Assembly: GCF_016584665.1 (NCBI RefSeq)
Contig: NZ_BBJB01000069.1
Span: forward strand, 1-64,000
DNA: 64,000 nt
DNA from: Pseudanabaena sp. lw0831
GTDB taxonomy: Bacteria; Cyanobacteriota; Cyanobacteriia; Pseudanabaenales; Pseudanabaenaceae
Direction of reading: 5' to 3'
Shown here: positions 1 through 64,000 of the stretch, piece by piece
Position numbering within the stretch: position 1 is the first letter of the stretch
How the letters are laid out: every line of letters starts with the position of its first letter
Notes under the pieces: model-generated
What the model saw: only the letters and a program-made list of their open reading frames with translations
Database searches by the model: none
What the model was told of the DNA's origin: nothing
Position numbers and translations under genes: made by a program

Positions 1-685
1 CAGGATTCTGCTTTGCCAATTCGCGTCTGATCTCTAGAGCCTCCTGATATAGTTGCTCCGCTTGCTTGAGCTTATAATGCTCTTGCAAAAATGCTGCATA
101 TTCAAACAGGTTTTCCCCCGTCCGCGCCGCCCGTAAAGCCTCTTCAAAATATTCGCAAGTTTGCTCTAAACGGTTCGGTTGGTCATAAAAAGTTGCCCAT
201 AGCCGTGCCTTAATTAAAAACTCGTTCGCGATCTGCTCTCTACTGTCCCGTACATTTTCCCTTTGGCGATCCAGTTGCCGCTCCCTCTCGATCAGCTTAT
301 CGAAATCCTCAAGCATCTCCTCCGTCTTCAGCACCGCATCCGCCTCTCGAAATTCCCCGCGATCAAAGTGCGCCCTAGCTAGCCTTAACCGTTCCGTATT
401 AATCTCAATCTTAGTAAAAGTTTCATATAACTTAAAAACGTTACCCTTAATTTCTTCTAACTGCCCCTCCAGTTCTTGCAGGTTTCTCGCAAGTTTTAAA
501 CCCCTTTCTGGTTTAGACGCTTCTTCCAAACTTTCCTGAGTCTCCCGACTCGTCTCCACCAATCTTTGATAATCAACCGATTGCAGATAAATATTTTGCG
601 TGAAATTTTGGGTAACTTGGGCATCGTTGCCAATTACCCCAATATTCGCACCTTGAGCATTAACACTATGTTGAGATTCACTCAT
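1..685 (-). CDS. TPR-repeat protein with N-terminal GANIGVIG motif (3' end outside window)
   Basis: Reading leftward from an ATG at 685, an open frame runs off the window edge, so only the first 228 codons are seen. Residues about 7-20 carry an NAQGANIGVIG segment followed by an Asn/Gln-rich stretch ending QNIY. A Glu/Arg-rich helical region follows, probably coiled coil, and then tetratricopeptide-like helices with the wording EYFEEALRAAR and EQLYQEALEIRRELA. TPR proteins are scaffolds or sensors in bacterial conflict and signalling systems. The gene lies 59 bp downstream of the 745-1158 gene in the same direction, so the two are probably one operon. No enzymatic domain is visible in the part present. 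AAGGA about 13 nt before the ATG is a weak ribosome site. Function unknown; the pairing with its neighbour is the main clue. Confidence 0.75.
   Translation of the reverse strand, partial: MSESQHSVNAQGANIGVIGNDAQVTQNFTQNIYLQSVDYQRLVETSRETQESLEEASKPERGLKLARNLQELEGQLEEIKGNVFKLYETFTKIEINTERLRLARAHFDRGEFREADAVLKTEEMLEDFDKLIERERQLDRQRENVRDSREQIANEFLIKARLWATFYDQPNRLEQTCEYFEEALRAARTGENLFEYAAFLQEHYKLKQAEQLYQEALEIRRELAKQNP
629..665 (-). repeat. Direct repeat encoding the NAQGANIGVIG motif, copy in the TPR gene
   Basis: This 37-bp stretch is nearly identical to 790-826 (a few mismatches). It encodes the motif close to the start of the TPR protein. Identity at silent positions suggests recent duplication or gene conversion. 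Confidence 0.85.
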
Positions 686-744
686 CGGTTTAGAGATCAG
701 TCCTTAACGACCAAAAAGAACGAACACAACAAAAAGGTGCAAAT

Positions 745-1158
745 TTAGGGTTTGCTTCCAAAATTCATATTGTCAATCTTGGCGCGATCGCCGATTACCC
801 CAATATTCGCACCCTGAGCATTAATATTGAATTTGCCATTCTCCGTTGCCTCTTCTCCTTCCAAAATCTTCGCAATTTCCGCCTTCAAAACCGCATTCTC
901 TGGAGCCTCCAGAATTTTCTTTAATTGCAGCCGCAACTGCCCCAGCCCATCCGCATCATCAGGATTTTCCGCAACATAAACTATCGCCTCCTTTGCACTG
1001 GGTTTAGTCTCCAAATGAGGCGATAGCTTCTTAAAAATTTCTTCAGCCCCTTTTTCACCCAACTTCTCAGCCCCTTTGTCCAAGGCTTTCTTCCCTAACC
1101 CCAACAGCGTAGGCAAATAAGGAGCCAGAAAACTCACAAGCGGTGTAATGATATCCAT
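745..1158 (-). CDS. Small protein with hydrophobic N-terminus and C-terminal GANIGVIG motif
   Basis: A 137-residue protein. Residues 1-22 are hydrophobic and proline-containing (LVSFLAPYLPTLLGLGKKAL), followed by a Lys/Gly/Glu-rich amphipathic stretch and a charged helical middle. The last 27 residues hold NINAQGANIGVIGDRAKI, almost the same motif as the N-terminus of the TPR protein encoded just downstream. No family is recognised with certainty. The arrangement (small, possibly membrane-active protein with a C-terminal motif, next to a repeat protein with the same motif at its N-terminus) resembles effector/receptor pairs that signal through short shared motifs; this is inference. It is the first gene of the apparent two-gene operon. 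Confidence 0.65.
   Translation of the reverse strand: MDIITPLVSFLAPYLPTLLGLGKKALDKGAEKLGEKGAEEIFKKLSPHLETKPSAKEAIVYVAENPDDADGLGQLRLQLKKILEAPENAVLKAEIAKILEGEEATENGKFNINAQGANIGVIGDRAKIDNMNFGSKP
790..826 (-). repeat. Direct repeat encoding the NAQGANIGVIG motif, copy in the 137-aa gene
   Basis: Partner of 629-665; encodes the motif at the C-terminal end of the upstream protein. The two copies are 161 bp apart, in the same orientation and the same reading frame sense. Confidence 0.85.
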
Positions 1159-1210
1159 GAGAAATTATTGTTAAAAATTTATTAGAGCAGTCTACACCAA
1201 CTTTTAAATT

Positions 1211-1277
1211 TTACTTATAGCGCTTTGCGCTCAAATCCAAATCAAGAGACTTTTTGAAAGTGCTGCTTTGCGATCGC
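1211..1277. repeat. Decayed half-copy of the GTGTTGC-tip hairpin element
   Basis: The stretch begins with AGCGCTTTGCGCTCAAATCC, the reverse complement of the flank that follows the hairpins at 41938 and 50970, and continues into TTTTTGAAAGTGCTGCTTTG, which is half of the hairpin tip. The second arm is gone, so this looks like a degraded copy in inverted orientation. Confidence 0.5.
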
Positions 1278-1288
1278 CATCAGTAGTT

Positions 1289-1416
1289 CGGCAAAAAGAA
1301 AACTGTAATTGCCCAGATCCCAGACTTTTTTGGTGAAGCAGAACTAATCTATAGATTGCAAAGAAAAAGTCGGGGATCTTAAACGCTGCATCTTCGGCTT
1401 TTTGATGCTTAGCTAC
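1289..1416. repeat. Dispersed ~125-bp repeat, copy 1 (second copy at 39189-39314)
   Basis: Colinear with 39189-39314 from CGGCAAAA to GCTAGCTAC. Each copy contains an inverted repeat of AGATCCC(C)GACTTTT near 1315 against AAAAGTCGGGGATCT near 1365, then the shared block CGCTGCATCTTC. Short intergenic repeats carrying a GATCCCCGACTT inverted motif are common in filamentous cyanobacteria. This copy abuts the stop codon of apt. Confidence 0.75.
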
Positions 1417-1938
1417 CTAATAATTTACTAAGGAAACAATCGGCACTTCTGGTAATGCTTTTCTGCCATTGAGAAAATCTAGCTCAATTAAAAATCCATA
1501 GCCAATTAGTTCTGCGCCTGATTGCTCAACCAGTTTGGCGGCAGCAGCAGCCGTTCCGCCTGTAGCGATCACATCATCGATGATGATTACTCTCTCACCT
1601 GCGGCGATCGCATCTTGATGCATCTCTAAGGTATCAGTTCCATATTCCAAAGCGTATTCAATCCGAAATACTGCTGATGGTAATTTTTTAGGTTTACGGA
1701 CTGGCACAAAGCTACAACCTAAAGCCATCGCTAGTGGTGCGCCAAGGATAAAGCCTCGTGATTCAATGCCGATAATACAATCGATCGCCCCAATATTCAG
1801 TTCTACAAATTTTGTTTTAAAGCCTTGGATAACTTCTGTCAGCCCCTGAGGATGTGCTAACAACGGCGTAATATCTCGAAACATGATGCCTTGCTGTGGA
1901 AAATCAGGAATATCACGAATAATGCTTTTGAAATCCAT
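1417..1938 (-). CDS. apt: Adenine phosphoribosyltransferase
   Basis: Salvages adenine with PRPP to AMP in the cytoplasm. The 173-residue product has the family's usual length and the PRPP-binding loop [14 protein letters not shown] at about residues 117-130, plus the Apt-type start ([20 protein letters not shown]) and the ESRGFILG segment used in base recognition. It starts with ATG at 1938, and a divergent purine-degradation cluster begins about 130 bp away on the other strand, which suggests a shared regulatory region, although no operator is evident. Confidence is high from motif content over the whole length. Confidence 0.96.
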
Positions 1939-2069
1939 AGGGTTGATTGCTGAAGAACTTCACAATCTTATCTGTATTCGCGATCACATTTAACACAACA
2001 GTATCGTAGTTTCATAACTTTAAAATGCTGTAAGTGTATACTGTATGCAAAGTATATGGGTTTGTTGCG

Positions 2070-3239
2070 ATGTATGGCTTAAAAGCAATTGTCATCGGTG
2101 CGGGTATTGGTGGGCTTACTACAGGAATTGCCTTGCGACAAGCTGGTTATGAAGTAGAAATTTACGATCGGGTGCGGGATTTGCGTCCGATCGGCTCAGG
2201 GATATCGCTCTGGTCAAATGGAGTAAAAGTCCTCAATCGTCTTGGTCTCAGCCAAAAGTTAGCTGCGATCGGCGGACAGATGCATTACATGGAGTATCGC
2301 CATCTTTCAGGAAATGTTCTTAATCATATTTCATTGCAACCATTAGTTGAAGAAGTTGGGCAACGTCCTTATCCTGTAGCTAGAAGAGATTTACAAAATG
2401 TCCTACTAGAAGCCTTTCAATCTGTGGGTGGCAAGCTAACACTTGGGGCTAAATGCATCGGTATCATGGAGAGCTTTCGTGATGTCACGGCAAAATTTGA
2501 AGATGGCAGCACAGCCACGGGCGATCTATTGGTAGCCGCAGATGGGGTGCGTTCTCTCTTGCGGCAGTATATTCTCAACGAATCTGTAGAACCTAAATAT
2601 GCTGGCTATGTTAACTGGAATGGGCTAGTTCCTATTAGTACCGATCTCGCCGCAGCAGATACTTGGTCAATTTATGTGGGCGAACATAAACGTGCTTCGA
2701 TGATGCCCTTAGCAGGCGATCGCTTCTATTTCTTTTTCGATGTCCCATTACCACTGGGAACTGTTAACGATTGCGCTAATTACAAAAGCGAATTGAAGCA
2801 ACATTTCCAAGGCTGGGCAGAGCCTGTGCAGTTACTAATCGATCGTATCGAGCCTGAATCTGTAGCTCGTCTAGAAATTCATGATGTCGGTCCAATTGAA
2901 AAGATGGTCAAAGGCAGAGTAGCTCTGCTCGGTGATGCCGCCCATGCCACTTGTCCTGATCTTGGTCAAGGTGGATGTCAAGCGATCGAGGATGGATGGG
3001 TGTTAGCCAATTATTTAGCATCCACAAACTTAAGTGTTCCCGACGCGCTAAGACGCTACGAAACTGAACGCAAAGTCCGCACCACCGAAATTGTCAATAA
3101 AGCCCGAAATCGTGCCGAAACAATTCACGGCAAAGATCCTGATATCACCCAAAAGTGGTATGACCAGCTCTCTCAAGAAGATCCATTGGATGTAACCAAA
3201 GCGATCGCTAAAATTATTAATGGAGGGCCATTACATTGA
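2070..3239 (+). CDS. hpxO: FAD-dependent urate hydroxylase (HpxO type)
   Basis: Flavoprotein monooxygenase expected to convert urate to 5-hydroxyisourate with NAD(P)H and oxygen. Seen: the FAD Rossmann motif AIVIGAGIGG right at the start, the AADGVRS segment, and the GRVALLGDAAHATCPDLGQG FAD-binding motif near residue 300. YAGYVNWNGLV, FYFFFDVPLP and the C-terminal region with HGKD match the HpxO subgroup rather than general salicylate-hydroxylase-like enzymes. The frame is open upstream to a GTG at 2034, but the ATG at 2070 puts the FAD motif at the usual distance and is preferred (389 aa). Followed by uraD, whose start overlaps this stop, and then puuE: an operon for urate to allantoate. 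Confidence 0.9.
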   Translation: MYGLKAIVIGAGIGGLTTGIALRQAGYEVEIYDRVRDLRPIGSGISLWSNGVKVLNRLGLSQKLAAIGGQMHYMEYRHLSGNVLNHISLQPLVEEVGQRPYPVARRDLQNVLLEAFQSVGGKLTLGAKCIGIMESFRDVTAKFEDGSTATGDLLVAADGVRSLLRQYILNESVEPKYAGYVNWNGLVPISTDLAAADTWSIYVGEHKRASMMPLAGDRFYFFFDVPLPLGTVNDCANYKSELKQHFQGWAEPVQLLIDRIEPESVARLEIHDVGPIEKMVKGRVALLGDAAHATCPDLGQGGCQAIEDGWVLANYLASTNLSVPDALRRYETERKVRTTEIVNKARNRAETIHGKDPDITQKWYDQLSQEDPLDVTKAIAKIINGGPLH

Positions 3240-3736
3240 GTTATACGATTACTATGCTCGACCAGATGAGCCAATCAGAATTTATAGTAGCCATTGGTTC
3301 TATCTTTGAACATACACCAGAAATAGCAGCCGAAGCATGGCGATCGCAGCCTTTTGCCGATGTTCAGAATTTACATCAAGTGATGGCAGCGATCGTTTTA
3401 AAAATGAGCGATGATGCCCAATTAAAACTAATCTGCGCTCACCCCGATCTTGGCAGTAAGTTCAAAATGGCAGAAGCCTCAGTACAGGAGCAATCTACCG
3501 TCGGACTCGATCAACTCTCCGCCACAGAATACGATCGCTTCCAATATCTTAATCAAGCCTATAAAGACAAGTTCGCATTCCCTTTCATCATCGCTGTTCG
3601 CAACCATACCAAAGATAGTATCCTCAAAGCTTTTGAAAAAAGGATTCTAAACAATCTGGAAGTTGAGAAAAAACAAGCGATCGCTGAAATTATCGAAATT
3701 GCCAGATGGCGTTTGATTTTGGCTGTCAATAATTAG
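3236..3736 (+). CDS. uraD: 2-oxo-4-hydroxy-4-carboxy-5-ureidoimidazoline (OHCU) decarboxylase
   Basis: Decarboxylates OHCU, the second intermediate after urate oxidation, to S-allantoin. The 166-residue protein has the UraD pattern: acidic start, ICAHPDLG with the catalytic His region at about residues 62-69, and FPFIIAVRNHTK near residue 118. Translation appears to start at TTG 3236, which overlaps the hpxO stop codon and has GGAGGG eight bases upstream; the ATG at 3254 lacks that spacing. The overlap suggests translational coupling. No separate 5-hydroxyisourate hydrolase gene is visible in the window, so that step is spontaneous or encoded elsewhere. Confidence 0.92.
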   Translation: MSYTITMLDQMSQSEFIVAIGSIFEHTPEIAAEAWRSQPFADVQNLHQVMAAIVLKMSDDAQLKLICAHPDLGSKFKMAEASVQEQSTVGLDQLSATEYDRFQYLNQAYKDKFAFPFIIAVRNHTKDSILKAFEKRILNNLEVEKKQAIAEIIEIARWRLILAVNN

Positions 3737-3763
3737 TAGTGGCAATTCATGAATTGCCACTAC
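3736..3763. repeat. 28-bp perfect palindrome with GGCAATTCATGAATTGCC core
   Basis: Perfect 14-bp arms between uraD and puuE. The same core occurs at 5842-5877 and 58753-58822 with different outer arms. No T-run follows, so it is probably not an efficient terminator, and puuE can remain in the operon. Confidence 0.8.
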
Positions 3764-3807
3764 ATTTTGTAATTGAGTAGTAATTCTATTGATCTTTTAA
3801 AAATCTT

Positions 3808-4716
3808 ATGACCTACCCCAGAGACATGATTGGCTACGGGAGATTCATTCCCGATGCGAAATGGAAAGATAACGCCCGTGTTGCTGTCCAGTTTGTCATT
3901 AATTACGAGGAAGGCGGCGAAACCTGTATCCTGCATGGCGATAGTGCATCAGAGACTTTTCTGTCAGAAATTGTGGGCGCGGCTCCCTTTCATGGACTGC
4001 GACATATGAATATGGAATCTTGCTACGAATATGGAAGTCGTGCAGGGTTTTGGCGGTTATATCGGATGTTTTGCGATCGCAATATTCCCGTAACTATCTA
4101 TGGTATTGCTATGGCACTCGCACGCAACCCCGAAGCTGTGGCAGCCATGCTGGAAGCGGATTGGGAAATTGCTAGTCATGGTTATCGTTGGATTGATTAC
4201 AAATATTTTTCGCCCGAACAAGAGCGCGAGCATCTGCAAAAGGCGATCGCAATTCATACACAAGTTACAGGTGAACGTCCTCTTGGCTGGTATACAGGGC
4301 GCACAAGCGAGCATACACGCCGTTTAGTGGTCGAAGAAGGCGGATTTCTTTATGATTCTGATAGCTATGCCGATGACCTTCCCTATTGGAATTATGAATA
4401 TGGTAAGCCACATCTGATTATTCCCTATACCCTTGACAATAACGATATGCGCTTCGCTACTCCTCAAGGATTTAATTCAGGGGATCAGTTCTTTGCCTAT
4501 TTGCGAGATGCCTTTGATGTACTTTACGATGAAGGCGAAACATCACCAAAAATGATGAGTATCGGTTTACATTGTCGATTGGTTGGTAGACCAGGAAGAG
4601 CGGCGGCATTAGCTAGATTTTTGGATTATGTGCAAAGCCGCGATCTCGTCTGGATTTGTCGCCGTGTTGACATTGCGCATCATTGGCACAAGTGCCACAA
4701 GCCGTTGCAATCTTAA
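3808..4716 (+). CDS. puuE: Allantoinase PuuE (polysaccharide-deacetylase fold)
   Basis: Expected to hydrolyse allantoin to allantoate. The 302-residue protein belongs to the PuuE/polysaccharide-deacetylase-like family, which has no sequence relationship to the metal-dependent dihydroorotase-like allantoinases. Diagnostic segments are YPRDMIGYGR at the N-terminus, NYEEGGE near residue 33, WEIASHGYRW near residue 120, GWYTGR and the C-terminal GLHCRLVGRPGRAAAL. It lies 71 bp after uraD on the same strand and completes the urate to allantoate route. No downstream allantoate amidohydrolase or urease gene is seen here. Confidence 0.9.
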   Translation: MTYPRDMIGYGRFIPDAKWKDNARVAVQFVINYEEGGETCILHGDSASETFLSEIVGAAPFHGLRHMNMESCYEYGSRAGFWRLYRMFCDRNIPVTIYGIAMALARNPEAVAAMLEADWEIASHGYRWIDYKYFSPEQEREHLQKAIAIHTQVTGERPLGWYTGRTSEHTRRLVVEEGGFLYDSDSYADDLPYWNYEYGKPHLIIPYTLDNNDMRFATPQGFNSGDQFFAYLRDAFDVLYDEGETSPKMMSIGLHCRLVGRPGRAAALARFLDYVQSRDLVWICRRVDIAHHWHKCHKPLQS

Positions 4717-4719
4717 TAT

Positions 4720-4767
4720 CCCAAAAAATGAGAGGCGGCGCAAAGCTCCGCCTCTCATTTTTTGGGG
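4720..4767. terminator. GCGGCGC-tip hairpin between convergent puuE and hemH
   Basis: CCCAAAAAATGAGAGGCGG pairs with CCGCCTCTCATTTTTTGGG around a small loop. It sits between convergent stop codons and can act as a bidirectional terminator. It is also a member of the variable-arm hairpin family. Confidence 0.75.
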
Positions 4768-4768
4768 C

Positions 4769-5782
4769 TTAAACAGCGATCGCGGCAGCTTTAGTTGTAC
4801 CGAGCGATTCCATTACCAATTCTGCAAGGTCATTGATAAAAACTGGATGGCTATTTAATGCAGGAACGCGATCGAAGTTATGAATACCAGCTTCTTCAGC
4901 CACTTCTCGATATTCAATATCGATTTCTTGCAAAGTCTCAATATGCTCAGATACAAAACTAATCGGCACAACCAAAAGATCGTTAACACCGCGCTTAGCC
5001 AAATTCTTAATTGCTTCCTCAGTATATGGTTGTAGCCACTCAACGGGGCCAACGCGACTCTGATAAGCAAGGGTATGGGCGTTATAGCATTGATAATCGC
5101 GACGGAGCGCTTTCATAATCCCATCAACACAGTTTTCCATTTCGGACTGATAGGGATCGCCGTATTTGGTCACATATTTTACTGGCACACCATGAGCGCT
5201 GAAGAAGATATGTACATTCTCAGGTTCGGCAAAAGATTGTAACTTAGTATTGATTAGGTCATTCATCGCCCGAATGTAACCAGTGCGATCGTACCAAGAC
5301 TGGATTGTAATTTTTTCGATCGCCTGAAGTTGAGGATCATTTTCCCAAAGCGCATCGAGTTGCTTGATACTCGAACCACTAGTACTTATTGAGTATTGAG
5401 GATATAAAGGCAAAACCACCAGACGAGTAATCCCATCCTGTTTGATTTGGGCGATCGTCTCTTCGGTATAGGGATGCCAGTAGCGCATAGCTACATAAAC
5501 CTTGGCATCAATGCCATTACGCTGCAAAACATTTTCAATATTTTCACCTTGCTCTTTCGTAATTTGGAGCAACGGCGAACCACCGCCTATCATGCGGTAA
5601 TTTTCTTGACTGATGGGGGCGCGACTAGCGGCAATCAGTGAGGCGATCGGCTTTTGTAAAAAGGGAAATGGGAGGCGAATTATTTCTGGATCGGCGAATA
5701 GGTTGTACAAGAAAAGATAGACATCTTCTAACTTTTCAGGGCCACCTAAATTTAATAGTATTACTCCAACGCGACCAGACAT
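4769..5782 (-). CDS. hemH: Ferrochelatase (no C-terminal CAB extension)
   Basis: Inserts ferrous iron into protoporphyrin IX, the last step of protoheme synthesis. Motifs: [12 protein letters not shown] at the start, [21 protein letters not shown] with the catalytic His near residue 195, and [13 protein letters not shown] with the second conserved His/Glu. The ATG at 5782 is chosen (337 aa) because AGGAAA precedes it and the product then starts as the family does; the frame is open to 5860, but that extension reads into a palindrome. Most cyanobacterial ferrochelatases carry a C-terminal hydrophobic chlorophyll-binding-like segment; this one ends at the catalytic core. Confidence 0.93.
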
Positions 5783-5841
5783 AAAAAGATTTCCTAAATT
5801 TGGTGAGTTAATAATTTGATAGAACCTACGCACTAACCACA

Positions 5842-5877
5842 ATTGGTAGGGGCAATTCATGAATTGCCCCTACCAAT
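5842..5877. repeat. 36-bp perfect palindrome with GGCAATTCATGAATTGCC core
   Basis: Perfect palindrome ATTGGTAGG... to ...CCTACCAAT, upstream of hemH. Same core as 3736-3763, with longer and different arms. No gene is supported in the rest of 5783-6028. Confidence 0.8.
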
Positions 5878-6028
5878 GAATAGGGCTTTCAAGTCGTTTT
5901 GCGTAAGTCCTGTTTGATAAAAGTGAAATTTTAAAATTCTTCCTAGATCTTAGTCTAAGTTATAGGTAAGTATAAGCTTTTGTTTTGGGCTAACCATTCA
6001 CAAACCTAGGGTGTCAAAGAGCAACACC

Positions 6029-6421
6029 CTATTGCGATCGCTTATCTAACCATTGCTTGACACATGCTTCCAACAGATCAATGTCTAATGGCTTTGTCAG
6101 ATAATCATCACAACCTGATGCGATCGCAGATTCTTTGTCGCCTTTCATCGCATGAGCTGTTACTGCAATAATTGGGATTTGTGAAGTGCGATCGCTAGCT
6201 TTGAGTTGTCTAGCAACTTCCCAGCCATCTATCTCTGGTAAAGATAAATCCAGCAAAATCAGATCGGGATGATTAGTTTCCAGCCAATCTAGAGCGGCTT
6301 GACCATCTTGGATGCAAGTGACGCGGTAGCCTGAATCTTGAAACACTTGCTCCACCAAAACTTGGTTGTCAGGTGCATCTTCGACCACTAGGATTAGCGG
6401 TGGGCTTTTAAGTGCGGGCAT
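6029..6421 (-). CDS. Single-domain response regulator (CheY-like)
   Basis: A 130-residue stand-alone receiver domain. Acidic pocket E14-D15, phospho-acceptor D58 in LILLDLSLP, T88 and K110 (YLTKP) are all in place, so it should be phosphorylated. No output domain. It resembles receivers that work with hybrid kinases of the Cph1/RcaC type, but no kinase is adjacent. The ATG overlaps the 3' end of the DUF362 gene by 14 bp, indicating cotranscription and possibly coupling. Confidence 0.92.
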   Translation of the reverse strand: MPALKSPPLILVVEDAPDNQVLVEQVFQDSGYRVTCIQDGQAALDWLETNHPDLILLDLSLPEIDGWEVARQLKASDRTSQIPIIAVTAHAMKGDKESAIASGCDDYLTKPLDIDLLEACVKQWLDKRSQ

Positions 6422-7373
6422 AGGTACTGAGCGGTTCTTTTATAAACTTGATATAGAGATGTTTAAAGGTCGATCTCAAAACTCTAGGCATTCCAAAGTC
6501 AATCGCCATCATTGTTTCAGGTAGTTTCCAATCTTTGCTTTGCAAATTAGCGATCTGATCGCCAATGATGTCAATCGCATTAAGATCGCTACAAAGCCCT
6601 GTGCGAATGGCGGCAGCAACCGTCGGTACATCAAGAGGCTTAACTCCGAGAATCTCCACCATAACGCGATCTAGCGCAAATACGTCACAGGAAGCCGCTA
6701 AAACCCCTAAATCTTTTGGTTCACCAGCACTTGGTCCATTACCTTCATGTCCGACGATACCATCAAGGATCGTCAGCTCAGGATTAATAGCTCTTGCAGT
6801 TTCAATTAGCATTTGCGCGAATCTTTCGACATCTTTGCCAGCTTCCATATGCCACCAAGCTTTCATTTTGCCTGGTACGCAGCCAAAGAGATTTTTGACA
6901 CCCAGAGTCAGGGTCAGTTGCATATGTGACTTCACCTTGGGCAAGTTAATCACGACATCTGCGTCCATTGCCTCTTTACTCAGCCGCAAATGTTGTAACT
7001 CACCTTCGCCTTCAGTTGCGTAACGCTTACCATGAAATTCGATGATCGGGATTCCCAATTCTTCAGCAAGTGGTAACAAGCCATTTGCCTTGGCAATGCC
7101 TTTGGCACTTCCAAAAGCAGGACTATCCCCTAAAAAAGGTTTGCCCCCAGCATCCTGTACCATTTTTGCAACGCAATACACCAATTCAGGGCGAGTGGTG
7201 CATTCTTTGGTAGGACGCGATCCTGTAAGTAAGTTGGGCTTGAGGAGAACGCGATCGCCTGCTTTGACGATGCTGGACATGCCTCCTAGGGGTGCAAGTA
7301 CTGCCTCTAGGGCTTTCATCAGTGATGCTGTTTCGTAGCTAGAGGTATGTAGGAGACTGACAATTGGTTTCAT
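6408..7373 (-). CDS. DUF362 domain-containing protein
   Basis: A 321-residue DUF362 protein: LLKPNLL near residue 44, GGKPFLGDSPAF, INLPKVKSHMQLTLTLGVKNLFG at about 142-164 and ILDGIVGHEGNGP near 198. The family is widespread, often linked to iron-sulfur proteins, and has no settled biochemical role; there is no ferredoxin-type cysteine cluster here. It is upstream of and overlaps the single-domain response regulator, so the two are probably coexpressed, although a functional link is not evident. Confidence 0.85.
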   Translation of the reverse strand: MKPIVSLLHTSSYETASLMKALEAVLAPLGGMSSIVKAGDRVLLKPNLLTGSRPTKECTTRPELVYCVAKMVQDAGGKPFLGDSPAFGSAKGIAKANGLLPLAEELGIPIIEFHGKRYATEGEGELQHLRLSKEAMDADVVINLPKVKSHMQLTLTLGVKNLFGCVPGKMKAWWHMEAGKDVERFAQMLIETARAINPELTILDGIVGHEGNGPSAGEPKDLGVLAASCDVFALDRVMVEILGVKPLDVPTVAAAIRTGLCSDLNAIDIIGDQIANLQSKDWKLPETMMAIDFGMPRVLRSTFKHLYIKFIKEPLSTYART

Positions 7374-7468
7374 GAATGTTTCTAGAAGGTGTTAGGTCAG
7401 CGAGCTACTTAAAATATAGCCTATTGACAATCTCAGCGCTAAAGCGACTGAGATTCCTGATTTCTAAT

Positions 7469-7521
7469 AAACCCAAAAGATGAGAGGCGGCGCTTCGCGC
7501 CGCCTCTCATCTTTTGGGTTT
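7469..7521. repeat. GCGGCGC-tip hairpin in a divergent promoter region
   Basis: AAACCCAAAAGATGAGAGG pairs perfectly with the mirror arm around CGCTTCGCG. It lies between divergently transcribed DUF362 and ychF, so it is not at the 3' end of either gene. Confidence 0.85.
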
Positions 7522-7606
7522 GGCTTGGTAAAAGTCTCACTTGGTGAGACTTTTATGACAGAATTTATAGGCACAATGTCAAAAAGTTTTCGTTTAGATA
7601 GCCATC

Positions 7607-8698
7607 ATGCTCAAAGCTGGGATTGTCGGACTACCCAATGTGGGGAAGTCTACGTTATTTAATGCCCTAGTTGCCAACGCCAAGGCGGAAGCAGCCAACT
7701 TTCCCTTTTGTACGATTGAACCCAACGTTGGCTCGGTGTCCGTCCCTGACGATCGCCTCAATACTCTCGCCTCAATCGGTAAATCTGCACAAACTATCCC
7801 AACCAGAGTCGAATTTGTCGATATTGCGGGACTGGTAAGAGGCGCAAGCAAAGGCGAAGGACTAGGAAATCAATTTTTAGGAAATATTCGAGTCTGCGAT
7901 GCGATCGTCCATGTCGTGCGTTGTTTTGAAAATGACGACATTATCCACGTTGAGGCCTCGATCGATCCTGCCCGTGATATTGAAATCATCACCCTTGAAC
8001 TTGCCCTATCCGATTTATCTCAAGTCGATCGCCGCATCGATCGCACCCGCAAAGCTGCCAGAGCCGATGCTGATGCAAAAATTGAATTAGCAGTCCTTGA
8101 AAAAGTTCGCGAGACGCTTGATGCTGGCAAACCTGCGCGTCTAGCCAATCTCACCGATGAAGAAAAAGAAGCAATTTCCGTATTGCAGTTGCTCACTCTC
8201 AAACCGACGATTTATGCCGCCAATGTCTCTGAAGATGATCTTGCCACAGGCAATGCTTTTGTCGAGAAGGTAAAGGCGATCGCGGCTGCCGAAAATGCGG
8301 AAGTAACTATTGTCTCTGCTCAAGTCGAGTCGGAACTTTTAGAGCTACCAGACGACGAACGTCAAGACTTTTTGGAATCTCTCGGAGTCAAAGAGGGCGG
8401 ATTACGATCCTTAATTCGCTCTACCTATCACCTCTTAGGACTACGCACCTATTTCACAGTTGGACCCAAGGAGGCTCGTGCATGGACAATTCATGCAGGC
8501 ATGAAAGCACCTCAAGCCGCAGGCGTAATTCATTCTGATTTTGAAAAAGCCTTTATTCGAGCAGAAACTGTTGCCTTTAAAGACCTTGTAGATTGTGGCT
8601 CGATGACTGCTGCTCGTTCTAAGGGATTGCTACGCAGTGAGGGCAAAGAATATGTGGTGCAGGAAGGTGATGTGATTTTATTCCTCACCAGTGCCTAA
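7607..8698 (+). CDS. ychF: Redox-responsive ATPase/GTPase YchF (OLA1 family)
   Basis: A conserved Obg-family P-loop NTPase, 363 aa as usual, that binds ribosomes and prefers ATP. G1 GLPNVGKSTLFNAL at residues 8-21, G3 DIAGLVRGASKGEGLGNQFL near residue 66, the altered G4 region typical of YchF (YAANVSE near 204), and a C-terminal TGS-like domain with FTVGPKEARAWTI. The sequence before ATG 7607 shows no strong ribosome site. Monocistronic: a hairpin and a classical terminator follow it. Confidence 0.97.
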   Translation: MLKAGIVGLPNVGKSTLFNALVANAKAEAANFPFCTIEPNVGSVSVPDDRLNTLASIGKSAQTIPTRVEFVDIAGLVRGASKGEGLGNQFLGNIRVCDAIVHVVRCFENDDIIHVEASIDPARDIEIITLELALSDLSQVDRRIDRTRKAARADADAKIELAVLEKVRETLDAGKPARLANLTDEEKEAISVLQLLTLKPTIYAANVSEDDLATGNAFVEKVKAIAAAENAEVTIVSAQVESELLELPDDERQDFLESLGVKEGGLRSLIRSTYHLLGLRTYFTVGPKEARAWTIHAGMKAPQAAGVIHSDFEKAFIRAETVAFKDLVDCGSMTAARSKGLLRSEGKEYVVQEGDVILFLTSA

Positions 8699-8716
8699 AA
8701 GATACACGAAACGCTG

Positions 8717-8769
8717 AAACCCTAAAATAGGGTGGCGACGCTTTGCGTCGCCACCTTATTTTAGGGTTT
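8717..8769. repeat. Hairpin with GGCGACGC tip after ychF
   Basis: AAACCCTAAAATA-GGGTGGCGACGC pairs with GCGTCGCCACC-TTATTTTAGGGTTT. Same foot (AAACCC/GGGTTT) as the 7469 and 9138 hairpins but a different arm. It may help terminate ychF. Confidence 0.8.
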
Positions 8770-8775
8770 GATATA

Positions 8776-8814
8776 AAACAAAAAGACCTAGCCATTGGCT
8801 AGGTCTTTTTGTTT
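8776..8814. terminator. Rho-independent bidirectional terminator
   Basis: AAAAAGACCTAGCCA / TTGGCTAGGTCTTTTT gives a perfect stem with A and T tracts on both sides. It can terminate ychF from the left and the short gene at 8915-8989 from the right. Confidence 0.9.
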
Positions 8815-8914
8815 CGGAATACTTTGTGATCTTTAGGTCACAGTCAACTGCTGGAAGGATCTCAGGTTTACTAGTAAATTAGGCTAGCAAGCTAGAGATA
8901 ATTAACTAAATAAC

Positions 8915-8989
8915 TTACAGAACAGCCCCAGCGCACAGCTCGGAAACCTGAAGACCCATACGTTTACCGTTACTACTATCTGATTGCAT
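8915..8989 (-). CDS. 24-residue peptide gene with its own promoter and terminator
   Basis: On the minus strand, AGGAGG (9003-8998) stands eight bases before ATG 8989, followed by 24 codons and a TAA at 8917-8915. The peptide is Ser/Asn/Gly-rich at its start, has a basic GKRMG centre and ends in a small-residue tail SELCAGAVL with one Cys. An in-frame ATG two codons upstream overlaps the ribosome site and is less likely. A promoter at 9099-9071, a stem (TTCGG/CCGAA) in the leader and the terminator at 8776-8814 make it a self-contained transcription unit. No known family is recognised; it could be a secreted or modified peptide, a small regulator, or a short reading frame inside a structured RNA. 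Confidence 0.6.
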   Translation of the reverse strand: MQSDSSNGKRMGLQVSELCAGAVL

Positions 8990-9070
8990 GGGCATCACCT
9001 CCTGTTATCTAAATATTTATTATCAAGTGTGGTTCGGCTTAACACCGAAGGTTTATTCAACCTGAGACGT

Positions 9071-9099
9071 AATATAGCTGACAAATCAGGATTTGACAA
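9071..9099 (-). promoter_or_regulatory. Sigma-70-type promoter of the 24-codon gene
   Basis: Minus strand: TTGTCA (9099-9094), 17-bp spacer, TATATT (9076-9071). The predicted start near 9064 gives a leader of about 75 nt before the ATG. Confidence 0.6.
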
Positions 9100-9137
9100 T
9101 AGAGATCATATAGCAATGCAAGTTTTGCCTAGGACAT

Positions 9138-9192
9138 AAAACCCAAATAAAGAAAGGCGGCGCATCGCGCCGCCTTTCTTTATTTGGGTTTT
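9138..9192. repeat. GCGGCGC-tip hairpin downstream of the CLC gene
   Basis: AAAACCCAAATAAAGAAAGG with its perfect mirror arm around CGGCGCATCGCGCCG. It abuts the stop codon of the 9196-11799 gene and may terminate it. Confidence 0.85.
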
Positions 9193-9195
9193 GAT

Positions 9196-11799
9196 TTATA
9201 AAGCTTTGCGAAAAATGATGATGGTTCTGTTACTGTTTCGAGCGATCGCATCGGGAATATTCCCATGCATAATCTGCTGCACAATGCCCTCACGACTTGC
9301 ACCTAACATAATGACATCACTTCTCTCCTGATTAGCTAGATCGAGAATCGCATCGGCAATTGATTTAGAACAGATGGGAATCGTGCCAACAGAAAAGCGA
9401 AGCGATTTATATAAAGAATCTGCATATTTCTCTAACTGACTCGCCTGATGATTTTCATTCACAGGAGAAAAGATTTGACAGAGACAGACTTCTGGATAAG
9501 GAGAAAGTGACATCAGTGCAGGTAGTAGCAGCAAGGCATTCTCAGTATTTGGACCTCCAGCAATCGGGATTAACCAACGATTAAAGGAAATACTTGGCTT
9601 CTTGAATTCTTGATTAAATGGATTAACTTTCTGCAAGCGATCGCTAAACTTGACAAGCATTACATCACAATTTGCTTGCCTCACCACCGTATCCACTGTG
9701 TCCCCAAATATGCGATCGGGAGATTTCGATTTACCATACCAGCCAATTAATAACAAATCAATCTGGCGATCGCTAGCTACTTCTAAAATAGTCTGCCCCT
9801 CATCATGGGCGACACGTACTTGCGAATGGAGAGAGACTTTCCTAGTCTTGGCAGCATTAGCTACCTGCTGAAATAGTTCTAAACTAGGATTTAAATCGAC
9901 AGCTGTTGCTGATGGTGTGAGATGGGGAGAGATAGAGATAATATGCAGACATTCTAATTCGTAGTTTTGCTTTTCTGCGATCGCAAGAGCTATTTCAATC
10001 AGATACATTGCAGTTTGAGGATTACTCAAAGGTAGTAATAAACGCCCCTTGCCCGTCGCAGTTCCGCGCTGTTGGTAAACAAGATAGGAAGATTTGGATG
10101 TTTGGGAACTAACTCCCCGCAATCGCTTTGCTTGAGCACGTAGAATATCGCTGCGAGTGATAATACCGACAAGCTTATCGCGATCGATCACGGGTAAACG
10201 CGACAGCTTGTAATATGAAAGTAGATAGAGAACTTGAGAAAGGCTCTCTTCAGGACTGACCGTAATCGGCTTTTGGGTCATGATTTGGCGGATCGCAACA
10301 TCTCCCGATATCTTGCTTTCTTGAGCCTTGACTAAATCCATTTGCGTGATAATGCCGACTAGATGCCCATCAGTAACGACAGGAAAGCCACGATGTCGCG
10401 ATCGCGCAAATGTCTGTATCGTCTCATTGATGATCATGTCACTGCTCAGTGTTTCCACCTGTCGCTGCATCACATCCACGGCTCTCAATCCATCCCATAA
10501 TCCATCGGTGACAGTTTCTGCTTCAAGATGAATGCCTTTTAGTTCCAATAAATGTGTGTATAAAGAGCCAGGGGCATACTTCTCAGTACAGAGATAAGCA
10601 ACTACGCCAGTAATCATCAATGGCAGAATAATATTAAAATCTCGCGTGATTTCAAACACAATCACAAAGGCAGTAATTGGTACTTTGGCGACTGCCCCAA
10701 AAAATGCTCCCATTCCCGAAAGCGCATAGGTTGCGAGAGTTCCCACACCCAGTAGCGAATGTTCTAAATTCCCCACCAGTGAGCCAAGAGCCGATCCTAA
10801 GATCAAGCTAGGTACAAATAATCCTCCAGAAGTCTCGGCGCTACAGGCAATTAGGGTGAGGATAAATCGCACTGCAAAGGTTCCTGCGGTAACTTTCCAG
10901 TCTGATTGTCCCATTGCCAAAAATAGCTGCAAGCCTGTACTGTCGCGAAAGTCATTGGGTAATATGGCGATCGCAATTCCCGACAAACAACCTGCGATCG
11001 CAATCCGCCATGCTATTCCAATTTTAAAAAAATTGCGATTCCATTTGATCACGGCGAGTACACTGTGATTAAAGAATGCTGCAAACCAGCCAACCAGCAA
11101 CCCTAGCAATAGGAGAAAAGGAATCTCTTGGGCGGAGAATTGAATGACAGGAATAACTGAGGTAAGGCTATGCCCAGACAACATCAGAGAAACGACACCG
11201 CCAATAAACGAAGCGAGAATCGCAGTTCCTAAAGTCAGGCTTGAGACATCATGCAGCAGTTCTTCGATCACAAATAATACGCCTGCGATCGGAGCATTAA
11301 ATCCTGCGGCGAGTCCTGCGGCGGCTCCAGCGGCGATCAGTTGTCGCTGATATTCAGGCGAGGTAGGAATCCATTGGCTTACTTGTCCTGCGATCGCAGC
11401 CCCAATCTGTACGGTTGGTCCCTGCCGTCCTAGCGCTAGTCCCGAGCCCAGCGCCAAAATTGTACTGGCAATCTTGACCACAGCAACACGCAGATTTAGA
11501 GCGATCGGAACATAACCAAGGGCTGCTTTGACTTGGGGAATGCCACTACCTGAAGCCTCAGGTGCAAATTGTTCGATTAAAAATCCTGAAAGATATCCGC
11601 CAGTCAAGCCAATTACAGGTAATGCAAACCATGCGGGTAAGTCGTTAGCAATTTGGAGCCGCCAACCACCGATCCAACCAATTCCCTGTTTCAACATGAC
11701 GGCGGCTAGACCCGCTAGTACCCCAATCAAACAAGCTTCAAAAATGGCTAGCCGTTTTGGTCTTAACCATTTTTGCAACGATGTTATTTCTAAAGCCAT
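9196..11799 (-). CDS. CLC-type chloride transporter/channel with CBS pair and universal-stress domains
   Basis: An 867-residue inner-membrane protein. Residues about 15-410 form the CLC transport domain (GSGIPQVKA near 84; GRQGPTVQIG at 124-133; AGFNAPIAGVLFVIEE near 165-180; SGGLFVPSL). Residues about 440-555 hold two CBS motifs (AVDVMQR, IMTQKP, LVGIITRSD). The C-terminal 300 residues hold two UspA-like repeats (ALAIAEKQNYELECLHII; IPIAGGPNTENALLLL). The position of the external gating glutamate (GREGP in transporters) is Gln126 here, codon CAG at 11424-11422, while the internal proton-pathway glutamate in VIEEL remains. Monocistronic between a hairpin and the IS256 remnant. Confidence 0.93.
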   Translation of the reverse strand: MALEITSLQKWLRPKRLAIFEACLIGVLAGLAAVMLKQGIGWIGGWRLQIANDLPAWFALPVIGLTGGYLSGFLIEQFAPEASGSGIPQVKAALGYVPIALNLRVAVVKIASTILALGSGLALGRQGPTVQIGAAIAGQVSQWIPTSPEYQRQLIAAGAAAGLAAGFNAPIAGVLFVIEELLHDVSSLTLGTAILASFIGGVVSLMLSGHSLTSVIPVIQFSAQEIPFLLLLGLLVGWFAAFFNHSVLAVIKWNRNFFKIGIAWRIAIAGCLSGIAIAILPNDFRDSTGLQLFLAMGQSDWKVTAGTFAVRFILTLIACSAETSGGLFVPSLILGSALGSLVGNLEHSLLGVGTLATYALSGMGAFFGAVAKVPITAFVIVFEITRDFNIILPLMITGVVAYLCTEKYAPGSLYTHLLELKGIHLEAETVTDGLWDGLRAVDVMQRQVETLSSDMIINETIQTFARSRHRGFPVVTDGHLVGIITQMDLVKAQESKISGDVAIRQIMTQKPITVSPEESLSQVLYLLSYYKLSRLPVIDRDKLVGIITRSDILRAQAKRLRGVSSQTSKSSYLVYQQRGTATGKGRLLLPLSNPQTAMYLIEIALAIAEKQNYELECLHIISISPHLTPSATAVDLNPSLELFQQVANAAKTRKVSLHSQVRVAHDEGQTILEVASDRQIDLLLIGWYGKSKSPDRIFGDTVDTVVRQANCDVMLVKFSDRLQKVNPFNQEFKKPSISFNRWLIPIAGGPNTENALLLLPALMSLSPYPEVCLCQIFSPVNENHQASQLEKYADSLYKSLRFSVGTIPICSKSIADAILDLANQERSDVIMLGASREGIVQQIMHGNIPDAIARNSNRTIIIFRKAL

Positions 11800-11821
11800 A
11801 AAAAACTACTGAGTTTGACTA

Positions 11822-12180
11822 GAGATTGTAAATTAGATCGTGTCAAGAGGAAAAAGGAGAAAATAAACCCCAGTAAAACCACACAAGAAAAAACATGAAT
11901 ATCCGCACTGAACTACTAGACGAACTGCTAAAAGAGTACAAAAAACCAGAAGCCCTGATGGGAGAAGGAGTCCTCCTTAAAGAATTAACCAAAGCACTGG
12001 TGAAAGATGCTTAAACGCGGAGATCAATTACCAGATGCAAGAAGAGAAAGCCACCCCGACCGCAGAGCAGCCCAACAATCGGCGCAATGGGTATAGCCCA
12101 AAAAACATCAAAGGGACATTTGGCGAAGCGACGATCGCCGTGCCAAGAGACAGGAATGGCGAATACGAACAAATCCTGAT
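11822..12180 (+). mobile_element. Remnant of an IS256-family insertion sequence (left part only)
   Basis: GAGATTGTAAATTAGATCGT at 11822 resembles the terminal inverted repeat of IS256-family elements and is followed at the usual distance by a transposase start. No right end is found; the element dissolves into HIP1-type repeats near 12185. The right limit is approximate. The spacer 11800-12265 holds nothing else. Confidence 0.65.
11894..12180 (+). pseudogene. IS256-family transposase, frameshifted and truncated
   Basis: From ATG 11894 the frame reads like an IS256 transposase N-terminus (MNIRTELLDELLKEYKKPEA, then LLKELTKALVK) and stops at TAA 12013-12015. One frame over, the homology continues without a gap (CLNAEINYQMQEEKATPT, NRRNGYSPKNIKGTFGEAT, VPRDRNGEYE) to about 12175. 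Restoring one base around 12006 joins the parts. The DDE catalytic core, normally the next 250 residues, is absent. It is dead and marks the left edge of the accessory island. Confidence 0.85.
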
Positions 12181-12184
12181 CGCC

Positions 12185-12256
12185 CTCTCAAAATCCAAAA
12201 TCACGATCGCCACTTCAAAAATCAAACAGAGATCGCCTCTTCAAAATCAAATTTTT
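12185..12256. repeat. HIP1-spaced degenerate array at the 3' end of higA
   Basis: About three units of the form TCAAAAATCAAACAG + (A/C)GATCGCC, 24-27 bp each (plus-strand reading). The array ends nine bases from the higA stop codon. Confidence 0.75.
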
Positions 12257-12265
12257 TGATCCATC

Positions 12266-12580
12266 CTAAACTTGAATTAGTTGCTGATTATTCATAAATG
12301 AACGAGGTTGAATCGTCTTTTGAATTTCTTCTCCCGCTAACTCCTCAGCTAGCCGCAACTCATAAGCTTTTTGCAAATTAAGCCATAGTTCTGCACCAGT
12401 GCCAAACCATCGTCCTAGACGTAATGCAGTGTCCGCAGTAATACCTCTTTGCCCTTTGATGATTTGCGTAATCCGATTTGTGGGAATATGAAGCGATCGC
12501 GCTAGTTCTGATGCACTAATTCCAAGTTCTTCTAGTTCATCTGCTAAGATTTCGCCAGCGTGAATTGCGGGTCTTGCCAT
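12266..12580 (-). CDS. higA: HigA-family antitoxin (XRE helix-turn-helix)
   Basis: A 104-residue DNA-binding antitoxin of the HigA/VapI type: PAIHAGEILADELEELGISA at the start, helix-turn-helix at about residues 20-60 (ELARSLHIPTNRITQIIKGQ), then the family signature TALRLGRWFGTGAELWLNLQ. It normally neutralises HigB and represses the operon. The ATG at 12580 follows AAGGAG and comes 14 bp after the higB frame ends, so the order is higB-higA as usual. Its partner HigB is broken, so the antitoxin appears to be an orphan with intact sequence. Confidence 0.93.
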   Translation of the reverse strand: MARPAIHAGEILADELEELGISASELARSLHIPTNRITQIIKGQRGITADTALRLGRWFGTGAELWLNLQKAYELRLAEELAGEEIQKTIQPRSFMNNQQLIQV

Positions 12581-12594
12581 AGCTGTTTTCTCCT

Positions 12595-12880
12595 TTAGTG
12601 ATAATCGACAATTTCGATATTAAATGGACGATTTTCTGTTTCTGTCCACTCAAAACAAATACGCCATTTGTCATTTATGCGGATGCTGTACTGTCCTTTT
12701 CTATCTCCGCTTAATGCCTCAAAACGGTTGCTTGGTAATGCCATTAGAGCTTCTTTGTTAGGCGAGAGCTTCTAGAACTTCTAGACGTTTGTATGCTTGT
12801 CTTTCAAAGCTCTGAAACTCTTTGACAAGATCACCCGCAGCAAATTTGGCTGTGCGTTTGTCTTTATATTTTTGAGACAT
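12595..12880 (-). pseudogene. higB: HigB (RelE-superfamily) toxin, frameshifted
   Basis: ATG 12880 opens a HigB-like start (YKDKRTAKFAAGDLVKEFQS, then FERQAYKRLEVLEAL), but the frame hits TAA after 40 codons. One frame over, the rest of HigB follows at once: NKEALMALPSNRFEALSGDR, KGQYSIRINDKWRICFEW and ending EIVDYH at TAA 12597-12595. A single-base change near 12770 joins both halves into about 95 residues, the normal length. The mRNA interferase should therefore be inactive unless ribosomes shift frame. Together with intact higA this is a decayed toxin beside a surviving antitoxin. Confidence 0.85.
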
Positions 12881-12917
12881 AGGCAAGTCTTATGTGTTAC
12901 GTCAAGCATAACATTAA

Positions 12918-13060
12918 GATCGCCACTCCACAAAAATCAAAAAGCGATCGCCCCCTACAACACCCAAAATCGCGATCGCCTCTTCAAAAAAATCAAACAG
13001 CGATCGCCTTCTTACCACTCAAAATCGCGATGCCTCCTCAAAAATCAAACAGAGATCGCA
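12918..13060. repeat. HIP1-spaced degenerate array at the 3' end of the RelE/ParE toxin gene
   Basis: Five units of 24-29 bp ending in GCGATCGCC or close variants. Two spacer types alternate: TCAAAAA-ATCAAACA and ACCACTCAAAATC / ACAACACCCAAAATC. The array begins directly after the toxin stop codon at 13061. Confidence 0.8.
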
Positions 13061-13351
13061 TTACTTTCGACTCTTCCAATATCCAACTTCTCGACTGCAA
13101 TGCATCACGGCTAAGATCAGAATATAATCTTGCTCAATCGTATAAAGGATTCCGTAGGGGAATTTTCGTGTCATGCATCGGCGAATATCTTCATCAATTG
13201 CGGGGTAACGATTAGGAGATTCTTTAATCCGAAAAATTGCATCTTCAATTGCATTGATAAAAGCTTGCGCGATTTCCGTTCTCTGTTCAGCATAGTATTG
13301 AACCGCCTCAGAATATTCGGCAAGTGCTTCGGGATGAAATACATACTTCAT
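13061..13351 (-). CDS. RelE/ParE-family toxin
   Basis: A 96-residue toxin of the RelE/ParE superfamily: FHPEALAEYSEAVQYYAEQ at the start, central ESPNRYPAIDEDIRRCMTRK, then FPYGILYTIEQDYILILAVM and C-terminal HCSREVGYWKSRK. The RFPY-like strand and final basic residues fit ParE-type gyrase poisons or RelE-type ribonucleases; the sequence does not decide which. Its start overlaps the antitoxin stop by one base, so it is translated with the antitoxin. Its stop codon abuts the HIP1-spaced array. Confidence 0.9.
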   Translation of the reverse strand: MKYVFHPEALAEYSEAVQYYAEQRTEIAQAFINAIEDAIFRIKESPNRYPAIDEDIRRCMTRKFPYGILYTIEQDYILILAVMHCSREVGYWKSRK

Positions 13352-13578
13352 TACGCAAGTAATCGTCTTACCTGAGCTAGAGCATCTTCTCCATCGATTG
13401 TTTGAACGGAACCATCACGGACTGCATCGCGTCTTTTTTTTGCCTCGGCTGTCCATGTTGCCTGAACAGTTGGATCGGTGTCAAATTCTAGGCTTTCGAT
13501 TAGTTTTTCTGCTAATAGCGCTCTAGAAATGCTAGGGAGAGATAATAATTCTTTCGTAAGTAGCTCTATTGATCTCAT
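13351..13578 (-). CDS. Antitoxin of the RelE/ParE module (addiction-module component family)
   Basis: A 75-residue antitoxin with the common pattern LLTKELLSLPSISRALLAEK, LIESLEF, then a charged linker and DGEDALAQVRRLLA, seen in addiction-module antitoxins that precede RelE/ParE toxins. ATG 13578 is chosen because GAGG lies eight bases before it; the frame is open to a TTG at 13590 that overlaps that ribosome site. First gene of the two-gene unit. Confidence 0.85.
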   Translation of the reverse strand: MRSIELLTKELLSLPSISRALLAEKLIESLEFDTDPTVQATWTAEAKKRRDAVRDGSVQTIDGEDALAQVRRLLA

Positions 13579-13647
13579 AAATAACCTCAAAGCAATGGGT
13601 ATTTGGTATGTAGTCTAGCAAAAAATAAATTTAATGGCTGTAGTAAC

Positions 13648-13684
13648 GCCACATTACAAAAAATCAAACAGCGATCGCGCATTG
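13648..13684. repeat. HIP1-spaced repeat unit at the 3' end of the DUF2442 gene
   Basis: One full unit (TTACAAAAAATCAAACAG + CGATCGCG) placed two bases from the DUF2442 stop codon at 13686-13688. Same family as 12185, 12918 and 14220. Confidence 0.75.
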
Positions 13685-13685
13685 T

Positions 13686-13931
13686 TTAAGCTGTTTGGGC
13701 AACTGTGGCTAACTTAATTAGTCCTTTAGTTGTTAAATCTTCATCGATCGCATACCAATGAATTCCATAACCTGATGGCGAAATACGATACATTCTACGT
13801 TCAATATCAGTTGCTTGAGCGAGTTTTTTAGAAACTTGAACAATTGGAATTTCAAAGGTTTCTTCATTAACCGATAAAATTATCCACTCGCCACTAAAAT
13901 CTATATTCGATACGTTGTATTGCTTATCCAT
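13686..13931 (-). CDS. DUF2442 domain protein (probable partner of DUF4160)
   Basis: An 81-residue DUF2442 protein: GEWIILSVNEETFEIPI, then KLAQATDIERRMYRISPSGY and GIHWYAIDEDLTTKGLI. DUF2442 proteins are usually encoded beside DUF4160 proteins in a toxin-antitoxin-like arrangement; their molecular activity is not established. The ATG at 13931 overlaps the DUF4160 stop codon (ATGGATAA). An upstream in-frame ATG at 13961 lies inside the DUF4160 gene and is less likely. Confidence 0.85.
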   Translation of the reverse strand: MDKQYNVSNIDFSGEWIILSVNEETFEIPIVQVSKKLAQATDIERRMYRISPSGYGIHWYAIDEDLTTKGLIKLATVAQTA

Positions 13932-14181
13932 TTTGCTGGCTCCTGAATGCTTGCCATTCATCTACTATTTCATCAAAGTTTTGTAAGATTATCTTCTTAA
14001 CTTCTCGCGTATCTCGTGATGACATTCCATAGGAGTAAGCCTCACGAATTTCGTATAGATCAATATCTAGCCAATATTTACATTCGCTGTCTCCTTTCTG
14101 AACATGAATATGAATTGGTTCATTTCCTTCATCCGAATAAAAGAAAAATCGCCATCCTTTTAGATAAAGAACTGTTGGCAT
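13924..14181 (-). CDS. DUF4160 domain protein
   Basis: An 85-residue DUF4160 protein with the signature WRFFFYSDEGNEPIHIHVQK near the start, then KYWLDIDLYEIREAYSYGMS and a helical C-terminus ending VDEWQAFRSQQ. The HIHV motif is nearly invariant in the family. It forms a two-gene overlapping unit with the DUF2442 gene and is likely a toxin-antitoxin-like or host-takeover-resistant module; which member is toxic is unknown. Confidence 0.88.
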   Translation of the reverse strand: MPTVLYLKGWRFFFYSDEGNEPIHIHVQKGDSECKYWLDIDLYEIREAYSYGMSSRDTREVKKIILQNFDEIVDEWQAFRSQQNG

Positions 14182-14219
14182 TTAGGTTGATATCGTTATA
14201 TTTGTTAAACTAGCATATT

Positions 14220-14332
14220 TTCTAAAACCAAACAGCGTCGCGATCGCCCATCCACAAAAATCAAACATCGATCGCCTCTCTCACCACCTCAAAATATCAC
14301 GATCGCTACTTCAAAAAATCAAACAGCGATCT
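14220..14332. repeat. HIP1-spaced degenerate array at the 3' end of the Mrr-like gene
   Basis: Four units of 26-30 bp (AAAACCAAACAGCGTCGCGATCGCC, ACAAAAATCAAACATCGATC and two further variants, quoted in part), alternating the same two spacer types as at 12918. It ends 11 bp from the stop codon at 14344. Confidence 0.75.
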
Positions 14333-14343
14333 ACTCAGTTTTA

Positions 14344-15399
14344 TTAACTATTAATTAATAATGATTTTTTGTGTTCATTTTCACTATTAAGAACAATTCG
14401 TTCTAAGTTTAATGTCCAATCTATACCGAAATTTTCATTTAAAAGAATGACAAGTTGTTCGCCTGATACTAACTCGATAATATCATCACTTTTTGATAGT
14501 TTTTCTGCTGGTTCAGAGAAACGATGAGTAGTGAACAAAACACCTCTGTTAAATCTTTCATATGCAACAACTCCTCTAAGAGAACGAACAATCTCAACTC
14601 CAACTGTGTGAGTATAAAGTTTACATTCAATTGCAATTTTCTCTTTCTGTCCAATCGAATCTCTTATTGCAATAACATCTCTTCCTCCATCTCTAGTAGC
14701 AGAAGTTAACTCTGTTTTATAGCCCATTCTTGTGTATAAGCTTTTAATAAGATGTTCAAATTGCCGTGAATCTATTTCTAGCAAAAATTTGATTTTATCT
14801 TTGCTATTTTCAGGGACACCAATAAATTTAGCCCGTATAATCTTTATTGCATCACATAAACCCGAAATATAGTTATCAGGCAACCAAAAAAAATGGGCTA
14901 TTAAATAGTTTTCAATAATACTAATTGCTTTTTTAGGATGATCTGGTAAAAGCTCTAAGATCCATGTTATACCTTCCCAAGGAGGTGAGCAACTTTTATC
15001 TTTAGACCAGATAAGCAAACGCATAAAATATGGTTTGTTCGCTAACCAAGCCATTGGATCTTCCTGTTTTCTGAATTCAGAAACAAGTTGAGGTAAAATC
15101 AATTTATCATTTCCAAATGTTGTTGATGGAACTAAAAAAAGCTTGATTAAGTTATAAACTTCATGATTACTTCTGCTATCTATAGAATCAATATATTCAT
15201 TTGCTTGTTCTTCTGACGGGAAGCAATTGTCAATAAAATAAGCTTTCCTCTTTTTAAATAAAAGAGTAAGCCAATCATCAAGAGATAAATTTTTCGCGTC
15301 AATGAATGGTTTGTTTTCATCTATTTGAGTTAACAAATCACTTATTGCACCCTCCATTTGTCGAGTTAACAAATCACCTGTTGCATCTTCCATTGGCAC
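14344..15399 (-). CDS. Mrr-like restriction endonuclease with unknown N-terminal domain
   Basis: A 351-residue protein. The C-terminal third is an Mrr-type PD-(D/E)xK nuclease: FEHLIKSLYTRMGYKTELTS (about 216-235), RDGGRDVIAI with the metal-binding Asp, IAIECKLYTH with the ExK motif, and VVAYERFNRGVLFTTHRFSE. Mrr-type enzymes cut modified or foreign DNA. The N-terminal 200 residues are helical and not recognised; they may sense a target. The gene is much richer in A+T than neighbouring core genes, a sign of transfer. The first two dozen residues are a tandem duplication (see 15327-15398). No methylase is adjacent, as expected for a type IV enzyme. Confidence 0.85.
   Translation of the reverse strand: MPMEDATGDLLTRQMEGAISDLLTQIDENKPFIDAKNLSLDDWLTLLFKKRKAYFIDNCFPSEEQANEYIDSIDSRSNHEVYNLIKLFLVPSTTFGNDKLILPQLVSEFRKQEDPMAWLANKPYFMRLLIWSKDKSCSPPWEGITWILELLPDHPKKAISIIENYLIAHFFWLPDNYISGLCDAIKIIRAKFIGVPENSKDKIKFLLEIDSRQFEHLIKSLYTRMGYKTELTSATRDGGRDVIAIRDSIGQKEKIAIECKLYTHTVGVEIVRSLRGVVAYERFNRGVLFTTHRFSEPAEKLSKSDDIIELVSGEQLVILLNENFGIDWTLNLERIVLNSENEHKKSLLINS
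15327..15398. repeat. 36-bp tandem duplication at the start of the Mrr-like gene
   Basis: Two copies of a 36-bp unit (15327-15362 and 15363-15398) encode MEDATGDLLTRQ and MEGAISDLLTQI. Each copy carries an ATG, so the protein has two alternative starts 12 codons apart. Confidence 0.8.
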
Positions 15400-15522
15400 T
15401 TTCCTAAAATTTTATAGATATTGCTTGCTGTCAACAAACTTTAAACACGTTCAACTGACTCTGAGTTATAACTTTAGCCGACTTAATCTTTGAAGTATGT
15501 TTACAACTCCTTATAACTTAGC

Positions 15523-15906
15523 TCATTCCCAGAATCTAGTAACTGAATAAGAATCAAGTTTTTTGTCTGCGCTAACTAGAGTCAGCGATCGCCTCATAGC
15601 CTGAGCGACAATCATCCGATCAAAGGGATCTTCGTGTTCTTTTAGGATCGGCAAATCAATATAGGCTAGGCTGTCATCAAATACAATCGGCAACTCTTGA
15701 ATATTCAGAGCATTCATATTCTCTTTGATTGTTTCAAAAGATGTCAGGAGATTTAATTTGCCAATATTGATTTTTATTGCTATCTCCCAAATAGAAATAA
15801 CACTAACAAATACAAGCTCAGTTTCTTCAATTTTTTGACTTACACTTACGGGCAAGCGTAAGTCATTATTGAGAAACCAAAGTAGAGTATGTGTATCTAA
15901 AAGCAT
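15523..15906 (-). CDS. PIN-domain toxin (VapC-like)
   Basis: A 127-residue PIN ribonuclease of the type with the start MLLDTHTLLWFL (Asp4), SVISIWEIAIK with the conserved Glu, DPFDRMIVAQA and SADKKLDSY with the later acidic residues. All four catalytic acidic positions seem present, so the toxin should be active. It follows the DUF2281 antitoxin gene by five bases on the same strand. Confidence 0.92.
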   Translation of the reverse strand: MLLDTHTLLWFLNNDLRLPVSVSQKIEETELVFVSVISIWEIAIKINIGKLNLLTSFETIKENMNALNIQELPIVFDDSLAYIDLPILKEHEDPFDRMIVAQAMRRSLTLVSADKKLDSYSVTRFWE

Positions 15907-15911
15907 AGGAA

Positions 15912-16187
15912 TTAATACATATACTCTTGCATTTCTGCCAATGGCTCATCAAAATCATCTAACATCACAATCTGCCCTGTCATAGTTCCTGCTTGCCTAT
16001 ATTTTTTCTTGGGTATGTCATCACTTGCGATAGGCGATTCCTCAATTCCCTTATTCAATAGATATTGTGCATAATGCAGAACCTCGATCTTGAGAGCATC
16101 TGGCATTTTCGCAAAGACTTTTAGCACTTCATCGTTTAAGGAAATATTGGTGCTAGATTCTTGATCTTTAGTAATAGTTTGTTGCAT
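15912..16187 (-). CDS. DUF2281-family antitoxin of the PIN module
   Basis: A 91-residue protein whose centre, VFAKMPDALKIEVLHYAQYL, is the DUF2281 signature, followed by a variable Lys-rich linker and the common tail MTGQIVMLDDFDEPLAEMQE. This family usually stands just before a PIN toxin, as here, and is the presumed antitoxin (VapB-like). It starts with ATG 16187, about 45 bp from the next gene. Confidence 0.88.
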   Translation of the reverse strand: MQQTITKDQESSTNISLNDEVLKVFAKMPDALKIEVLHYAQYLLNKGIEESPIASDDIPKKKYRQAGTMTGQIVMLDDFDEPLAEMQEYMY

Positions 16188-16233
16188 TGACTTTGGCTCT
16201 GGCGCGATCGCAGATAGAAATATTAATTATGAC

Positions 16234-16641
16234 TTATACACTCTCAACAGGCTCAGGCTTCCAAGTTTCGCCGTACTTGTCTTTGAGAGCAGCCCATGCC
16301 TCGACCTGACCTTCGGCATATTCCCCTGGTTTACCCCATTGCAAGAAAGCACTCATTTGCGCCTTATCATCGGTATCGAGGAAACGGACGGCGTAGGTGG
16401 TGAAATTGCCGCGTTTGGCTTCGCCTGTTTCAAAGCGGACATCGGTGATTTTGTCCATGTTTAGGTGAAACTCGATGTGTTCGGAATGCATATTCGCATA
16501 CTTGCCCTTGGGTAACTCTGCGTAAAACAGCTTCTCGATATTTACCCTAGCTTCTAGCACACCTGCATCACTGGTGACGATCAGGCGAACTAAGCCGAGA
16601 GTGTGACATTCTTCTAAAAAATCTTTTAAAGTAGCAGCCAT
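16234..16641 (-). CDS. Conserved cyanobacterial protein, possibly ChuX/HutX-like
   Basis: A 135-residue cytosolic protein without signal or membrane segment. Conserved wording includes LVRLIVTSDAGVLEARVNIE, ELPKGKYANMHSEHIEFHLN and RFETGEAKRGNFTTYAVRFL, then FLQWGKPGEY. I recall such proteins as widespread in cyanobacteria and tentatively place them with the ChuX/HutX-like heme-utilisation fold, but no heme-ligand motif is obvious, so the function is open. Monocistronic, ahead of the toxin module. Confidence 0.65.
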   Translation of the reverse strand: MAATLKDFLEECHTLGLVRLIVTSDAGVLEARVNIEKLFYAELPKGKYANMHSEHIEFHLNMDKITDVRFETGEAKRGNFTTYAVRFLDTDDKAQMSAFLQWGKPGEYAEGQVEAWAALKDKYGETWKPEPVESV

Positions 16642-16870
16642 AGGAGTTTATTTAATATTAATTAATATGTTTGTGATGATGTTGTGAAATTTTTTTGCGA
16701 TCGCAATATCCCTATTAAAGCCGAAAAAGGTTAGTCTGTGCAGCCTTTGGGACATAAAAGCGGCGATCGCTAATTTATATCAACAAAATATCAAGAAATT
16801 CCAAAGCCCTCAAAAATGCTCTAAAGTTGACTACAAGCTCATTTACCCGCAATCGTTTAAGCATTTATCT

Positions 16871-17824
16871 ATGAAAATTGCCAACAACATAACCGAATTA
16901 GTCGGACGTACTCCTCTAGTCGAATTGCAGCGCATCCCCAAGGCTGAAGGCTGTGTAGCGAGAATTATCGTCAAACTAGAAGGCATGAATCCCGCCGCAT
17001 CTGTCAAGGATCGTATCGGGGTGAACATGATCCAAGAAGCTGAAGAACAGGGCTTGATTTCGCCACACAAGACGATTTTGGTCGAGCCAACATCAGGCAA
17101 TACAGGGATCGCGCTCGCTATGGTTGCCGCCGCAAAGGGTTATAAATTAATCCTGACAATGCCTGAAACCATGAGTATGGAGAGGCGATCGATGTTACGG
17201 GCTTATGGAGCCACCCTCGAACTAACGGCTGGTAGCGAAGGCATGGGCGGCGCAATCCGTCGCGCCAAGGAAATTAGCGAAAGTACTCCCGATGCATATA
17301 TGTTGCAACAGTTCCGCAATCCATCTAATCCTGCGATCCATCGCAAGACTACGGCTGAAGAGATTTGGGAAGATACTGATGGAGAGATTGACTTTCTGAT
17401 TTCGGGAGTTGGCACTGGCGGCACGATTACAGGTATTGCTGAGGTGATTAAATCGCGCAAGCCATCGTTTAAGGCGATCGCAGTCGAGCCAGCCAATAGC
17501 CAAGTCTTAGCAGGCAGTCGCCCAGGTCCCCACAAAATCCAAGGCATCGGTGCGGGATTTATCCCTGAAGTTTTGAAGACAGAACTGATTGATGAGATTA
17601 TTCCTGTGACTGACGATCAAGCGATCGCCTATGGTCGTAGACTCGCTCGTGAAGAAGGACTTCTATCAGGAATTTCTAGTGGAGCGGCGCTCTATGCGGC
17701 AGTACAGATTGCGAAACGTCCTGAGAATGCGGGCAAAATGGTAGTAATGATTCAGCCTAGCTTTGGCGAACGTTACTTGAGTACGCCTCTATTCCAAGAT
17801 CCTGAATTGATGGCACTGAGTTAA
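16871..17824 (+). CDS. cysK: Cysteine synthase A (O-acetylserine sulfhydrylase)
   Basis: PLP enzyme that makes cysteine from O-acetylserine and sulfide. The 317-residue product has the CysK start ([14 protein letters not shown]), the PLP-binding lysine in [11 protein letters not shown] near residue 46, the substrate loop [13 protein letters not shown] at about 76-88, the phosphate-binding [10 protein letters not shown] near 178 and SGISSGAA near 266. Monocistronic with a long spacer on both sides; no T-box or riboswitch is apparent. Confidence 0.96.
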
Positions 17825-17950
17825 TACCCCTCCCTAAACCCAGTCAAGTCAGCAATTCATCGCCCCTAGCCCCCAATTCTGGGGGAACAAGAAAATAAGG
17901 TAGTCCTAAAGATGTAAGGACTTCTGGAGAGCCTTTGGAGTAAGGAATAC

Positions 17951-18049
17951 ATGGATTATACCTCAAAACATCAGACGCAAGTTTTTATGAAAAACAGGCT
18001 AACAGATTCAGTTGCGTCGTCGATTTATCGGCTATTGAGTCCAACTTAA
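17951..18049 (+). CDS. Candidate 32-codon small gene
   Basis: In the 400-bp space between cysK and mutS, AAGGA stands five bases before ATG 17951, followed by 32 codons (basic, Ser/Thr-rich, with FMKNRLTDSVASSIYRLLS in the second half) and TAA at 18047. A hairpin follows at 18057-18093. No homologue is recognised, so this is a candidate only. The rest of 17825-18224 contains a CCCCCAATTCTGGGGG-like short repeat and no further gene. Confidence 0.35.
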   Translation: MDYTSKHQTQVFMKNRLTDSVASSIYRLLSPT

Positions 18050-18056
18050 TCGTCAT

Positions 18057-18093
18057 ACTTGAGAAATTCCACTTTTAGGGGTATTTCTCAAGT
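18057..18093. repeat. Hairpin after the candidate small gene
   Basis: Perfect 11-bp arms ACTTGAGAAAT / ATTTCTCAAGT with a 15-base loop. There is no T-run, so a terminator role is uncertain. Confidence 0.6.
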
Positions 18094-18224
18094 TCATGTA
18101 CGAAAAACCTTGTAGAGATCCTTACTTGTGTAGCACTACCAATATCAGAATGTAATAGACCTATTGAGGCGTAGTGTCTAAAATTACTGCGATCGTTACG
18201 CAGCAAAGGCTTCTATGGTTTTGA

Positions 18225-20897
18225 CTAGGGGGAATGAGTATCAAATATCGTCATTTGTGCTTCATTTCGTGAATCTTTGCTCGGTCGTGATGATGACTTT
18301 GGTATGCGATCGCCTTTAGTCGATCCGCCCGATCTCAGACCAGTAGCAATATGACTATTTTTTGCAATTTGCTCTAATACCTGCTTAGCACGACTGATCA
18401 CACTTGCGGGCAAGCCTGCTAAGCGCCCCACCTCAATTCCATAGGAGCGATCTGCGCCGCCTTTTTGAACTTGATGCAAAAAGATGATTTCATCTTCTAA
18501 TTCTTTGACTGTCACTTGGAAATTTGCCACATTAGGGAGTAAGCTCGCCAGCTCATTGAGTTCATGATAATGGGTTGCAAAAATCCCGCGCGCTTTGATT
18601 CTATTAGCAATATATTCGGCAACTGACCATGCGATCGCCATGCCATCAAAAGTCGAAGTGCCTCGCCCAATTTCATCGAGTAATACGAGTGAATGATCCT
18701 TAGCGTGATTGAGAATATTTGCGGTTTCATTCATTTCCACCATAAACGTAGATTGACCTGTGGCGAGATCATCGACTGCGCCAACACGGGTAAATATGCG
18801 ATCGCATATTCCCAAAGTCGCCGATTCCGCAGGGATAAAACTGCCTACTTGAGCCATCAGTTGAATTAGTCCAACTTGGCGCAAATAAATACTTTTACCG
18901 CTCATATTGGGTCCAGTTAGCACGATTAAATCTGGACAATCGGGCGATTGCTCGTCATTGCCTAAATAGGTAGAATTGGGAACAAAGAAGCCTGCGGGGA
19001 GAGCTTGCTCGACGACAGGATGACGACCATTGTGAATTGAGATCGCGCGATCGCTAGTAATTTGCGGACGGCAATAGTTATAGGTAACGGCTACTTCGGC
19101 AAGACTGCACAAGACATCGGCGGCGGCGAGGGCAGTAGCGAGGATTCGCATCGGTTCGATATGCTTAGCCGTAAGTAGCCTCAACTCCACAAATAGGTCA
19201 TATTCCAACTGCTTTAACTCACTATCAGAATTGAGAATCCTTGTTTCTCGTTCCTTTAGTTCTGGTGTGATATAGCGCTCTTCATTGGTGAGAGTTTGCT
19301 TACGGATGTAATCGGCTGGAGCCTGTTCGCTTTTGCCACGCGAGATACTGATATAATAGCCAAAAGCCTTGTTAAAGCCAACTTTGAGCGTATTAATGCC
19401 CGTGCGTTCTTTTTCCTGTTTCTCAAAAGCAGCCAACCATTCCACATCATCACGACTCTGTTGACGCAGATGATCTAGCTGTTCATTTACTCCTGAACGA
19501 ATGATATTGCCTTCGGTAATATAAATCGGTGGCTCTTCAACGAGCGTGCGTTGTAACTGCGAACCTAGTTGCAATAGTTCCGATGGCACGGACTGTAGAG
19601 ATTTTAAATAGCGAGAATTAGATTTGGCGACAACATCGGCAACATCGCGCATTCTTTCTAGTGACATCGCCACGGCAATTAGATCGCGCCCATTTGCCGT
19701 ACCTGCTCCAATCCGACTGCATAGTCGCTCTATGTCATAAATCTGACTTAAGCATCTTCGCAGATTTTTACGGAGAGAATGCTGTTTGAGTAATTCTGTA
19801 ATTGTATCAAGACGTTCGTTAATAGCGGCAATATCCTTGAGCGGTTGTAATAACCAACGCCGCAATGCTCGGCTGCCCATGCCAGTTGTGGTTTTATCAA
19901 GCGCCCATAACAACGAACTATAGTAAGTCCCATCGCGCACAGTTTGGGTGATTTCTAAGTTGCGTCGCGTTTGGTTATCGAGAATTAGATAATCTGCGAT
20001 CGCATAGGTAGAAATTCCTTGCAATGGCATTTTCACACTTTTTTGAGTGGATTCCAGATATTCTAAAATCCCTCCAGCCGCCCTAATTGCCAAAGGTAAA
20101 GCTTTGCAGCCAAAACCCTCAAGCGATCTCACTCTGAATGTATCAAGAATACGCTGCTTGGCTTCAGCTAAGGCAAAAGGAGCTTGCGATCGCGGTGTAT
20201 AGCAAAAACCCTCAGGTAAAGCGCTATAAGGATAAGGTAAAATTGATTGTTTTTTTTGTGAAATCCCTTCCCAAAATGCGCCAGTTTTCTCGGCTTTAGA
20301 ACCGCGAAACAATTGCGGATTCGGGACATCTATGGGAATCAGAACTTCCGCAGGTTGTAAGCGCAATAGTTCTTGAATCAAATGCTCGGTTCTATTTAAC
20401 TGTGTAACTGAAAACTCACCTGTGGAAATATCAGTGTAAGCCAATCCCCAATTCTCACCACCATTAGCGATCGCCACCAAAAAATTATTTTTCTTCGCCG
20501 CCAGCATTCCCTCTTCGATCACCGTGCCTGGGGTGATTACTCTCGTAACTTCGCGACGTACTAGCCCCTGAGCTTCGGAGGCAGCTTCCATTTGATCGCA
20601 AACAGCGATCGAGTAGCCCTTTTCGACTAACTGATTGGCGTAGCGATCTAGAGCATGGTGGGGAATCCCCGCCATAGCAATCCGCCCAATCGTCTTGCCC
20701 CCATCGCGACCAGTTAGCACTAATTCTAATTCCCGTGAAATTAGCTCAGCATCTTCAAAAAACGCCTCAAAAAAATCCCCCAACCGATACAACATCACTG
20801 CATGGGGATACTGCTCTTTCATCTCAATATAATGCAGCATCATCGGTGTGAGGGCCGCGCGATTAACTAGAGCCGACGATAGAGCTAATTCAGCCAT
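18225..20897 (-). CDS. mutS: DNA mismatch repair protein MutS
   Basis: An 890-residue mismatch-recognition ATPase. Domain order is standard: mismatch-binding N-terminus ([20 protein letters not shown] with [11 protein letters not shown]), connector, core and clamp domains, then the ABC-type ATPase with Walker [16 protein letters not shown] near residue 645, [14 protein letters not shown], Walker [17 protein letters not shown] and ATHYHEL. The C-terminus has a Ser/Arg-rich tail. No mutL is adjacent. Confidence 0.97.
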
Positions 20898-21006
20898 TCA
20901 AATTTTGGTCATAAAACAATGTTATCAAACCATTGTAAATGGCATTTTGCCTCTATACATAGCAATTAGGCTTTAGACAATGCTTAGTACTCAAAGCCGA
21001 ACCAAT

Positions 21007-21049
21007 AATTTTTTTAAAAGTGTTGCTTTGCAACACTTTTAAAAAAATT
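21007..21049. repeat. GTGTTGC-tip hairpin element (flank on the left, inverted orientation)
   Basis: AATTTTTTTAAAAGTGTTGC pairs with its mirror arm around TTT. The preceding ACAATGCTTAGTACTCAAAG (20978 on) is the reverse complement of the flank that follows sister copies at 41938, 49420 and 50970. Confidence 0.8.
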
Positions 21050-21055
21050 TCTGTC

Positions 21056-21106
21056 AAACCCCAAAAGGAGATGCGGCGCGAAGCACCGTATCTCCTTTTG
21101 GGGTTT
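21056..21106. repeat. GCGGCGC-tip hairpin, divergent promoter region
   Basis: AAACCCCAAAAGGAGATGCGG pairs (with two G-T positions) with CCGTATCTCCTTTTGGGGTTT, trimmed here to under the arm length. It lies between divergent mutS and the phosphoesterase gene. Confidence 0.75.
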
Positions 21107-21158
21107 GATCTAGCTATACCCTATAATCAAAAGGTAATTATTCATGGTTTGGATCTAG

Positions 21159-22241
21159 GTGGCACTTAAGTTTAAATTTGCGATCGCCTCCGATTTGCAC
21201 ATCGCATTGCCCCATACGATTTGGCAACATCCTGCGCGATTTCATCTCGTTGAGTATAGTATCCCCGCATTTAAAGAAGTGCTGTCGCAACTTGCTACCC
21301 TAAATTTAGACTTTCTACTCTTACCAGGCGATCTCACCCAGCATGGCGAACCAGAGAACCATCAATGGCTATCTGAGTGCCTCGCGAAACTTCCCTATCC
21401 TGTCTACGTGATTGCAGGAAACCATGATGTCCCAAGAATAGAAACCTTCGATCAGTTCACTCCCCACTATACTAAGTTTGGCTTCGAGTATGGTCTGAGC
21501 AAACCAAATAAACTCTATTATGAATGCGAAGTACTTCCTAATGTACGCCTAATTGGATTAAATTCCAATCAATTTGATGCTGAGGGACAGCAGATTGGCT
21601 GGATTGATGAAGAGCAGTTAGACTGGTTGCAATCGGTTCTGGAAAATCAAGATTATGAATTGAATCTAGTGACGATTCATCATAATGTACTGGAGCATAT
21701 GCATGATCAGTCACGCAATGCTCTTGGGCGACGCTATATGCTCGGTAATACTGAGCGCTTGTGCAAAATTTTACATCAAGCAAATGTGAAGCTAGTCTTC
21801 ACTGGACATCTACATGTGCAAGATATCGCCTATAGCGATCGCTACGATCTTTATGACATCACCACAGGTTCGCTGGTCAGCTATCCTCATCCCTATCGCG
21901 TTCTCAGTTACATTTCCGATGCATCAGGCGATCGCTTAGAGATCGAATCTTTTCGGGTCAAATCAATTCCTGAGAAAGCTGATTTATTACATTTCTCACG
22001 AGAATGGATGGGCGATCATTCACATCCATTTGTTCTAAGATTACTGACGCATCCCCCTCTTAGTTTACCTCTAGAACTTGCAGAGACGCTCACTCCTGAA
22101 CTCCGTTATTTTTGGGCTTATATTGCCGATGGCGATGCGAAGTTTGAGTTTCCCAATTTTCCTACAGTGGCGAAGGAATATTTTGAAGCGTTTAGTGATA
22201 TTCCTCCCAAGGATAATAATATTACGCTAGTTCTCAAGTAA
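21159..22241 (+). CDS. Metallophosphoesterase (calcineurin-like)
   Basis: A 360-residue cytosolic phosphoesterase of the CpdA/YaeI-like group with all five metal-site motifs: SDLHIA near residue 10, LPGDLTQHGEPE near 53, AGNHDVP near 82, TIHHN near 168 and FTGHLHV near 212. A role such as cyclic-nucleotide or other phosphodiester hydrolysis is possible; the substrate cannot be told. The start is GTG 21159, because the only nearby ATG (21144) runs into a stop after four codons. Two hairpins follow. Confidence 0.88.
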   Translation: MALKFKFAIASDLHIALPHTIWQHPARFHLVEYSIPAFKEVLSQLATLNLDFLLLPGDLTQHGEPENHQWLSECLAKLPYPVYVIAGNHDVPRIETFDQFTPHYTKFGFEYGLSKPNKLYYECEVLPNVRLIGLNSNQFDAEGQQIGWIDEEQLDWLQSVLENQDYELNLVTIHHNVLEHMHDQSRNALGRRYMLGNTERLCKILHQANVKLVFTGHLHVQDIAYSDRYDLYDITTGSLVSYPHPYRVLSYISDASGDRLEIESFRVKSIPEKADLLHFSREWMGDHSHPFVLRLLTHPPLSLPLELAETLTPELRYFWAYIADGDAKFEFPNFPTVAKEYFEAFSDIPPKDNNITLVLK

Positions 22242-22244
22242 TCC

Positions 22245-22287
22245 CAAGGAGTAAAAGGCGGCACGAAGTGCCGCCTTTTACTCCTTG
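22245..22287. terminator. Hairpin after the phosphoesterase gene
   Basis: CAAGGAGTAAAAGGCGGCAC pairs with its mirror arm around GAA. Directly after the stop codon, it probably acts as a terminator. Confidence 0.75.
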
Positions 22288-22290
22288 CCC

Positions 22291-22341
22291 ACCCAAGAAT
22301 CAGTAGTGCGGCGCGAAGCGCCGCACTACTGATTCTTGGGT
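22291..22341. repeat. Second tandem GCGGCGC-tip hairpin
   Basis: ACCCAAGAATCAGTAGTGCGG pairs perfectly around CGCGAAGCG (quoted within limits). It follows the previous hairpin by three bases; the arms of the two are unrelated. Confidence 0.8.
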
Positions 22342-22485
22342 TTTACTGTCTATTTTGAGACTGCGAAGGGAGTAATCTTTGGGTTTATTTAAGGATTTAA
22401 GAAAAATTTATTGATTAGATAAACTAGGCTTAACCCGATAGTGTCGAGAAACACATAGGATTACAAATGTGTACCTCACGCTTTT

Positions 22486-23115
22486 ATGACATATACGTTC
22501 TCAAGCTTCAATATTAACTCCACAACTTCGGTAACTGACTGGCGACGATCGCTCGAAGAAATTTATCGCGGTCGTACCATGCACACTTACAAAAGTGGAC
22601 AAATCATTCCCATGTATCCCCATGAAGTATGGGTGGTTTGTCGTGGAGTGGTGCAACTCAATACCTTGCATCCTTCAGGTGATGAAGTTTTGGTTGGCTT
22701 TGCAGTTCAAGCAATGCCCTTTGGCTTACCGCTGACTAACCTCGACCCGTATCAAGCGATCGCCCTATCAGATATTGATTTGATGCGCTTCACTTTGATT
22801 GAGTTGGAGAATTCCCCATTACTTTATCAAGGGATTTTGCAACACCTCAATCGTCGTCTTCAGCAAACCGAGTCTTTGTTAGCACTAGTTAGTAACAAAC
22901 GCGTTGAAGAACGTCTCCGCCAAATCCTGCTTTTGCTCAAGCAAGAAGTAGGCATTCCTGTCGAAGGTGGAACTCGTTTAACCGTGCGCCTTACACATCA
23001 ACATCTTGCCAGTGCCATTAGCAGTACCCGTGTCACTGTCACCAGAGCGATGAAACTTTTACAAGATGAAGGATGGCTAAAAGTTGACCGCGATCGGCAT
23101 ATAGTCTTAGTATAG
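22486..23115 (+). CDS. Crp/Fnr-family transcriptional regulator
   Basis: A 209-residue regulator with a cyclic-nucleotide-binding-like beta barrel (about residues 25-115; GQIIPMYPHEVWVVCRGVVQ) and a C-terminal winged helix with the recognition motif LTHQHLASAISSTRVTVTRA (about 167-186). It lacks the usual cAMP phosphate-binding arginine cassette, so the ligand may differ from cAMP. It is not NtcA. A small palindrome (GTGTcgagaaACAC) lies about 40 bp before the start and could be autoregulatory, but that is a guess. Confidence 0.88.
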   Translation: MTYTFSSFNINSTTSVTDWRRSLEEIYRGRTMHTYKSGQIIPMYPHEVWVVCRGVVQLNTLHPSGDEVLVGFAVQAMPFGLPLTNLDPYQAIALSDIDLMRFTLIELENSPLLYQGILQHLNRRLQQTESLLALVSNKRVEERLRQILLLLKQEVGIPVEGGTRLTVRLTHQHLASAISSTRVTVTRAMKLLQDEGWLKVDRDRHIVLV

Positions 23116-23133
23116 CCACAGAAGACAAGATAT

Positions 23134-23176
23134 AAAACACGAAAAGGCGATGCTTTGCATCGCCTTTTCGCGTTTT
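23134..23176. terminator. Hairpin between the regulator and rplY (convergent)
   Basis: AAAACACGAAAAGGCGATGC pairs (one mismatch) with GCATCGCCTTTTCGCGTTTT. It sits between convergent genes and fits a bidirectional terminator. Confidence 0.75.
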
Positions 23177-23222
23177 GAATTATTTATGCCTGAGTAAAAC
23201 TGAAAAGAGCTGGCAGCCCTTA

Positions 23223-23774
23223 TTATTTCTTCAGGATCGTCACAACTAGTGCGGTAACTTCCGTTACAGGCTTGACACCTTCAGGGTAGTTGATTTCGCT
23301 AACATGCACACCCTTACCAATATCGAGGTCGGTAATATCAATTTCAAAGCTTTCAGGAACGTTAGTAGGAGCGCAAGATACACGCACATAGTTCTTGATC
23401 GTATCAATGGAACCACCACCAACTTTTACACCCACTGGTACACCAACGAAGTGCAAAGGAATGTCTACTTCGATTTTCGACTGAGACTCGATCGCAAAAA
23501 AGCTAAGGTGATAAATAGCAGGTTTGTAAGGATGATTTTGAACTTCGCGCAATAGTGTTTTGCCTTTGAAGTCGCCATCAGTTACATTTACTTCGATCAA
23601 TGTGTTATTGATCGTGGCTTCACGTAATAGAGTAGTTGCTTCTTTAGCATCTAAAGTAATCGAGATCGACTCAGCACCTTTATGTCCATACACAGTTGCA
23701 GGAATCTGACCACCGCGACGGAGGGCGCGATTGTTAGCTGGAGGACGAGTAGTAGCGTTTATTTGTAGTTGCAT
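23223..23774 (-). CDS. rplY: 50S ribosomal protein L25 (Ctc type)
   Basis: A 183-residue L25/TL5/Ctc protein, which binds 5S rRNA. The N-terminal L25 domain (about residues 1-90: RALRRGGQIPATVYG) is followed by the TL5-type beta-barrel domain (VDIPLHFVGVPVGVKVGGGS), ending near TALVVTILKK. Encoded downstream of purA on the same strand, 87 bp apart with a hairpin between them (23796-23826). Confidence 0.95.
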   Translation of the reverse strand: MQLQINATTRPPANNRALRRGGQIPATVYGHKGAESISITLDAKEATTLLREATINNTLIEVNVTDGDFKGKTLLREVQNHPYKPAIYHLSFFAIESQSKIEVDIPLHFVGVPVGVKVGGGSIDTIKNYVRVSCAPTNVPESFEIDITDLDIGKGVHVSEINYPEGVKPVTEVTALVVTILKK

Positions 23775-23795
23775 TTTGGTAGTTGGTGATTGATT

Positions 23796-23826
23796 AATAG
23801 CTTTTAGCTATTAGCTAAAAGCTATT
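23796..23826. repeat. 31-bp palindrome between purA and rplY
   Basis: AATAGCTTTTAGCTA / TTAGCTAAAAGCTATT is a near-perfect palindrome. No T-run follows in the gene direction; its role is unknown. Confidence 0.6.
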
Positions 23827-23861
23827 CAGTTTTAGTTGTCTTCATCTAGGTTTGCTAAGAG

Positions 23862-25181
<1,320 letters not shown>

Positions 25182-25283
25182 TTATGCTCAATCAATAAAA
25201 TCTCACAATCATCTATCTTCGCAAAGGTTTGTATTATTTGTCAATCACTTTCTTCAAAAATCAGAAATTCTCTCTTTTTGTTT

Positions 25284-25320
25284 TAAATAAGATGGCGTGC
25301 GAAGCACGCCATCTTATTTA
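25284..25320. terminator. Hairpin downstream of the renalase-like gene
   Basis: TAAATAAGATGGCGTGC pairs perfectly with its mirror around GAA, ten bases after the stop codon of the 25331-26347 gene; probably a terminator. Confidence 0.75.
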
Positions 25321-25330
25321 TTTCTGGATT

Positions 25331-26347
25331 TTAAATTTTGAGTAATTCGATCGCAGATTCAGCCGCCGCAAGTCCTGAATGATAGGCGGCTTCAATATTT
25401 TTGCCAGCGCACCAATCACCTGCACATATAAGAGATAAAGGTATTGATGTCGATAAACAAGAAACACCTAAAGACTCTTCAGCGAGGGCATAGCGCCAAC
25501 GATGAACTTGCCACCATTCAGGATTGGCTAGCCATTTTTCTAATAATCTGCCCACTTGATTGAGCAATGGTTTACCTGCGATTTCTAGATCTGGCTCTTC
25601 CATTGATTGTTTGGCAAATTCGGCTGTACTTTGTAAGACAAAGACGGGTTGTATGGCTTTGTCTGAATGCTTACTGCTATCGTAACTAATCCAGTCAAGA
25701 ATCGGATCATCAACACATCTAATTGCTTGCCATTCTACTGGTACAGAATTGCTGGCATTATACCCAGCCATGATCGTCACACTGGGGGCAAATTTGACTG
25801 ACTGTACAGCTTGCAAAAAACTTGGTGCTGGCGCTAGTACTTCTTCAAATATCGGTAAAAATTGGGGCGCAGGAATAGTAGACACGATCGCAGCAGTTTG
25901 GAGGACTTCTTGGCGATCGGTCACTAATTGCCATTTGATATCGTTGTGACTCACATCGACAATACGGGCGTTGTTAATAATCGGAATTTCGTTAGCGAGA
26001 TATTTGGCGATCGCGGTCATACCCATCGGACAGCAATATCGAGGGTGACGCTCATCGGCATTGGGAGGACGCAGACCAGATGCTGACAGTTGGTAGACAT
26101 TACGTGTCCATTCTTGAACGAGGCTCTTTTCTTGCAGCTTACGAACAAACCTGCCAAAGCTATCACTCTTCACAGATATGAGTTGTGCGCCATGATCGAC
26201 CCAAGTACCTTGCAAACGTCTAGTCGCCATACGTCCACCGACTCCTGCGGATTTTTCAACTATGGTGACATCTAGCCCTGCTTGCTTTAGTTGTTGAGCA
26301 CAGGTTAAGCCTGCCATCCCTGCGCCGATCACGATTACATCTTTCAT
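25331..26347 (-). CDS. Renalase-like FAD/NAD(P)-dependent oxidoreductase
   Basis: A 338-residue flavoprotein. VIVIGAGMAGLTCAQQL at residues 4-20 binds FAD, GVGGRMATRRLQGTWVDHGA near 36-55 is the amine-oxidase/renalase-type second motif, and the C-terminal LSLICAGDWCAGKNIEAAYH with HSGLAAAESA closes the FAD site. Bacterial renalases oxidise isomeric dihydro-NAD(P); cyanobacterial relatives are uncharacterised. It follows the asparaginase-type gene on the same strand with a hairpin between them. Confidence 0.82.
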   Translation of the reverse strand: MKDVIVIGAGMAGLTCAQQLKQAGLDVTIVEKSAGVGGRMATRRLQGTWVDHGAQLISVKSDSFGRFVRKLQEKSLVQEWTRNVYQLSASGLRPPNADERHPRYCCPMGMTAIAKYLANEIPIINNARIVDVSHNDIKWQLVTDRQEVLQTAAIVSTIPAPQFLPIFEEVLAPAPSFLQAVQSVKFAPSVTIMAGYNASNSVPVEWQAIRCVDDPILDWISYDSSKHSDKAIQPVFVLQSTAEFAKQSMEEPDLEIAGKPLLNQVGRLLEKWLANPEWWQVHRWRYALAEESLGVSCLSTSIPLSLICAGDWCAGKNIEAAYHSGLAAAESAIELLKI

Positions 26348-26397
26348 ACAGTTTCAGTTCATGCCTCTTGAAGAGCTTAGCTCATCTTGATCGCGAT

Positions 26398-26436
26398 TTT
26401 AAAGTTAAGGTGGGCGTAGCCCACCTTAACTTTAAA
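26398..26436. repeat. Hairpin overlapping the end of the isoaspartyl peptidase gene
   Basis: TTTAAAGTTAAGGTGGGC / GCCCACCTTAACTTTAAA is a perfect stem with a GTA loop. It overlaps the last codons of the 26432-27304 gene by five bases and could terminate it. Confidence 0.75.
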
Positions 26437-27304
26437 GTGTATCTTGCATTTTTTCGCCATCATGATATGCAGCGAACAATACAGGGCAAGTTTTACCCCA
26501 TGCAATCGCCCCCGTAACATCAAGACAAATTGCCCCAAAATCGCGATCGCGGCTTTTCGCTTCGTTGATAGATTTATCAAGAGCTTGCTGAAGCGTCATG
26601 CCATCGGTAACGCGGACTACAACTCTAGTCGCAAAGCCTTCATCAAGAATGTCTTCGCCAACACCAGTGCAGCTAACCCCTGCAAACTTAGTCGCATAAT
26701 TACCCGCAGGCGTTGCAGAGTCACTGACTCTGCCGATGCGCTCAAATCCACGTCCGCCTGTGGAAGTTCCCGCACAAATGCTGCCATATTGATCGAGGAC
26801 GACTACGCCAATTGTCCCCATCGCCACATCTGCCATCTTGCGAGTGAAGTTGGTTTTGCGTTCTTCCACCCATTCAGCAAGACGTTCATCGGTGAGGGGA
26901 TTATAAATAGGAATAGCTAATTCGCGAGTGAGTTCCGCCGAGCCGTAATCCGATAACACGCGATCGTCGCTAGTTTGCAGATATTTTGCCAGATCAATGG
27001 GGTTTTTGACTCTAGCTGTATTGATGACACCACTAAAACTTTGGCGATCGCCGTCCATGATCGAGGCACTCATCCGCACCTGTCCATCAGACTGCAATAC
27101 AGAGCCAGTTCCTGCATTAAAGCGCGGATCGTCTTCGAGCATTTGGCAAGCCTTAACGACAGCATCGATCGCCTTTCCTCCATCGAGCAGCATCGGGTAA
27201 ACAGTTTCAAGTACAGCAAATAATGATTTGCGGACTGGTTCATAGCCGCCTTTACTTTCGACAGTGCTACCCGCACCGCCATGAATGATAATTTTTGGTT
27301 GCAT
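26432..27304 (-). CDS. Isoaspartyl peptidase / plant-type L-asparaginase
   Basis: An Ntn-hydrolase of 290 aa that removes isoaspartyl residues and hydrolyses asparagine. Seen: IIIHGGAG at the start, FNAGTGSVLQSDG near residue 60, and the autocleavage site in DVAMGTIGVVVLD near 158-170, where the Gly-Thr bond is cut and Thr becomes the nucleophile. STGGRGFERIGRVSDS and CTGVGEDIL follow. The inter-subunit linker is short, so maturation should be direct. Monocistronic or upstream of the renalase-like gene. Confidence 0.93.
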   Translation of the reverse strand: MQPKIIIHGGAGSTVESKGGYEPVRKSLFAVLETVYPMLLDGGKAIDAVVKACQMLEDDPRFNAGTGSVLQSDGQVRMSASIMDGDRQSFSGVINTARVKNPIDLAKYLQTSDDRVLSDYGSAELTRELAIPIYNPLTDERLAEWVEERKTNFTRKMADVAMGTIGVVVLDQYGSICAGTSTGGRGFERIGRVSDSATPAGNYATKFAGVSCTGVGEDILDEGFATRVVVRVTDGMTLQQALDKSINEAKSRDRDFGAICLDVTGAIAWGKTCPVLFAAYHDGEKMQDTL

Positions 27305-27385
27305 ATTGTTTCGTTATTTTTTTAAGCAAAATGGAATTTGTGTTTGCATCAGGGGTCTGTGGCTCTTAATACTTTAAGTGAGTTG

Positions 27386-27850
27386 TTATTCCCAAAACTT
27401 AACATTCAACATCGTGTCAATATCACGGCTAAACTGCCATGTATCAGGGAAATCGGTATCAGCATATTCAGTTCTGACTAGCTCTAAGGCAGTGTCAAAG
27501 GAATCGTCAAACATTCTCAAGAAATGACGCTTGAGGCTTGGTGACTGTCTTAGCAGCTTTTTAAGTTCATCACGTTGATTAATGATTGTGACTTCCCAAC
27601 CTCTAAAGCAGTCATGCAGACTGACATAGCGGCGTTTCAGGATATGTTCGATCAACCTTTTGAGTCTAGTCTCAACTTCACGTTTGTTACTGCCTGACAA
27701 ACCCTCTAACTCCTCTATTAAGCTTTCAATATCAAGATTCTGGAAATCACCAGCTTTTAACTGTGCGATCGCAGTCTCTAACCACAGATCAAGATCACGC
27801 TCGTACAAGGTTAATGGCGGTGTTAATGGCGGTGCGATCGCTTGCGACAT
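27386..27850 (-). CDS. DUF29 family protein (copy 1)
   Basis: A 154-residue DUF29 protein, a family abundant in cyanobacteria and of unknown function. Signature: LYERDLDLWLETAIAQLKAG at the start, IESLIEELEGLSGSNKREVE, RLIEHILKRRYV, and a C-terminal SFDTALELVRTEY. A paralogue is at 32032-32481 in the second accessory island with the same domain order. It lies directly downstream of ffh (31 bp), so readthrough is possible. Confidence 0.9.
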   Translation of the reverse strand: MSQAIAPPLTPPLTLYERDLDLWLETAIAQLKAGDFQNLDIESLIEELEGLSGSNKREVETRLKRLIEHILKRRYVSLHDCFRGWEVTIINQRDELKKLLRQSPSLKRHFLRMFDDSFDTALELVRTEYADTDFPDTWQFSRDIDTMLNVKFWE

Positions 27851-27881
27851 TTATTTTTCTCCTTTATTTAAGATTTTATTA

Positions 27882-29315
27882 TTACAATTCTCCAAAGCCC
27901 TTTTTCTTTTTCTTTTTCTTGCCATAGGGCGAATTGCCCGATGGCGCGTCGTTCCCCATGCCGCCCATCCCAGGGAAACCACCTCCGCCCATGTTGGGCA
28001 TTCCAGGGAAGTTTGGCATTTTGCCCTGTCCCATTTGTTGCATAAGCGATCGCATTTTCTGGAAATCAGCAACTAGCTTAGTCACATCTTGGAGTTTATA
28101 GCCAGCACCACTAGCAATCCGTTGTTTGCGACTAGGACTCCTAGCAATCAGGTCAGGGTCTTTGCGCTCACGCTTAGTCATCGAGCTAATCATTGACTCG
28201 CAACGCTTGAGTTGCTTTTCCGCCTCTTGAATTTGCGCGTCATTGATTTTCATACCTGGAAGCATTTTCAACATTCCGCCAAAAGAACCCATGTTCTTCA
28301 TCATGCGCGTGTTTTTGAGGAAGTCGTCAAAGTCAAACTGAGCTTTTAGTATTTTCTCTTGAAGTTGAGCTGCATCGGTGAGATCGATTTCTTCTTGAGC
28401 TTTCTCAACTAGAGTCAGTACATCGCCCATGCCCAAAATCCGTGAAGCCATGCGCTCAGGATAGAAGGGTTGTAAAGCCTCAACCTTTTCGCCGACACCA
28501 ATAAATTTAATTGGCTGTCCTGAGATCTGCCGCACCGATAGCGCCGCACCACCACGAGTATCGCCATCCATCTTGGTGAGAATCGCACCCGTAATCCCGA
28601 TCTCATCATGGAATGTACGTGTCAATGTCGCCGCCTCTTGCCCTGTCATTGCATCGACAACAAGTAGTACTTCATCGGGGTTAATGGCATCTTTGACTCG
28701 CTTTAGCTCATCCATCATGTCGCGATCGATCTGCAATCGTCCTGCTGTATCGACGATCACGGTATCAACGCCTAATTCCTTTGCCTTAGCCAAGCCTTGA
28801 CGTGCAATCTCCACAGGGTCAGCATCTGCACCCATTTCAAAGACTGGGACATTGATTTGCTTACCGAGAGTGAGCAACTGGTCGATCGCCGCAGGACGAT
28901 ATACGTCAGTAGCAACCAGTAAAGTTGTGCGATCTAGTTTGCGTAAATGTAAAGCTAATTTGGCGGTGGCGGTAGTTTTACCCGTACCTTGCAAACCTGC
29001 CATCAAAATTACGGTTGGAGCATTGGTGGATTCGGCGAGTGGCACATTTGCCTCGCCCATCGTCCTTACCAATTCGTCATAGACGATCTTGATAAATTGC
29101 TGATCGGGGCGCACACCTGCGATTACATCAGCGCCTTGCGCCTGTTTGGAGATTTCTTCAACAAATTCTTTGACAACTTGTAAGTTGACATCCGCCTCTA
29201 ATAGCGCCCTGCGTACTTCGCGAATCGCGCCTTGGATATTGGAGTCAGAGATTTTGTCCTGTCCGCGTAACTTTTTCCAAGCCGCCTCAAATTTATCGGC
29301 GATTTCATCAAACAT
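27882..29315 (-). CDS. ffh: Signal recognition particle protein Ffh
   Basis: SRP GTPase that targets nascent membrane proteins. The 477-residue protein has an N domain (1-90), a G domain with MAGLQGTGKTTATAKLA near residue 105, VDTAGRLQIDRDMMDEL near 188, LTKMDGDTRGG near 245, and a methionine-rich M domain (MLPGMKIND, RMMKNMGSFGGML, LMQQMGQGKM). The tail is Gly/Met/Pro-rich and ends with a run of lysines. No SRP RNA gene is seen nearby. Confidence 0.97.
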   Translation of the reverse strand: MFDEIADKFEAAWKKLRGQDKISDSNIQGAIREVRRALLEADVNLQVVKEFVEEISKQAQGADVIAGVRPDQQFIKIVYDELVRTMGEANVPLAESTNAPTVILMAGLQGTGKTTATAKLALHLRKLDRTTLLVATDVYRPAAIDQLLTLGKQINVPVFEMGADADPVEIARQGLAKAKELGVDTVIVDTAGRLQIDRDMMDELKRVKDAINPDEVLLVVDAMTGQEAATLTRTFHDEIGITGAILTKMDGDTRGGAALSVRQISGQPIKFIGVGEKVEALQPFYPERMASRILGMGDVLTLVEKAQEEIDLTDAAQLQEKILKAQFDFDDFLKNTRMMKNMGSFGGMLKMLPGMKINDAQIQEAEKQLKRCESMISSMTKRERKDPDLIARSPSRKQRIASGAGYKLQDVTKLVADFQKMRSLMQQMGQGKMPNFPGMPNMGGGGFPGMGGMGNDAPSGNSPYGKKKKKKKGFGEL

Positions 29316-29459
29316 ATCTGGTTTTGCTTTTGCTGTTTTTGGTTCTAACTACTAATTTACAGTTACAGCCACAACATTGATCGCGATCTGAGAAAATTGC
29401 GGTGGCGCTAAAAACTTAAAAGTGATGATAAGTTAAAATCAGTACGTTAATACGTCAGT

Positions 29460-30065
29460 ATGTCAGTACGTGAAGCGGTGAGTTTCAAAGCCATGATCCA
29501 AGCTTTAGCTAAGTCCGATCGCGAACATATTGTTAGGCAGTTCGTAACGTAGGAGCAGTTCCAAGCTTTAGAATCTGCTTTTGCGGATATTGATGGTGTG
29601 CGCCTGATTTATTGTGAAGGAGTTTTAGAAATTGTAGGCATCAGACGACTCTATGAAATGATTCGTACTTTACTTGGTGCGTTGTTAGGGCAATATTTCA
29701 TGCTCAAGCGCATTCGCTTTGTGTCTACTGGCGCATATACGCAGTCCTTGCAAGGACGCACCAAATTTCAGTCGGATTTATCCTATAACTTTGATAGGGA
29801 GAAAGAGATTTCGGATTTGTGTATTGAGGTGGTGGTGACGAGTGGTAATGTCGCTAAGCTCAGAAAATATCAATTGCTAGAGGTTCCTGAAGTTTGGTTT
29901 TGGGAAGAGGGGAAGATTAGTATTTTTTGCTTGCGGTCTGCGGATTATGCTCAGAGTTCAAATAGTTTATGGTTGCCTGATTTGTATATTGAGCATTTGG
30001 AGCAATGTCTATTGATGGATTCTCAGCTAGATGCGATGTTGGCTTTAGCTGATAAGTATAAATAA
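29460..30065 (+). pseudogene. Uma2 family (PD-(D/E)xK nuclease-like) gene with an in-frame nonsense codon
   Basis: From ATG 29460 a Uma2-type frame runs 30 codons (SDREHIVRQFVT), meets TAG at 29550-29552 and continues in the same frame without shift: EQFQALESAFADIDGVRLIY, LEIVGI, TGAYTQSLQGRTKFQSDLSY, DLCIEVVVTSG with the nuclease motif, and KYQLLEVPEVWFWEEGKI, ending at 30065. Uma2 proteins normally have a Trp at the TAG position (WEQF), so a TGG to TAG change is likely. Restart at GTG 29598 would remove the first strand. The DUF433 gene follows 40 bp later. Uma2 proteins are very numerous in cyanobacteria and of unknown role. Confidence 0.8.
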
Positions 30066-30104
30066 TAATCAGCTAAACTAAAAACAAATCAAATGGCATA
30101 GATT

Positions 30105-30506
30105 ATGACAGCCTACACATTAAACTTACCCGATCGCTTAAAGCAGGAAGTCGAGCAGTTAGCCCAAAATCAGGGAATTTCGCTGGATCAATTTGTGCTG
30201 TGGGCTGTTACAGAAAAAGTCGGTACGCTCAAAGCATCATTTTCTCTAATTGCTTATCGTCAAGGGGCGAGTGGACAGGTTTTCCCTGTGGTTAGGGGAA
30301 CAGGAGTAAGGGTGCAAACATTAACGATCGCTGCTCACAAGTGGGGTATGAGTGCTGCTCAAATCGCTGATGAATATGATTTATCTGAGGAGCAGGTAAC
30401 GGAAGTCTTGAGATTTTATGCCATAAATAAAGAACAGATTGATCTGGCGATCTCCTGTGATCAATCTCTAGAGACTCAATCTTTAGAGGCTGAATGGGTA
30501 AGCTGA
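30105..30506 (+). CDS. DUF433 protein with N-terminal ribbon-helix-helix-like segment
   Basis: 133 residues. The first 45 (TAYTLNLPDRLKQEVEQLAQ, NQGISLDQFVLWAVTEK) look like a ribbon-helix-helix DNA-binding unit. The rest is DUF433: FPVVRGTGVRVQTLTIAAHK, WGMSAAQIADEYDLSEEQV. DUF433 proteins are usually antitoxins paired with DUF5615 PIN-like toxins (as at 32640-33249), but no toxin follows here, so it is an orphan or acts as a regulator. Confidence 0.82.
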   Translation: MTAYTLNLPDRLKQEVEQLAQNQGISLDQFVLWAVTEKVGTLKASFSLIAYRQGASGQVFPVVRGTGVRVQTLTIAAHKWGMSAAQIADEYDLSEEQVTEVLRFYAINKEQIDLAISCDQSLETQSLEAEWVS

Positions 30507-30649
30507 AACTCCAATGCATTTATAAAAAAGTTTTGCATAAGGTTCTGAGTGCCTAAAGCTCAGAATGTAACTTGTAATCCAAAAGTTGGGCGTTGCCCAA
30601 ATGAAGGATGAATGTCTACACAATCTCAAATTCTTAGATACTTGTATAT

Positions 30650-31411
30650 ATGAAAATCCCAATAAATTGTATGCAATGTTTTCAGGAACAACTAGAGCCA
30701 TCATCAGAGTTTCAGTCAGTTGAAATTCGAGATGATGGTCTTTATTCTTCCACCTGTAACAAAGGGCATACTACTCTAACTGTTGTACAACAACAAAAAT
30801 TCGAGATATTATTTGAGTTTGGTGCAATGGCTCTACTTGATGGTTATCCACGAGAAGCAATTACTAGTATAGCTGCTTCATTAGAACGGTTTTATGAGTT
30901 TTATATAACCGTTACATGTATGAAACATAATATCGAGTTAGTAAATCTAGAGAAGACATGGAAGCATGTCTCAGCACAGTCTGAGAGACAATTTGGTGGT
31001 TATCTTTTTACATATTTAGTAGATCATCAGGGTAGTGAACCACCTGTTATTGATAACGACAAACCAAATTTACTTGATACTTCTCGTGGTAATACAAAAA
31101 ACTGGAAAGAATTCAGAAATGCTGTAGTTCATAAGGGTTATATTCCGTCAGTGAATGATACCCTTGCGTACGGTAATATTGTTTATCATCATTTATACGA
31201 TCTAATAAAAGATTTAAAAGATAGAAGTGGAAATTTTGTCCAAAAAGCAACTTTTCATCATATTGCTAGAGCACATGAAGCAGCTAATGGGAAAGTTGTT
31301 TCCACAATGATCTTGCCTACAATTATTAATCTCGAACAGAAGCCCTTAGAATCTTTGGAAAAAGCTTTGGATACTCTTAAATGTAGACATAGACATATAA
31401 TGCATATGTAA
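30650..31411 (+). CDS. Zinc-finger protein with HEPN-like RNAVVH motif
   Basis: A 253-residue protein I cannot assign to a named family. C7-x2-C10 and C36-x3-H40 suggest an N-terminal zinc ribbon. Residues 50-125 are helical (FGAMALLDGYPREAITSIAA, SLERFYEFYITV). FRNAVVHKGYIPS at 155-167 contains R156-x4-H161 with Asn after Arg, the catalytic pattern of HEPN ribonucleases, in a helical context as in HEPN domains. The gene is AT-rich and stands among toxin-antitoxin modules. A defence or abortive-infection ribonuclease is plausible; a structural HEPN-like scaffold is the alternative. No ribosome site is obvious before ATG 30650. Confidence 0.6.
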   Translation: MKIPINCMQCFQEQLEPSSEFQSVEIRDDGLYSSTCNKGHTTLTVVQQQKFEILFEFGAMALLDGYPREAITSIAASLERFYEFYITVTCMKHNIELVNLEKTWKHVSAQSERQFGGYLFTYLVDHQGSEPPVIDNDKPNLLDTSRGNTKNWKEFRNAVVHKGYIPSVNDTLAYGNIVYHHLYDLIKDLKDRSGNFVQKATFHHIARAHEAANGKVVSTMILPTIINLEQKPLESLEKALDTLKCRHRHIMHM

Positions 31412-31434
31412 CAATTTGATAGTTTTGTTTGAGA

Positions 31435-31497
31435 TGATCGCGGGTTTTGAGATTGAGTTGGAGGCGATCTCGGATTGTTTGGGATTGGATAGGCGAT
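31435..31497. repeat. HIP1-type repeat, two degenerate units, after the zinc-finger/HEPN gene
   Basis: GATCGCGGGTTTTGAGATTG followed by AGTTGGAGGCGATCTC, then a more decayed second unit (GGATTGTTTGGGATTGGATA). It is copy a of the group at 31983, 32538 and 33230. Confidence 0.75.
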
Positions 31498-31534
31498 AAA
31501 ATTGTTAATATGTAATAAGTAACCGCGAAAAATC

Positions 31535-31735
31535 ATGACAAAGATAGAGCTAATAGAAAAGCAGATTGCCGATCTTGACTATGACTCATTTGCAAAATTG
31601 CGTGAATGGTTTATTGAATTTGATCAAGCCATTTGGGATAAGAAAATCGAATCAGATTCTAATTCTGGCAAACTTGACTTCCTGATCAATGCTGCACTTG
31701 CCGAACATCAATCGGGAGAAACAATAGATCTGTGA
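31535..31735 (+). CDS. Putative antitoxin of a RelE/ParE-type pair
   Basis: 66 residues: KIELIEKQIADLDYDSFAKL, REWFIEFDQAIWDKKIESD, FLINAALAEHQSGET. This pattern is common in small cyanobacterial antitoxins placed before RelE/ParE-like toxins. It is the first gene of a unit whose second gene starts inside its stop codon (GTGA at 31732-31735). Confidence 0.82.
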   Translation: MTKIELIEKQIADLDYDSFAKLREWFIEFDQAIWDKKIESDSNSGKLDFLINAALAEHQSGETIDL

Positions 31736-31986
31736 ATCATAAAACAGCATCCAGCTTTTGGAAGTATTATGAGCATCTACTAGTAGATATTCGTGACCTT
31801 GCTGATAAAAACTTCCAGCCATTGAAAGATAATCCTTCGCATCCATCCTTGCAGTTTAAAAAAGTTGGGAAGGTATGGTCTGTAAGAGTTGGGTCTAATT
31901 ACCGAGCGATCTCTACCCAGATTGAAGAAGGATACTTATGGGTTTGGATAGGTACTCATGCTGAATATGATAAATTGCTGAGATAG
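31732..31986 (+). CDS. RelE/ParE-family toxin (short)
   Basis: 84 residues. ASSFWKYYEHLLVDIRDLAD, FQPLKDNPSHPSLQFKKVGK, WSVRVGSNYRAISTQIEEGY and WVWIGTHAEYDKLL match the short RelE-like toxins with an SVRVGxNYR strand. GTG 31732 overlaps the antitoxin stop, so translation is coupled. The stop codon TAG (31984-31986) is itself the first bases of a HIP1-type repeat (TAGCGATCGC). Confidence 0.9.
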   Translation: MNHKTASSFWKYYEHLLVDIRDLADKNFQPLKDNPSHPSLQFKKVGKVWSVRVGSNYRAISTQIEEGYLWVWIGTHAEYDKLLR

Positions 31987-32025
31987 CGATCGCGGGTTGT
32001 GGAGATTGAGTTGGGGGAGATCGCT
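31983..32025. repeat. HIP1-type repeat, copy b
   Basis: ATAGCGATCGCGGGTTGTGG, AGATTGAGTTGGGGGAGATCGC. It overlaps the toxin stop codon on its left and lies seven bases from the DUF29 stop codon on its right. Confidence 0.85.
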
Positions 32026-32031
32026 TTCACA

Positions 32032-32481
32032 CTAACTCCAGAAATTATTATTTAACAATGTGTCGATATCTCGCTCAAACTGCCACAGATCGAGAAAGTC
32101 ATATTGTGGATAATCTTCTCGAATTTCTTTGATTACATCCTGCCAAATTTTATCGAAAATTTCAGACAAGTAATTCTTGAGACTAGGAGACTTTTCTAAG
32201 CGTCGTCTAATTTGCTTACGTTGTTCTCTAATTGTTCTTTCCCAACCGTTGTAATCATTTACTAGAGGAACATATAACCGCTTCAAAATATGTGATAGTA
32301 ATACATCCAAATGACTCTCTAGCTCATCCCGATAAGAACGCCCCAAATCCTCAATCTCCTCTATTAAACTATCGAAATCTACATGATCAAAGTCTTTAGC
32401 TCTTAATTTAGCTATAGTATCCTGAGTCCAAAGCAGGTAATCAGATTCGTATAAGGATTTTCTTTCAATTGTCTGAGTCAT
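32032..32481 (-). CDS. DUF29 family protein (copy 2)
   Basis: 149 residues, paralogue of 27386-27850 with LYESDYLLWTQDTIAKLRAK, DFDSLIEEIEDLGRSYRDEL, LLSHILKRLYVPLVND and the ending FERDIDTLLNNNFW. It stands alone on the minus strand between two plus-strand toxin-antitoxin modules, and HIP1-type repeats lie on both sides (31983-32025 and 32538-32580), so the gene looks like one cassette of the island. Confidence 0.9.
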   Translation of the reverse strand: MTQTIERKSLYESDYLLWTQDTIAKLRAKDFDHVDFDSLIEEIEDLGRSYRDELESHLDVLLSHILKRLYVPLVNDYNGWERTIREQRKQIRRRLEKSPSLKNYLSEIFDKIWQDVIKEIREDYPQYDFLDLWQFERDIDTLLNNNFWS

Positions 32482-32537
32482 TAGTTTGTAACTCCTGTGG
32501 CAAATCCAACAATATTATTATGGTGCATAAAACAGTT

Positions 32538-32580
32538 ATAGCGATCGCGGTTTGTTGAGATTGGGTTGAGGGCGATCGCA
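32538..32580. repeat. HIP1-type repeat, copy c
   Basis: ATAGCGATCGCGGTTTGTTG, AGATTGGGTTGAGGGCGATC. Lies between divergent DUF29 and DUF433 genes. Unlike copies a, b and d it is not at a 3' end. Confidence 0.85.
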
Positions 32581-32639
32581 TCATCCAAAAACGCCTATAA
32601 GTTATAATATCTACGATTAAAGAGTTTGGACTACTCTCC

Positions 32640-32882
32640 ATGAGATTAGATCGTATTACGAGCAATCCTAAACAAATGAACGGTCAGCCATGTATTCGTA
32701 ATCTACGTCTTACGGTACGCAGGGTGATTGAGTTACTAGTGACTTATCCTAATCGAGAAGAACTACATCAAGAATTTCCAGAGCTAGAAGATGAAGATAT
32801 CCAACAAGCTCTAATTTTTGTGTCTTCTTACCTTGACGATCGCATTATTGAACTACAAAATCGCTATGAATCTGTTGCTTGA
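32640..32882 (+). CDS. DUF433-family antitoxin
   Basis: 80 residues with the classical DUF433 pattern: RITSNPKQMNGQPCIRNLRL, TVRRVIELLVTYPNREELHQ, FPELEDEDIQQALIFVSSYL. It is an antitoxin and probably a repressor of its operon. Its 3' end overlaps the toxin gene by 17 bp. Confidence 0.93.
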   Translation: MRLDRITSNPKQMNGQPCIRNLRLTVRRVIELLVTYPNREELHQEFPELEDEDIQQALIFVSSYLDDRIIELQNRYESVA

Positions 32883-33249
32883 TCAAGGATTGCCACGATC
32901 TGCGGCAGCGTTATTATGTGCTAAAGGTATTGATGCGATCCACGTTGCTGATATTGGATTCTCCCAAGCCGAAGATGCAGAAATTATCCAAAGCGCAAAA
33001 GAAGAAAATTATGTAGTCGTTACCCTTGATGCAGATTTTCATGCTCTGTTAGCGCTTGACGAAGCTACTACTCCATCAGTTATTCGGATTCGGATTGAAA
33101 GATTGCATGCTAAGCAATTAACGGATTTGTTACTAACTGTAATTGGTGAATGTAGAGATGACTTAGAGAAAGGCTCAGCTATTACAGTTGAATTAAATCG
33201 GATTCGCGTTCGTTGTCTTCCTTTGGTGAATAGCGATCGCAGGTTTTGA
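32866..33249 (+). CDS. DUF5615 PIN-like toxin
   Basis: 127 residues starting MNLLLDQGLPRSAAALL, with the DUF5615/Mut7-C-like pattern: GIDAIHVADIGFSQAEDAEI, ENYVVVTLDADFHALLAL and IRIRIERLHAKQLTDLL. Asp6 and the VTLDADF acidic pair form the presumed metal site. The start is the ATG at 32866; an upstream in-frame TTG-type extension is not needed. The last codons and the TGA stop are supplied by a HIP1-type repeat (AGCGATCGCAGGTTTTGA). Confidence 0.92.
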   Translation: MNLLLDQGLPRSAAALLCAKGIDAIHVADIGFSQAEDAEIIQSAKEENYVVVTLDADFHALLALDEATTPSVIRIRIERLHAKQLTDLLLTVIGECRDDLEKGSAITVELNRIRVRCLPLVNSDRRF

Positions 33250-33266
33250 GATTGAGTTGGGGATTT
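33230..33266. repeat. HIP1-type repeat, copy d
   Basis: ATAGCGATCGCAGGTTTTGA, GATTGAGTTGGGGATTT. It overlaps the last seven codons of the DUF5615 gene and touches the MOSC stop codon on the other strand. Confidence 0.8.
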
Positions 33267-34072
33267 CAATCTTCGCTTCTGCCTTCCATCTCCTTACTAA
33301 TAGAATCACCTATCTTGAGAATCTTGCCAACTTCCGTTAGAGGAATGCATGTATTCAGAGCAAGGCGGTAGAAATGATTGAAGCGCGATCGCTCTATGTT
33401 TGCTGGTAAAGTTGCCTCTCTTTTGCGAGTGAAAATCTTTTGAAATTCTGGATAAACTTCCCCAGTGAAGGAGTCACGGGTGGGTACGGGACAACGCTGA
33501 CAGGGATTTGTGCCGAGAAACTGGACATCGCCAATTTTAAAGGGAACCGTTTCACCTGATTTGGCAAATAAATGATCTTCCCAAAATGGTTCAGTATCGC
33601 TAATCTCTAAGTTAGTACGGAAGCGATCGCGAATTTGCTCAAGACTGATTTGGGGATTTTCATACCAACTCTGGACAGTGGCAAGAGTTGCTTCTGAGAT
33701 TACGGTTGCGCCCCATGCTTCAGGATCATCAGGAAATCCATTACTAACATTTTGACGCAGTTCTATAGATTGATCAAAAAATTTACTTAACCAATCAGTG
33801 AGCGCATCTCGATCTCGATCTAAATGAAAAGTGAATACTTCTTGCCGATCTTGGATTTGCAAATGCACTAGCCGATCGCCTAATTCGTACTTTGCTCTAA
33901 TTAAATGAATCTTGGTATTGCGCTTGGCATTGATGTATTTCCCACCTTTATCAAACATGGCAAATTCGCGATCGCCTTTTAATGCGCCACCACCAGATAT
34001 CTCGACCTCATTTAATGCAATCAGATCTAGCGATTTGATTGGAAAAATCAGAATTTTACTTAGCTTTGCCAT
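33266..34072 (-). CDS. MOSC domain protein
   Basis: A 268-residue protein with an N-terminal MOSC beta-barrel region (KLSKILIFPIKSLDLIALNE, GALKGDREFAMFDKGGKYIN) and the C-terminal MOSC core with FLGTNPCQRCPVPTRDSFTG, whose Cys is the expected sulfur/metal-handling residue. MOSC proteins act in molybdenum-cofactor sulfuration or molybdoenzymes with a bound ferredoxin; no 2Fe-2S domain follows here. ATG 34072 is chosen because upstream residues (open to 34159) are unlike the family. A link to the XdhB molybdoenzyme of the window is possible but unproven. Confidence 0.85.
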   Translation of the reverse strand: MAKLSKILIFPIKSLDLIALNEVEISGGGALKGDREFAMFDKGGKYINAKRNTKIHLIRAKYELGDRLVHLQIQDRQEVFTFHLDRDRDALTDWLSKFFDQSIELRQNVSNGFPDDPEAWGATVISEATLATVQSWYENPQISLEQIRDRFRTNLEISDTEPFWEDHLFAKSGETVPFKIGDVQFLGTNPCQRCPVPTRDSFTGEVYPEFQKIFTRKREATLPANIERSRFNHFYRLALNTCIPLTEVGKILKIGDSISKEMEGRSED

Positions 34073-34162
34073 GATAGAGATTATTTTGCGATCGGGAGAT
34101 TTTCCAGTCTCTTGACAGAAGACAATATCTTCTTCGTCTAAATTCCCTGCAACAATCAAGTA

Positions 34163-34369
34163 TTAATTTTTTATTTGTTTGGATTGGCGAAGTTTTGCAA
34201 TATCTGACCAAAATTCATCTCGTCTGACATTCTTTAAGATCTGTTGATGTTCTTGGGTGTAGTCCCCATGTCCCCAGTCAAATTCTTGCAAAAATCGAAT
34301 GGTGGCAATCTGACCTAAGTTTTCCAATAAAACTTGGTAGCCTTGTTCACGAAGTTTAAGGGATGTCAT
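34163..34369 (-). CDS. Small protein paired with a PIN-domain gene
   Basis: 68 residues: TSLKLREQGYQVLLENLGQI, ATIRFLQEFDWGHGDYTQEH, then RRDEFWSDIAKLRQS. This pattern is recurrent in cyanobacteria, often beside a PIN protein. Here it follows the PIN gene and overlaps it by 14 bp. Toxin genes usually come second, so this reversed order is noteworthy if it is the antitoxin. Confidence 0.7.
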   Translation of the reverse strand: MTSLKLREQGYQVLLENLGQIATIRFLQEFDWGHGDYTQEHQQILKNVRRDEFWSDIAKLRQSKQIKN

Positions 34370-34841
34370 TGTTAGATTCTCCTTCAGTTTGAAAAATAGA
34401 CATTAACCAAGTAACTGGGTTTGAGATTGTAACGTTAATACTATTAGCATAACGTTTTGCTCTACTGATCAAGCGATCATCGGTTGTTAGCAACACATCT
34501 ACTTTACCAATTTCAGCACAGGCAATGTGAAATGAGTCGTAGAGTCCAAAGCCTAAGTTTTCTAGTTCTTGGGATCGCTGATCGATATTACTATCAAGCA
34601 TTATTGAGGCACTTGCTAAATTTAGCAATCGTTGCACATTTTGTGATTTCTCAAGGTTTTTCATTTTTAAGAGTTCTGCATCAATGGCTTCACTAGAAAT
34701 CAGTTCCCATTGCTTTGCTACGATTCTCTCAAAAATTGACAGGATCACTTCGCCTTCTAATCGAATTCTCTCCTGTGTCCAGTCATCAAAGGGACGGTTT
34801 AAGCAGCAAACATCTAGATAAAGTTTATAGTCTTGATTCAT
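34356..34841 (-). CDS. PIN-domain protein
   Basis: 161 residues. LYLDVCCLNRPFDDWTQERI at residues 7-26 has the first Asp and a marked CCLNRPFDD motif; AIDAELLKMKN has the next acidic residue; FGLYDSFHIACAE and VLLTTDDRLISRA give the later acidic positions. A probable ribonuclease toxin. It starts at ATG 34841 and its 3' end overlaps the small partner gene. Confidence 0.85.
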   Translation of the reverse strand: MNQDYKLYLDVCCLNRPFDDWTQERIRLEGEVILSIFERIVAKQWELISSEAIDAELLKMKNLEKSQNVQRLLNLASASIMLDSNIDQRSQELENLGFGLYDSFHIACAEIGKVDVLLTTDDRLISRAKRYANSINVTISNPVTWLMSIFQTEGESNNDIP

Positions 34842-34894
34842 TTGTTTATCTTGGCGACAGTATTTAATCTCTTTTGGGGGTTCTTCTTATAAAT

Positions 34895-36316
34895 TTATAT
34901 TTTTCTCAGTCGGCGGAGATCTATTTTGGCGCGGAGTTCATCTTTGATTCTTGCCAAGATTGAATCTTCGTCTATGGTGTCCAAGATCCTTTTAACGACG
35001 GCTTTTGGTCCATCAGCTCCCCATGATGCGCCGTTGGCAAGATATTCTTTAGTAACTAGTCCGAGCGCGTAGGTGGAAAACCCTGCTACCCCTGCCTGTG
35101 CGATCGCAACTGACACATAACCACCCAAAGTCAAACCACCAGTCACAGGTGCAGCAATGCCCAGTAAACCTTTGAGGGAACTTAATCCAAATGTGGCAAG
35201 AAATTCGCTGGCACTAATGCCGCCCATGCCGATCGCAATTTTTTGCATTAGCGAAATTGCGCCACGATTGCTCATGTTGATGCCATAAAGCTTGGAAAGC
35301 GCCACGATCATTGAGATATCGATAATTGCGGCACTGATGACATCAATTACAGTGAATGGGTTAACGGCGATCGCGACGGCTTGGGTAATTACGCAATTCC
35401 AGATGATGCGATTGGCTTGGCGATCGCGCACAAACATTTTGCGCTGTACCACCCGCTCCTGCACCATATCGGCAAACATCATGGTATTTAAAGCAATTAA
35501 AGATTTACCTTCGCGATCGAGCACCTCCAGAATTTTTAGCTTTAAATCTTCGATTTTGGGCTTCCCATTGACTAGCTCGGCTTCAAAAGAGCCATCGGGC
35601 TGACGAATGGCTTTTGCTACCAATGGTGATGCAGCAGTCATCACAATTTCATCTTCAGTTAATAACTCACGTACTCGCTCATCGCGAATTTTGGCGTATA
35701 TAGCCATACGGTCTTCAGGCGGATATTGGTCGATTTTGTTGAATACTAACAAAATCGGTTTACTTGCTCCTCTCAGTTCCGACAGCGCATCATATTCAAC
35801 CTTAGTGATATCGCCCGCGACGATAAATAAAATTAAATCCGCTTGTTGAGCGATCCGTTTCGCGAGTTCGGCTCGGCCTTCGCCATCGACTTCATCAATC
35901 CCAGGAGTATCAATTAATTCAATTCTTGCCTCACCTCGTCCCTGAAATGAAGCTTTGAGAATTGTGCGATCGCCATTAGTTTGCATCGCCTCTCGTGATA
36001 TCTGCCACTCTGCGGCTTGCCGATTGGTAGTCACACCATGCAAGGGGCCAGTCTCAAAAACTTGACCACCCATTAGCGCATTAAGTACAGACGATTTGCC
36101 ACGCCCCACCATGCCAAATACTGCTATTTGTAGAACTTGACGCTCTAATTTATCCAGCATTTGTTGCAGCTCTTCTAGTGGCTCCTCTAGTCCACGCCGC
36201 TCTCGTTCTGACAAGTCCAGATTTGCGACAATATCTCTTAAAGTGCGCTGTGCTTGGCGATAATTTAGCTCCTCAAAAATCTCATCAAAGCTAAGAAAGT
36301 TTTCATCTTGTGGCAT
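34895..36316 (-). CDS. GTP-binding protein with C-terminal DUF697 membrane domain
   Basis: 473 residues. An N-terminal helix (about 1-55) precedes an Era/dynamin-like GTPase: G1 GMVGRGKSSVLNAL at about 69-82, G3 DTPGIDEVDG near 135, G4 LVFNKIDQYP near 193. The C-terminal 180 residues are DUF697, with hydrophobic stretches (AVAIAVNPFTVIDVISAAII; SLKGLLGIAAPVTGGLTLGG) that likely insert in the membrane. The family is common in cyanobacteria and implicated in membrane or stress functions; the exact role is unknown. Monocistronic. Confidence 0.88.
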   Translation of the reverse strand: MPQDENFLSFDEIFEELNYRQAQRTLRDIVANLDLSERERRGLEEPLEELQQMLDKLERQVLQIAVFGMVGRGKSSVLNALMGGQVFETGPLHGVTTNRQAAEWQISREAMQTNGDRTILKASFQGRGEARIELIDTPGIDEVDGEGRAELAKRIAQQADLILFIVAGDITKVEYDALSELRGASKPILLVFNKIDQYPPEDRMAIYAKIRDERVRELLTEDEIVMTAASPLVAKAIRQPDGSFEAELVNGKPKIEDLKLKILEVLDREGKSLIALNTMMFADMVQERVVQRKMFVRDRQANRIIWNCVITQAVAIAVNPFTVIDVISAAIIDISMIVALSKLYGINMSNRGAISLMQKIAIGMGGISASEFLATFGLSSLKGLLGIAAPVTGGLTLGGYVSVAIAQAGVAGFSTYALGLVTKEYLANGASWGADGPKAVVKRILDTIDEDSILARIKDELRAKIDLRRLRKI

Positions 36317-36352
36317 AACATCGCTAGGTAAGTAAGAAGGCTTAATTATTTG

Positions 36353-36427
36353 TAGGATGCGTTAGTGCAACGTAACGCATCTATTAGTCAAGAATGATGG
36401 GTTACGCGATCTCTAACCCATCCTACG
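36353..36427. repeat. GTAGGATGCGTTA-type dispersed palindrome
   Basis: GTAGGATGCGTTAGTGCAACGTAACGCATC (given here only as a class name; arms quoted short: GGATGCGTTA / TAACGCATC) with an outer pair GTAGGATG... / CATCCTAC at 36420-36427. This class is widespread in cyanobacterial genomes. It lies upstream of the GTPase gene in the 36317-36729 gap. Confidence 0.7.
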
Positions 36428-36457
36428 TTAATTGCACTAAATCAAAACCGAAAAAGG

Positions 36458-36486
36458 AAGTTGCGGCGCGAAGCGCCGCAACTTCA
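36458..36486. repeat. GCGGCGC-tip hairpin, divergent promoter region
   Basis: GAAGTTGCGGCGC / GCGCCGCAACTTC with a GAA loop, extending imperfectly to an AAAACC...GGGGTTT foot. It lies between divergent GTPase and Tic22-like genes. No gene is seen in the remainder of 36317-36729. Confidence 0.8.
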
Positions 36487-36729
36487 CCTCTGGGGTTTAG
36501 GAACTATACTTATGATATTCGAGTCTTAGAAGTTGACAATATACGCACAAACTAGTTTGAAGCTGGTATAAAAAGGTTGTCTTTTTGCGTGAAATATTGT
36601 TAAAGTTGCCAGAAAGTTACTTTCGGACAATGATTATCTTTGACTTTTAACTTTTCAAGGCTCATTCACACTGTTGTGCATTCCGAATCTCAAATAAACC
36701 TCATAAATAGTATTGTAGCTAGGAGAAAT

Positions 36730-37542
36730 ATGTCCGTATTCAAGTCGTTGGTTAGTCTAGCAGCCACCGCAGGTGTTGCAGGGGCGATCGCTGTTAGTCC
36801 CATATTTACTCTCAAAGCTGAAGCCCTTACTGAAGCCCAAGTTTTGGAGAGATTGGGCAGTATTCCTGTTTTCACGATTACTGATGATAAAGGCTCACCG
36901 CTCTTAGGTGCAGTTCCTCCGCAACCAAATGTTAAGCCCGATGACAGCCAGCTTTTGTTTTTCTTCCTTGGTCCCGACGAAGCGCAAATGATGCTCAGTC
37001 AAGTCCAAAAGTCGAATCCTGAAGTTGGTAAAAAGGCTCAAATCATCGTGAGATCGATGAATGATGCTTATAAAGTGATTCGCGAGAACAAAGACAAAAA
37101 AGTCGTTTTCCAGTTTATCCCTGCTAAGGCAAGTATTGACTCAGCACGGACGATCTTGACTGCGCAAGGAGTTGCGGCTGACAAAATTCCTAATGTGCCA
37201 GTTTTCTTTGCGATCGGTGGTCAAGCCAATAACCAAGGCTTACTAACCATGAGCATTGATCAGAATGGTAAAAAGGAGCAAGTTGTCCCATTCTTCCTTG
37301 ATAAAACTGACCTACAAAACCTGCTCGATCGCGCTAGCAAAGATCAACCCGATGTTACTAAGGCAACTAAGATTCAAGTTGCTTCACTGTTCCAAGTTCT
37401 AGACTCGATGGTGTCCAAGGATAATAAGCCCAATCCCGAAGTCGAACGCTTCCAGTTTGTGCCATCGCGCTCTTCGTTTGAGTACATTCTCAAGAACACT
37501 AAGCAATCTGCTACACCTCAGGTAGCACCAGCTAAGAAATAA
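36730..37542 (+). CDS. Tic22-like periplasmic protein
   Basis: 270 residues. A signal peptide covers about residues 1-29 (SLAATAGVAGAIAVSPIFTL followed by KAEA). The mature part has two Tic22-like repeats: LERLGSIPVFTITDDKGSPL, and later PNVPVFFAIGGQANNQG with VVPFFLDKTDLQNLLDRA. Cyanobacterial Tic22 is a periplasmic or thylakoid-associated chaperone for outer-membrane biogenesis. ATG 36730 is preferred because AGGAG is just upstream; the frame is open to 36640. Two hairpins follow the stop. Confidence 0.9.
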   Translation: MSVFKSLVSLAATAGVAGAIAVSPIFTLKAEALTEAQVLERLGSIPVFTITDDKGSPLLGAVPPQPNVKPDDSQLLFFFLGPDEAQMMLSQVQKSNPEVGKKAQIIVRSMNDAYKVIRENKDKKVVFQFIPAKASIDSARTILTAQGVAADKIPNVPVFFAIGGQANNQGLLTMSIDQNGKKEQVVPFFLDKTDLQNLLDRASKDQPDVTKATKIQVASLFQVLDSMVSKDNKPNPEVERFQFVPSRSSFEYILKNTKQSATPQVAPAKK

Positions 37543-37572
37543 AAAAAAAGGGGCGCGATGCGCCCTTTTTTT
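37543..37572. terminator. Terminator after the Tic22-like gene
   Basis: AAAAAAAGGGGCGC / GCGCCCTTTTTTT around GAT with a T-run: a classical terminator for the plus-strand gene. Confidence 0.85.
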
Positions 37573-37574
37573 AT

Positions 37575-37600
37575 AGGAGCGCATCGCGCTCCTTTTTTTT
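37575..37600. terminator. Second terminator hairpin
   Basis: AGGAGCGC-ATC-GCGCTCCT followed by eight T's, three bases after the first hairpin and touching the stop codon of the convergent DUF3086 gene. Confidence 0.8.
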
Positions 37601-39122
37601 ACCAGTCCCAATCAGAATCTTGATTATTACGTCCGCGATTATTTCCATAGCTGGTATCACGAGGATCGCGATCGCCATAATTACGACTCGGATATTCCCG
37701 TGCACCATAATCACGATTATCACGTTCTTTGGGCGGCGCATAATCGCGACTCGTATCCCTTGGATTATCGCGAGGAGACTCACGGATGTAGTCACGACTA
37801 TTGGTGCTTTCTCGGCTGCTATCCCGGTTCATGTCGCGGTTCATATAAGCAGAAGGGGCAGCAGGCTTAGATTCAGGTGCGCCGCCAAAAGCGATCAAAA
37901 GAGGAAATCGCAGCAAATCTACGGCGATTAGTTCTTCAGACTCATCAATAACAACTAAAGGGCTTAGCCCTTCTTTGACAAGGCGATCGCCTTTAGTTGC
38001 GAGTGGCTCAGGATCTTCAAATAGGGCAATACCTTTGTCAGAGCCAAAATGCTCTCTGGTCAAGCCCAGACAATCTTGGAAACCGCGTCGCCATTCGCCA
38101 AGACGTTCGGGCGAGGTGGCGAGGACTAGTACCCGCAATTTTTCGCCATAAACTGCTTTTAAGACGGAGATTGCTGCCGAAGTGACTAGAATATTTTGCA
38201 AGCGCGTTCCCATCGTGCGGATTGCCCCACGTCCAGACTGCTCAAAAAACCACTTTGATACGCGATCGGCATGGACTTGCTCAAAGGTTCGTCTGAGCTT
38301 CCATGCTGGCCCATAGTAATCGGGCAAGGTTCGGTAACGCTCTAAAAGCTGATCGACCCGTTGTTTATATTCAGCAAAGGTTTGCTCAGATAGGCGTAAT
38401 GGCTCAGCTTCTTTAGCTGGCTGCTTGGCAGTGGGTACTACAGTTTCGGCTACAGGCTGAGCAGTTGGAGCTACAAGGTTGAGTTTTTCAGCGCTAGCCA
38501 CCAAGTCTTGCAAGCTACCAACCAGATAGTCTTTAAACCCTTGAACCCTTATAGCGATGTCTTGAGATGTACCTGCATAGGTGCTAGTCATTTCTTTGTC
38601 AAGGCGCTCTTTTCGTTTTTCAAGGACTGCGATCGCTGCTTGTAGTTCTTGTTTTTGATATTCGAGCCGAGCGACATCAGCTTGAGCCAACCGAATAATG
38701 CCTGCCTGTAAATCGTCTAACTGGTCTTGGAGGATTTTAGACTTAATGTTTTTAAGACGCTCTAGCTCTCCCCTAAGCTCAGACTCTTCTTGCTTAAGTT
38801 GATTAATGATTGTTAATATTTCTGAGGTATTAAAACTATCTTGTGGCTGTTCCTCTAGTTCAGCTTCTGTGATAAAGGCCTTAATTTCTAAGTTTTTAGA
38901 TTCAATGTCATCACCCTTATCATCAGTCGATAGCTCGACACGATTGTCAAATAGAGATTGATCGATCTGGACATTTTCATCTATTGACTCACCAACGGCT
39001 TCAACGATCTCATTGTCTGATTTATTTTCTAATGACGCGATCGCTTCAGGGGATTCTCCTTGGTGAGATTGATCTAAACATTCTTTTAAATTTTCTTCTA
39101 CAGGCAATTGATCGGACTCCAT
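37599..39122 (-). CDS. DUF3086 protein with coiled coil and Arg/Asp-rich tail
   Basis: 507 residues. 1-110: acidic, low complexity. About 110-195: coiled coil (QLKQEESELRGELERLKNIK; LEKRKERLDKEM). About 230-420: the conserved cyanobacterial DUF3086 region (YYGPAWKLRRTFEQVHADRV, KWFFEQSGRGAIRTMGTRLQ, LSPLVVIDESEELIAVDLLR). About 425-507: a tail of repeated RD dipeptides with Tyr, Asn and Ser, ending SDWDW. The function of the family is unknown. The disordered tail suggests condensate formation or RNA/protein binding, which is inference. Confidence 0.82.
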   Translation of the reverse strand: MESDQLPVEENLKECLDQSHQGESPEAIASLENKSDNEIVEAVGESIDENVQIDQSLFDNRVELSTDDKGDDIESKNLEIKAFITEAELEEQPQDSFNTSEILTIINQLKQEESELRGELERLKNIKSKILQDQLDDLQAGIIRLAQADVARLEYQKQELQAAIAVLEKRKERLDKEMTSTYAGTSQDIAIRVQGFKDYLVGSLQDLVASAEKLNLVAPTAQPVAETVVPTAKQPAKEAEPLRLSEQTFAEYKQRVDQLLERYRTLPDYYGPAWKLRRTFEQVHADRVSKWFFEQSGRGAIRTMGTRLQNILVTSAAISVLKAVYGEKLRVLVLATSPERLGEWRRGFQDCLGLTREHFGSDKGIALFEDPEPLATKGDRLVKEGLSPLVVIDESEELIAVDLLRFPLLIAFGGAPESKPAAPSAYMNRDMNRDSSRESTNSRDYIRESPRDNPRDTSRDYAPPKERDNRDYGAREYPSRNYGDRDPRDTSYGNNRGRNNQDSDWDW

Positions 39123-39188
39123 AAAGTTCTCATCGCATCGTGCTTTTCTATTTTATACCAATTTTAAATATAGCGATTTGCAATCTGT

Positions 39189-39314
39189 CGGCAAAAGAAA
39201 CCTATAAAAGCACAGATCCCCGACTTTTTTTGTGGCTGTCAAAATCGATCTGTGATTGCATAGTAAAAGTCGGGGATCTCAATCGCTGCATCTTCATTTT
39301 CTATGCCTAGCTAC
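39189..39314. repeat. Dispersed ~125-bp repeat, copy 2
   Basis: Matches 1289-1416 in the same orientation, with the internal inverted repeat AGATCCCCGACTTTT / AAAAGTCGGGGATCT. It occupies the middle of the 39123-39429 gap; nothing else is seen there. Confidence 0.75.
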
Positions 39315-39429
39315 TTACAGAGCTTTACGATCAAAATAACTTTCCCCTCGCTACCTGTAACCAACGAAACGCGAAAATGCTATAAACGCTATATAATCGC
39401 TAGTTGATACGTTAACTTTTCTGTTTCTA

Positions 39430-40707
39430 ATGAGTAAAAGTAAGATCACTATTCTTGTTGTTGATGACACTCGATATAACCTGCAAATTCTATCAATTAT
39501 GCTAGCTAACCAAGGCTATGCTGTTTTAGAAGCTACAAATGGAATCGACGCGATTGATCTTGCCAAAACTCATCTACCAAGCTTGATTTTACTAGATATT
39601 AGAATGCCTGAGATGGATGGATATCAAGTTTGTAGCCATCTCAAAAATAATCCATCAACGCATCAAATCCCAATTATCTTTATTAGCTCGATTGAAAATG
39701 TAGAAGAGAAAATTGAAGCGTTTACTGTTGGTGGCATAGATTTTATTAATAAGCCTTTTCATTTAATCGAAGTACTAGCAAGAGTGGAGACTCACATACG
39801 GGTAAGCTCACTTCAAGCACAGCTTTTAGAGCAAACTAAACTTTTAGAGATGCAGAATATTAGTTTGCAAAAAGAAATCTCTAGTCTGACAGGACTTAAC
39901 TGGGATTTATACTCGGAGGTAAAAGAGGCTATTGACAGACAAGAGATGAGATTGTTCTATCAGCCAATTGTAAATTTCCAGACTGACTTAATCACGGGGT
40001 TTGAAGCGCTAATTCGCTGGCAACATCCACAGCGGGGCTTGATTGCTCCTATTGATTTTATTGATATTATCGAAAAAACAGATTTAATCTATCCAGTTGG
40101 GCGGTGGGTACTGAATACTGCTTGCCAACAATTACAGAATTGGCAACAATCTTTCCCCAAATATACGGATTTGACGATGAGTGTAAATGTATCAACTAAG
40201 CAGCTTTCAGAGTTTAACTTAGTGGAATATATCCGTGAGATATTACAGGAATCACAAATTAATCCCCATAGTTTAAAACTAGAAATAACTGAGAGTACAG
40301 TCATGGGCGATCGCGATCGCACTTTACAGATTCTCGATCAATTAAAAGATCTAAATATTCAGTTTTGTATTGATGACTTCGGTACAGGCTATTCATCTCT
40401 AAGGCGGCTAACTGACTTTCCCATTGATATTCTCAAAATAGATCGCTCTTTTATTAATAATGAAGAATGGGTAATTGTCAAAGCAATTGGCACATTAGCT
40501 TTTACGCTAGGAAAGAGTGTTGTAGTTGAAGGGGTAGAGACATCTACTCAGCTAGCAATTCTCAAAACTTTATTTGGCTCTTCTTTAGATAAATGTTACG
40601 GTCAAGGATATTTATTTGCTAAGCCACTTGATGCTGAATCTGCTTCCCAGCTTTTAGCAAATAATATAACCTTTATAAGGGGTGCACCTCAAGTTTGCAA
40701 TGAGTAA
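39430..40707 (+). CDS. Response regulator with EAL (c-di-GMP phosphodiesterase) output
   Basis: 425 residues. Receiver at about 5-125 with phospho-Asp in LILLDIRMPEMDGYQ, and a coiled linker. The EAL domain at about 165-415 has EALIRWQHP (EAL motif), LKLEITESTVM, CIDDFGTGYSSLRRL, LKIDRSFI and VVVEGVET. All metal and catalytic residues appear present, so it should degrade c-di-GMP when phosphorylated. No partner kinase is next to it; the GGDEF gene at 60348 makes the opposing activity. Confidence 0.94.
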   Translation: MSKSKITILVVDDTRYNLQILSIMLANQGYAVLEATNGIDAIDLAKTHLPSLILLDIRMPEMDGYQVCSHLKNNPSTHQIPIIFISSIENVEEKIEAFTVGGIDFINKPFHLIEVLARVETHIRVSSLQAQLLEQTKLLEMQNISLQKEISSLTGLNWDLYSEVKEAIDRQEMRLFYQPIVNFQTDLITGFEALIRWQHPQRGLIAPIDFIDIIEKTDLIYPVGRWVLNTACQQLQNWQQSFPKYTDLTMSVNVSTKQLSEFNLVEYIREILQESQINPHSLKLEITESTVMGDRDRTLQILDQLKDLNIQFCIDDFGTGYSSLRRLTDFPIDILKIDRSFINNEEWVIVKAIGTLAFTLGKSVVVEGVETSTQLAILKTLFGSSLDKCYGQGYLFAKPLDAESASQLLANNITFIRGAPQVCNE

Positions 40708-40719
40708 TTATACTTAGGG

Positions 40720-40977
40720 CTAAAAGCCACTAAAATCGTTAGATTTTGCAATATCAATACATGACAAATAAACGAAGTTCATGGTTTGAGTGCTAGTTTC
40801 TTTATCAGACTTGCGCCTATGTCTCTCGACAAATCTCTCTAATCCTCGATAAGTATGCTTTCCGCTCATAATTCCCATGATGATGATCAGCAGGATTTGC
40901 CATAAATCGTCGCGACTCCCTTGGGCTTCTCGTGGATCGGGTACTGCCTTGAGATAATCTACTAAGCTTTTACTCAT
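40720..40977 (-). pseudogene. ISAs1-like transposase, N-terminal fragment
   Basis: 85 codons. The first 55 residues (SLVDYLKAVPDPREAQGSRD, DLWQILLIIIMGIMSGKHTY, RGLERFVERHRR) match the DDE_Tnp_1-associated N-terminus of ISAs1-type transposases. The rest is unrelated and the catalytic DDE domain is missing. The remaining gap 40978-41153 holds only an AAGGGGGATTGAGGGGGATC short repeat. Confidence 0.7.
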
Positions 40978-41153
40978 TTTTTGCCTAGTTTGAATTTATT
41001 GGCTAAAATTATCCACCAAATGTCTTTCTTATGTCTACTTTTTACTTTTATTGTTTACTTACTCATTCTTGAAACAGCCCAGCCCTTTTTAAGGGGGATT
41101 GAGGGGGATCTCTTAGAGCTTTTGACCGCAGCAAGTAATTCTTAAATGGTTTC

Positions 41154-41849
41154 TTAGGAATTTAAGGAAATAGCAATCTGCTGATTTTCCTCTATGTTTG
41201 TGGCTTGTAAATTAGGTAGTGGAATAGTTTGGGAATTGTCAGCGATCGCAGGGATGACATCCTTTGTTGGTAGAGTCATTTCCATAGAAGGATATAGCCA
41301 CCATGCAAATAACCTTGTCATCTGTGGCATCAGTAAATAGGTCATCGTTGGCACGGCGATCGCTGTCACTACTGCCACTCGTAACACTAAAGGCAACATC
41401 CCCAAAAACTGTTGAAAAATTGTAGAAATTATTGTAATTAAAGGGAACACAGCTAGCCAAGTCACCAAAGCCATCTTATAGCGAGGTGGTGGTGCGATCG
41501 CGGGTTTACCTGGTAGCGTAAACCAAGTTTCTAAACCAGTTAGCACTTGAATCTGTGGAGGACTAATGGTAAGAGGTTCGGCGATCGCAAACCAGTGCTG
41601 GCGTTCTGCCGAGGCTTCCCAATGGCGTAAATTGCTCAAGCGATCGAACTTAAAGATGATGCGATATTCTGGGTCATCAGCATTGACTGGACGAAATACA
41701 TTGCTGCCCAGATAGCCAGAAAATTGTCCACAAGCATTGGTTACACCAGTCAAAAAAGCTTCAAATTCATCTTTGCATTCTGGTTTAACTCGTCTAGCGA
41801 TCGTTACCGTAACAGAAGGATCATTAAGTTTTGGCTGAGTTTCCGACAT
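41154..41849 (-). CDS. Antibiotic-biosynthesis-monooxygenase (ABM) domain protein with membrane tail
   Basis: 231 residues. About 10-100 form an ABM-type ferredoxin-like domain (VTVTIARRVKPECKDEFEAF; YRIIFKFDRLSNLRHWEASA). About 125-180 hold two transmembrane helices (MALVTWLAVFPLITIISTIF; LVLRVAVVTAIAVPTMTYLL). The C-terminus is soluble and low complexity. The family has been linked to quinone or ROS chemistry but the substrate cannot be told. Monocistronic. Confidence 0.8.
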   Translation of the reverse strand: MSETQPKLNDPSVTVTIARRVKPECKDEFEAFLTGVTNACGQFSGYLGSNVFRPVNADDPEYRIIFKFDRLSNLRHWEASAERQHWFAIAEPLTISPPQIQVLTGLETWFTLPGKPAIAPPPRYKMALVTWLAVFPLITIISTIFQQFLGMLPLVLRVAVVTAIAVPTMTYLLMPQMTRLFAWWLYPSMEMTLPTKDVIPAIADNSQTIPLPNLQATNIEENQQIAISLNS

Positions 41850-41937
41850 ACAGTTTCAATTGGGTTGAGCGTTTAGCCTTTAGTTGAATGCAACGATGCT
41901 GCAAAAATCCTATAACTATTTTCATTCAATCAAACCA

Positions 41938-41988
41938 CAACAAAAATTTTAAAAGTGTTGCAAAGCAACACTTTTAAAATTTTTGTTG
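41938..41988. repeat. GTGTTGC-tip hairpin element
   Basis: CAACAAAAATTTTAAAAGTG with its mirror arm around TTGCAAAGCAA, followed by the shared flank TCGGGTTGGAGCGCAAAACA. It is downstream of the peptide-binding protein gene, between it and the start of the ABM gene. Confidence 0.85.
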
Positions 41989-42021
41989 TTTCGGGTTGGA
42001 GCGCAAAACACTGTTGTTTTT

Positions 42022-43827
42022 CTAGGACTTCAATTTCAATTGTTCTAGATTCCACAATGCTCCCGTCACGCCAGTGCTCCCAGCTAATGCCGATGGTTGG
42101 GCATTCTCAACGCGATCGCGTACAGCAACTAAGTACAGAGGCATCGTTAAATGGATTAGTGGTAATTGTTCCTGAACTAATTGTTGATATTCGGCATAGA
42201 TAGCTTTGCGTTTAGTTTCATCTAGTTCCTGCGCACCTTGGATCATCAAAGAATGAATTTTCTTTTCCCAGTCAGCAACTTCACGACCTGGGAAAGGTGG
42301 CTCGTCGCCAACTGGCCCCTTGTTAAACATATGGGAATCACCATCAGTTGCCCAAAGATTAATCGCACTATTCGGTTCAGCACCACCAGTAAAGCCAAGA
42401 ATCGTCGCATCCCATTGCTTCGAATTGTCGAGCTTATCGGAGATAATCCGAAAATCAACGGGAGTGAAGTCAATCTTCATGCCAATTTTTTCTAAATCGC
42501 TCTTAATTTGTGCTCCCATTGCAACCCTACCACCCGCTGGAGCCAGCAAAGTAAAGCGCACCAGATTACCTTGAGCATCGAGAAGTTGTTGTTCAGAATT
42601 ATATTTATATCCTGCTTGCAAAAGAATCTCTTTTGACTTTTCAGGCTGATAATCATAAACTTTGAGTCCTTTTTCGGGAGGGAAGAAATAGGGACTAGGG
42701 ATAGAAACTGGTGAATTTTGAGTCTGGGCTAAGCCTCTCGACAGATTGGTAATTATCGCTTCTCGATTGATAGCATAGGCAACAGCGCGACGGAAGATGA
42801 CATCATTAAACCATTTTGATTTTTTCGGATCAACAAAGGCTTCATTAGTTTTAGGATTTTTGCCCTTATTTAGGTTGAACATGATGAATGCCTGACCTGT
42901 AGAGGGGCCAGCATTATAGATTTTGTAGCGATCGCGCTGTTCAAAACGCTTTAGCAATTGATAGTCTTCGCCGCGTAAGCGATACATATCGAGGTCTTGC
43001 GATCTGAAGCGCAGTAGGGCGGTATCTGGAGATTCCACAATCTGCATGACAAATTGTTTGATATAGGGAAATCCCTTTTTCCAGTAATAGGGATTGGGCT
43101 TATAGATGATGCGTTCAGAAGGTCGATATTCTTGGATTATATATGGGCCACTGCCAACTAGTTGATTGACAGGTGTTGTAAGAGTCCATGTTTCTAAAAA
43201 CTTTAGCTTCTGATTAGGAACTTTCGGATCTTCCTTGAGGGTCGGTTCAAAAACATGTTTAGGTAAAATACCAATCCCACCGATGGTGCGTAAAGCAGGT
43301 GCAAAGGGTTCGCTCAGAAAGAAGGAAATACGGCGATCGTCGAGCTTCTCAACTTTGGGAAGAGTTTGTGATTGTCCAACTCGCAGGACATCACGAGTGC
43401 CAGTGGGAATCTTCTCGTTGAAGATCACATTTTGATAGGTAAATAAAACATCATCAACAGTGAGAGGTTGACCATCTGACCATTTCAAATCAGGGCGCAT
43501 CGTGAAAATTAGTTGCTTACCTTCCTGTTGAATTTCCCATTTTTCGGCTAATTCAGGTTCTAAATCTTTGGTGATTGGATTTTCGGTGATCATCCCAGTG
43601 AGTGTATAGCCGATCGCAATGCCACTATAAGCTTCCTGAATTAAGACAGGATTAAAAGTTTTGATGTCGCCATCAAGGGGAACTACTAAACGATTCTTTA
43701 TAGTTTCTGGTGCGATCGCACAACCCCAAAGCAGTAGGGAACAGATACTAATCAGTAGTAGTAATACCAATGCCTTCCATTGCTTGACCTTTGCTCGTTT
43801 CTGAATACTTTTTCTCACGATCGCCAT
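42022..43827 (-). CDS. ABC-transporter substrate-binding lipoprotein (peptide/opine type, SBP_bac_5)
   Basis: 601 residues. N-terminal signal with lipobox: LVLLLLISICSLLLWGCAIA, Cys near residue 36. The mature protein is a family 5 solute-binding protein: LVVPLDGDIKTFNPVLIQEA, WSDGQPLTVDDVLFTYQNVI, RRAVAYAINREAIITNLSRG and QWDATILGFTGGAEPNSAIN. It likely binds oligopeptides or similar. ATG 43827 is preferred because it begins a proper signal peptide; the frame is open to 43899. No permease or ATPase gene is adjacent, so partners must be elsewhere. Confidence 0.9.
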   Translation of the reverse strand: MAIVRKSIQKRAKVKQWKALVLLLLISICSLLLWGCAIAPETIKNRLVVPLDGDIKTFNPVLIQEAYSGIAIGYTLTGMITENPITKDLEPELAEKWEIQQEGKQLIFTMRPDLKWSDGQPLTVDDVLFTYQNVIFNEKIPTGTRDVLRVGQSQTLPKVEKLDDRRISFFLSEPFAPALRTIGGIGILPKHVFEPTLKEDPKVPNQKLKFLETWTLTTPVNQLVGSGPYIIQEYRPSERIIYKPNPYYWKKGFPYIKQFVMQIVESPDTALLRFRSQDLDMYRLRGEDYQLLKRFEQRDRYKIYNAGPSTGQAFIMFNLNKGKNPKTNEAFVDPKKSKWFNDVIFRRAVAYAINREAIITNLSRGLAQTQNSPVSIPSPYFFPPEKGLKVYDYQPEKSKEILLQAGYKYNSEQQLLDAQGNLVRFTLLAPAGGRVAMGAQIKSDLEKIGMKIDFTPVDFRIISDKLDNSKQWDATILGFTGGAEPNSAINLWATDGDSHMFNKGPVGDEPPFPGREVADWEKKIHSLMIQGAQELDETKRKAIYAEYQQLVQEQLPLIHLTMPLYLVAVRDRVENAQPSALAGSTGVTGALWNLEQLKLKS

Positions 43828-43865
43828 CTTCCCTAAAAATTCAACAAAACAAAGTAATTTTTTAG

Positions 43866-43904
43866 TAATTGTGTTGCGGTAGCGAAGCGACCGCAACACA
43901 ATTA
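43866..43904. repeat. Hairpin between ispF and the lipoprotein gene
   Basis: TAATTGTGTTGCGGT / ACCGCAACACAATTA with AGCGAAGCG in the loop. It lies after the ispF stop codon. Confidence 0.75.
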
Positions 43905-43914
43905 CATTTAGCCA

Positions 43915-44394
43915 TTAGCTTTTAACTAATAAAACTACGGCGTGAACTGCGATCGCTTCTTTTTGCCCGATCGCATCCATGCCTTCGTTAGTGGTAGCCT
44001 TGACACTGACACAATCAATCGGCAAATTCATTGCTTGAGCTAGGCGATCGCGCATTGCTTTAATATGTGGTTTGAGTTTGGGCGCTTCGGCAATCACCAT
44101 TGAGTCAAGATTATTCACGCGCCAACCCTGTGCTCCGATTAGCTCCTGTACTTGCTGCAATAGCATAATGCTATCGGCTCCTGCCCATTTGGGGTCAGAG
44201 GGTGGAAAATAATGTCCAATATCACCAAGGGCAAGCGCTCCCAGCATGGCATCCATGATTGCATGGGTCAGCACATCGGCATCGCTATGTCCTAGTAGTC
44301 CTTTTTCATAAGGAATTTCGACACCTCCAAGGATCAGGCGGCGATCGCTAACGAGTCGGTGCAGGTCATAACCATTGCCAATGCGGATATTCAT
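43915..44394 (-). CDS. ispF: 2-C-methyl-D-erythritol 2,4-cyclodiphosphate synthase
   Basis: 159 residues. The MEP-pathway enzyme that closes the cyclodiphosphate ring. Motifs: [12 protein letters not shown] (metal Asp8 and His10), [20 protein letters not shown] near 34-53 with the third metal His, [10 protein letters not shown] and [20 protein letters not shown] at the C-terminus. Usual length; monocistronic. Confidence 0.97.
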
Positions 44395-44460
44395 AGATGA
44401 GTAGGTGAGTTTAACTATTCATAATATAAACCCAATTTCATGCGGTGTTAGTTTTGTCTT

Positions 44461-44491
44461 TAGTGTGGCGCGGCGTAGCCGCGTCACACTA
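44461..44491. repeat. Hairpin in the ispF-xdhA divergent region
   Basis: TAGTGTGGCGCGGC-GTA-GCCGCGTCACACTA, with one G-T position. It lies upstream of both divergent genes and so is not a terminator for either. Confidence 0.75.
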
Positions 44492-44594
44492 ATTATTCTT
44501 TTTTTGTATCTTGGCGCACTTTAAGCAAAGTCTATTCGTTAATTAATTGATTTATATCAGCCTGTCAATTTGTTACTCCCGCAGAGAGATTCCC

Positions 44595-46013
44595 GTGACT
44601 CAACAGGTAAGCCCTATTTCCGTAACTGACTTTACGTTCACCCTCAACGGTGCAATCTCCCGCGTTAAAAATCTTGCACCTACGACTACCCTGCTACACT
44701 ATTTACGCCAAAATGGCTATGTGGGAACCAAAGAGGGTTGTGGCGATGGTGACTGCGGTGCTTGTACTGTCAATATCGTAGGTAAAGATAGTCATGGTAA
44801 GCCCCAGTATCAAGCTGTAAATAGTTGCTTAGTTCCCATCGGCGCGATCGCAGGACGAGAGGTGATTACTGCCGAGGGTATCGCCAATGGGCAACTGCAT
44901 CCAGTCCAAACCGCGATGGTAGAAACGGCAGGATCGCAATGTGGCTATTGCACTCCTGGCTTCATCATGAGTATGTTTGCGGCTTACTACAATGGCAGCC
45001 TGAGCAATGACATCTGCATTGAGGGCAATCTCTGTCGCTGCACAGGCTATATACCAATCCGCAAAGCAGCGCAACAATTAGCGACAACAATTCCCGATGA
45101 TCAATTCAGCACTGAGCTAGCTCAAAAAAATTCTGATTTGGTTGCGATCGCCTATATAAATGCCCAGCAGCAATTTTATCGCCCCACAGAGCTGTCAGAA
45201 GCACTGCAACTACTTCAGCAATATCCCGAAGCGACCTTGGTTGCGGGTGCAACAGATTTGGGATTAGAAATGAGTTGGCATCGGCGGACTTACCCAGTGC
45301 TAATTTCCTTGGAAGCAATTGCAGATCTAAAGCAGATTAACCAAACCGATGACTATGTGGAGATTGGCGCGGCGGTTCCCCTCAGTCATATTGAAGATTT
45401 GCTGCATGGTGTTTTCCCTAGCCTTGATGAAATGCTGCATTGGTTTGCGGCAAGGCAGATCCGCAATCGGGCGACCTTAGGCGGCAATATTGGCACGGCT
45501 TCTCCCATTGGCGATTTGCCACCTGTGTTACTGGTCCTTGATGCGACCTTGAAGTTAGATAGTGTTGAAGGCGATCGCAGTTTACGATTAGCTGATTTCT
45601 TTAAAGGCTATCGGCAAACGGAACTGAAGCAAGGCGAAATCATCTATTCAGTGACAATTCCCAAAACGATCGCCTCTGGCGCAACTAAACGACTTAGCCA
45701 GTCTTACAAAATCGGCAAGCGTGGCACTGACGATATCAGTATCGTGGCAGCAGCTTTTGTGATTGATCTAGATGCTGACCAAAAAATTCTCCATGCGCGT
45801 CTTGCCTATGGTGGTGTCGCGGCAACTCCAATTAGAGCGATCGCGGTCGAATCGATGCTAGTCGGTCAACCTTGGACAATAGAAACTGTGCGATCGGTGA
45901 AGCCTGCTCTGCATAAGGTATTTACGCCTCTTAGCGATCTTCGTGGAAGTACTGACTATCGCAAGATGCTAGTAGGAAATCTATTTGAGAAGTTTTTTGT
46001 TGAACATAGTTGA
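44595..46013 (+). CDS. xdhA: Xanthine dehydrogenase, small subunit (2Fe-2S and FAD)
   Basis: 472 residues from GTG 44595. Two 2Fe-2S clusters: EGCGDGDCGACTV near 55-67 and QCGYCTPGF...CRCTGY near 119-165. The FAD domain (CO dehydrogenase flavoprotein type) covers about 190-460 with LVAGATDLGLEM, RQIRNRATLGGNIGTASPIG. GAGAG lies eight to twelve bases before the GTG; the frame is open to a TTG at 44547. Works with XdhB to oxidise hypoxanthine and xanthine to urate with NAD+. First gene of xdhABC. Confidence 0.93.
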   Translation: MTQQVSPISVTDFTFTLNGAISRVKNLAPTTTLLHYLRQNGYVGTKEGCGDGDCGACTVNIVGKDSHGKPQYQAVNSCLVPIGAIAGREVITAEGIANGQLHPVQTAMVETAGSQCGYCTPGFIMSMFAAYYNGSLSNDICIEGNLCRCTGYIPIRKAAQQLATTIPDDQFSTELAQKNSDLVAIAYINAQQQFYRPTELSEALQLLQQYPEATLVAGATDLGLEMSWHRRTYPVLISLEAIADLKQINQTDDYVEIGAAVPLSHIEDLLHGVFPSLDEMLHWFAARQIRNRATLGGNIGTASPIGDLPPVLLVLDATLKLDSVEGDRSLRLADFFKGYRQTELKQGEIIYSVTIPKTIASGATKRLSQSYKIGKRGTDDISIVAAAFVIDLDADQKILHARLAYGGVAATPIRAIAVESMLVGQPWTIETVRSVKPALHKVFTPLSDLRGSTDYRKMLVGNLFEKFFVEHS

Positions 46014-46082
46014 AGAAACCAGTTGAAGCTCTGCCTCAAGTGGTATGCAATAGATTTTTTGTAGATATGGAAGGAATACAAA

Positions 46083-48413
46083 ATGACGATTACAGATCAA
46101 AAAGTCAGTAACAAAAAAAGCCATGAAAGCGCAGCAGGTCACGTTAGCGGCAGTGCTGTCTATACAGACGATCAACGTCTCCCCGCAGGGATGCTTTCCC
46201 TTTATCCTGTGCTGTCGCCCCATGCCCATGCCAAAATCACCAAGCTTGACTGCACCGCCGCCTATGAAGTCGATGGAATGGTGATGATCCTAACGGCGGA
46301 TGATGTTGCAGGTGAAAACAATACGGGTGTAATCATTCACGATGAAGTATTGCTGCCCACTGATGAAGTGAGCTACTGGGGACAGGTGGTAGTTTGGGCA
46401 GTCGGTGAGACTGAAGAAGCGGCTCGTCAAGCTGCTACCAAGGTGATTGTCGAATATGAGCCTTTGCCAGCAATTATCAGTATTCAAGAGGCGATCGCTG
46501 CGGATAGTTACCATCTCAAAAAGCAGGTTATTAAACGCGGCGAACCTGATACGGCTCTTAAAGATTGCGATCGCATCCTCGAAGGCGAACTGGAAGTCGG
46601 CGGGCAGGATCATTTCTATTTAGAAACCCATACCAGTTGGGCAGTTCCTGATGGAGAGAATGGCTACAAAGTTTACAGCTCAACCCAACATCCCAGTGAA
46701 ACTCAAGTAATCGTAGCGCGGGTATTGGGATTGCCCAGCAGTCATGTTGTCGTTACCTGTCTGCGGATGGGAGGCGCATTTGGGGGGAAAGAATCTCAAG
46801 CTAATCCCTTTGCTGCCGCCGCAGCTTTGGCAGCTTATAAAACGGGTCGTCCTGCCAGAGTCAGTTTACGCCGACATCAAGACATGATCGTTACAGGCAA
46901 GCGACATAACTTTTTAGGCAAATACCAAGTTGGCTTTACTAACGATGGACTAATTACAGCGCTCAAAGCTGAGCTATATGCAGACGGGGGCTGGAGCCTT
47001 GACCTGTCGCCGCCTATATTGATGCGAGCGATGATGCACATCGATAACGCCTACTACATCCCTCATTTGGAAGTACAAGGATGGATTGCTAAAACTAATC
47101 GAGTTTCTAATACCGCTTATCGCGGGTTTGGGGGGCCACAGGGCATGGTTGTTTGTGAAGAAGTTGTCGATCGCATAGCACGTACCCTCGGTTTGTCGCC
47201 CGAAGTCGTGCGGGAACGGAACTTCTATCATGGGACTGGCGAAACTAGTACCACTCACTATGGACAGGATATAGTTCATAACCGCATCGATCTGGTATGG
47301 ACTGAAGCCAAGGAAAAATCGAATTTTAGCGATCGGCAAGCCCAAATCGCCCAATTCAATCAAACAAGTCCCTACAAAAAACGCGGTCTTGCGATTACTC
47401 CTATGAAGTTCGGGATTTCCTTCACCAAGACCGATTACAACCAAGCAGGTGCACTAGTTCTCATCTATACCGATGGCAGCATTCAGGTAAATCACGGTGG
47501 CACAGAAATGGGACAGGGGCTACATACAAAAATGCTCCAAGTCGCCGCAAAGTCCCTTGGTGTCAAACTCGATCGCTTTCGGATCATGCCCACAAGTACC
47601 GATAAAGTCCCGAACACTTCAGCGACAGCAGCCTCTAGTGGTTCCGATCTCAATGGTCAAGCAGTCAAGGATGCCTGTGAAATCCTGAGGAAACGCATGG
47701 CAACCGTGGCTGTAAAAATGCTCAATCTTGATGCCCCCGAAGATCTTGTTTTCGAGGATGATTGGATCTATTGCCGCACCTATCCCAGCGCAAGGATCGC
47801 GTTTGAGGAAGTGGTGAAGCAAACCTATAATGAGCGGATTAGCCTCTCGGCAAATGGCTTCTATCGCACGCCAAATATTTTTTGGGATGCCAAGCTGAAC
47901 AAGGGTCGTCCTTTCTATTACTTCTCTTACGGTGCGGCTGTGAGTGAAGTCGAAGTCGATGGATTCACGGGTACATTTAAACTACGACAGGTGGATCTTG
48001 TCCAAGATGTTGGAGAATCAATTAATCCATTAATTGATAAAGGTCAGATCGAAGGTGGCTTTGTACAGGGGATGGGTTGGCTGACTATGGAAGAATTAGT
48101 CTGGGATAAAATCGGTCGATTGCTAACCTACGCGCCAAGTACTTATAAAATTCCCACTGTTAGCGAAATTCCCGAACAATTCAATGTCAATCTACTAGAA
48201 CGCGCCGCTCAAGATGGTGTAATTTTTGGTAGTAAAGCGATCGGTGAACCTCCATTTATGCTAGCGATATCCGTAAGAGAATCCATTCGCAGTGCTGTCG
48301 CCGCCTTTGGTAATGCTGACTATGTGCCCTTGGCGCTTCCTGCTACACCTGAGGCGACCCTCTGGGCGATCGAGTCGGTGAAGGCGGCTTCTCTATCGGC
48401 TCTGCAAGTATGA
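46083..48413 (+). CDS. xdhB: Xanthine dehydrogenase, molybdopterin-binding subunit
   Basis: 776 residues. The first 130 hold the aldehyde oxidase/xanthine dehydrogenase a/b hammerhead domain (HVSGSAVYTDDQRLPAGMLS). GGAFGGKESQAN near 230 and NTAYRGFGGPQGM near 335 bind the cofactor; GGTEMGQGLHTK near 475 and the catalytic Glu in FGSKAIGEPPFML near 720 complete the molybdenum site. The Arg in TAYRGFG fits purine substrates. Sixty-nine bases after xdhA; the stop overlaps the xdhC start by four bases (ATGA). Confidence 0.95.
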   Translation: MTITDQKVSNKKSHESAAGHVSGSAVYTDDQRLPAGMLSLYPVLSPHAHAKITKLDCTAAYEVDGMVMILTADDVAGENNTGVIIHDEVLLPTDEVSYWGQVVVWAVGETEEAARQAATKVIVEYEPLPAIISIQEAIAADSYHLKKQVIKRGEPDTALKDCDRILEGELEVGGQDHFYLETHTSWAVPDGENGYKVYSSTQHPSETQVIVARVLGLPSSHVVVTCLRMGGAFGGKESQANPFAAAAALAAYKTGRPARVSLRRHQDMIVTGKRHNFLGKYQVGFTNDGLITALKAELYADGGWSLDLSPPILMRAMMHIDNAYYIPHLEVQGWIAKTNRVSNTAYRGFGGPQGMVVCEEVVDRIARTLGLSPEVVRERNFYHGTGETSTTHYGQDIVHNRIDLVWTEAKEKSNFSDRQAQIAQFNQTSPYKKRGLAITPMKFGISFTKTDYNQAGALVLIYTDGSIQVNHGGTEMGQGLHTKMLQVAAKSLGVKLDRFRIMPTSTDKVPNTSATAASSGSDLNGQAVKDACEILRKRMATVAVKMLNLDAPEDLVFEDDWIYCRTYPSARIAFEEVVKQTYNERISLSANGFYRTPNIFWDAKLNKGRPFYYFSYGAAVSEVEVDGFTGTFKLRQVDLVQDVGESINPLIDKGQIEGGFVQGMGWLTMEELVWDKIGRLLTYAPSTYKIPTVSEIPEQFNVNLLERAAQDGVIFGSKAIGEPPFMLAISVRESIRSAVAAFGNADYVPLALPATPEATLWAIESVKAASLSALQV

Positions 48414-49375
48414 TCTACAAAGAGCTTTTATCATTACTTAGTCAAGACGCTGTGGTCGTAGCAACGGTAATTAGCACTAAAGGTTCTGTGCCGAGAGAGA
48501 TAGGGGCGAAAATGCTAATTACTTGCGATCGCTGCATTGACACGATCGGTGGTGGTGCAGGAGAGGCAAAGGTAATCTCGCAGGCAAGAGAAGTTCTGCA
48601 AACTGGAGAAAAAAGGCGGATAGAAATTGACCTAACTGGATCGCCCAAGCGTCAGACTGAGGGAGTTTGCGGTGGTTGGATGGAGATCCTTTTAGAGCGA
48701 TGGCATGGCGAGGCTGCGATCGCGATCGCGCAGCAGATACTGACAGAATTAAAATTAGGTCGATCGCTTACTTTGGTTACGCCTTTTAGTGATGCACATC
48801 CATACTTGATCAAGGAAAAAGGAGAAAGGAAAAAGGAAAAAGATGGGGAGGTTTTTATTGAGATGTTGGAGCCTGTGCCAATATTGCTGATCGTCGGTGC
48901 GGGGCATGTGGGGGAACAGCTTGCTAAGGTCGCGCATTTAATCGGTTTTCAGATTGCGCTTCAGGACGATCGTCCTGAATGGGCAACTCCAGAAAGATAT
49001 CCTCAAGCTCCTTTTATCTATTCTCACATCGATCAAGCTTTGGGGGAACTCTCAAATCATCCGAGTCTCTATGTGGCTCTAGTCACACGCGGCTATCGCT
49101 ATGATTTGGATGCTTTAACAGCTTTACTAAATCGCGATTTACCCTGTGCTTATATCGGCATGATTGGCAGTGAGAGGAGGGTGATGCAAGTGTACGAACA
49201 AACCAAACAAATGGGAATCTCTGCGGCTAAACTTAAATCTATCTATGCGCCGATTGGTCTAGATATCGGCGCTTTAACTCCTGCGGAAATTGCGGTTAGT
49301 ATTGGCGCAGAGTTAATCATGCTGCGGCGTGGCGGTACTGGGCGATCGCTATCGGCAAGTCTGCGTAGTTTTTGA
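48410..49375 (+). CDS. xdhC: Xanthine dehydrogenase accessory protein XdhC
   Basis: 321 residues. XdhC binds the molybdenum cofactor, favours its sulfuration and inserts it in XdhB. N-terminal XdhC/CoxI domain (VVATVISTKGSVPREIGAKM; IGGGAGEAKVI; TEGVCGGWMEILLE), then a Rossmann domain with LLIVGAGHVGEQLAKVAHLI near 160 and ALVTRGYRYDLDALTALL, YIGMIGSERRV. ATGA overlap with xdhB shows coupling. The Lys/Glu-rich stretch near residue 140 is a low-complexity insertion. Confidence 0.95.
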   Translation: MIYKELLSLLSQDAVVVATVISTKGSVPREIGAKMLITCDRCIDTIGGGAGEAKVISQAREVLQTGEKRRIEIDLTGSPKRQTEGVCGGWMEILLERWHGEAAIAIAQQILTELKLGRSLTLVTPFSDAHPYLIKEKGERKKEKDGEVFIEMLEPVPILLIVGAGHVGEQLAKVAHLIGFQIALQDDRPEWATPERYPQAPFIYSHIDQALGELSNHPSLYVALVTRGYRYDLDALTALLNRDLPCAYIGMIGSERRVMQVYEQTKQMGISAAKLKSIYAPIGLDIGALTPAEIAVSIGAELIMLRRGGTGRSLSASLRSF

Positions 49376-49419
49376 AATATTTAGTTGGGTTGAATCTTTG
49401 CAGCGATGTACGATCAAAA

Positions 49420-49474
49420 AAACCAAAAAAATTTGAAAGTGTTGCTTTGCAACACTTTCAAATTTTTTTGGTTT
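49420..49474. repeat. GTGTTGC-tip hairpin element
   Basis: AAACCAAAAAAATTTGAAAG with a perfect mirror arm around TGTTGCTTTGCAACA, followed by the flank GGGTTTGAGTAAAAAGTGCT. It lies after xdhC. Confidence 0.85.
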
Positions 49475-49536
49475 GGGTTTGAGTAAAAAGTGCTGTAAAA
49501 AGCTGCAATAATTGAGATTAACTACAGCCTAACTTT

Positions 49537-50766
49537 ATGAGCGATCGCCTTCCAATCGATTCCATTAAAACCACAGATAAACCTCTTGAAATTTCAAATT
49601 TATGTCATTCCTTAGATGGCTGTGTGTTAGTTGTCGATGACAATCCCACCAACTTGAGTGTGTTGGTGAACTTGCTGCGAGATGTGGGGCTGCGAGTATT
49701 GGTGGCAACCGATGGCGAAAGTGCGATCGAACAGATTGAGTATGTAAAGCCCGATCTAATTTTGCTGGATGTGATGATGCCAGGTATCGATGGCTTTGAG
49801 ACTTGCCAACGCCTCAAGGCAAATCCTGAAACTGTCAAAATCCCGATTATTTTTATGACTGCGCTCTCAGAAACAGTAGATAAAGTGCGCGGTTTATCAT
49901 TGGGAGCCGTGGACTATGTAACCAAACCATTTGACCATGAAGAAGTATTGGTCAGAATTCGCACCCATTTAACGATCGCGAAACAGCGCCAGACCATCGA
50001 GTCCCAAAATCTGGATTTACAAACTGAAATTAGCGATCGCAAACGTGCCGAGGAATCCTTAACAATCTTTCTCCATGCAGTTTCCCACGACTTACGGAAT
50101 CCTGTCACAGGTTTATTGATGGTATTAGATAATTTGGCGAAGACAGCAAGCATAAATGACGCAAATGTTCTACTACCAAAATCTACGCTTGAGAGAATGC
50201 AACAGAGTGGTTATCGACAGTTAGCGTTAATCAACTCATTGCTGGAGTCTCACGTGAATGATGTCCATGGAATTGTCATTCATCCTCAACCTGTGGCGAT
50301 CGTGGAGGTCATCCAAGCTGCGATCGATGATTTGCAACCACTTTTAGATAAAGAAGAAACGGAAGTTGTTGTGCAAATAGCGCCCGAAATGCCACTTATT
50401 TTCGCTGATGCTGCTCATGTCTGTAGAGTCTTTCAAAATCTGATTGCTAATGCGATTAAACATAATCCGCCAAATCTCAAACTCACAATTTCGGCAAAGA
50501 TAAGTCCTGAAAATAAGCTCCTTTGTGAGGTTGCTGATAATGGCGTAGGTATGACTAATGAACAAAGTGAACATCTATTTGAACTTTACACTCAAGGCAG
50601 GCATCATACTAAACTTAATCGGCGATCGCTCAGTCTTGGCTTAGGGCTTTACATCTGTCGGCAAATTGTCCAAGCTCACGGTGGTGCGATCGGGGTAACT
50701 GGTGAGATTAATATTGGTTCCCGCTTTTGGTTAACATTACCAATTTTAGACGAAGAGCGTGTTTGA
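49537..50766 (+). CDS. Response regulator-histidine kinase hybrid (receiver first)
   Basis: 409 residues. Receiver at about 28-145 (VLVVDDNPTNL; phospho-Asp in LILLDVMMPGIDGFE; Lys in VTKPFD), short coiled linker, then a dimerisation domain with the phospho-His in FLHAVSHDLRNPVTGLLMVL, and an HATPase_c domain with VFQNLIANAIKHNPPN (N box), EVADNGVGMTN (G1), and LGLGLYICRQIVQAHGG (G2). A complete cytosolic kinase whose activity may be set by its own receiver. No membrane segment. Confidence 0.94.
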   Translation: MSDRLPIDSIKTTDKPLEISNLCHSLDGCVLVVDDNPTNLSVLVNLLRDVGLRVLVATDGESAIEQIEYVKPDLILLDVMMPGIDGFETCQRLKANPETVKIPIIFMTALSETVDKVRGLSLGAVDYVTKPFDHEEVLVRIRTHLTIAKQRQTIESQNLDLQTEISDRKRAEESLTIFLHAVSHDLRNPVTGLLMVLDNLAKTASINDANVLLPKSTLERMQQSGYRQLALINSLLESHVNDVHGIVIHPQPVAIVEVIQAAIDDLQPLLDKEETEVVVQIAPEMPLIFADAAHVCRVFQNLIANAIKHNPPNLKLTISAKISPENKLLCEVADNGVGMTNEQSEHLFELYTQGRHHTKLNRRSLSLGLGLYICRQIVQAHGGAIGVTGEINIGSRFWLTLPILDEERV

Positions 50767-50969
50767 GAAGTTTTTTGGGGTAAAAAAAGTGCAGAAAAGC
50801 TCCTAAAGGTATAGCCTGTCAATATAGAAAAAAGGACAGCGCTCAATCAATTAAAATCGCTAGTCGATTACCATCACCTGAAGAAGTTGGTGTTGACGGT
50901 GGTAAGTTGGTCAATTTGGTTAGCAGCCGTTACTGAATTAAAGAATCGTGTCAATTTATAATCTAACCA

Positions 50970-51020
50970 CAATAGATCTTTTGAAAGTGTTGAGAAGCAA
51001 CACTTTCAAAAGATCTATTG
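50970..51020. repeat. GTGTTGC-tip hairpin element
   Basis: CAATAGATCTTTTGAAAGTG pairs perfectly with the mirror arm around TTGAGAAGCAA, followed by the shared flank GAGTGAGCGCAAAGCATTGT. The gap 50767-51088 holds no convincing gene apart from this element. Confidence 0.85.
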
Positions 51021-51088
51021 GTTCTGGAGTGAGCGCAAAGCATTGTAATATCTAAATCAGAATCATTGTACTTATTTGGAGTTAATCA

Positions 51089-51511
51089 ATGGGAACAACA
51101 ATATGGGTCTTAAGCAAGAGCAAGACCACAGAAGGTGATGACTGGGATCATTCGGCGCTGTTTTATGCTGTAGAGAAGCTGGATCTAATATGCGAACAGC
51201 AAGGTTTGGCGAAGATTTCTTCATTCCTAGACTGGACTGACTTTGAGGCAAATATGTCTGAAGATGACGAATTTCCTGATGAGGAAGTACTGAGAGATAA
51301 AGCATCATGGTTCAATCCTTCGCAGGCTTTACCAATGTTGAGAGCTTTACGTGAATATGTAGCAATTAACGAATCTGAGCGAGAAAGTCTTTTGGAGCTA
51401 GGTAAACAGCATCTCTCAGAAGAGTTACTTGAAGACCTAGATGATTGCATATTAAAGGTCGAGAAGATCATTGCTGAGAATGATTTGTTCCATTTTTGTG
51501 TTGTCATGTAA
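51089..51511 (+). CDS. Conserved hypothetical protein
   Basis: 140 residues, very acidic. MGTTIWVLSKSKTTEGDDWD, then HSALFYAVEKLDLICEQQGL, FLDWTDFEANMS and a helical C-terminus. No membrane segment and no catalytic motif. I recall similar short proteins in cyanobacteria and other bacteria without a function. The stop codon is followed by the fragment of the efflux adaptor gene. Confidence 0.65.
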   Translation: MGTTIWVLSKSKTTEGDDWDHSALFYAVEKLDLICEQQGLAKISSFLDWTDFEANMSEDDEFPDEEVLRDKASWFNPSQALPMLRALREYVAINESERESLLELGKQHLSEELLEDLDDCILKVEKIIAENDLFHFCVVM

Positions 51512-51543
51512 ATCCAATTGTAAAAATACAAACTCTCTTTTCT

Positions 51544-51665
51544 TTATGGCTTTTTGTCAGGCAGTTTCACAAATACGCGATCGCCTACTTTTGCACCGCT
51601 TAAAATTTGAGTCTGATTGTCTACAGTTGTACCAATCGTCACAGGTTAGAATTTGGGCTGCCCCT
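51544..51665 (-). pseudogene. Fragment of the efflux-adaptor gene 3' end
   Basis: A degraded direct copy of the last 40 codons of the gene at 55999-57333, offset 4455 bp. In translation it reads PVTIGTTVDNQTQILSG and GDRVFVKLPDKKP before a TAA, against the same in the intact gene. A CAA to TAA change upstream of PVTIG breaks it. The fragment and the intact gene bracket the 51.7-55.9 kb accessory segment. Confidence 0.85.
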
Positions 51666-51721
51666 TTTCAATTTACTAATTCCACGGGATGAGTGGAAAT
51701 GAGTTTGATAGCTTATTTTGT

Positions 51722-54397
51722 TTAATCTCTCAGTTTGTATTTAACGACCCAAGTACGAAAGAGTTCGACTGCGATCGCAAATTGGGTTTCGCCATTGTTT
51801 AAATTGTGGATAACATCGTGATCTTTGAGTGTTTTGAGGGCGGATTGCAGAGACTCACTAGGTAGATTAGTTTGCGAGATTAATTCTGATTCGGTGAGTC
51901 CTTGGGGATGGGGAGCTAAGGCTTTGAGGATTTCATGTTGATTTGTTGCCCCTTCGGCGGCTTGTTGCCAGACTCCATTGAAGTAGTTGATGCCTGTGTT
52001 AAAAAAGTTTTCGCCTGAGCAGACGGTGTGGACATCACCGATGGTGAAAGTGCGATCGCGGGGTTTGCCTTGCTCGAATACATAGTCGTTAAATAGTCGC
52101 ACGAGTTGGAAGCCGATTAGTTGGGTGAGGTAGGGCTGTCCGTTGGTGAGGTCGTAGATATAGTCAAGGGCGGCGGGTTCGTATTCGAGGAGGAATTCGG
52201 GATCGGGGTTGGCGAGGACTTGGTGGGTTGCCTCACGGGTGAGGAAGGCGACGGAGATAGGAATAAAGCTGGCATAGAAGGGCTGGAAGTAGTCGGCGTT
52301 CATTTCTTGGAGGGTGTGCAGTCCTGCAAAGGCGAAGGCGAGTTTGCTGCTCATTTGCACCATACCCCGCAGGAATCCGAGAAAGTCTTTGCTGAGTTTA
52401 CCTGCATCGATCAGTTCTTCGATTTTCTCGAATTCGTCGAGGGCAATGATTAGTCCTGTGCCTGTAAAGTCTTTTTCGACATGTTGGAGATAGCGACGAA
52501 AGGCGGTTTCGGGGAACTGGAAGAGGTCGTTATTGCTTGGGGCGGTGATGTCGGTGACTTCTTGGATTGCGTCACAAATTGCCATGAGAATGTCGGTGAT
52601 GCCGTTGGGAGCGCTGCCGATGCTGAGGAGGTTAACATAGGCGACGCTGACTTGGGAATTAACTTTGGTTGTGGCGTTGCGAAGTATGGAGGTTTTACCC
52701 ATGCGGCGATGTCCATAAAGGATAACTGATTGTGGAGAAGAGTTTATAAACCAGAGTTCTTTGAGCTGCCCAAGAAGATCTTCTCGTCCAATAAAACGTT
52801 CTCCCATAACAGGATCACCGATAGTGTAGGGATTAGCGATAGGTCTCTTAATTTCAACCTGTCCAATTTCAGCAGCAACCGCTAAAAGAATATCCCGCCA
52901 AATAATAGTAATGTTTTGGATGATTGGTCTTTCGATACGAGCGTCTTCAGGAGGAAGCAATAACAATTCATCTTGAATTTCTGTAATGAAGCCTAATGCT
53001 CGGTTGAGAGAAAAAGAACGTACAGTTGGCGATGAAACTGAATCTACAAGACGTATATTTTCTAAAACAAGAATAAGCTTTTTGATTGCAGACCAAGTAG
53101 TAGGTCTAAGTAATTGAGAGGTAGTCAAAATTGACGGCTTTAGTTTAAGAAGTTTAGGTATACTACGTGCATCATTGAAGTCGCCTAATATTCTAGTAAT
53201 CATATGCATTTCTTCACCGTTTTTGATATGCTTTAACTCTTCAAATATTGTTTCAGATCTCCAAAGATTGGTTCCAATCATATCTTTTTCATTCGCAGAT
53301 TTATCTAAATACCAAAAGCCTTTTATAACTGAGCAATATGTAGTAAAGCCTTGGTTTTGATTAGCATTCCATCTATTAAAGAAAAATGTTCTATAGAAAA
53401 ACCAAAAAACCCCTTCGCTAAATTTAAGTTTTAACAGAAGTTCATTAAGAGAACCAGAAATATATATAAGAATATCCCAATCCTCAATAAGATTACTTAG
53501 TATCGCTATACGCTCAATTAAAAGATTGGATGGTGTGACAGCTAATTTTTCATTAATTGCTATTTGAATAGGTATAAATTGACGAGAATACTGTAGTAAT
53601 TGTTTAGCATTTATTATCCCTTTTCTCCAATCATTCTCTAGCCAAATATTTAACTGACGAGTAAGACGTGAAAATTTTAGAGTCGTAATTCTTGGAATTC
53701 GCCAAATAGAGAGAACCCAGTCATCAGGTCTAAAAATTATAACAAGAATAGTAATTACTACTATGGTGACTGATAAGTTGTCCGCCATTCCTACAGTTAA
53801 ACTATCGACAAACCCAGTTACTACCCCGCTTGTTATCCCCCCTGCTATCATACCCAATAATATTCTTGAAAAGTCACCTGTTATACCCTCTCCAATGCCA
53901 ATTCCCAATAATCCTCCAATTAAAATAGAAGCTAAACGAAAAGTACTTGAGAAAGCATTTACCACACTAACTATTAAACTAAATGTCAACACACCTGCTA
54001 TTTTAAAAGCTAAAAATACTCCTACTAATCCACCAAATACTATCCCTGTTAGCAACCCAATTGCCATCTTATACCAGTTAATTTGCAGACCTATTATGTC
54101 CAAACAACCACCAATTACAATAGGAGTAGAAATTGTAAGAAGAAAGCACATTATTATCAGTTGCCTTTTAAAATGGCTATTCTTAAATAATTGCCATCGT
54201 TGTCGCCATGTTAGCGACTTTGATTTATGTGGAGGCTCACAAAAGGTTTCTGTATACCAACGAATCGCTTGTGGAAAATAGAACACCCAATAGAGCAGTA
54301 ATAGATAATCAAGTGGATTCCAGAGTGATAGAGGACGCTTGAGTTTTGGCGCGAGGTCAAGGAGTGGGACTTGTGATGTGGATGTTTCTTCAGTCAT
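51722..54397 (-). CDS. Membrane-anchored STAND-like ATPase
   Basis: 891 residues. About 75-225 hold five or six hydrophobic segments (LIIMCFLLTISTPIVIGGCL; LLTGIVFGGLVGVFLAF; SLIVSVVNAF). About 240-520 are AT-rich in coding and of unknown fold. An AAA/STAND NTPase follows with NPYTIGDPVMGERFIGRED, Walker A YGHRRMGKTSIL at 561-572, Walker B GLIIALDEFEK near 648-658, the LTNGQPYLTQLIGFQL region and a C-terminal winged helix (PHPQGLTESELISQTNLPSE). It lies five bases downstream of a second NTPase gene. A conflict or stress-sensing role is likely but unproven. Confidence 0.8.
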   Translation of the reverse strand: MTEETSTSQVPLLDLAPKLKRPLSLWNPLDYLLLLYWVFYFPQAIRWYTETFCEPPHKSKSLTWRQRWQLFKNSHFKRQLIIMCFLLTISTPIVIGGCLDIIGLQINWYKMAIGLLTGIVFGGLVGVFLAFKIAGVLTFSLIVSVVNAFSSTFRLASILIGGLLGIGIGEGITGDFSRILLGMIAGGITSGVVTGFVDSLTVGMADNLSVTIVVITILVIIFRPDDWVLSIWRIPRITTLKFSRLTRQLNIWLENDWRKGIINAKQLLQYSRQFIPIQIAINEKLAVTPSNLLIERIAILSNLIEDWDILIYISGSLNELLLKLKFSEGVFWFFYRTFFFNRWNANQNQGFTTYCSVIKGFWYLDKSANEKDMIGTNLWRSETIFEELKHIKNGEEMHMITRILGDFNDARSIPKLLKLKPSILTTSQLLRPTTWSAIKKLILVLENIRLVDSVSSPTVRSFSLNRALGFITEIQDELLLLPPEDARIERPIIQNITIIWRDILLAVAAEIGQVEIKRPIANPYTIGDPVMGERFIGREDLLGQLKELWFINSSPQSVILYGHRRMGKTSILRNATTKVNSQVSVAYVNLLSIGSAPNGITDILMAICDAIQEVTDITAPSNNDLFQFPETAFRRYLQHVEKDFTGTGLIIALDEFEKIEELIDAGKLSKDFLGFLRGMVQMSSKLAFAFAGLHTLQEMNADYFQPFYASFIPISVAFLTREATHQVLANPDPEFLLEYEPAALDYIYDLTNGQPYLTQLIGFQLVRLFNDYVFEQGKPRDRTFTIGDVHTVCSGENFFNTGINYFNGVWQQAAEGATNQHEILKALAPHPQGLTESELISQTNLPSESLQSALKTLKDHDVIHNLNNGETQFAIAVELFRTWVVKYKLRD

Positions 54398-54402
54398 GGG
54401 TT

Positions 54403-55281
54403 TTAGCGATATTGACGATAAAGATCAAAACAAGCTTTCATCAGTTTTTGTGGATGCCCTTGGCTATCTAGCCACAATTTTTCCATTTCCTCCTCACTAA
54501 AGCAAACTCCAGTATTTTCTATCTTTACAGTCACAAATCTTCGTACTATTTCCTTTGACCAAGGCTTAAGCTCCACGCGCAAACAAATCCCCTGAAAAGG
54601 CGAAGTCATTCCATTCTCTTTGCTGTCTGGAAATAGCCGATCGAGCGGCGTACAAGCAGCCACCACCAAACGCAGCGATCCATCCTCAGCAAACGCACGT
54701 AAGCGATCGCGAATCTCCCTTGTAAAGCCATTACCTTGCAGATTTTCTTTCTCATCTAACAGCAACAACACCCGCCTTGACCTCATTGCACGGTTTAAGT
54801 TAATACCAGTAGAGTTGGCAATACCTAACTCCTCACAAAAAGACTCATAAAACTCCGCCTCAGTATGCACTTTCTGCAAATTTAGATAAACTGGCTCCCA
54901 TTTCCCTGTCAGTGCTGAAGCCGCAAGATGCTTGATTTGATGCAATATTGAAGACTTACCAATTTGGCGATCGCCCAACAACTCCACCCCACTACCAGCG
55001 TTCAAAATTTCAAAAATTTCGCGTAACTCTTTCTCTCGATTAAAAAATTGCTCGGATTGCTCAATTCTGCCATTAAGCGGCTGAAATGGATTTGCAATTA
55101 CCTGTGACAATCTTTGCGGCGCTCCTTTTGATTCACTCGATTCAGTTTTTTGGTGTGAATTATGATAAATATTTTGGATAAGCTGCACATGAATATCACG
55201 ACCAGCACTAACATCTTTCAGCCCTGATTGCGCGATCTCGTCTTGCGTTCCTTGATTCTTAAAATCTGAGTTTTCAGTCAT
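54403..55281 (-). CDS. Soluble STAND/AAA NTPase with N-terminal AGRDI motif
   Basis: 292 residues. N-terminal KDVSAGRDIHVQLIQNIYHN (about 22-41) resembles the short beta motifs in front of bacterial conflict NTPases. The NTPase core has FFNREKELREIFEIL, Walker A LLGDRQIGKSSIL at 101-113 and Walker B RRVLLLLDEKENL near 168-180, ending with SQGHPQKLMKACFDLYRQY. No C-terminal effector or repeat domain, so it probably works with the larger NTPase that begins five bases later. Confidence 0.8.
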   Translation of the reverse strand: MTENSDFKNQGTQDEIAQSGLKDVSAGRDIHVQLIQNIYHNSHQKTESSESKGAPQRLSQVIANPFQPLNGRIEQSEQFFNREKELREIFEILNAGSGVELLGDRQIGKSSILHQIKHLAASALTGKWEPVYLNLQKVHTEAEFYESFCEELGIANSTGINLNRAMRSRRVLLLLDEKENLQGNGFTREIRDRLRAFAEDGSLRLVVAACTPLDRLFPDSKENGMTSPFQGICLRVELKPWSKEIVRRFVTVKIENTGVCFSEEEMEKLWLDSQGHPQKLMKACFDLYRQYR

Positions 55282-55290
55282 TTCATAAGC

Positions 55291-55599
55291 CTATCGCACA
55301 ACTTCAGCCTGAATTTCCCGAATTATAATTGAAATCTCCTCCTTAGAGTCAATATGTCTCGCTAAAACCGCCGAAGTCGTCGCGAATGTTTTCTCTAACA
55401 GGCGATCGCTAAACAACTTAGCCGCATCTTGACGCAAACCTTGACCGATATAAAACTTTAACAACCCATCAATCGACATATCTCGACTAGTCGCCACCTC
55501 TTCAAGTGATCGCATCGCCTCAACAGGAATTTGCAACGATACCACCTCAGTCTCACGAGATTTAATCTGCAATGTAATTACTTCATCAGTTTGACTCAT
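55291..55599 (-). CDS. BrnA-position antitoxin (ribbon-helix-helix-like)
   Basis: 102 residues from ATG 55599. EVVSLQIPVEAMRSLEEVAT and SRDMSIDGLLKFYIGQGLRQ form a ribbon-helix-helix-like unit, followed by a helical tail (ISIIIREIQAEVV). It lies where the antitoxin of a BrnTA module is expected, and its start codon overlaps the 3' end of the ancestral brnT frame. The frame is open to 55677, but the upstream part is brnT sequence read in another frame. Confidence 0.75.
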   Translation of the reverse strand: MSQTDEVITLQIKSRETEVVSLQIPVEAMRSLEEVATSRDMSIDGLLKFYIGQGLRQDAAKLFSDRLLEKTFATTSAVLARHIDSKEEISIIIREIQAEVVR

Positions 55600-55879
55600 A
55601 CAATTTCCTCTCATTACGAGTAGCAGGACGTGCCGAAAGGATTCACGATCGCCGATTGCGATCGACGTATACCACAAGCAGCAACCGTTGCATTAGTGAA
55701 TAGCCAATAATAAACTCACGCAACTCATCATTAACAGTAGCATCACCACTTTGGTAAAAAGGATCTAAAAAAACTTCAGCAGCCTCCTCAAAAGTAACAG
55801 CATGTTTATCGATATTGCTTTGAGCTTTGTTAGCGTCCCACTCAAACTCACTGCCCTGTAACCGATAGATAAAGTTCAT
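55586..55879 (-). pseudogene. brnT: BrnT-family toxin with premature stop codon
   Basis: From ATG 55879: EFEWDANKAQSNIDKHAVTF, EEAAEVFLDP and FIIGYSLMQRLLLVVYVDRN, all BrnT. TGA at 55645-55643 ends the frame after 78 codons. In the same frame the sequence then reads ILSARPATRNERKLYE to a stop at 55586, the normal BrnT C-terminus with the SAR...R residues needed for RNase activity. A CGA to TGA change is the simplest cause. The truncated toxin should be inactive; the antitoxin gene that follows is intact. Confidence 0.85.
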
Positions 55880-55998
55880 AAGTTTGCTTTCAATCTCTTA
55901 ACCCAATCGAAAGTTTTTTTAGCCCTAATAATTAGCTGATTAGTATCGACATTAGCAGCACGCTCAAAAGCATGTCACCACAAGAAGAGACTCTTTTT

Positions 55999-57333
55999 TT
56001 ATGGCTTTTTCTCTGGGAGTTTCACAAATACGCGATCGCCTACCTTTGCACCGCTTAAAATCTGAGTCTGATTGTCTACAGTCGTACCAATCGTCACAGG
56101 TTGGAATATGGGCTTGCCCTTTTCATCAGCAATTAATAAACCAGTTTTGCCTTCTTGCGTAACGATCGCCACCGTCGGCACAACCAGCGCACCATCAATT
56201 TGTTTGCCAATAAAGCGCAAATCCGTATTCATTCCCGATTGCAACTTGTCTTTGCCAGTTTCTAAAGTTACACGCACCTGAAATGACGTGACATTCTGCT
56301 CAATGATCGCTTCAGGCGCAATCAAACGCACTTTGCCCTTAAAAACCTCAGACGGAAAAGCATCGGCAACAATTTCTACCTCTTGACCGATTTTAATTTG
56401 CGAAATATCCACTTCAGGGACTTTAGCAATGATCTCTAAGCCATTAGCGATCGCCACAATTGAAGTCGATGATGAGGAATTGCTTGCCGAAGCTGTCGTT
56501 GTTGGCGTGACAAAGGCTCCTGCATTGGCATATTTTTGGGTGATGATCCCCGCAAAAGGAGCGCGAATAATCGTATCTTCGATCTGGACTTCGATGATTC
56601 TGATACCAGCGATCGCTTGGGCGAGTTGTGCTTCAGCTTGAGCAACATCTTCAACACGGCTGCCATTGCGTGTTTCTTCTAATAAACGATTAGCCTCAAC
56701 CAAATTAGCTTGAGCCGTTTGCAAATCAGCCTGAGCGCTGCGATCATCGGTTACAACTTCATCAAAGCGATCTCTAGAAATTGCGCCTTCAGTTTGTAAA
56801 CTCCGAAAGCGAGACGTTTTCATATTGGTTAAAGCTAAACGCGATCGCGCCGCATCTAAACGACCACGAGCTGACTCGACTCTAGCCTGAGCAGCAGCAA
56901 TATCTTCAAGACGACTACCATTGCGTAATTTGGCTAAATTAGCCTCACTGGCGGCGGCACTAGCTTGGGCTTGATAAAGTTGCGGAATCAAGTTCGCGTT
57001 GTCCATTCTGGCAATCACCTGCCCCCGATTTACTTTTGCCCCTTGCTCAACTAATAGCTCAATTAGTTTTCCAGCCTGCTTCGGACTGAGGTTCACGGTT
57101 TCAATTGGGACAACAGATCCGCTAGATTTAATTTTGATCGCTAAAGACTTAGACTCGACTTGTTCGGTTTTATCATTGACCGTAGTTGAGCTTTGATCCT
57201 TACCAGCTAGAGCCCGAAAGACAATAAATCCGCCGCCTAGCAGAACAACGAGTAAAACTACGACTAACCAAGGCTTTTTCCAAAGACTTTTGAGCTTATT
57301 ATTTTCTTGTTTTGGGGAAACAGTAGTTTGCAT
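55999..57333 (-). CDS. Efflux RND/ABC-type periplasmic adaptor (HlyD/DevB-like)
   Basis: 444 residues. One N-terminal membrane anchor (LVVVLLVVLLGGGFIVFRAL, about 22-41). Adaptor (membrane-fusion) architecture: lipoyl half-motif VEQGAKVNRGQVIARMDNAN, a long alpha-hairpin with Ala-rich coiled coil (ASAAASEANLAKL; QAQLAQAIAGIR), a beta-barrel with APFAGIITQKYANAGAFVTP and the C-terminal VGDRVFVKLPEKK. The transporter partner is not adjacent. Its 3' end is duplicated in broken form at 51544-51665. Confidence 0.92.
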   Translation of the reverse strand: MQTTVSPKQENNKLKSLWKKPWLVVVLLVVLLGGGFIVFRALAGKDQSSTTVNDKTEQVESKSLAIKIKSSGSVVPIETVNLSPKQAGKLIELLVEQGAKVNRGQVIARMDNANLIPQLYQAQASAAASEANLAKLRNGSRLEDIAAAQARVESARGRLDAARSRLALTNMKTSRFRSLQTEGAISRDRFDEVVTDDRSAQADLQTAQANLVEANRLLEETRNGSRVEDVAQAEAQLAQAIAGIRIIEVQIEDTIIRAPFAGIITQKYANAGAFVTPTTTASASNSSSSTSIVAIANGLEIIAKVPEVDISQIKIGQEVEIVADAFPSEVFKGKVRLIAPEAIIEQNVTSFQVRVTLETGKDKLQSGMNTDLRFIGKQIDGALVVPTVAIVTQEGKTGLLIADEKGKPIFQPVTIGTTVDNQTQILSGAKVGDRVFVKLPEKKP

Positions 57334-57410
57334 CGAGATTTAGCCTGACCAAAGCTGACAGAATAAGAAATTAAATCTATAAGTATCTAGGCACAATTAA
57401 ATATAAAACC

Positions 57411-57453
57411 CCAAAATCTGTACCGCCCACGTAGCGGGCGGTACAGATTTTGG
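57411..57453. repeat. Hairpin with AAACCCC foot and CCGCCC tip, divergent region
   Basis: CCAAAATCTGTACCGCCC pairs with GGGCGGTACAGATTTTGG around ACGTAGC. Between the divergent adaptor and cyclase genes. Confidence 0.8.
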
Positions 57454-57552
57454 CTCTGTTTTTTTAATTATGCCGGGGTACTTATAAATAAGTTATGGTA
57501 TTAGCGTTTATTTTGCATCACCCCTCAGCATCATTGCCATAAGATTATCGCG

Positions 57553-57611
57553 ACCAAAACCCAAAGAATAACGGTAGCGCTTCGCGCTACCGTTATTCTT
57601 TGGGTTTTGGT
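57553..57611. repeat. 59-bp perfect hairpin directly before the cyclase start codon
   Basis: ACCAAAACCCAAAGAATAAC continues into GGTAGCGC, with a perfect mirror arm around TTC. It ends three bases before the TTG at 57614, so any transcript from upstream would fold over the start region. Confidence 0.85.
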
Positions 57612-57613
57612 TT

Positions 57614-58747
57614 TTGACCGATTACTTGCAACCATCAAAAAAACGGTATATTAGCAAAAGCAAAGACTCAAAGAGACGCGAACAATTCTTAGATCCACTC
57701 GTAAATTTATATTTGAGGGTTAATAACCTTGTGAGTCAGCCTGCCACAATTTGGGATGAAAAACCACATATCGTACTTCACAGATCTGACGATACGATGC
57801 AGATTCCTCTTGTGAATGCTTATTCTTGGACATTAGGGCGTGGCTCAGAAAATGATATTCCCCTGTCCGACAAATGTGCATCGCGAAACCACGCCATGTT
57901 TCAAATTGTTGGAGAAAGCAGTTATTTTCTGATCGATCTTGGTAGTCGCAATGGTTCATTTGTGAATGGCAAGCGAGTTACCATTCCTGTGAGCTTAAAA
58001 AATGGCGATCGCATCATTCTTGGCGAAACAAAGTTAGAATTTTACTGCCCAGAAACAATCACATCCCCCGATACCAACGCACGTAAAAACGAAGAGAATA
58101 CCGATGCAGCCGCGACTGCCATGCTTCATAAGCGGCAATTAATTACGGTGTTAGTAGTTGATATTCGGGACTTTACGAAACTAACGCAACAAATGGATGA
58201 GCAGATTCTTTCAGAAGCGATCGGGACATGGTTCCGTCGCGCTGGAGAGATCATCGATCGCCATGGCAGTTGGGTAGATAAATATATTGGCGATGCAGTC
58301 ATGACCGTCTGGATTCATGATGCTGGGATCGGTTCAGAGACTGTGGCAACCCAAGATATGCTCAAGGTCTATCGCGCTCTGCATGAGCTTTATGAAATGA
58401 GCAATGAACTTAATCAACAGTTTGAATTACCATTTCAATTGCGCGTCGGTGCAGGCGTAAATACGGGATATGCGATGGTTGGACAAATGGGAACTAGTGA
58501 GCATCCAGACTACACAGCTCTTGGGGATACGGTTAATGCCGCCTTTCGATTGGAGTCATCAACTAAGCAATTGGGACTAGATGTGGCGATCGGTTCTGCG
58601 ACTTACAGTCATACGCCCTATGCTGCGGTTTTGTTGCCGCTCAAACAATATTCTGTGGAGCTTAAAGGCTACACGACTCCCACAGTTACCTATGCTGGCA
58701 CTTTTACTGAATTAGGTACATACATTCAGAAGCTAGACGCAGAATAA
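57614..58747 (+). CDS. FHA domain-class III adenylate/guanylate cyclase
   Basis: 377 residues with TTG 57614 as the furthest start. The FHA domain at about 60-145 has the phosphothreonine-binding pattern GRGSENDIPL, CASRNHAMF and LGSRNGSFVNG. The class III cyclase domain at about 175-360 has both metal Asp residues (VVDIRDFTKL; YIGDAVMTVW), the lysine preceding YIGDAV, and LGDTVNAAFRLES with the transition-state Asn and Arg. Probably adenylate-making, from the lysine and the DYTALGD context. No ribosome site precedes the TTG, which is two bases from a hairpin; a later start within about 35 codons is possible. May supply the ligand of the Crp-type regulator. Confidence 0.9.
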   Translation: MTDYLQPSKKRYISKSKDSKRREQFLDPLVNLYLRVNNLVSQPATIWDEKPHIVLHRSDDTMQIPLVNAYSWTLGRGSENDIPLSDKCASRNHAMFQIVGESSYFLIDLGSRNGSFVNGKRVTIPVSLKNGDRIILGETKLEFYCPETITSPDTNARKNEENTDAAATAMLHKRQLITVLVVDIRDFTKLTQQMDEQILSEAIGTWFRRAGEIIDRHGSWVDKYIGDAVMTVWIHDAGIGSETVATQDMLKVYRALHELYEMSNELNQQFELPFQLRVGAGVNTGYAMVGQMGTSEHPDYTALGDTVNAAFRLESSTKQLGLDVAIGSATYSHTPYAAVLLPLKQYSVELKGYTTPTVTYAGTFTELGTYIQKLDAE

Positions 58748-58752
58748 CAATT

Positions 58753-58822
58753 ACAAGAACTTACAAAAAAGAGGTAGAGGCAATTCATTAATTGCCTCTA
58801 CCTCTTTTTCGTAAGTTCTTGT
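58753..58822. terminator. Long hairpin with GGCAATTCATTAATTGCC core
   Basis: ACAAGAACTTAC + GAGGTAGAGG pairs with the mirror arm ending GTAAGTTCTTGT. Third member of the GGCAATTCAT-core group (3736, 5842), six bases after the cyclase stop. Confidence 0.75.
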
Positions 58823-58832
58823 AGACAAAGAA

Positions 58833-58871
58833 AGAGATGATGTGATGCGCATAGCGCAGCACATCATCTCT
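58833..58871. terminator. Hairpin after the M23 peptidase gene
   Basis: AGAGATGATGTG-ATGCGC / GCGCAG-CACATCATCTCT, with a loop ATA. It lies six bases from the stop of the 58877-59866 gene. Confidence 0.75.
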
Positions 58872-58876
58872 ATTCT

Positions 58877-59866
58877 TTAATCTTTAAAACTATTAGAAGC
58901 TAAATCGAGAGTTACTTGGCGAAGCTGTAAATAATCCATAGGATCGACAGCAGTTCTGCCATCGGGTTGGATCTCAAAATGCAGATGTGGCCCAGTACTC
59001 CGTCCTGTTGAACCGACTTCCGCGATCGCCTGTCCCTTATTAATAACCTGTCCCTTGGATACATACACCTTGTTGGTGTGGGCATAAAGCGTCAATTCGC
59101 CATTCTCATGACGCAACTCGACAACATTGCCATAGCCATCATCCGTCCATCCCGAATAAGTGACTACCCCATCTGCCGCAGCAAAAATTGGTGTGCCTGT
59201 GGGAGCCGCAAAATCAACTCCTTTATGCAATTTTCGCTCACCCGTAATGGGATGTACTCGCCATCCGAATCCAGAACTGATAGCTGCTCCTGTTACAGGC
59301 AAAGTAAAGTTAGAAATACTGTTAAGGTCGATCGCAGAAATGCTTTGAGGAAGTTGCATTGTCCAGCGTCCTGGCTGTCTAGATTTGAGGCGGAGATCTT
59401 GTGGATTAAGCTTAACTTCTGGCGAAAACTCCACCACCATTCTGGTGGTATTCGCATCGACTTGACCGACTCGTACAGCTTGCACTCCACGTCCTACGCG
59501 CCGTCTTACCGTTGGCCCCTGATAGACAATCCCTGGTAAGTCAATCACGATGCGCGTAGGATTGCTAATTACTGTTCCTCTTGGCTCAATGTCATTTTTG
59601 ACAGAAAACTCAATCCTGCTATCGGTCAAATCATAGACAAAGGTTTCGAGACGATTTGCCTGTGCTGTGGGTGTGGCGATCGCTAAACTACTAGTCAAGC
59701 CACACAGAGTCAGTGATAGCAGACGCAGGTTCAGGGATTTGGATTTATTGGCTAATTTGTGATTGGTCAATAAATTAAATTGGTGGGAGCGAGACATAAA
59801 GTTTTGCATGGGAACGTTGCGCTGTAGGACGGTTGAGAGCAAGCTACAAGCCGTACAAAAATGCAC
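58877..59866 (-). CDS. AMIN-domain M23 metallopeptidase (LytM/NlpD-like)
   Basis: 329 residues. Signal segment about 45-70 (LRLLSLTLCGLTSSLAIATP, then AQA), AMIN domain about 72-160 (YDLTDSRIEFSVKN; RIVIDLPGIVYQGP; TRMVVEFSPEV) that targets periplasmic septa or peptidoglycan, and M23 zinc peptidase about 190-310 (GFGWRVHPITGERKLHKGVD, AADGVVTYSGW, GRSTGPHLHFEIQPDG). All zinc ligands are present, so it should cut peptidoglycan cross-bridges. The first 23 residues before MSRSHQF may not be translated; ATG 59797 or 59809 is an alternative start. Confidence 0.92.
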   Translation of the reverse strand: MHFCTACSLLSTVLQRNVPMQNFMSRSHQFNLLTNHKLANKSKSLNLRLLSLTLCGLTSSLAIATPTAQANRLETFVYDLTDSRIEFSVKNDIEPRGTVISNPTRIVIDLPGIVYQGPTVRRRVGRGVQAVRVGQVDANTTRMVVEFSPEVKLNPQDLRLKSRQPGRWTMQLPQSISAIDLNSISNFTLPVTGAAISSGFGWRVHPITGERKLHKGVDFAAPTGTPIFAAADGVVTYSGWTDDGYGNVVELRHENGELTLYAHTNKVYVSKGQVINKGQAIAEVGSTGRSTGPHLHFEIQPDGRTAVDPMDYLQLRQVTLDLASNSFKD

Positions 59867-59990
59867 AAAAAGTCTTGTGATAAGACTTGTAGAAGGCTAG
59901 GGATAGTGCTCTGAAGATTTGCGTAACGGGAACGAGTGAGATTCTACATCAATTTTGATGAAATATGACAACTCGCGATTATTAGTCAGA

Positions 59991-60040
59991 TAAAAAGTTG
60001 TTTTTGCAGACAAGTACTTGTCTGCAAAAACAACTTTTTA
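59991..60040. repeat. 50-bp perfect palindrome
   Basis: TAAAAAGTTGTTTTTGCAGA followed by CAAGT, and its exact reverse complement, no spacer. In the divergent region upstream of the M23 gene. Confidence 0.85.
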
Positions 60041-60066
60041 TAGCAGATGTCGATCAAGAGAGCCAG

Positions 60067-60101
60067 TTTTTGATGGCGCGGCGTAGCCGCGCCATCAAAA
60101 A
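60067..60101. repeat. GCGGC-tip hairpin, divergent region
   Basis: TTTTTGATGGCGCGGC-GTA and its mirror arm, perfectly paired. Tip matches 44461-44491. The gap 59867-60347 holds this element, the 59991 palindrome and the pyrF fragment. Confidence 0.8.
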
Positions 60102-60129
60102 TATTGCCGAACCCTAAATAATGAATTTC

Positions 60130-60223
60130 TAAGCGGTATATTTGTTGCAATCTCAAAAAAAATCTACTTGCATCTAAGCTGTTAAATTATGAGCTTTGCC
60201 TGAAAACTCAGGAATGCGATCGC
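60130..60223 (+). pseudogene. Fragment of the pyrFE upstream region and start
   Basis: Direct copy of 62451-62541 (about 90% alike). It includes the leader TAAGCGGTATATTTGTTGCA, the ATG at 60189 and MSFA followed by a TGA where pyrF has TCA. The rest of the gene is missing. It and the intact copy bracket the GAF-PAS-GGDEF gene. Confidence 0.85.
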
Positions 60224-60347
60224 CAAGCTGCTAGTAAATCACTCAAGTATCCTGCCAGATATCGCACAATTAAATAGGTGTAACCTCTTGGGTAACTATA
60301 GAGGAATATTATTTATTGACTAATCATGCTTTAGCTAGTTGATCTTC

Positions 60348-62396
60348 ATGCAGAAACCTAAACTCCCTAAAAATGAAAGCGATCGCCTAGAAGCTCTCAA
60401 TCGCTACCATATTCTTGATACCTTACCAGAACAAGAATATGACGACTTGACGCGACTAGCTGCGGAGATTTGTGGCACACCGATCTCCTTAATATCATTA
60501 GTTGATCGTGATCGACAATGGTTTAAGTCAAAAGTGGGTTTGGATGTGTCGGAAACGCCACGCGATATCTCCTTTTGTGGTCATGCAGTCGCCGATAGTG
60601 CCTTCTTAAATGTTCCTGATACAACCCAAGATGCTCGTTTTGCTGACAATCCTCTGGTGGCAAAAGATCCGAGTATTCGCTTTTATGCGGGTATGCCCTT
60701 AAAGACATCAGATAATTTTACTCTAGGGACTTTGTGTGTCATCGATCACCAGCCTAGAAATCTGACCGAAAAACAAATTCGACAATTAGAATCTCTCAGT
60801 CGGCTAGCGATTAGCCAGTTTGAATTGCGCCGCAGTAATGCAACTCGCAAAGCAGCAGAAGATGCGTTAGATGAACAATATAAACGGGAAGTCTTGCTTG
60901 CAGAAATCACCCAAAGAATTAGGCAATCTCTTAATTTAGAAGCTATTTTCCAAATTTCCGCTCAAGAACTTCGTCAATCTATGAATGCCGATCGCATCGG
61001 TATATTTAAGTTCGATCCAGCTTCTAACTGCTGCGACGGAGAATTCATATCTGAATCTGTAATAGCAGGATTTGATTCGGTAATCGCATTGAAGATCCAC
61101 GCTCATTGCTTTGGCAATCAATATGCTTCGTATTATAAAGAAGGTGGCATACAGGTTATAAATAACATTAACGAAGCGGGACTCACAGACTGTCATCAAG
61201 ATATTTTACAGCGATTTCAAGTTGTTTCTAATTTAGTAGTCCCCATCATACAGATAGAGAATTTGTGGGGTTTGCTCTGCATTCATCAATGTTCAGCACC
61301 ACGTCATTGGCAAGACTCCGAGATTAATTTTGCAAGGCGAATTGCTACCCAGTTAGAGATAGCCATTAAACAAGCCAGTTTATTTGAACTGTTAGAACAA
61401 GAGCTATTAGAACGAGAAAAGGAAGCCGACGCTAGAAAAATTCTACTGGCAGAACTTCAAGAAAGTGAATCCCGATATCGTTCAGTTATTACCAGTATGT
61501 CTGAAGGCATCGTATTGCAACAGGCAGACGGGCAAATTACTGCTTGTAATGAAAGCGCGGAAAAGATCTTGGGATTATCCGCAGATCAGATGCGAGGGTT
61601 TAAGTCCGTTGATTTTGAAAGATCGACAATTCGAGAGGATGGCTCGATTTTTTTGAGTGAAGATCATCCCGCTATGGTTACGCTCAGAACTGGACAACCA
61701 CAAACCAACGTAATTATGGGAATCTGTAAGGAAGACCGTCCGACAAGATGGATATCGATTAATTCCCAACCTTTATGTCATCCCGAGCAGACATCTCCTT
61801 ATGCTGTAGTAGCTTCTTTTGCCGATATCACAGAACAAAAATTAGCTCAAGAACTGCTAAAAATGGAAGCGGAGTTAGATCGTGTTAGATCTTTAACTGA
61901 TGGATTAACTCAAGTTGCTAATCGGCGCTGTTTTGATGATCGCTTACAAGCAGAATGGCAACGTTCAGTAAGAGAAAAACAAAGTCTTTCTCTAATCTTC
62001 TTAGATATTGATTATTTCAAACTCTACAATGATTGCTATGGACATCAAGCAGGAGATGCTTGCTTAATTCAAGTCGCACAAACTGCCGCTAGTCAACTCA
62101 AACGTCCTGCGGATCTTTTTGCCCGCTATGGAGGCGAAGAGTTTGTGGTGATTCTACCCAATACGAATATGGAAGGCGCGATCGCCGTTGTCGAATTAAT
62201 CCAACATGCTATTCATGATTTAAAAATTCCTCACGAGGCCTCTAAAGTCAGTCCTAATGTGACAATTAGCTTAGGTATTGCCAGCATCATTCCCACACAA
62301 GAACAATCTCTTGAAGATCTCATCGCGATCGCCGACAAAAATCTCTATCAGGCAAAACAACAAGGACGCGATCGTTTTTATTGTTACGCAAGTTAA
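60348..62396 (+). CDS. GAF-GAF-PAS-GGDEF diguanylate cyclase
   Basis: 682 residues. GAF 1 (about 20-165; RYHILDTLPEQEYDDLTRLA), coiled coil, GAF 2 (about 195-350; NADRIGIFKFDP) without the chromophore cysteine pattern being certain, PAS (about 375-495; ITSMSEGIVLQQADGQITAC), GGDEF (about 515-680) with LIFLDIDYFKLYNDCYGHQA, active GGEEF and the inhibitory I-site RPAD five residues ahead. It should make c-di-GMP and be feedback-inhibited. ATG 60348 is chosen over a TTG at 60339. It is inserted between the two copies of the pyrFE start. Confidence 0.93.
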   Translation: MQKPKLPKNESDRLEALNRYHILDTLPEQEYDDLTRLAAEICGTPISLISLVDRDRQWFKSKVGLDVSETPRDISFCGHAVADSAFLNVPDTTQDARFADNPLVAKDPSIRFYAGMPLKTSDNFTLGTLCVIDHQPRNLTEKQIRQLESLSRLAISQFELRRSNATRKAAEDALDEQYKREVLLAEITQRIRQSLNLEAIFQISAQELRQSMNADRIGIFKFDPASNCCDGEFISESVIAGFDSVIALKIHAHCFGNQYASYYKEGGIQVINNINEAGLTDCHQDILQRFQVVSNLVVPIIQIENLWGLLCIHQCSAPRHWQDSEINFARRIATQLEIAIKQASLFELLEQELLEREKEADARKILLAELQESESRYRSVITSMSEGIVLQQADGQITACNESAEKILGLSADQMRGFKSVDFERSTIREDGSIFLSEDHPAMVTLRTGQPQTNVIMGICKEDRPTRWISINSQPLCHPEQTSPYAVVASFADITEQKLAQELLKMEAELDRVRSLTDGLTQVANRRCFDDRLQAEWQRSVREKQSLSLIFLDIDYFKLYNDCYGHQAGDACLIQVAQTAASQLKRPADLFARYGGEEFVVILPNTNMEGAIAVVELIQHAIHDLKIPHEASKVSPNVTISLGIASIIPTQEQSLEDLIAIADKNLYQAKQQGRDRFYCYAS

Positions 62397-62450
62397 AAAG
62401 TAGACGATGTTTTTGTGAACGATCTACTTTTTGTTTTTTTAATATAGACG

Positions 62451-62541
62451 TAAGCGGTATATTTGTTGCAATCTCAAAAACCTGCTTGCATCTAAGCTGT
62501 TAAATTATGAGCTTTGCCTCAAAACTCAGGACTGCGATCGC
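62451..62541 (+). repeat. Intact copy of the duplicated pyrFE leader and start
   Basis: Matches 60130-60223, from TAAGCGG through the pyrFE start codon to GCGATCGC. Confidence 0.85.
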
Positions 62542-64000
62542 GACGAATCAGAGCATTTTGTGTTTGGGACTTGATCCAAATCCTGAAGTGATGCCTGCTA
62601 AGTACAAAGCCAAATATGACTCGGAGATGAATACTGGAGCATATCCCGATCGCACTGTGGCGTACCTATGGGAATGGATGAATTTCATTATTCAGTCCAC
62701 TGCCGATCTAGTCTGTGCTTATAAACCAACTTTGGGCTTTTATACGGCGTTAGGTGCGGGCGGTTTAGAGCTATTAGCAAAAACCTTAGCGGCGATTCCA
62801 CCAGAAATTCCGATCATTCTCGATGCTAAGCACGCAGATCTCAATAGCAGCAGTGTCATGGCAAAGTCAGCCTTTGAGCAGTGGGGGGTGGATGCGATTA
62901 CCTTGAGTCCCTATATTGGACAAGATTTGGCGGCGAGGTTTTTGATGTATCCCGACAAGGCGATTTTTGTGAGTTGCTATTCATCAAATACAACTGCCCA
63001 AGCTTTTCAAGAATATCCCAATCCTGAGAAGCCTTTATATCTCAATGTGGTGCAAAATTGCCAAGCTTGGGCAGGAATGGAGAGTTTAGCGCTAGAGATT
63101 GGTGCGGCAAATTCTGATGCTCTAGCAAAGGTGCGATCGCTAGCTCCTGAGCGCTTAATCTTAGCAAGAAGTATTTGGGCAAATAGTCAAGGTAATGGTC
63201 AAGCTAATAATCAGAGTATAAAAAACTTAGCAGAAATCCTCAATGCTGGACTAGATGCCAATGGTGGCGGTTTAATCTTGCCCGTCAATCAGGATGTACT
63301 CGCGATCGGTGAACCAGCACAATTAGTGCGATCGCTACGGGATGAAGTCAATCAGGCGATCGCGGCTACCCCTCACGATCGCCCCGCCTGCGATTTGTGG
63401 ATGCCAAATGTGTGTTTACTCGATCAAGCAGGGCATCCCCATGCCAATCTCATCTTGCAATTATTTGATATTGGGTGCATTACATTTGAAGAAACCGTAC
63501 AAGCCTCTGGTCAAATTTTTCCCTACTACATCGATTTACGGCGGATTATCTCCAATCCTCAAGTATTTGATGCAGTAATTGGGACTTATGCAGAGATCTT
63601 GCAAAATCTTAAATTCGATCGCATCGCTGGGATTCCCTATGGATCTTTGCCCACGGCTTCAGGTTTAGCATTGCGTTTAAATTTCCCCTTGATTTTCCCG
63701 CGCAAGGAGGTGAAAGCCTATGGAGCCAGACGCTTGATCGAGGGCAACTATGAAGCGGGAGAAACCATTGTTGTCGTCGATGACATTTTGATTTCTGGCA
63801 AGAGTGCGATCGAGGGAGCGCAAAAAATCGAAAGCTGTGGCTTAAAGGTGCGTGATATCGTCGTATTTATCGATCATGAGTCGGGAGTATGCGATCGCCT
63901 CCAAGAAAGTGGATATTCACCCCACTCGGTGTTAAAAATCTCGGAAATAAATGAGACACTATATCAATCTGGGCGTATAACTGAGAAACAATTTCTTGCT
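62507..64000 (+). CDS. pyrFE: Bifunctional orotidine-5'-phosphate decarboxylase / orotate phosphoribosyltransferase (3' end outside window)
   Basis: An open frame from ATG 62507 to the window edge, 498 codons seen. The first 280 residues are PyrF of the group-2 type: CLGLDPNPEVMP near 19-30, IILDAKHADLNSSSVMAKSA with the catalytic Asp-Lys-Asp pattern, and DANGGGLILPVNQD. From about residue 295 a PyrE domain follows (FPYYIDLRRIISNP; GIPYGSLPTASGLALRL; VVVVDDILISGKSAIEG, a PRPP loop lacking the usual Thr-Gly-Gly). The fusion catalyses the last two steps of UMP synthesis. No gap or frameshift in the seen part. Confidence 0.93.
   Translation, partial: MSFASKLRTAIATNQSILCLGLDPNPEVMPAKYKAKYDSEMNTGAYPDRTVAYLWEWMNFIIQSTADLVCAYKPTLGFYTALGAGGLELLAKTLAAIPPEIPIILDAKHADLNSSSVMAKSAFEQWGVDAITLSPYIGQDLAARFLMYPDKAIFVSCYSSNTTAQAFQEYPNPEKPLYLNVVQNCQAWAGMESLALEIGAANSDALAKVRSLAPERLILARSIWANSQGNGQANNQSIKNLAEILNAGLDANGGGLILPVNQDVLAIGEPAQLVRSLRDEVNQAIAATPHDRPACDLWMPNVCLLDQAGHPHANLILQLFDIGCITFEETVQASGQIFPYYIDLRRIISNPQVFDAVIGTYAEILQNLKFDRIAGIPYGSLPTASGLALRLNFPLIFPRKEVKAYGARRLIEGNYEAGETIVVVDDILISGKSAIEGAQKIESCGLKVRDIVVFIDHESGVCDRLQESGYSPHSVLKISEINETLYQSGRITEKQFLA

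What the first reader, a model, noticed from the sequence alone, without database searches (positions are those of the whole stretch)
8776..9099. Complete transcription unit for a 24-residue peptide
Seen: promoter (TTGTCA-17-TATATT), leader stem, AGGAGG eight bases from ATG, 24 codons, stop, terminator. Nothing else is encoded between ychF and the CLC gene. The peptide ends SELCAGAVL with one Cys. Such complete signals on so short a frame are hard to explain by chance. It could be a signalling or modified peptide, or a toxin-like or membrane-interacting small protein.
Basis: partly seen in the sequence, partly recalled or inferred. Interest (0 to 1): 0.65.

Follow-up and report, generated by a model that had tools for sequence, protein, structure and literature searches.

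The report
Ancient cyanobacterial RNA encoding tiny peptide
A small stand-alone gene found in most groups of oxygen-making bacteria sampled makes an RNA that is both a message for a 24-residue peptide and a folded structure built out of that same message; the gene was noticed in print before, but the overlap of message and fold was not found described in the papers searched.

Summary
In detail: on the minus strand (promoter 9099-9071, SD 9003-8994, ORF 8989-8915, terminator hairpin 8810-8779) there is a complete small gene. It is not specific to this genome. A covariance model built here finds it in 193 of 242 genomes of the class, probable Gloeobacter included. It fits the published description of ncl0160 (Brenes-Alvarez 2016, PMC4734099; identity inferred, sequence not seen), so transcript and peptide prediction are not new. 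New here, as far as my searches reach: (1) spacings between anchors inside the ORF differ only by multiples of three, while the spacing after the stop is random mod 3; (2) codons 8-21 are also the 5' strand of a long-range stem with a 3' domain, with strong compensatory change (15 of 25 pairs; 145 cells against 43 in shuffles); (3) the same ORF segment can instead pair with the start-codon region, and two lineages change all three strands together, which suggests a switch; one row speaks against it. The Cys is not conserved and mid-ORF residues are unconstrained, so a signalling, modified or toxin peptide is not favoured. Most likely: a translated, bistable regulatory RNA of unknown target.

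The parts
9094..9099 (-). -35 hexamer TTGTCA
   Evidence: motif TTG[TC]CA-15..18-TATA[TG]T found upstream in 23 of 24 genus copies, window included; chance-level as a lone motif
9071..9076 (-). -10 hexamer TATATT (other cyanobacteria show TGTGYTATMTT at a similar place)
9033..9049 (-). leader hairpin TTCGG...CCGAA (seen in Pseudanabaena copies)
8814..9021 (-). stretch matched by covariance model R1 (conserved RNA core, 109 bits)
   Evidence: model built; the window is one of its 67 rows
8994..9003 (-). Shine-Dalgarno AGGAGGTGAT, complementary over its length to the 16S rRNA 3' end (recalled sequence)
8915..8989 (-). ORF of 24 codons plus TAA
8987..8992 (-). helix H1, 5' arm CCCAUG (contains the start codon; may extend to 8996)
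8955..8960 (-). helix H1, 3' arm UAUGGG (window codons 10-12)
8953..8957 (-). helix H4, 5' arm GGGUC (shares GGG with H1)
8828..8831 (-). helix H4, 3' arm GAUC, four pairs only (GACCC or GAUCC in most relatives)
8945..8950 (-). helix H2, 5' arm CAGGUU inside the ORF
8834..8839 (-). helix H2, 3' arm GACCUA
8937..8940 (-). helix H3a, 5' arm AGCU
8846..8849 (-). helix H3a, 3' arm AGUU
8926..8932 (-). helix H3b, 5' arm GCUGGGG (window codons 20-22)
8850..8856 (-). helix H3b, 3' arm UUCCAGC
8779..8810 (-). terminator hairpin AAAAAGACCTAGCC..GGCTAGGTCTTTTTG
   Evidence: a terminator-like hairpin follows the 3' domain in 126 of 130 relatives tested, by a simple rule without a chance baseline

Best explanation
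This is the Pseudanabaena copy of an ancient cyanobacterial small-RNA gene, almost certainly the one called ncl0160. Its transcript (about 285 nt here, from about 9064, an inferred start, to 8779) is a structured small mRNA. SHOWN by comparison: a 23-24-codon frame kept widely over the class; a nested long-range stem in which ORF codons pair with a 3' domain (H4, H2, H3). PARTLY SHOWN: a terminator hairpin closing the unit; a competing hairpin H1 that pairs the start-codon region with the same ORF bases that H4 uses. INFERRED: while only the 5' part exists, or when the 3' domain is engaged elsewhere, H1 closes the AUG; when the 3' domain pairs with the ORF, the SD, AUG and first 7 codons are left open and a ribosome can start; translation then unzips the stem, frees the 3' domain (a UUCCUUCC-type strand able to meet Shine-Dalgarno sequences), and the fold returns when the ribosome leaves. 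So translation and fold would gate each other, and the RNA, more than the peptide, would be the selected product. Sub-confidences: translated 0.85; long-range stem 0.97; H1/H4 switch 0.5; 3' domain acts in trans 0.25.
For: Frame, 131 distinct copies: ATG-to-TGGG spacing is 22, 25 or 31 (130 rows; one parsed at a wrong anchor), TGGG-to-CTG 26 or 20 (129 rows; one mis-parsed, one without the anchor), whereas stop-to-3' block is 49/40/42 for 0/1/2 mod 3. CTG-to-stop (24, 21 or 27) is in frame by definition and adds only that the stop stays in place. Stops 78 TAA, 51 TAG, 2 TGA. Codons 21-23 constrained (omega-like 0.23), codons 2-6 0.36. Long-range stem: on a plain MAFFT alignment of 67 copies 92.9% of cells paired and 145 cells with changes on both sides, against 43.3 in shuffles (0 of 500 reach it) and 13-22 in slid controls; on 99 model-fitted rows 22 of 25 pairs. 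H3b, H4 and H2 appear in 50, 49 and 43 of 67 single-sequence folds. Three-strand change: L275 (CUC / GAG / GACUC) and L295 (UCC / GGA / GAUCC); Gloeobacterales-like L287, L292 and L293 have CCGA before the ATG and UCGG in the ORF, read by eye. Found in 193 of 242 class genomes.
Against: H1 shows no covariation in the main alignment: its 5' arm is nearly invariant and all 500 shuffles equal it; it appears in 14 of 67 single-sequence folds. L035 changes GGG to GAG without compensation. Both folds lie within 3 kcal/mol of the optimum in only 13 of 67. In the window itself the long-range fold, when forced, is 9.4 kcal/mol weaker than the optimum (-37.8 against -47.2), which contains H1. For the long-range stem, one of five measures (further pair types) is reached by 35 of 500 shuffles. 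The frame test rests on few independent indel events. No expression, probing or target data were available. Codons 21-23 look protein-selected, so the peptide may matter more than I allow.
Confidence: 0.5

Rival explanations
1. The peptide is the product: a conserved 23-24-aa small protein that binds a cellular partner, and the RNA fold only tunes its expression or stability.
For: Frame kept widely over the class; N-terminal SS in most copies and a C-terminal RLCAGAV(A)L even in Gloeobacterales-like copies; third positions vary more than first and second in codons 21-23; very strong SD.
Against: Codons 7-12 unconstrained (0.97); Cys replaced by Arg, Ser, Trp or Tyr; ORF cut to 16 or 17 aa in L087, L277, L281 and L291, which still match the RNA model at 63-122 bits; L067, L070, L079 (same family as the window) and L098 have unrelated C-termini.
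Confidence: 0.27
2. A cis-acting leader or attenuator of the genes downstream (pterin dehydratase, porin, cysM), with the micro-ORF as leader peptide.
For: Of 80 loci with 3 kb downstream, 55 have the porin, 41 the dehydratase, 33 cysM/K, always on the same strand and never the opposite one (loci are not phylogenetically independent); short ORF plus competing helices plus terminator is attenuator-like.
Against: 21 of 80 have none of the three, among them the Pseudanabaena-type loci L088, L106, L115 and L118; in this window the next gene downstream is ychF, convergent; I saw no antiterminator partner for the terminator arm (by eye, no systematic search).
Confidence: 0.13
3. A purely non-coding structured RNA whose ORF is accidental.
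For: Many third codon positions are frozen by base pairing; several residues drift freely.
Against: Anchor spacings inside the ORF differ only by multiples of three and stops are kept in three spellings, unlike the adjacent loop.
Confidence: 0.06

Closest known systems
ncl0160 (sRNA of Synechocystis PCC 6803 and Nostoc PCC 7120; PMC4734099, section 15 read whole, other passages)
   Same: Cyanobacteria-wide RNA (83 homologs, 89 genomes searched, marine picocyanobacteria excluded), 23-25 aa ORF, ATG with a few GTG, ribosome binding site, stops 47 TAA, 34 TAG, 2 TGA; here 78, 51, 2 of 131.
   Different: The text gives the peptide and a predicted structure for one species (figure not seen); overlap of ORF and covarying long-range stem, competing H1, terminator and gene order are not in the parts read. 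Sequence identity could not be checked.
yfr6 / Downstream-peptide RNA (RF01704; PMC2864571, passages read)
   Same: Cyanobacterial RNA of about 250 nt with a short ORF; indels in multiples of three.
   Different: There the structured part is the 5' UTR and the ORF follows; here the ORF itself is the 5' strand of the fold. No match at the Rfam gathering score.
Dual-function sRNAs such as SgrS/SgrT (recalled)
   Same: One small transcript with conserved ORF and conserved RNA element.
   Different: In SgrS the coding and pairing parts are separate (recalled); here they are the same bases. No target known.

Membership tests
ncl0160 | ORF of 23-25 aa | tested here: met
   24 aa in the window; 111 of 131 rows 23 aa and 20 of 131 24 aa; some other copies are shorter or longer
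ncl0160 | ATG, a few GTG, preceded by a ribosome binding site | tested here: met
   ATG here; GTG in L070, L079, L091; note the search pattern itself requires SD and start
ncl0160 | stop codon mix TAA > TAG >> TGA | tested here: met
   78/51/2 of 131 against 47/34/2 of 83 in print
ncl0160 | present in most cyanobacteria | tested here: met
   193 of 242 class genomes
ncl0160 | sequence identity to the PCC 6803 or PCC 7120 transcript | not testable with these tools
   Sequence is in supplementary figures (not open here) and in papers not held
Downstream-peptide (RF01704) / yfr6 | match to the covariance model | tested here: not met
   0 matches at gathering in the window; only tRNAs in 12 related loci; RF01704 is not among the sub-threshold lists
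type I toxin-antitoxin | hydrophobic membrane-spanning peptide | tested here: not met
   sequence read directly: no hydrophobic run long enough to span a membrane
type I toxin-antitoxin | overlapping antisense RNA | not tested
   no expression data
Cys-dependent modified or signalling peptide | conserved Cys | tested here: not met
   C in 79 of 107
dual-function sRNA | conserved ORF and conserved RNA structure in one transcript | tested here: met
   (by sequence comparison only)
dual-function sRNA | base-pairing target in trans | not tested
   no target search was run

The most novel reading that the evidence does not exclude
An ancestral regulator of oxygenic cyanobacteria in which one stretch of RNA is at once codons, a lock on its own start codon, and the lid over an anti-Shine-Dalgarno 3' domain: ribosomes translating the micro-ORF decide which fold forms, so the RNA reports translational capacity and passes it on to target mRNAs or to ribosomes.
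Probability: 0.15. Interest if true: 0.88.

Novelty: new variant of a known kind. Interest (0 to 1): 0.62.

Why it matters
A gene this widespread in the class, down to what is probably Gloeobacter, without an Rfam 15 match in what I tested and without a role that I could find, is an open question that the structure makes testable. If the switch is real, it is a compact case of coding sequence and regulatory fold evolving on the same bases, and it ties a peptide message to an RNA decision. It also warns annotators: calling it only an sRNA or only a peptide gene would miss half of what is conserved.

Tried and rejected
Rejected: a known Rfam family, tRNA and tmRNA models included (two searches gave only matches far below gathering scores); known protein family; pure ncRNA; Cys-based peptide chemistry; transcription attenuator as sole role. 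The CCGTTTAGG box upstream of the SD was compared by eye with the 3' CTAGACC on the alignment; it did not covary and was dropped. The Anaerolineales hit L138, the only one of 115 titles not cyanobacterial, has an unrelated peptide and no 3' block; taken as chance. One match outside the class (G136, 27.8 bits) was not examined. Same-genus G025 has no match at E 0.001 and a different gene next to ychF; loss or assembly gap not resolved. A weak match in family f2 (L296, E 0.0069) was read but not followed up.

Dropped before counts: one search left out 13 rows whose 3' block scored under the cut (L070, L079, L138, L098, L141, L091, L198, L144, L067, L087, L235, L083, L161; several of these do have one). 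The start pattern fixes SD, start and AGTAGTA, so their conservation is not counted as evidence. A1 holds 67 of those 131 rows: 3' block within 165 nt of the SD and past a redundancy filter. A2 has 99 rows from 98 loci, one of them a spurious minus-strand row of L156, and is fitted to the structure. The omega-like values are nearest-neighbour counts (83 pairs of 102 ORFs), not a likelihood fit. The H1 search takes the best match without a chance baseline. In one search the ORFs of L067, L070 and L079 are cut by the local alignment; full lengths are.

Literature: ncl0160 occurs in one held paper; the peptide motif in none; further searches. PMC4734099: section 15 and passages; PMC5126843, PMC2864571 and PMC5521070: passages only; the others: search listings. 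Mitschke 2011 and Kopf 2014 not held.

Full report
OBSERVATION. The unit is on the minus strand. The promoter match is not significant alone; what makes the unit real is conservation. DNA of 8830-9110 matches in 45 of 58 genomes, the window's own included, and the peptide in 24 of 26 genus genomes including this one (G006 is cut by a contig end, G025 has none). All 24 intact genus copies keep the 24-codon frame, with 12 distinct ORFs, 6 synonymous and 7 non-synonymous changes where 50 and 166 are possible, while the loop after the stop varies from 4 to 64 nt.

DISTRIBUTION. A covariance model from 67 copies finds 193 of 242 class genomes, 107 of 120 genera, the window's own included. Of the 49 misses 20 are listed: 8 in family f2 (small genomes, probably the marine Prochlorococcus/Synechococcus group), 7 in f17, 5 elsewhere. 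In a phylum sample 61 of 156 match, 60 in the class and one weak match outside it.

FRAME. In 131 distinct copies the distances ATG-to-TGGG (22, 25, 31) and TGGG-to-CTG (26, 20) differ only by multiples of three, apart from one row parsed at a wrong anchor and one without the CTG anchor; between the stop and the 3' block they are spread evenly over the three residues (49, 40, 42). That is the signature of translation, though only a handful of independent indel events stand behind it. Constraint on residues is patchy: strong at codons 21-23 (AVL), moderate at 2-6 (SS) and 16-20, weak at 13-15, absent at 7-12. In L087 and L144 (named Thermosynechococcus; L153, so named too, keeps 23 codons), in the probable S. 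elongatus (where TGA stands at the Cys codon and AGTVL-stop still follows), and in L277 and L291 the ORF ends after 16 or 17 codons.

FOLD. Codons 8 to 21 (numbering of the 23-codon form) hold the 5' strand of a nested stem with a domain 3' of the stop: H4 GGGUC/GACCC, H2 CAGGUUGAA/UUCAACCUG, H3 GGCU and GCCGGGG with UUCCGGC-AGUC, leaving the bases around the Cys codon as a bulge. On the MAFFT alignment 15 of 25 pairs have double changes (shuffles 10.3), 145 cells against 43.3 (sd 6.4), and slid versions give 13 to 22 cells; the count of further pair types is weaker (38 against 34.9, reached by 35 of 500 shuffles). On the larger, model-fitted set it is 22 of 25 pairs. Single-sequence folding recovers H3b, H4, H2 and H3a in 50, 49, 43 and 26 of 67, and H1 in 14. 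In the window alone the forced long-range fold is 9.4 kcal/mol above the optimum, so here the case rests on the relatives.

SWITCH. The GGG of H4 can also pair with CCC just before the start codon (H1: CCCAUG/CAUGGG). In the main alignment H1 pairs in 88% of cells (slid versions 28-49%) but its 5' arm does not vary, so this is no test of covariation. Rare lineages test it: in L275 the three strands read CUC, GAG and GACUC; in L295 UCC, GGA and GAUCC; Gloeobacterales-like copies have CCGA with UCGG, by eye. L079 carries a longer ORF and still has an 11-nt match to its start region. L035 is a counter-example. Forced folds average -60.0 (long-range) and -59.7 kcal/mol (H1 with H3), but both lie within 3 kcal/mol of the optimum in only 13 of 67. 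I rate the switch at even odds.

NEIGHBOURHOOD. A recurrent order is psbD - this gene - pterin dehydratase - porin - Rrf2 regulator - cysM, all on one strand. Names of these proteins are my reading of the sequences, not a database result. Of 80 loci with 3 kb downstream 55 have the porin and none has these genes reversed; of 123 with at least 250 nt upstream 62 have psbD. The Pseudanabaena-type loci L088, L106, L115 and L118, which have enough flank, have none of the downstream three, so the RNA is kept without them. A terminator-like hairpin closes the unit in 126 of 130.

COMPARISON. PMC4734099 (section 15 read) describes ncl0160 in terms that fit in every respect I could count. I therefore treat the gene and its peptide prediction as known, though the identity is inferred. 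Searches for ncl0160 and for the peptide motif found nothing further in the held library, and I found no Rfam, Pfam or NCBIfam family for it. The overlap of frame and fold, and the possible three-strand switch, are what this work adds.

VERDICT. A real, ancient, already noticed gene with an architecture unreported as far as searched. Interest 0.62.

Noticed in passing
window 9108-9188 (and 8720-8766): Long palindromes flank the unit; the stretch 9108-9150 has 34 further matches elsewhere in this genome (REP or MITE-like).
   Followed up: partly
L281 and L282, about position 1534 (probable Synechococcus elongatus): The Cys codon of the ORF is TGA, followed in frame by AGTVL and a second TGA; the otherwise conserved C-terminus lies behind a stop.
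   Followed up: partly
L137 and many other loci: psbD - small RNA gene - pterin dehydratase - porin - Rrf2 - cysM order on one strand recurs in distant cyanobacteria.
   Followed up: partly
G136:C14:104384-104486: Single covariance-model match (27.8 bits) in a genome of the phylum outside the window's class.
   Followed up: no
L296 (G188:C1:2018512-2018660): Weak match (E 0.0069) in family f2: MSSSCLTQGLLIAENAG behind GGAGGAGGTGTCC, perhaps a relic or relative in the small-genome group.
   Followed up: partly
L302 (G025): A same-genus genome without the gene has a TauE/SafE-like gene (own reading) beside ychF instead.
   Followed up: partly
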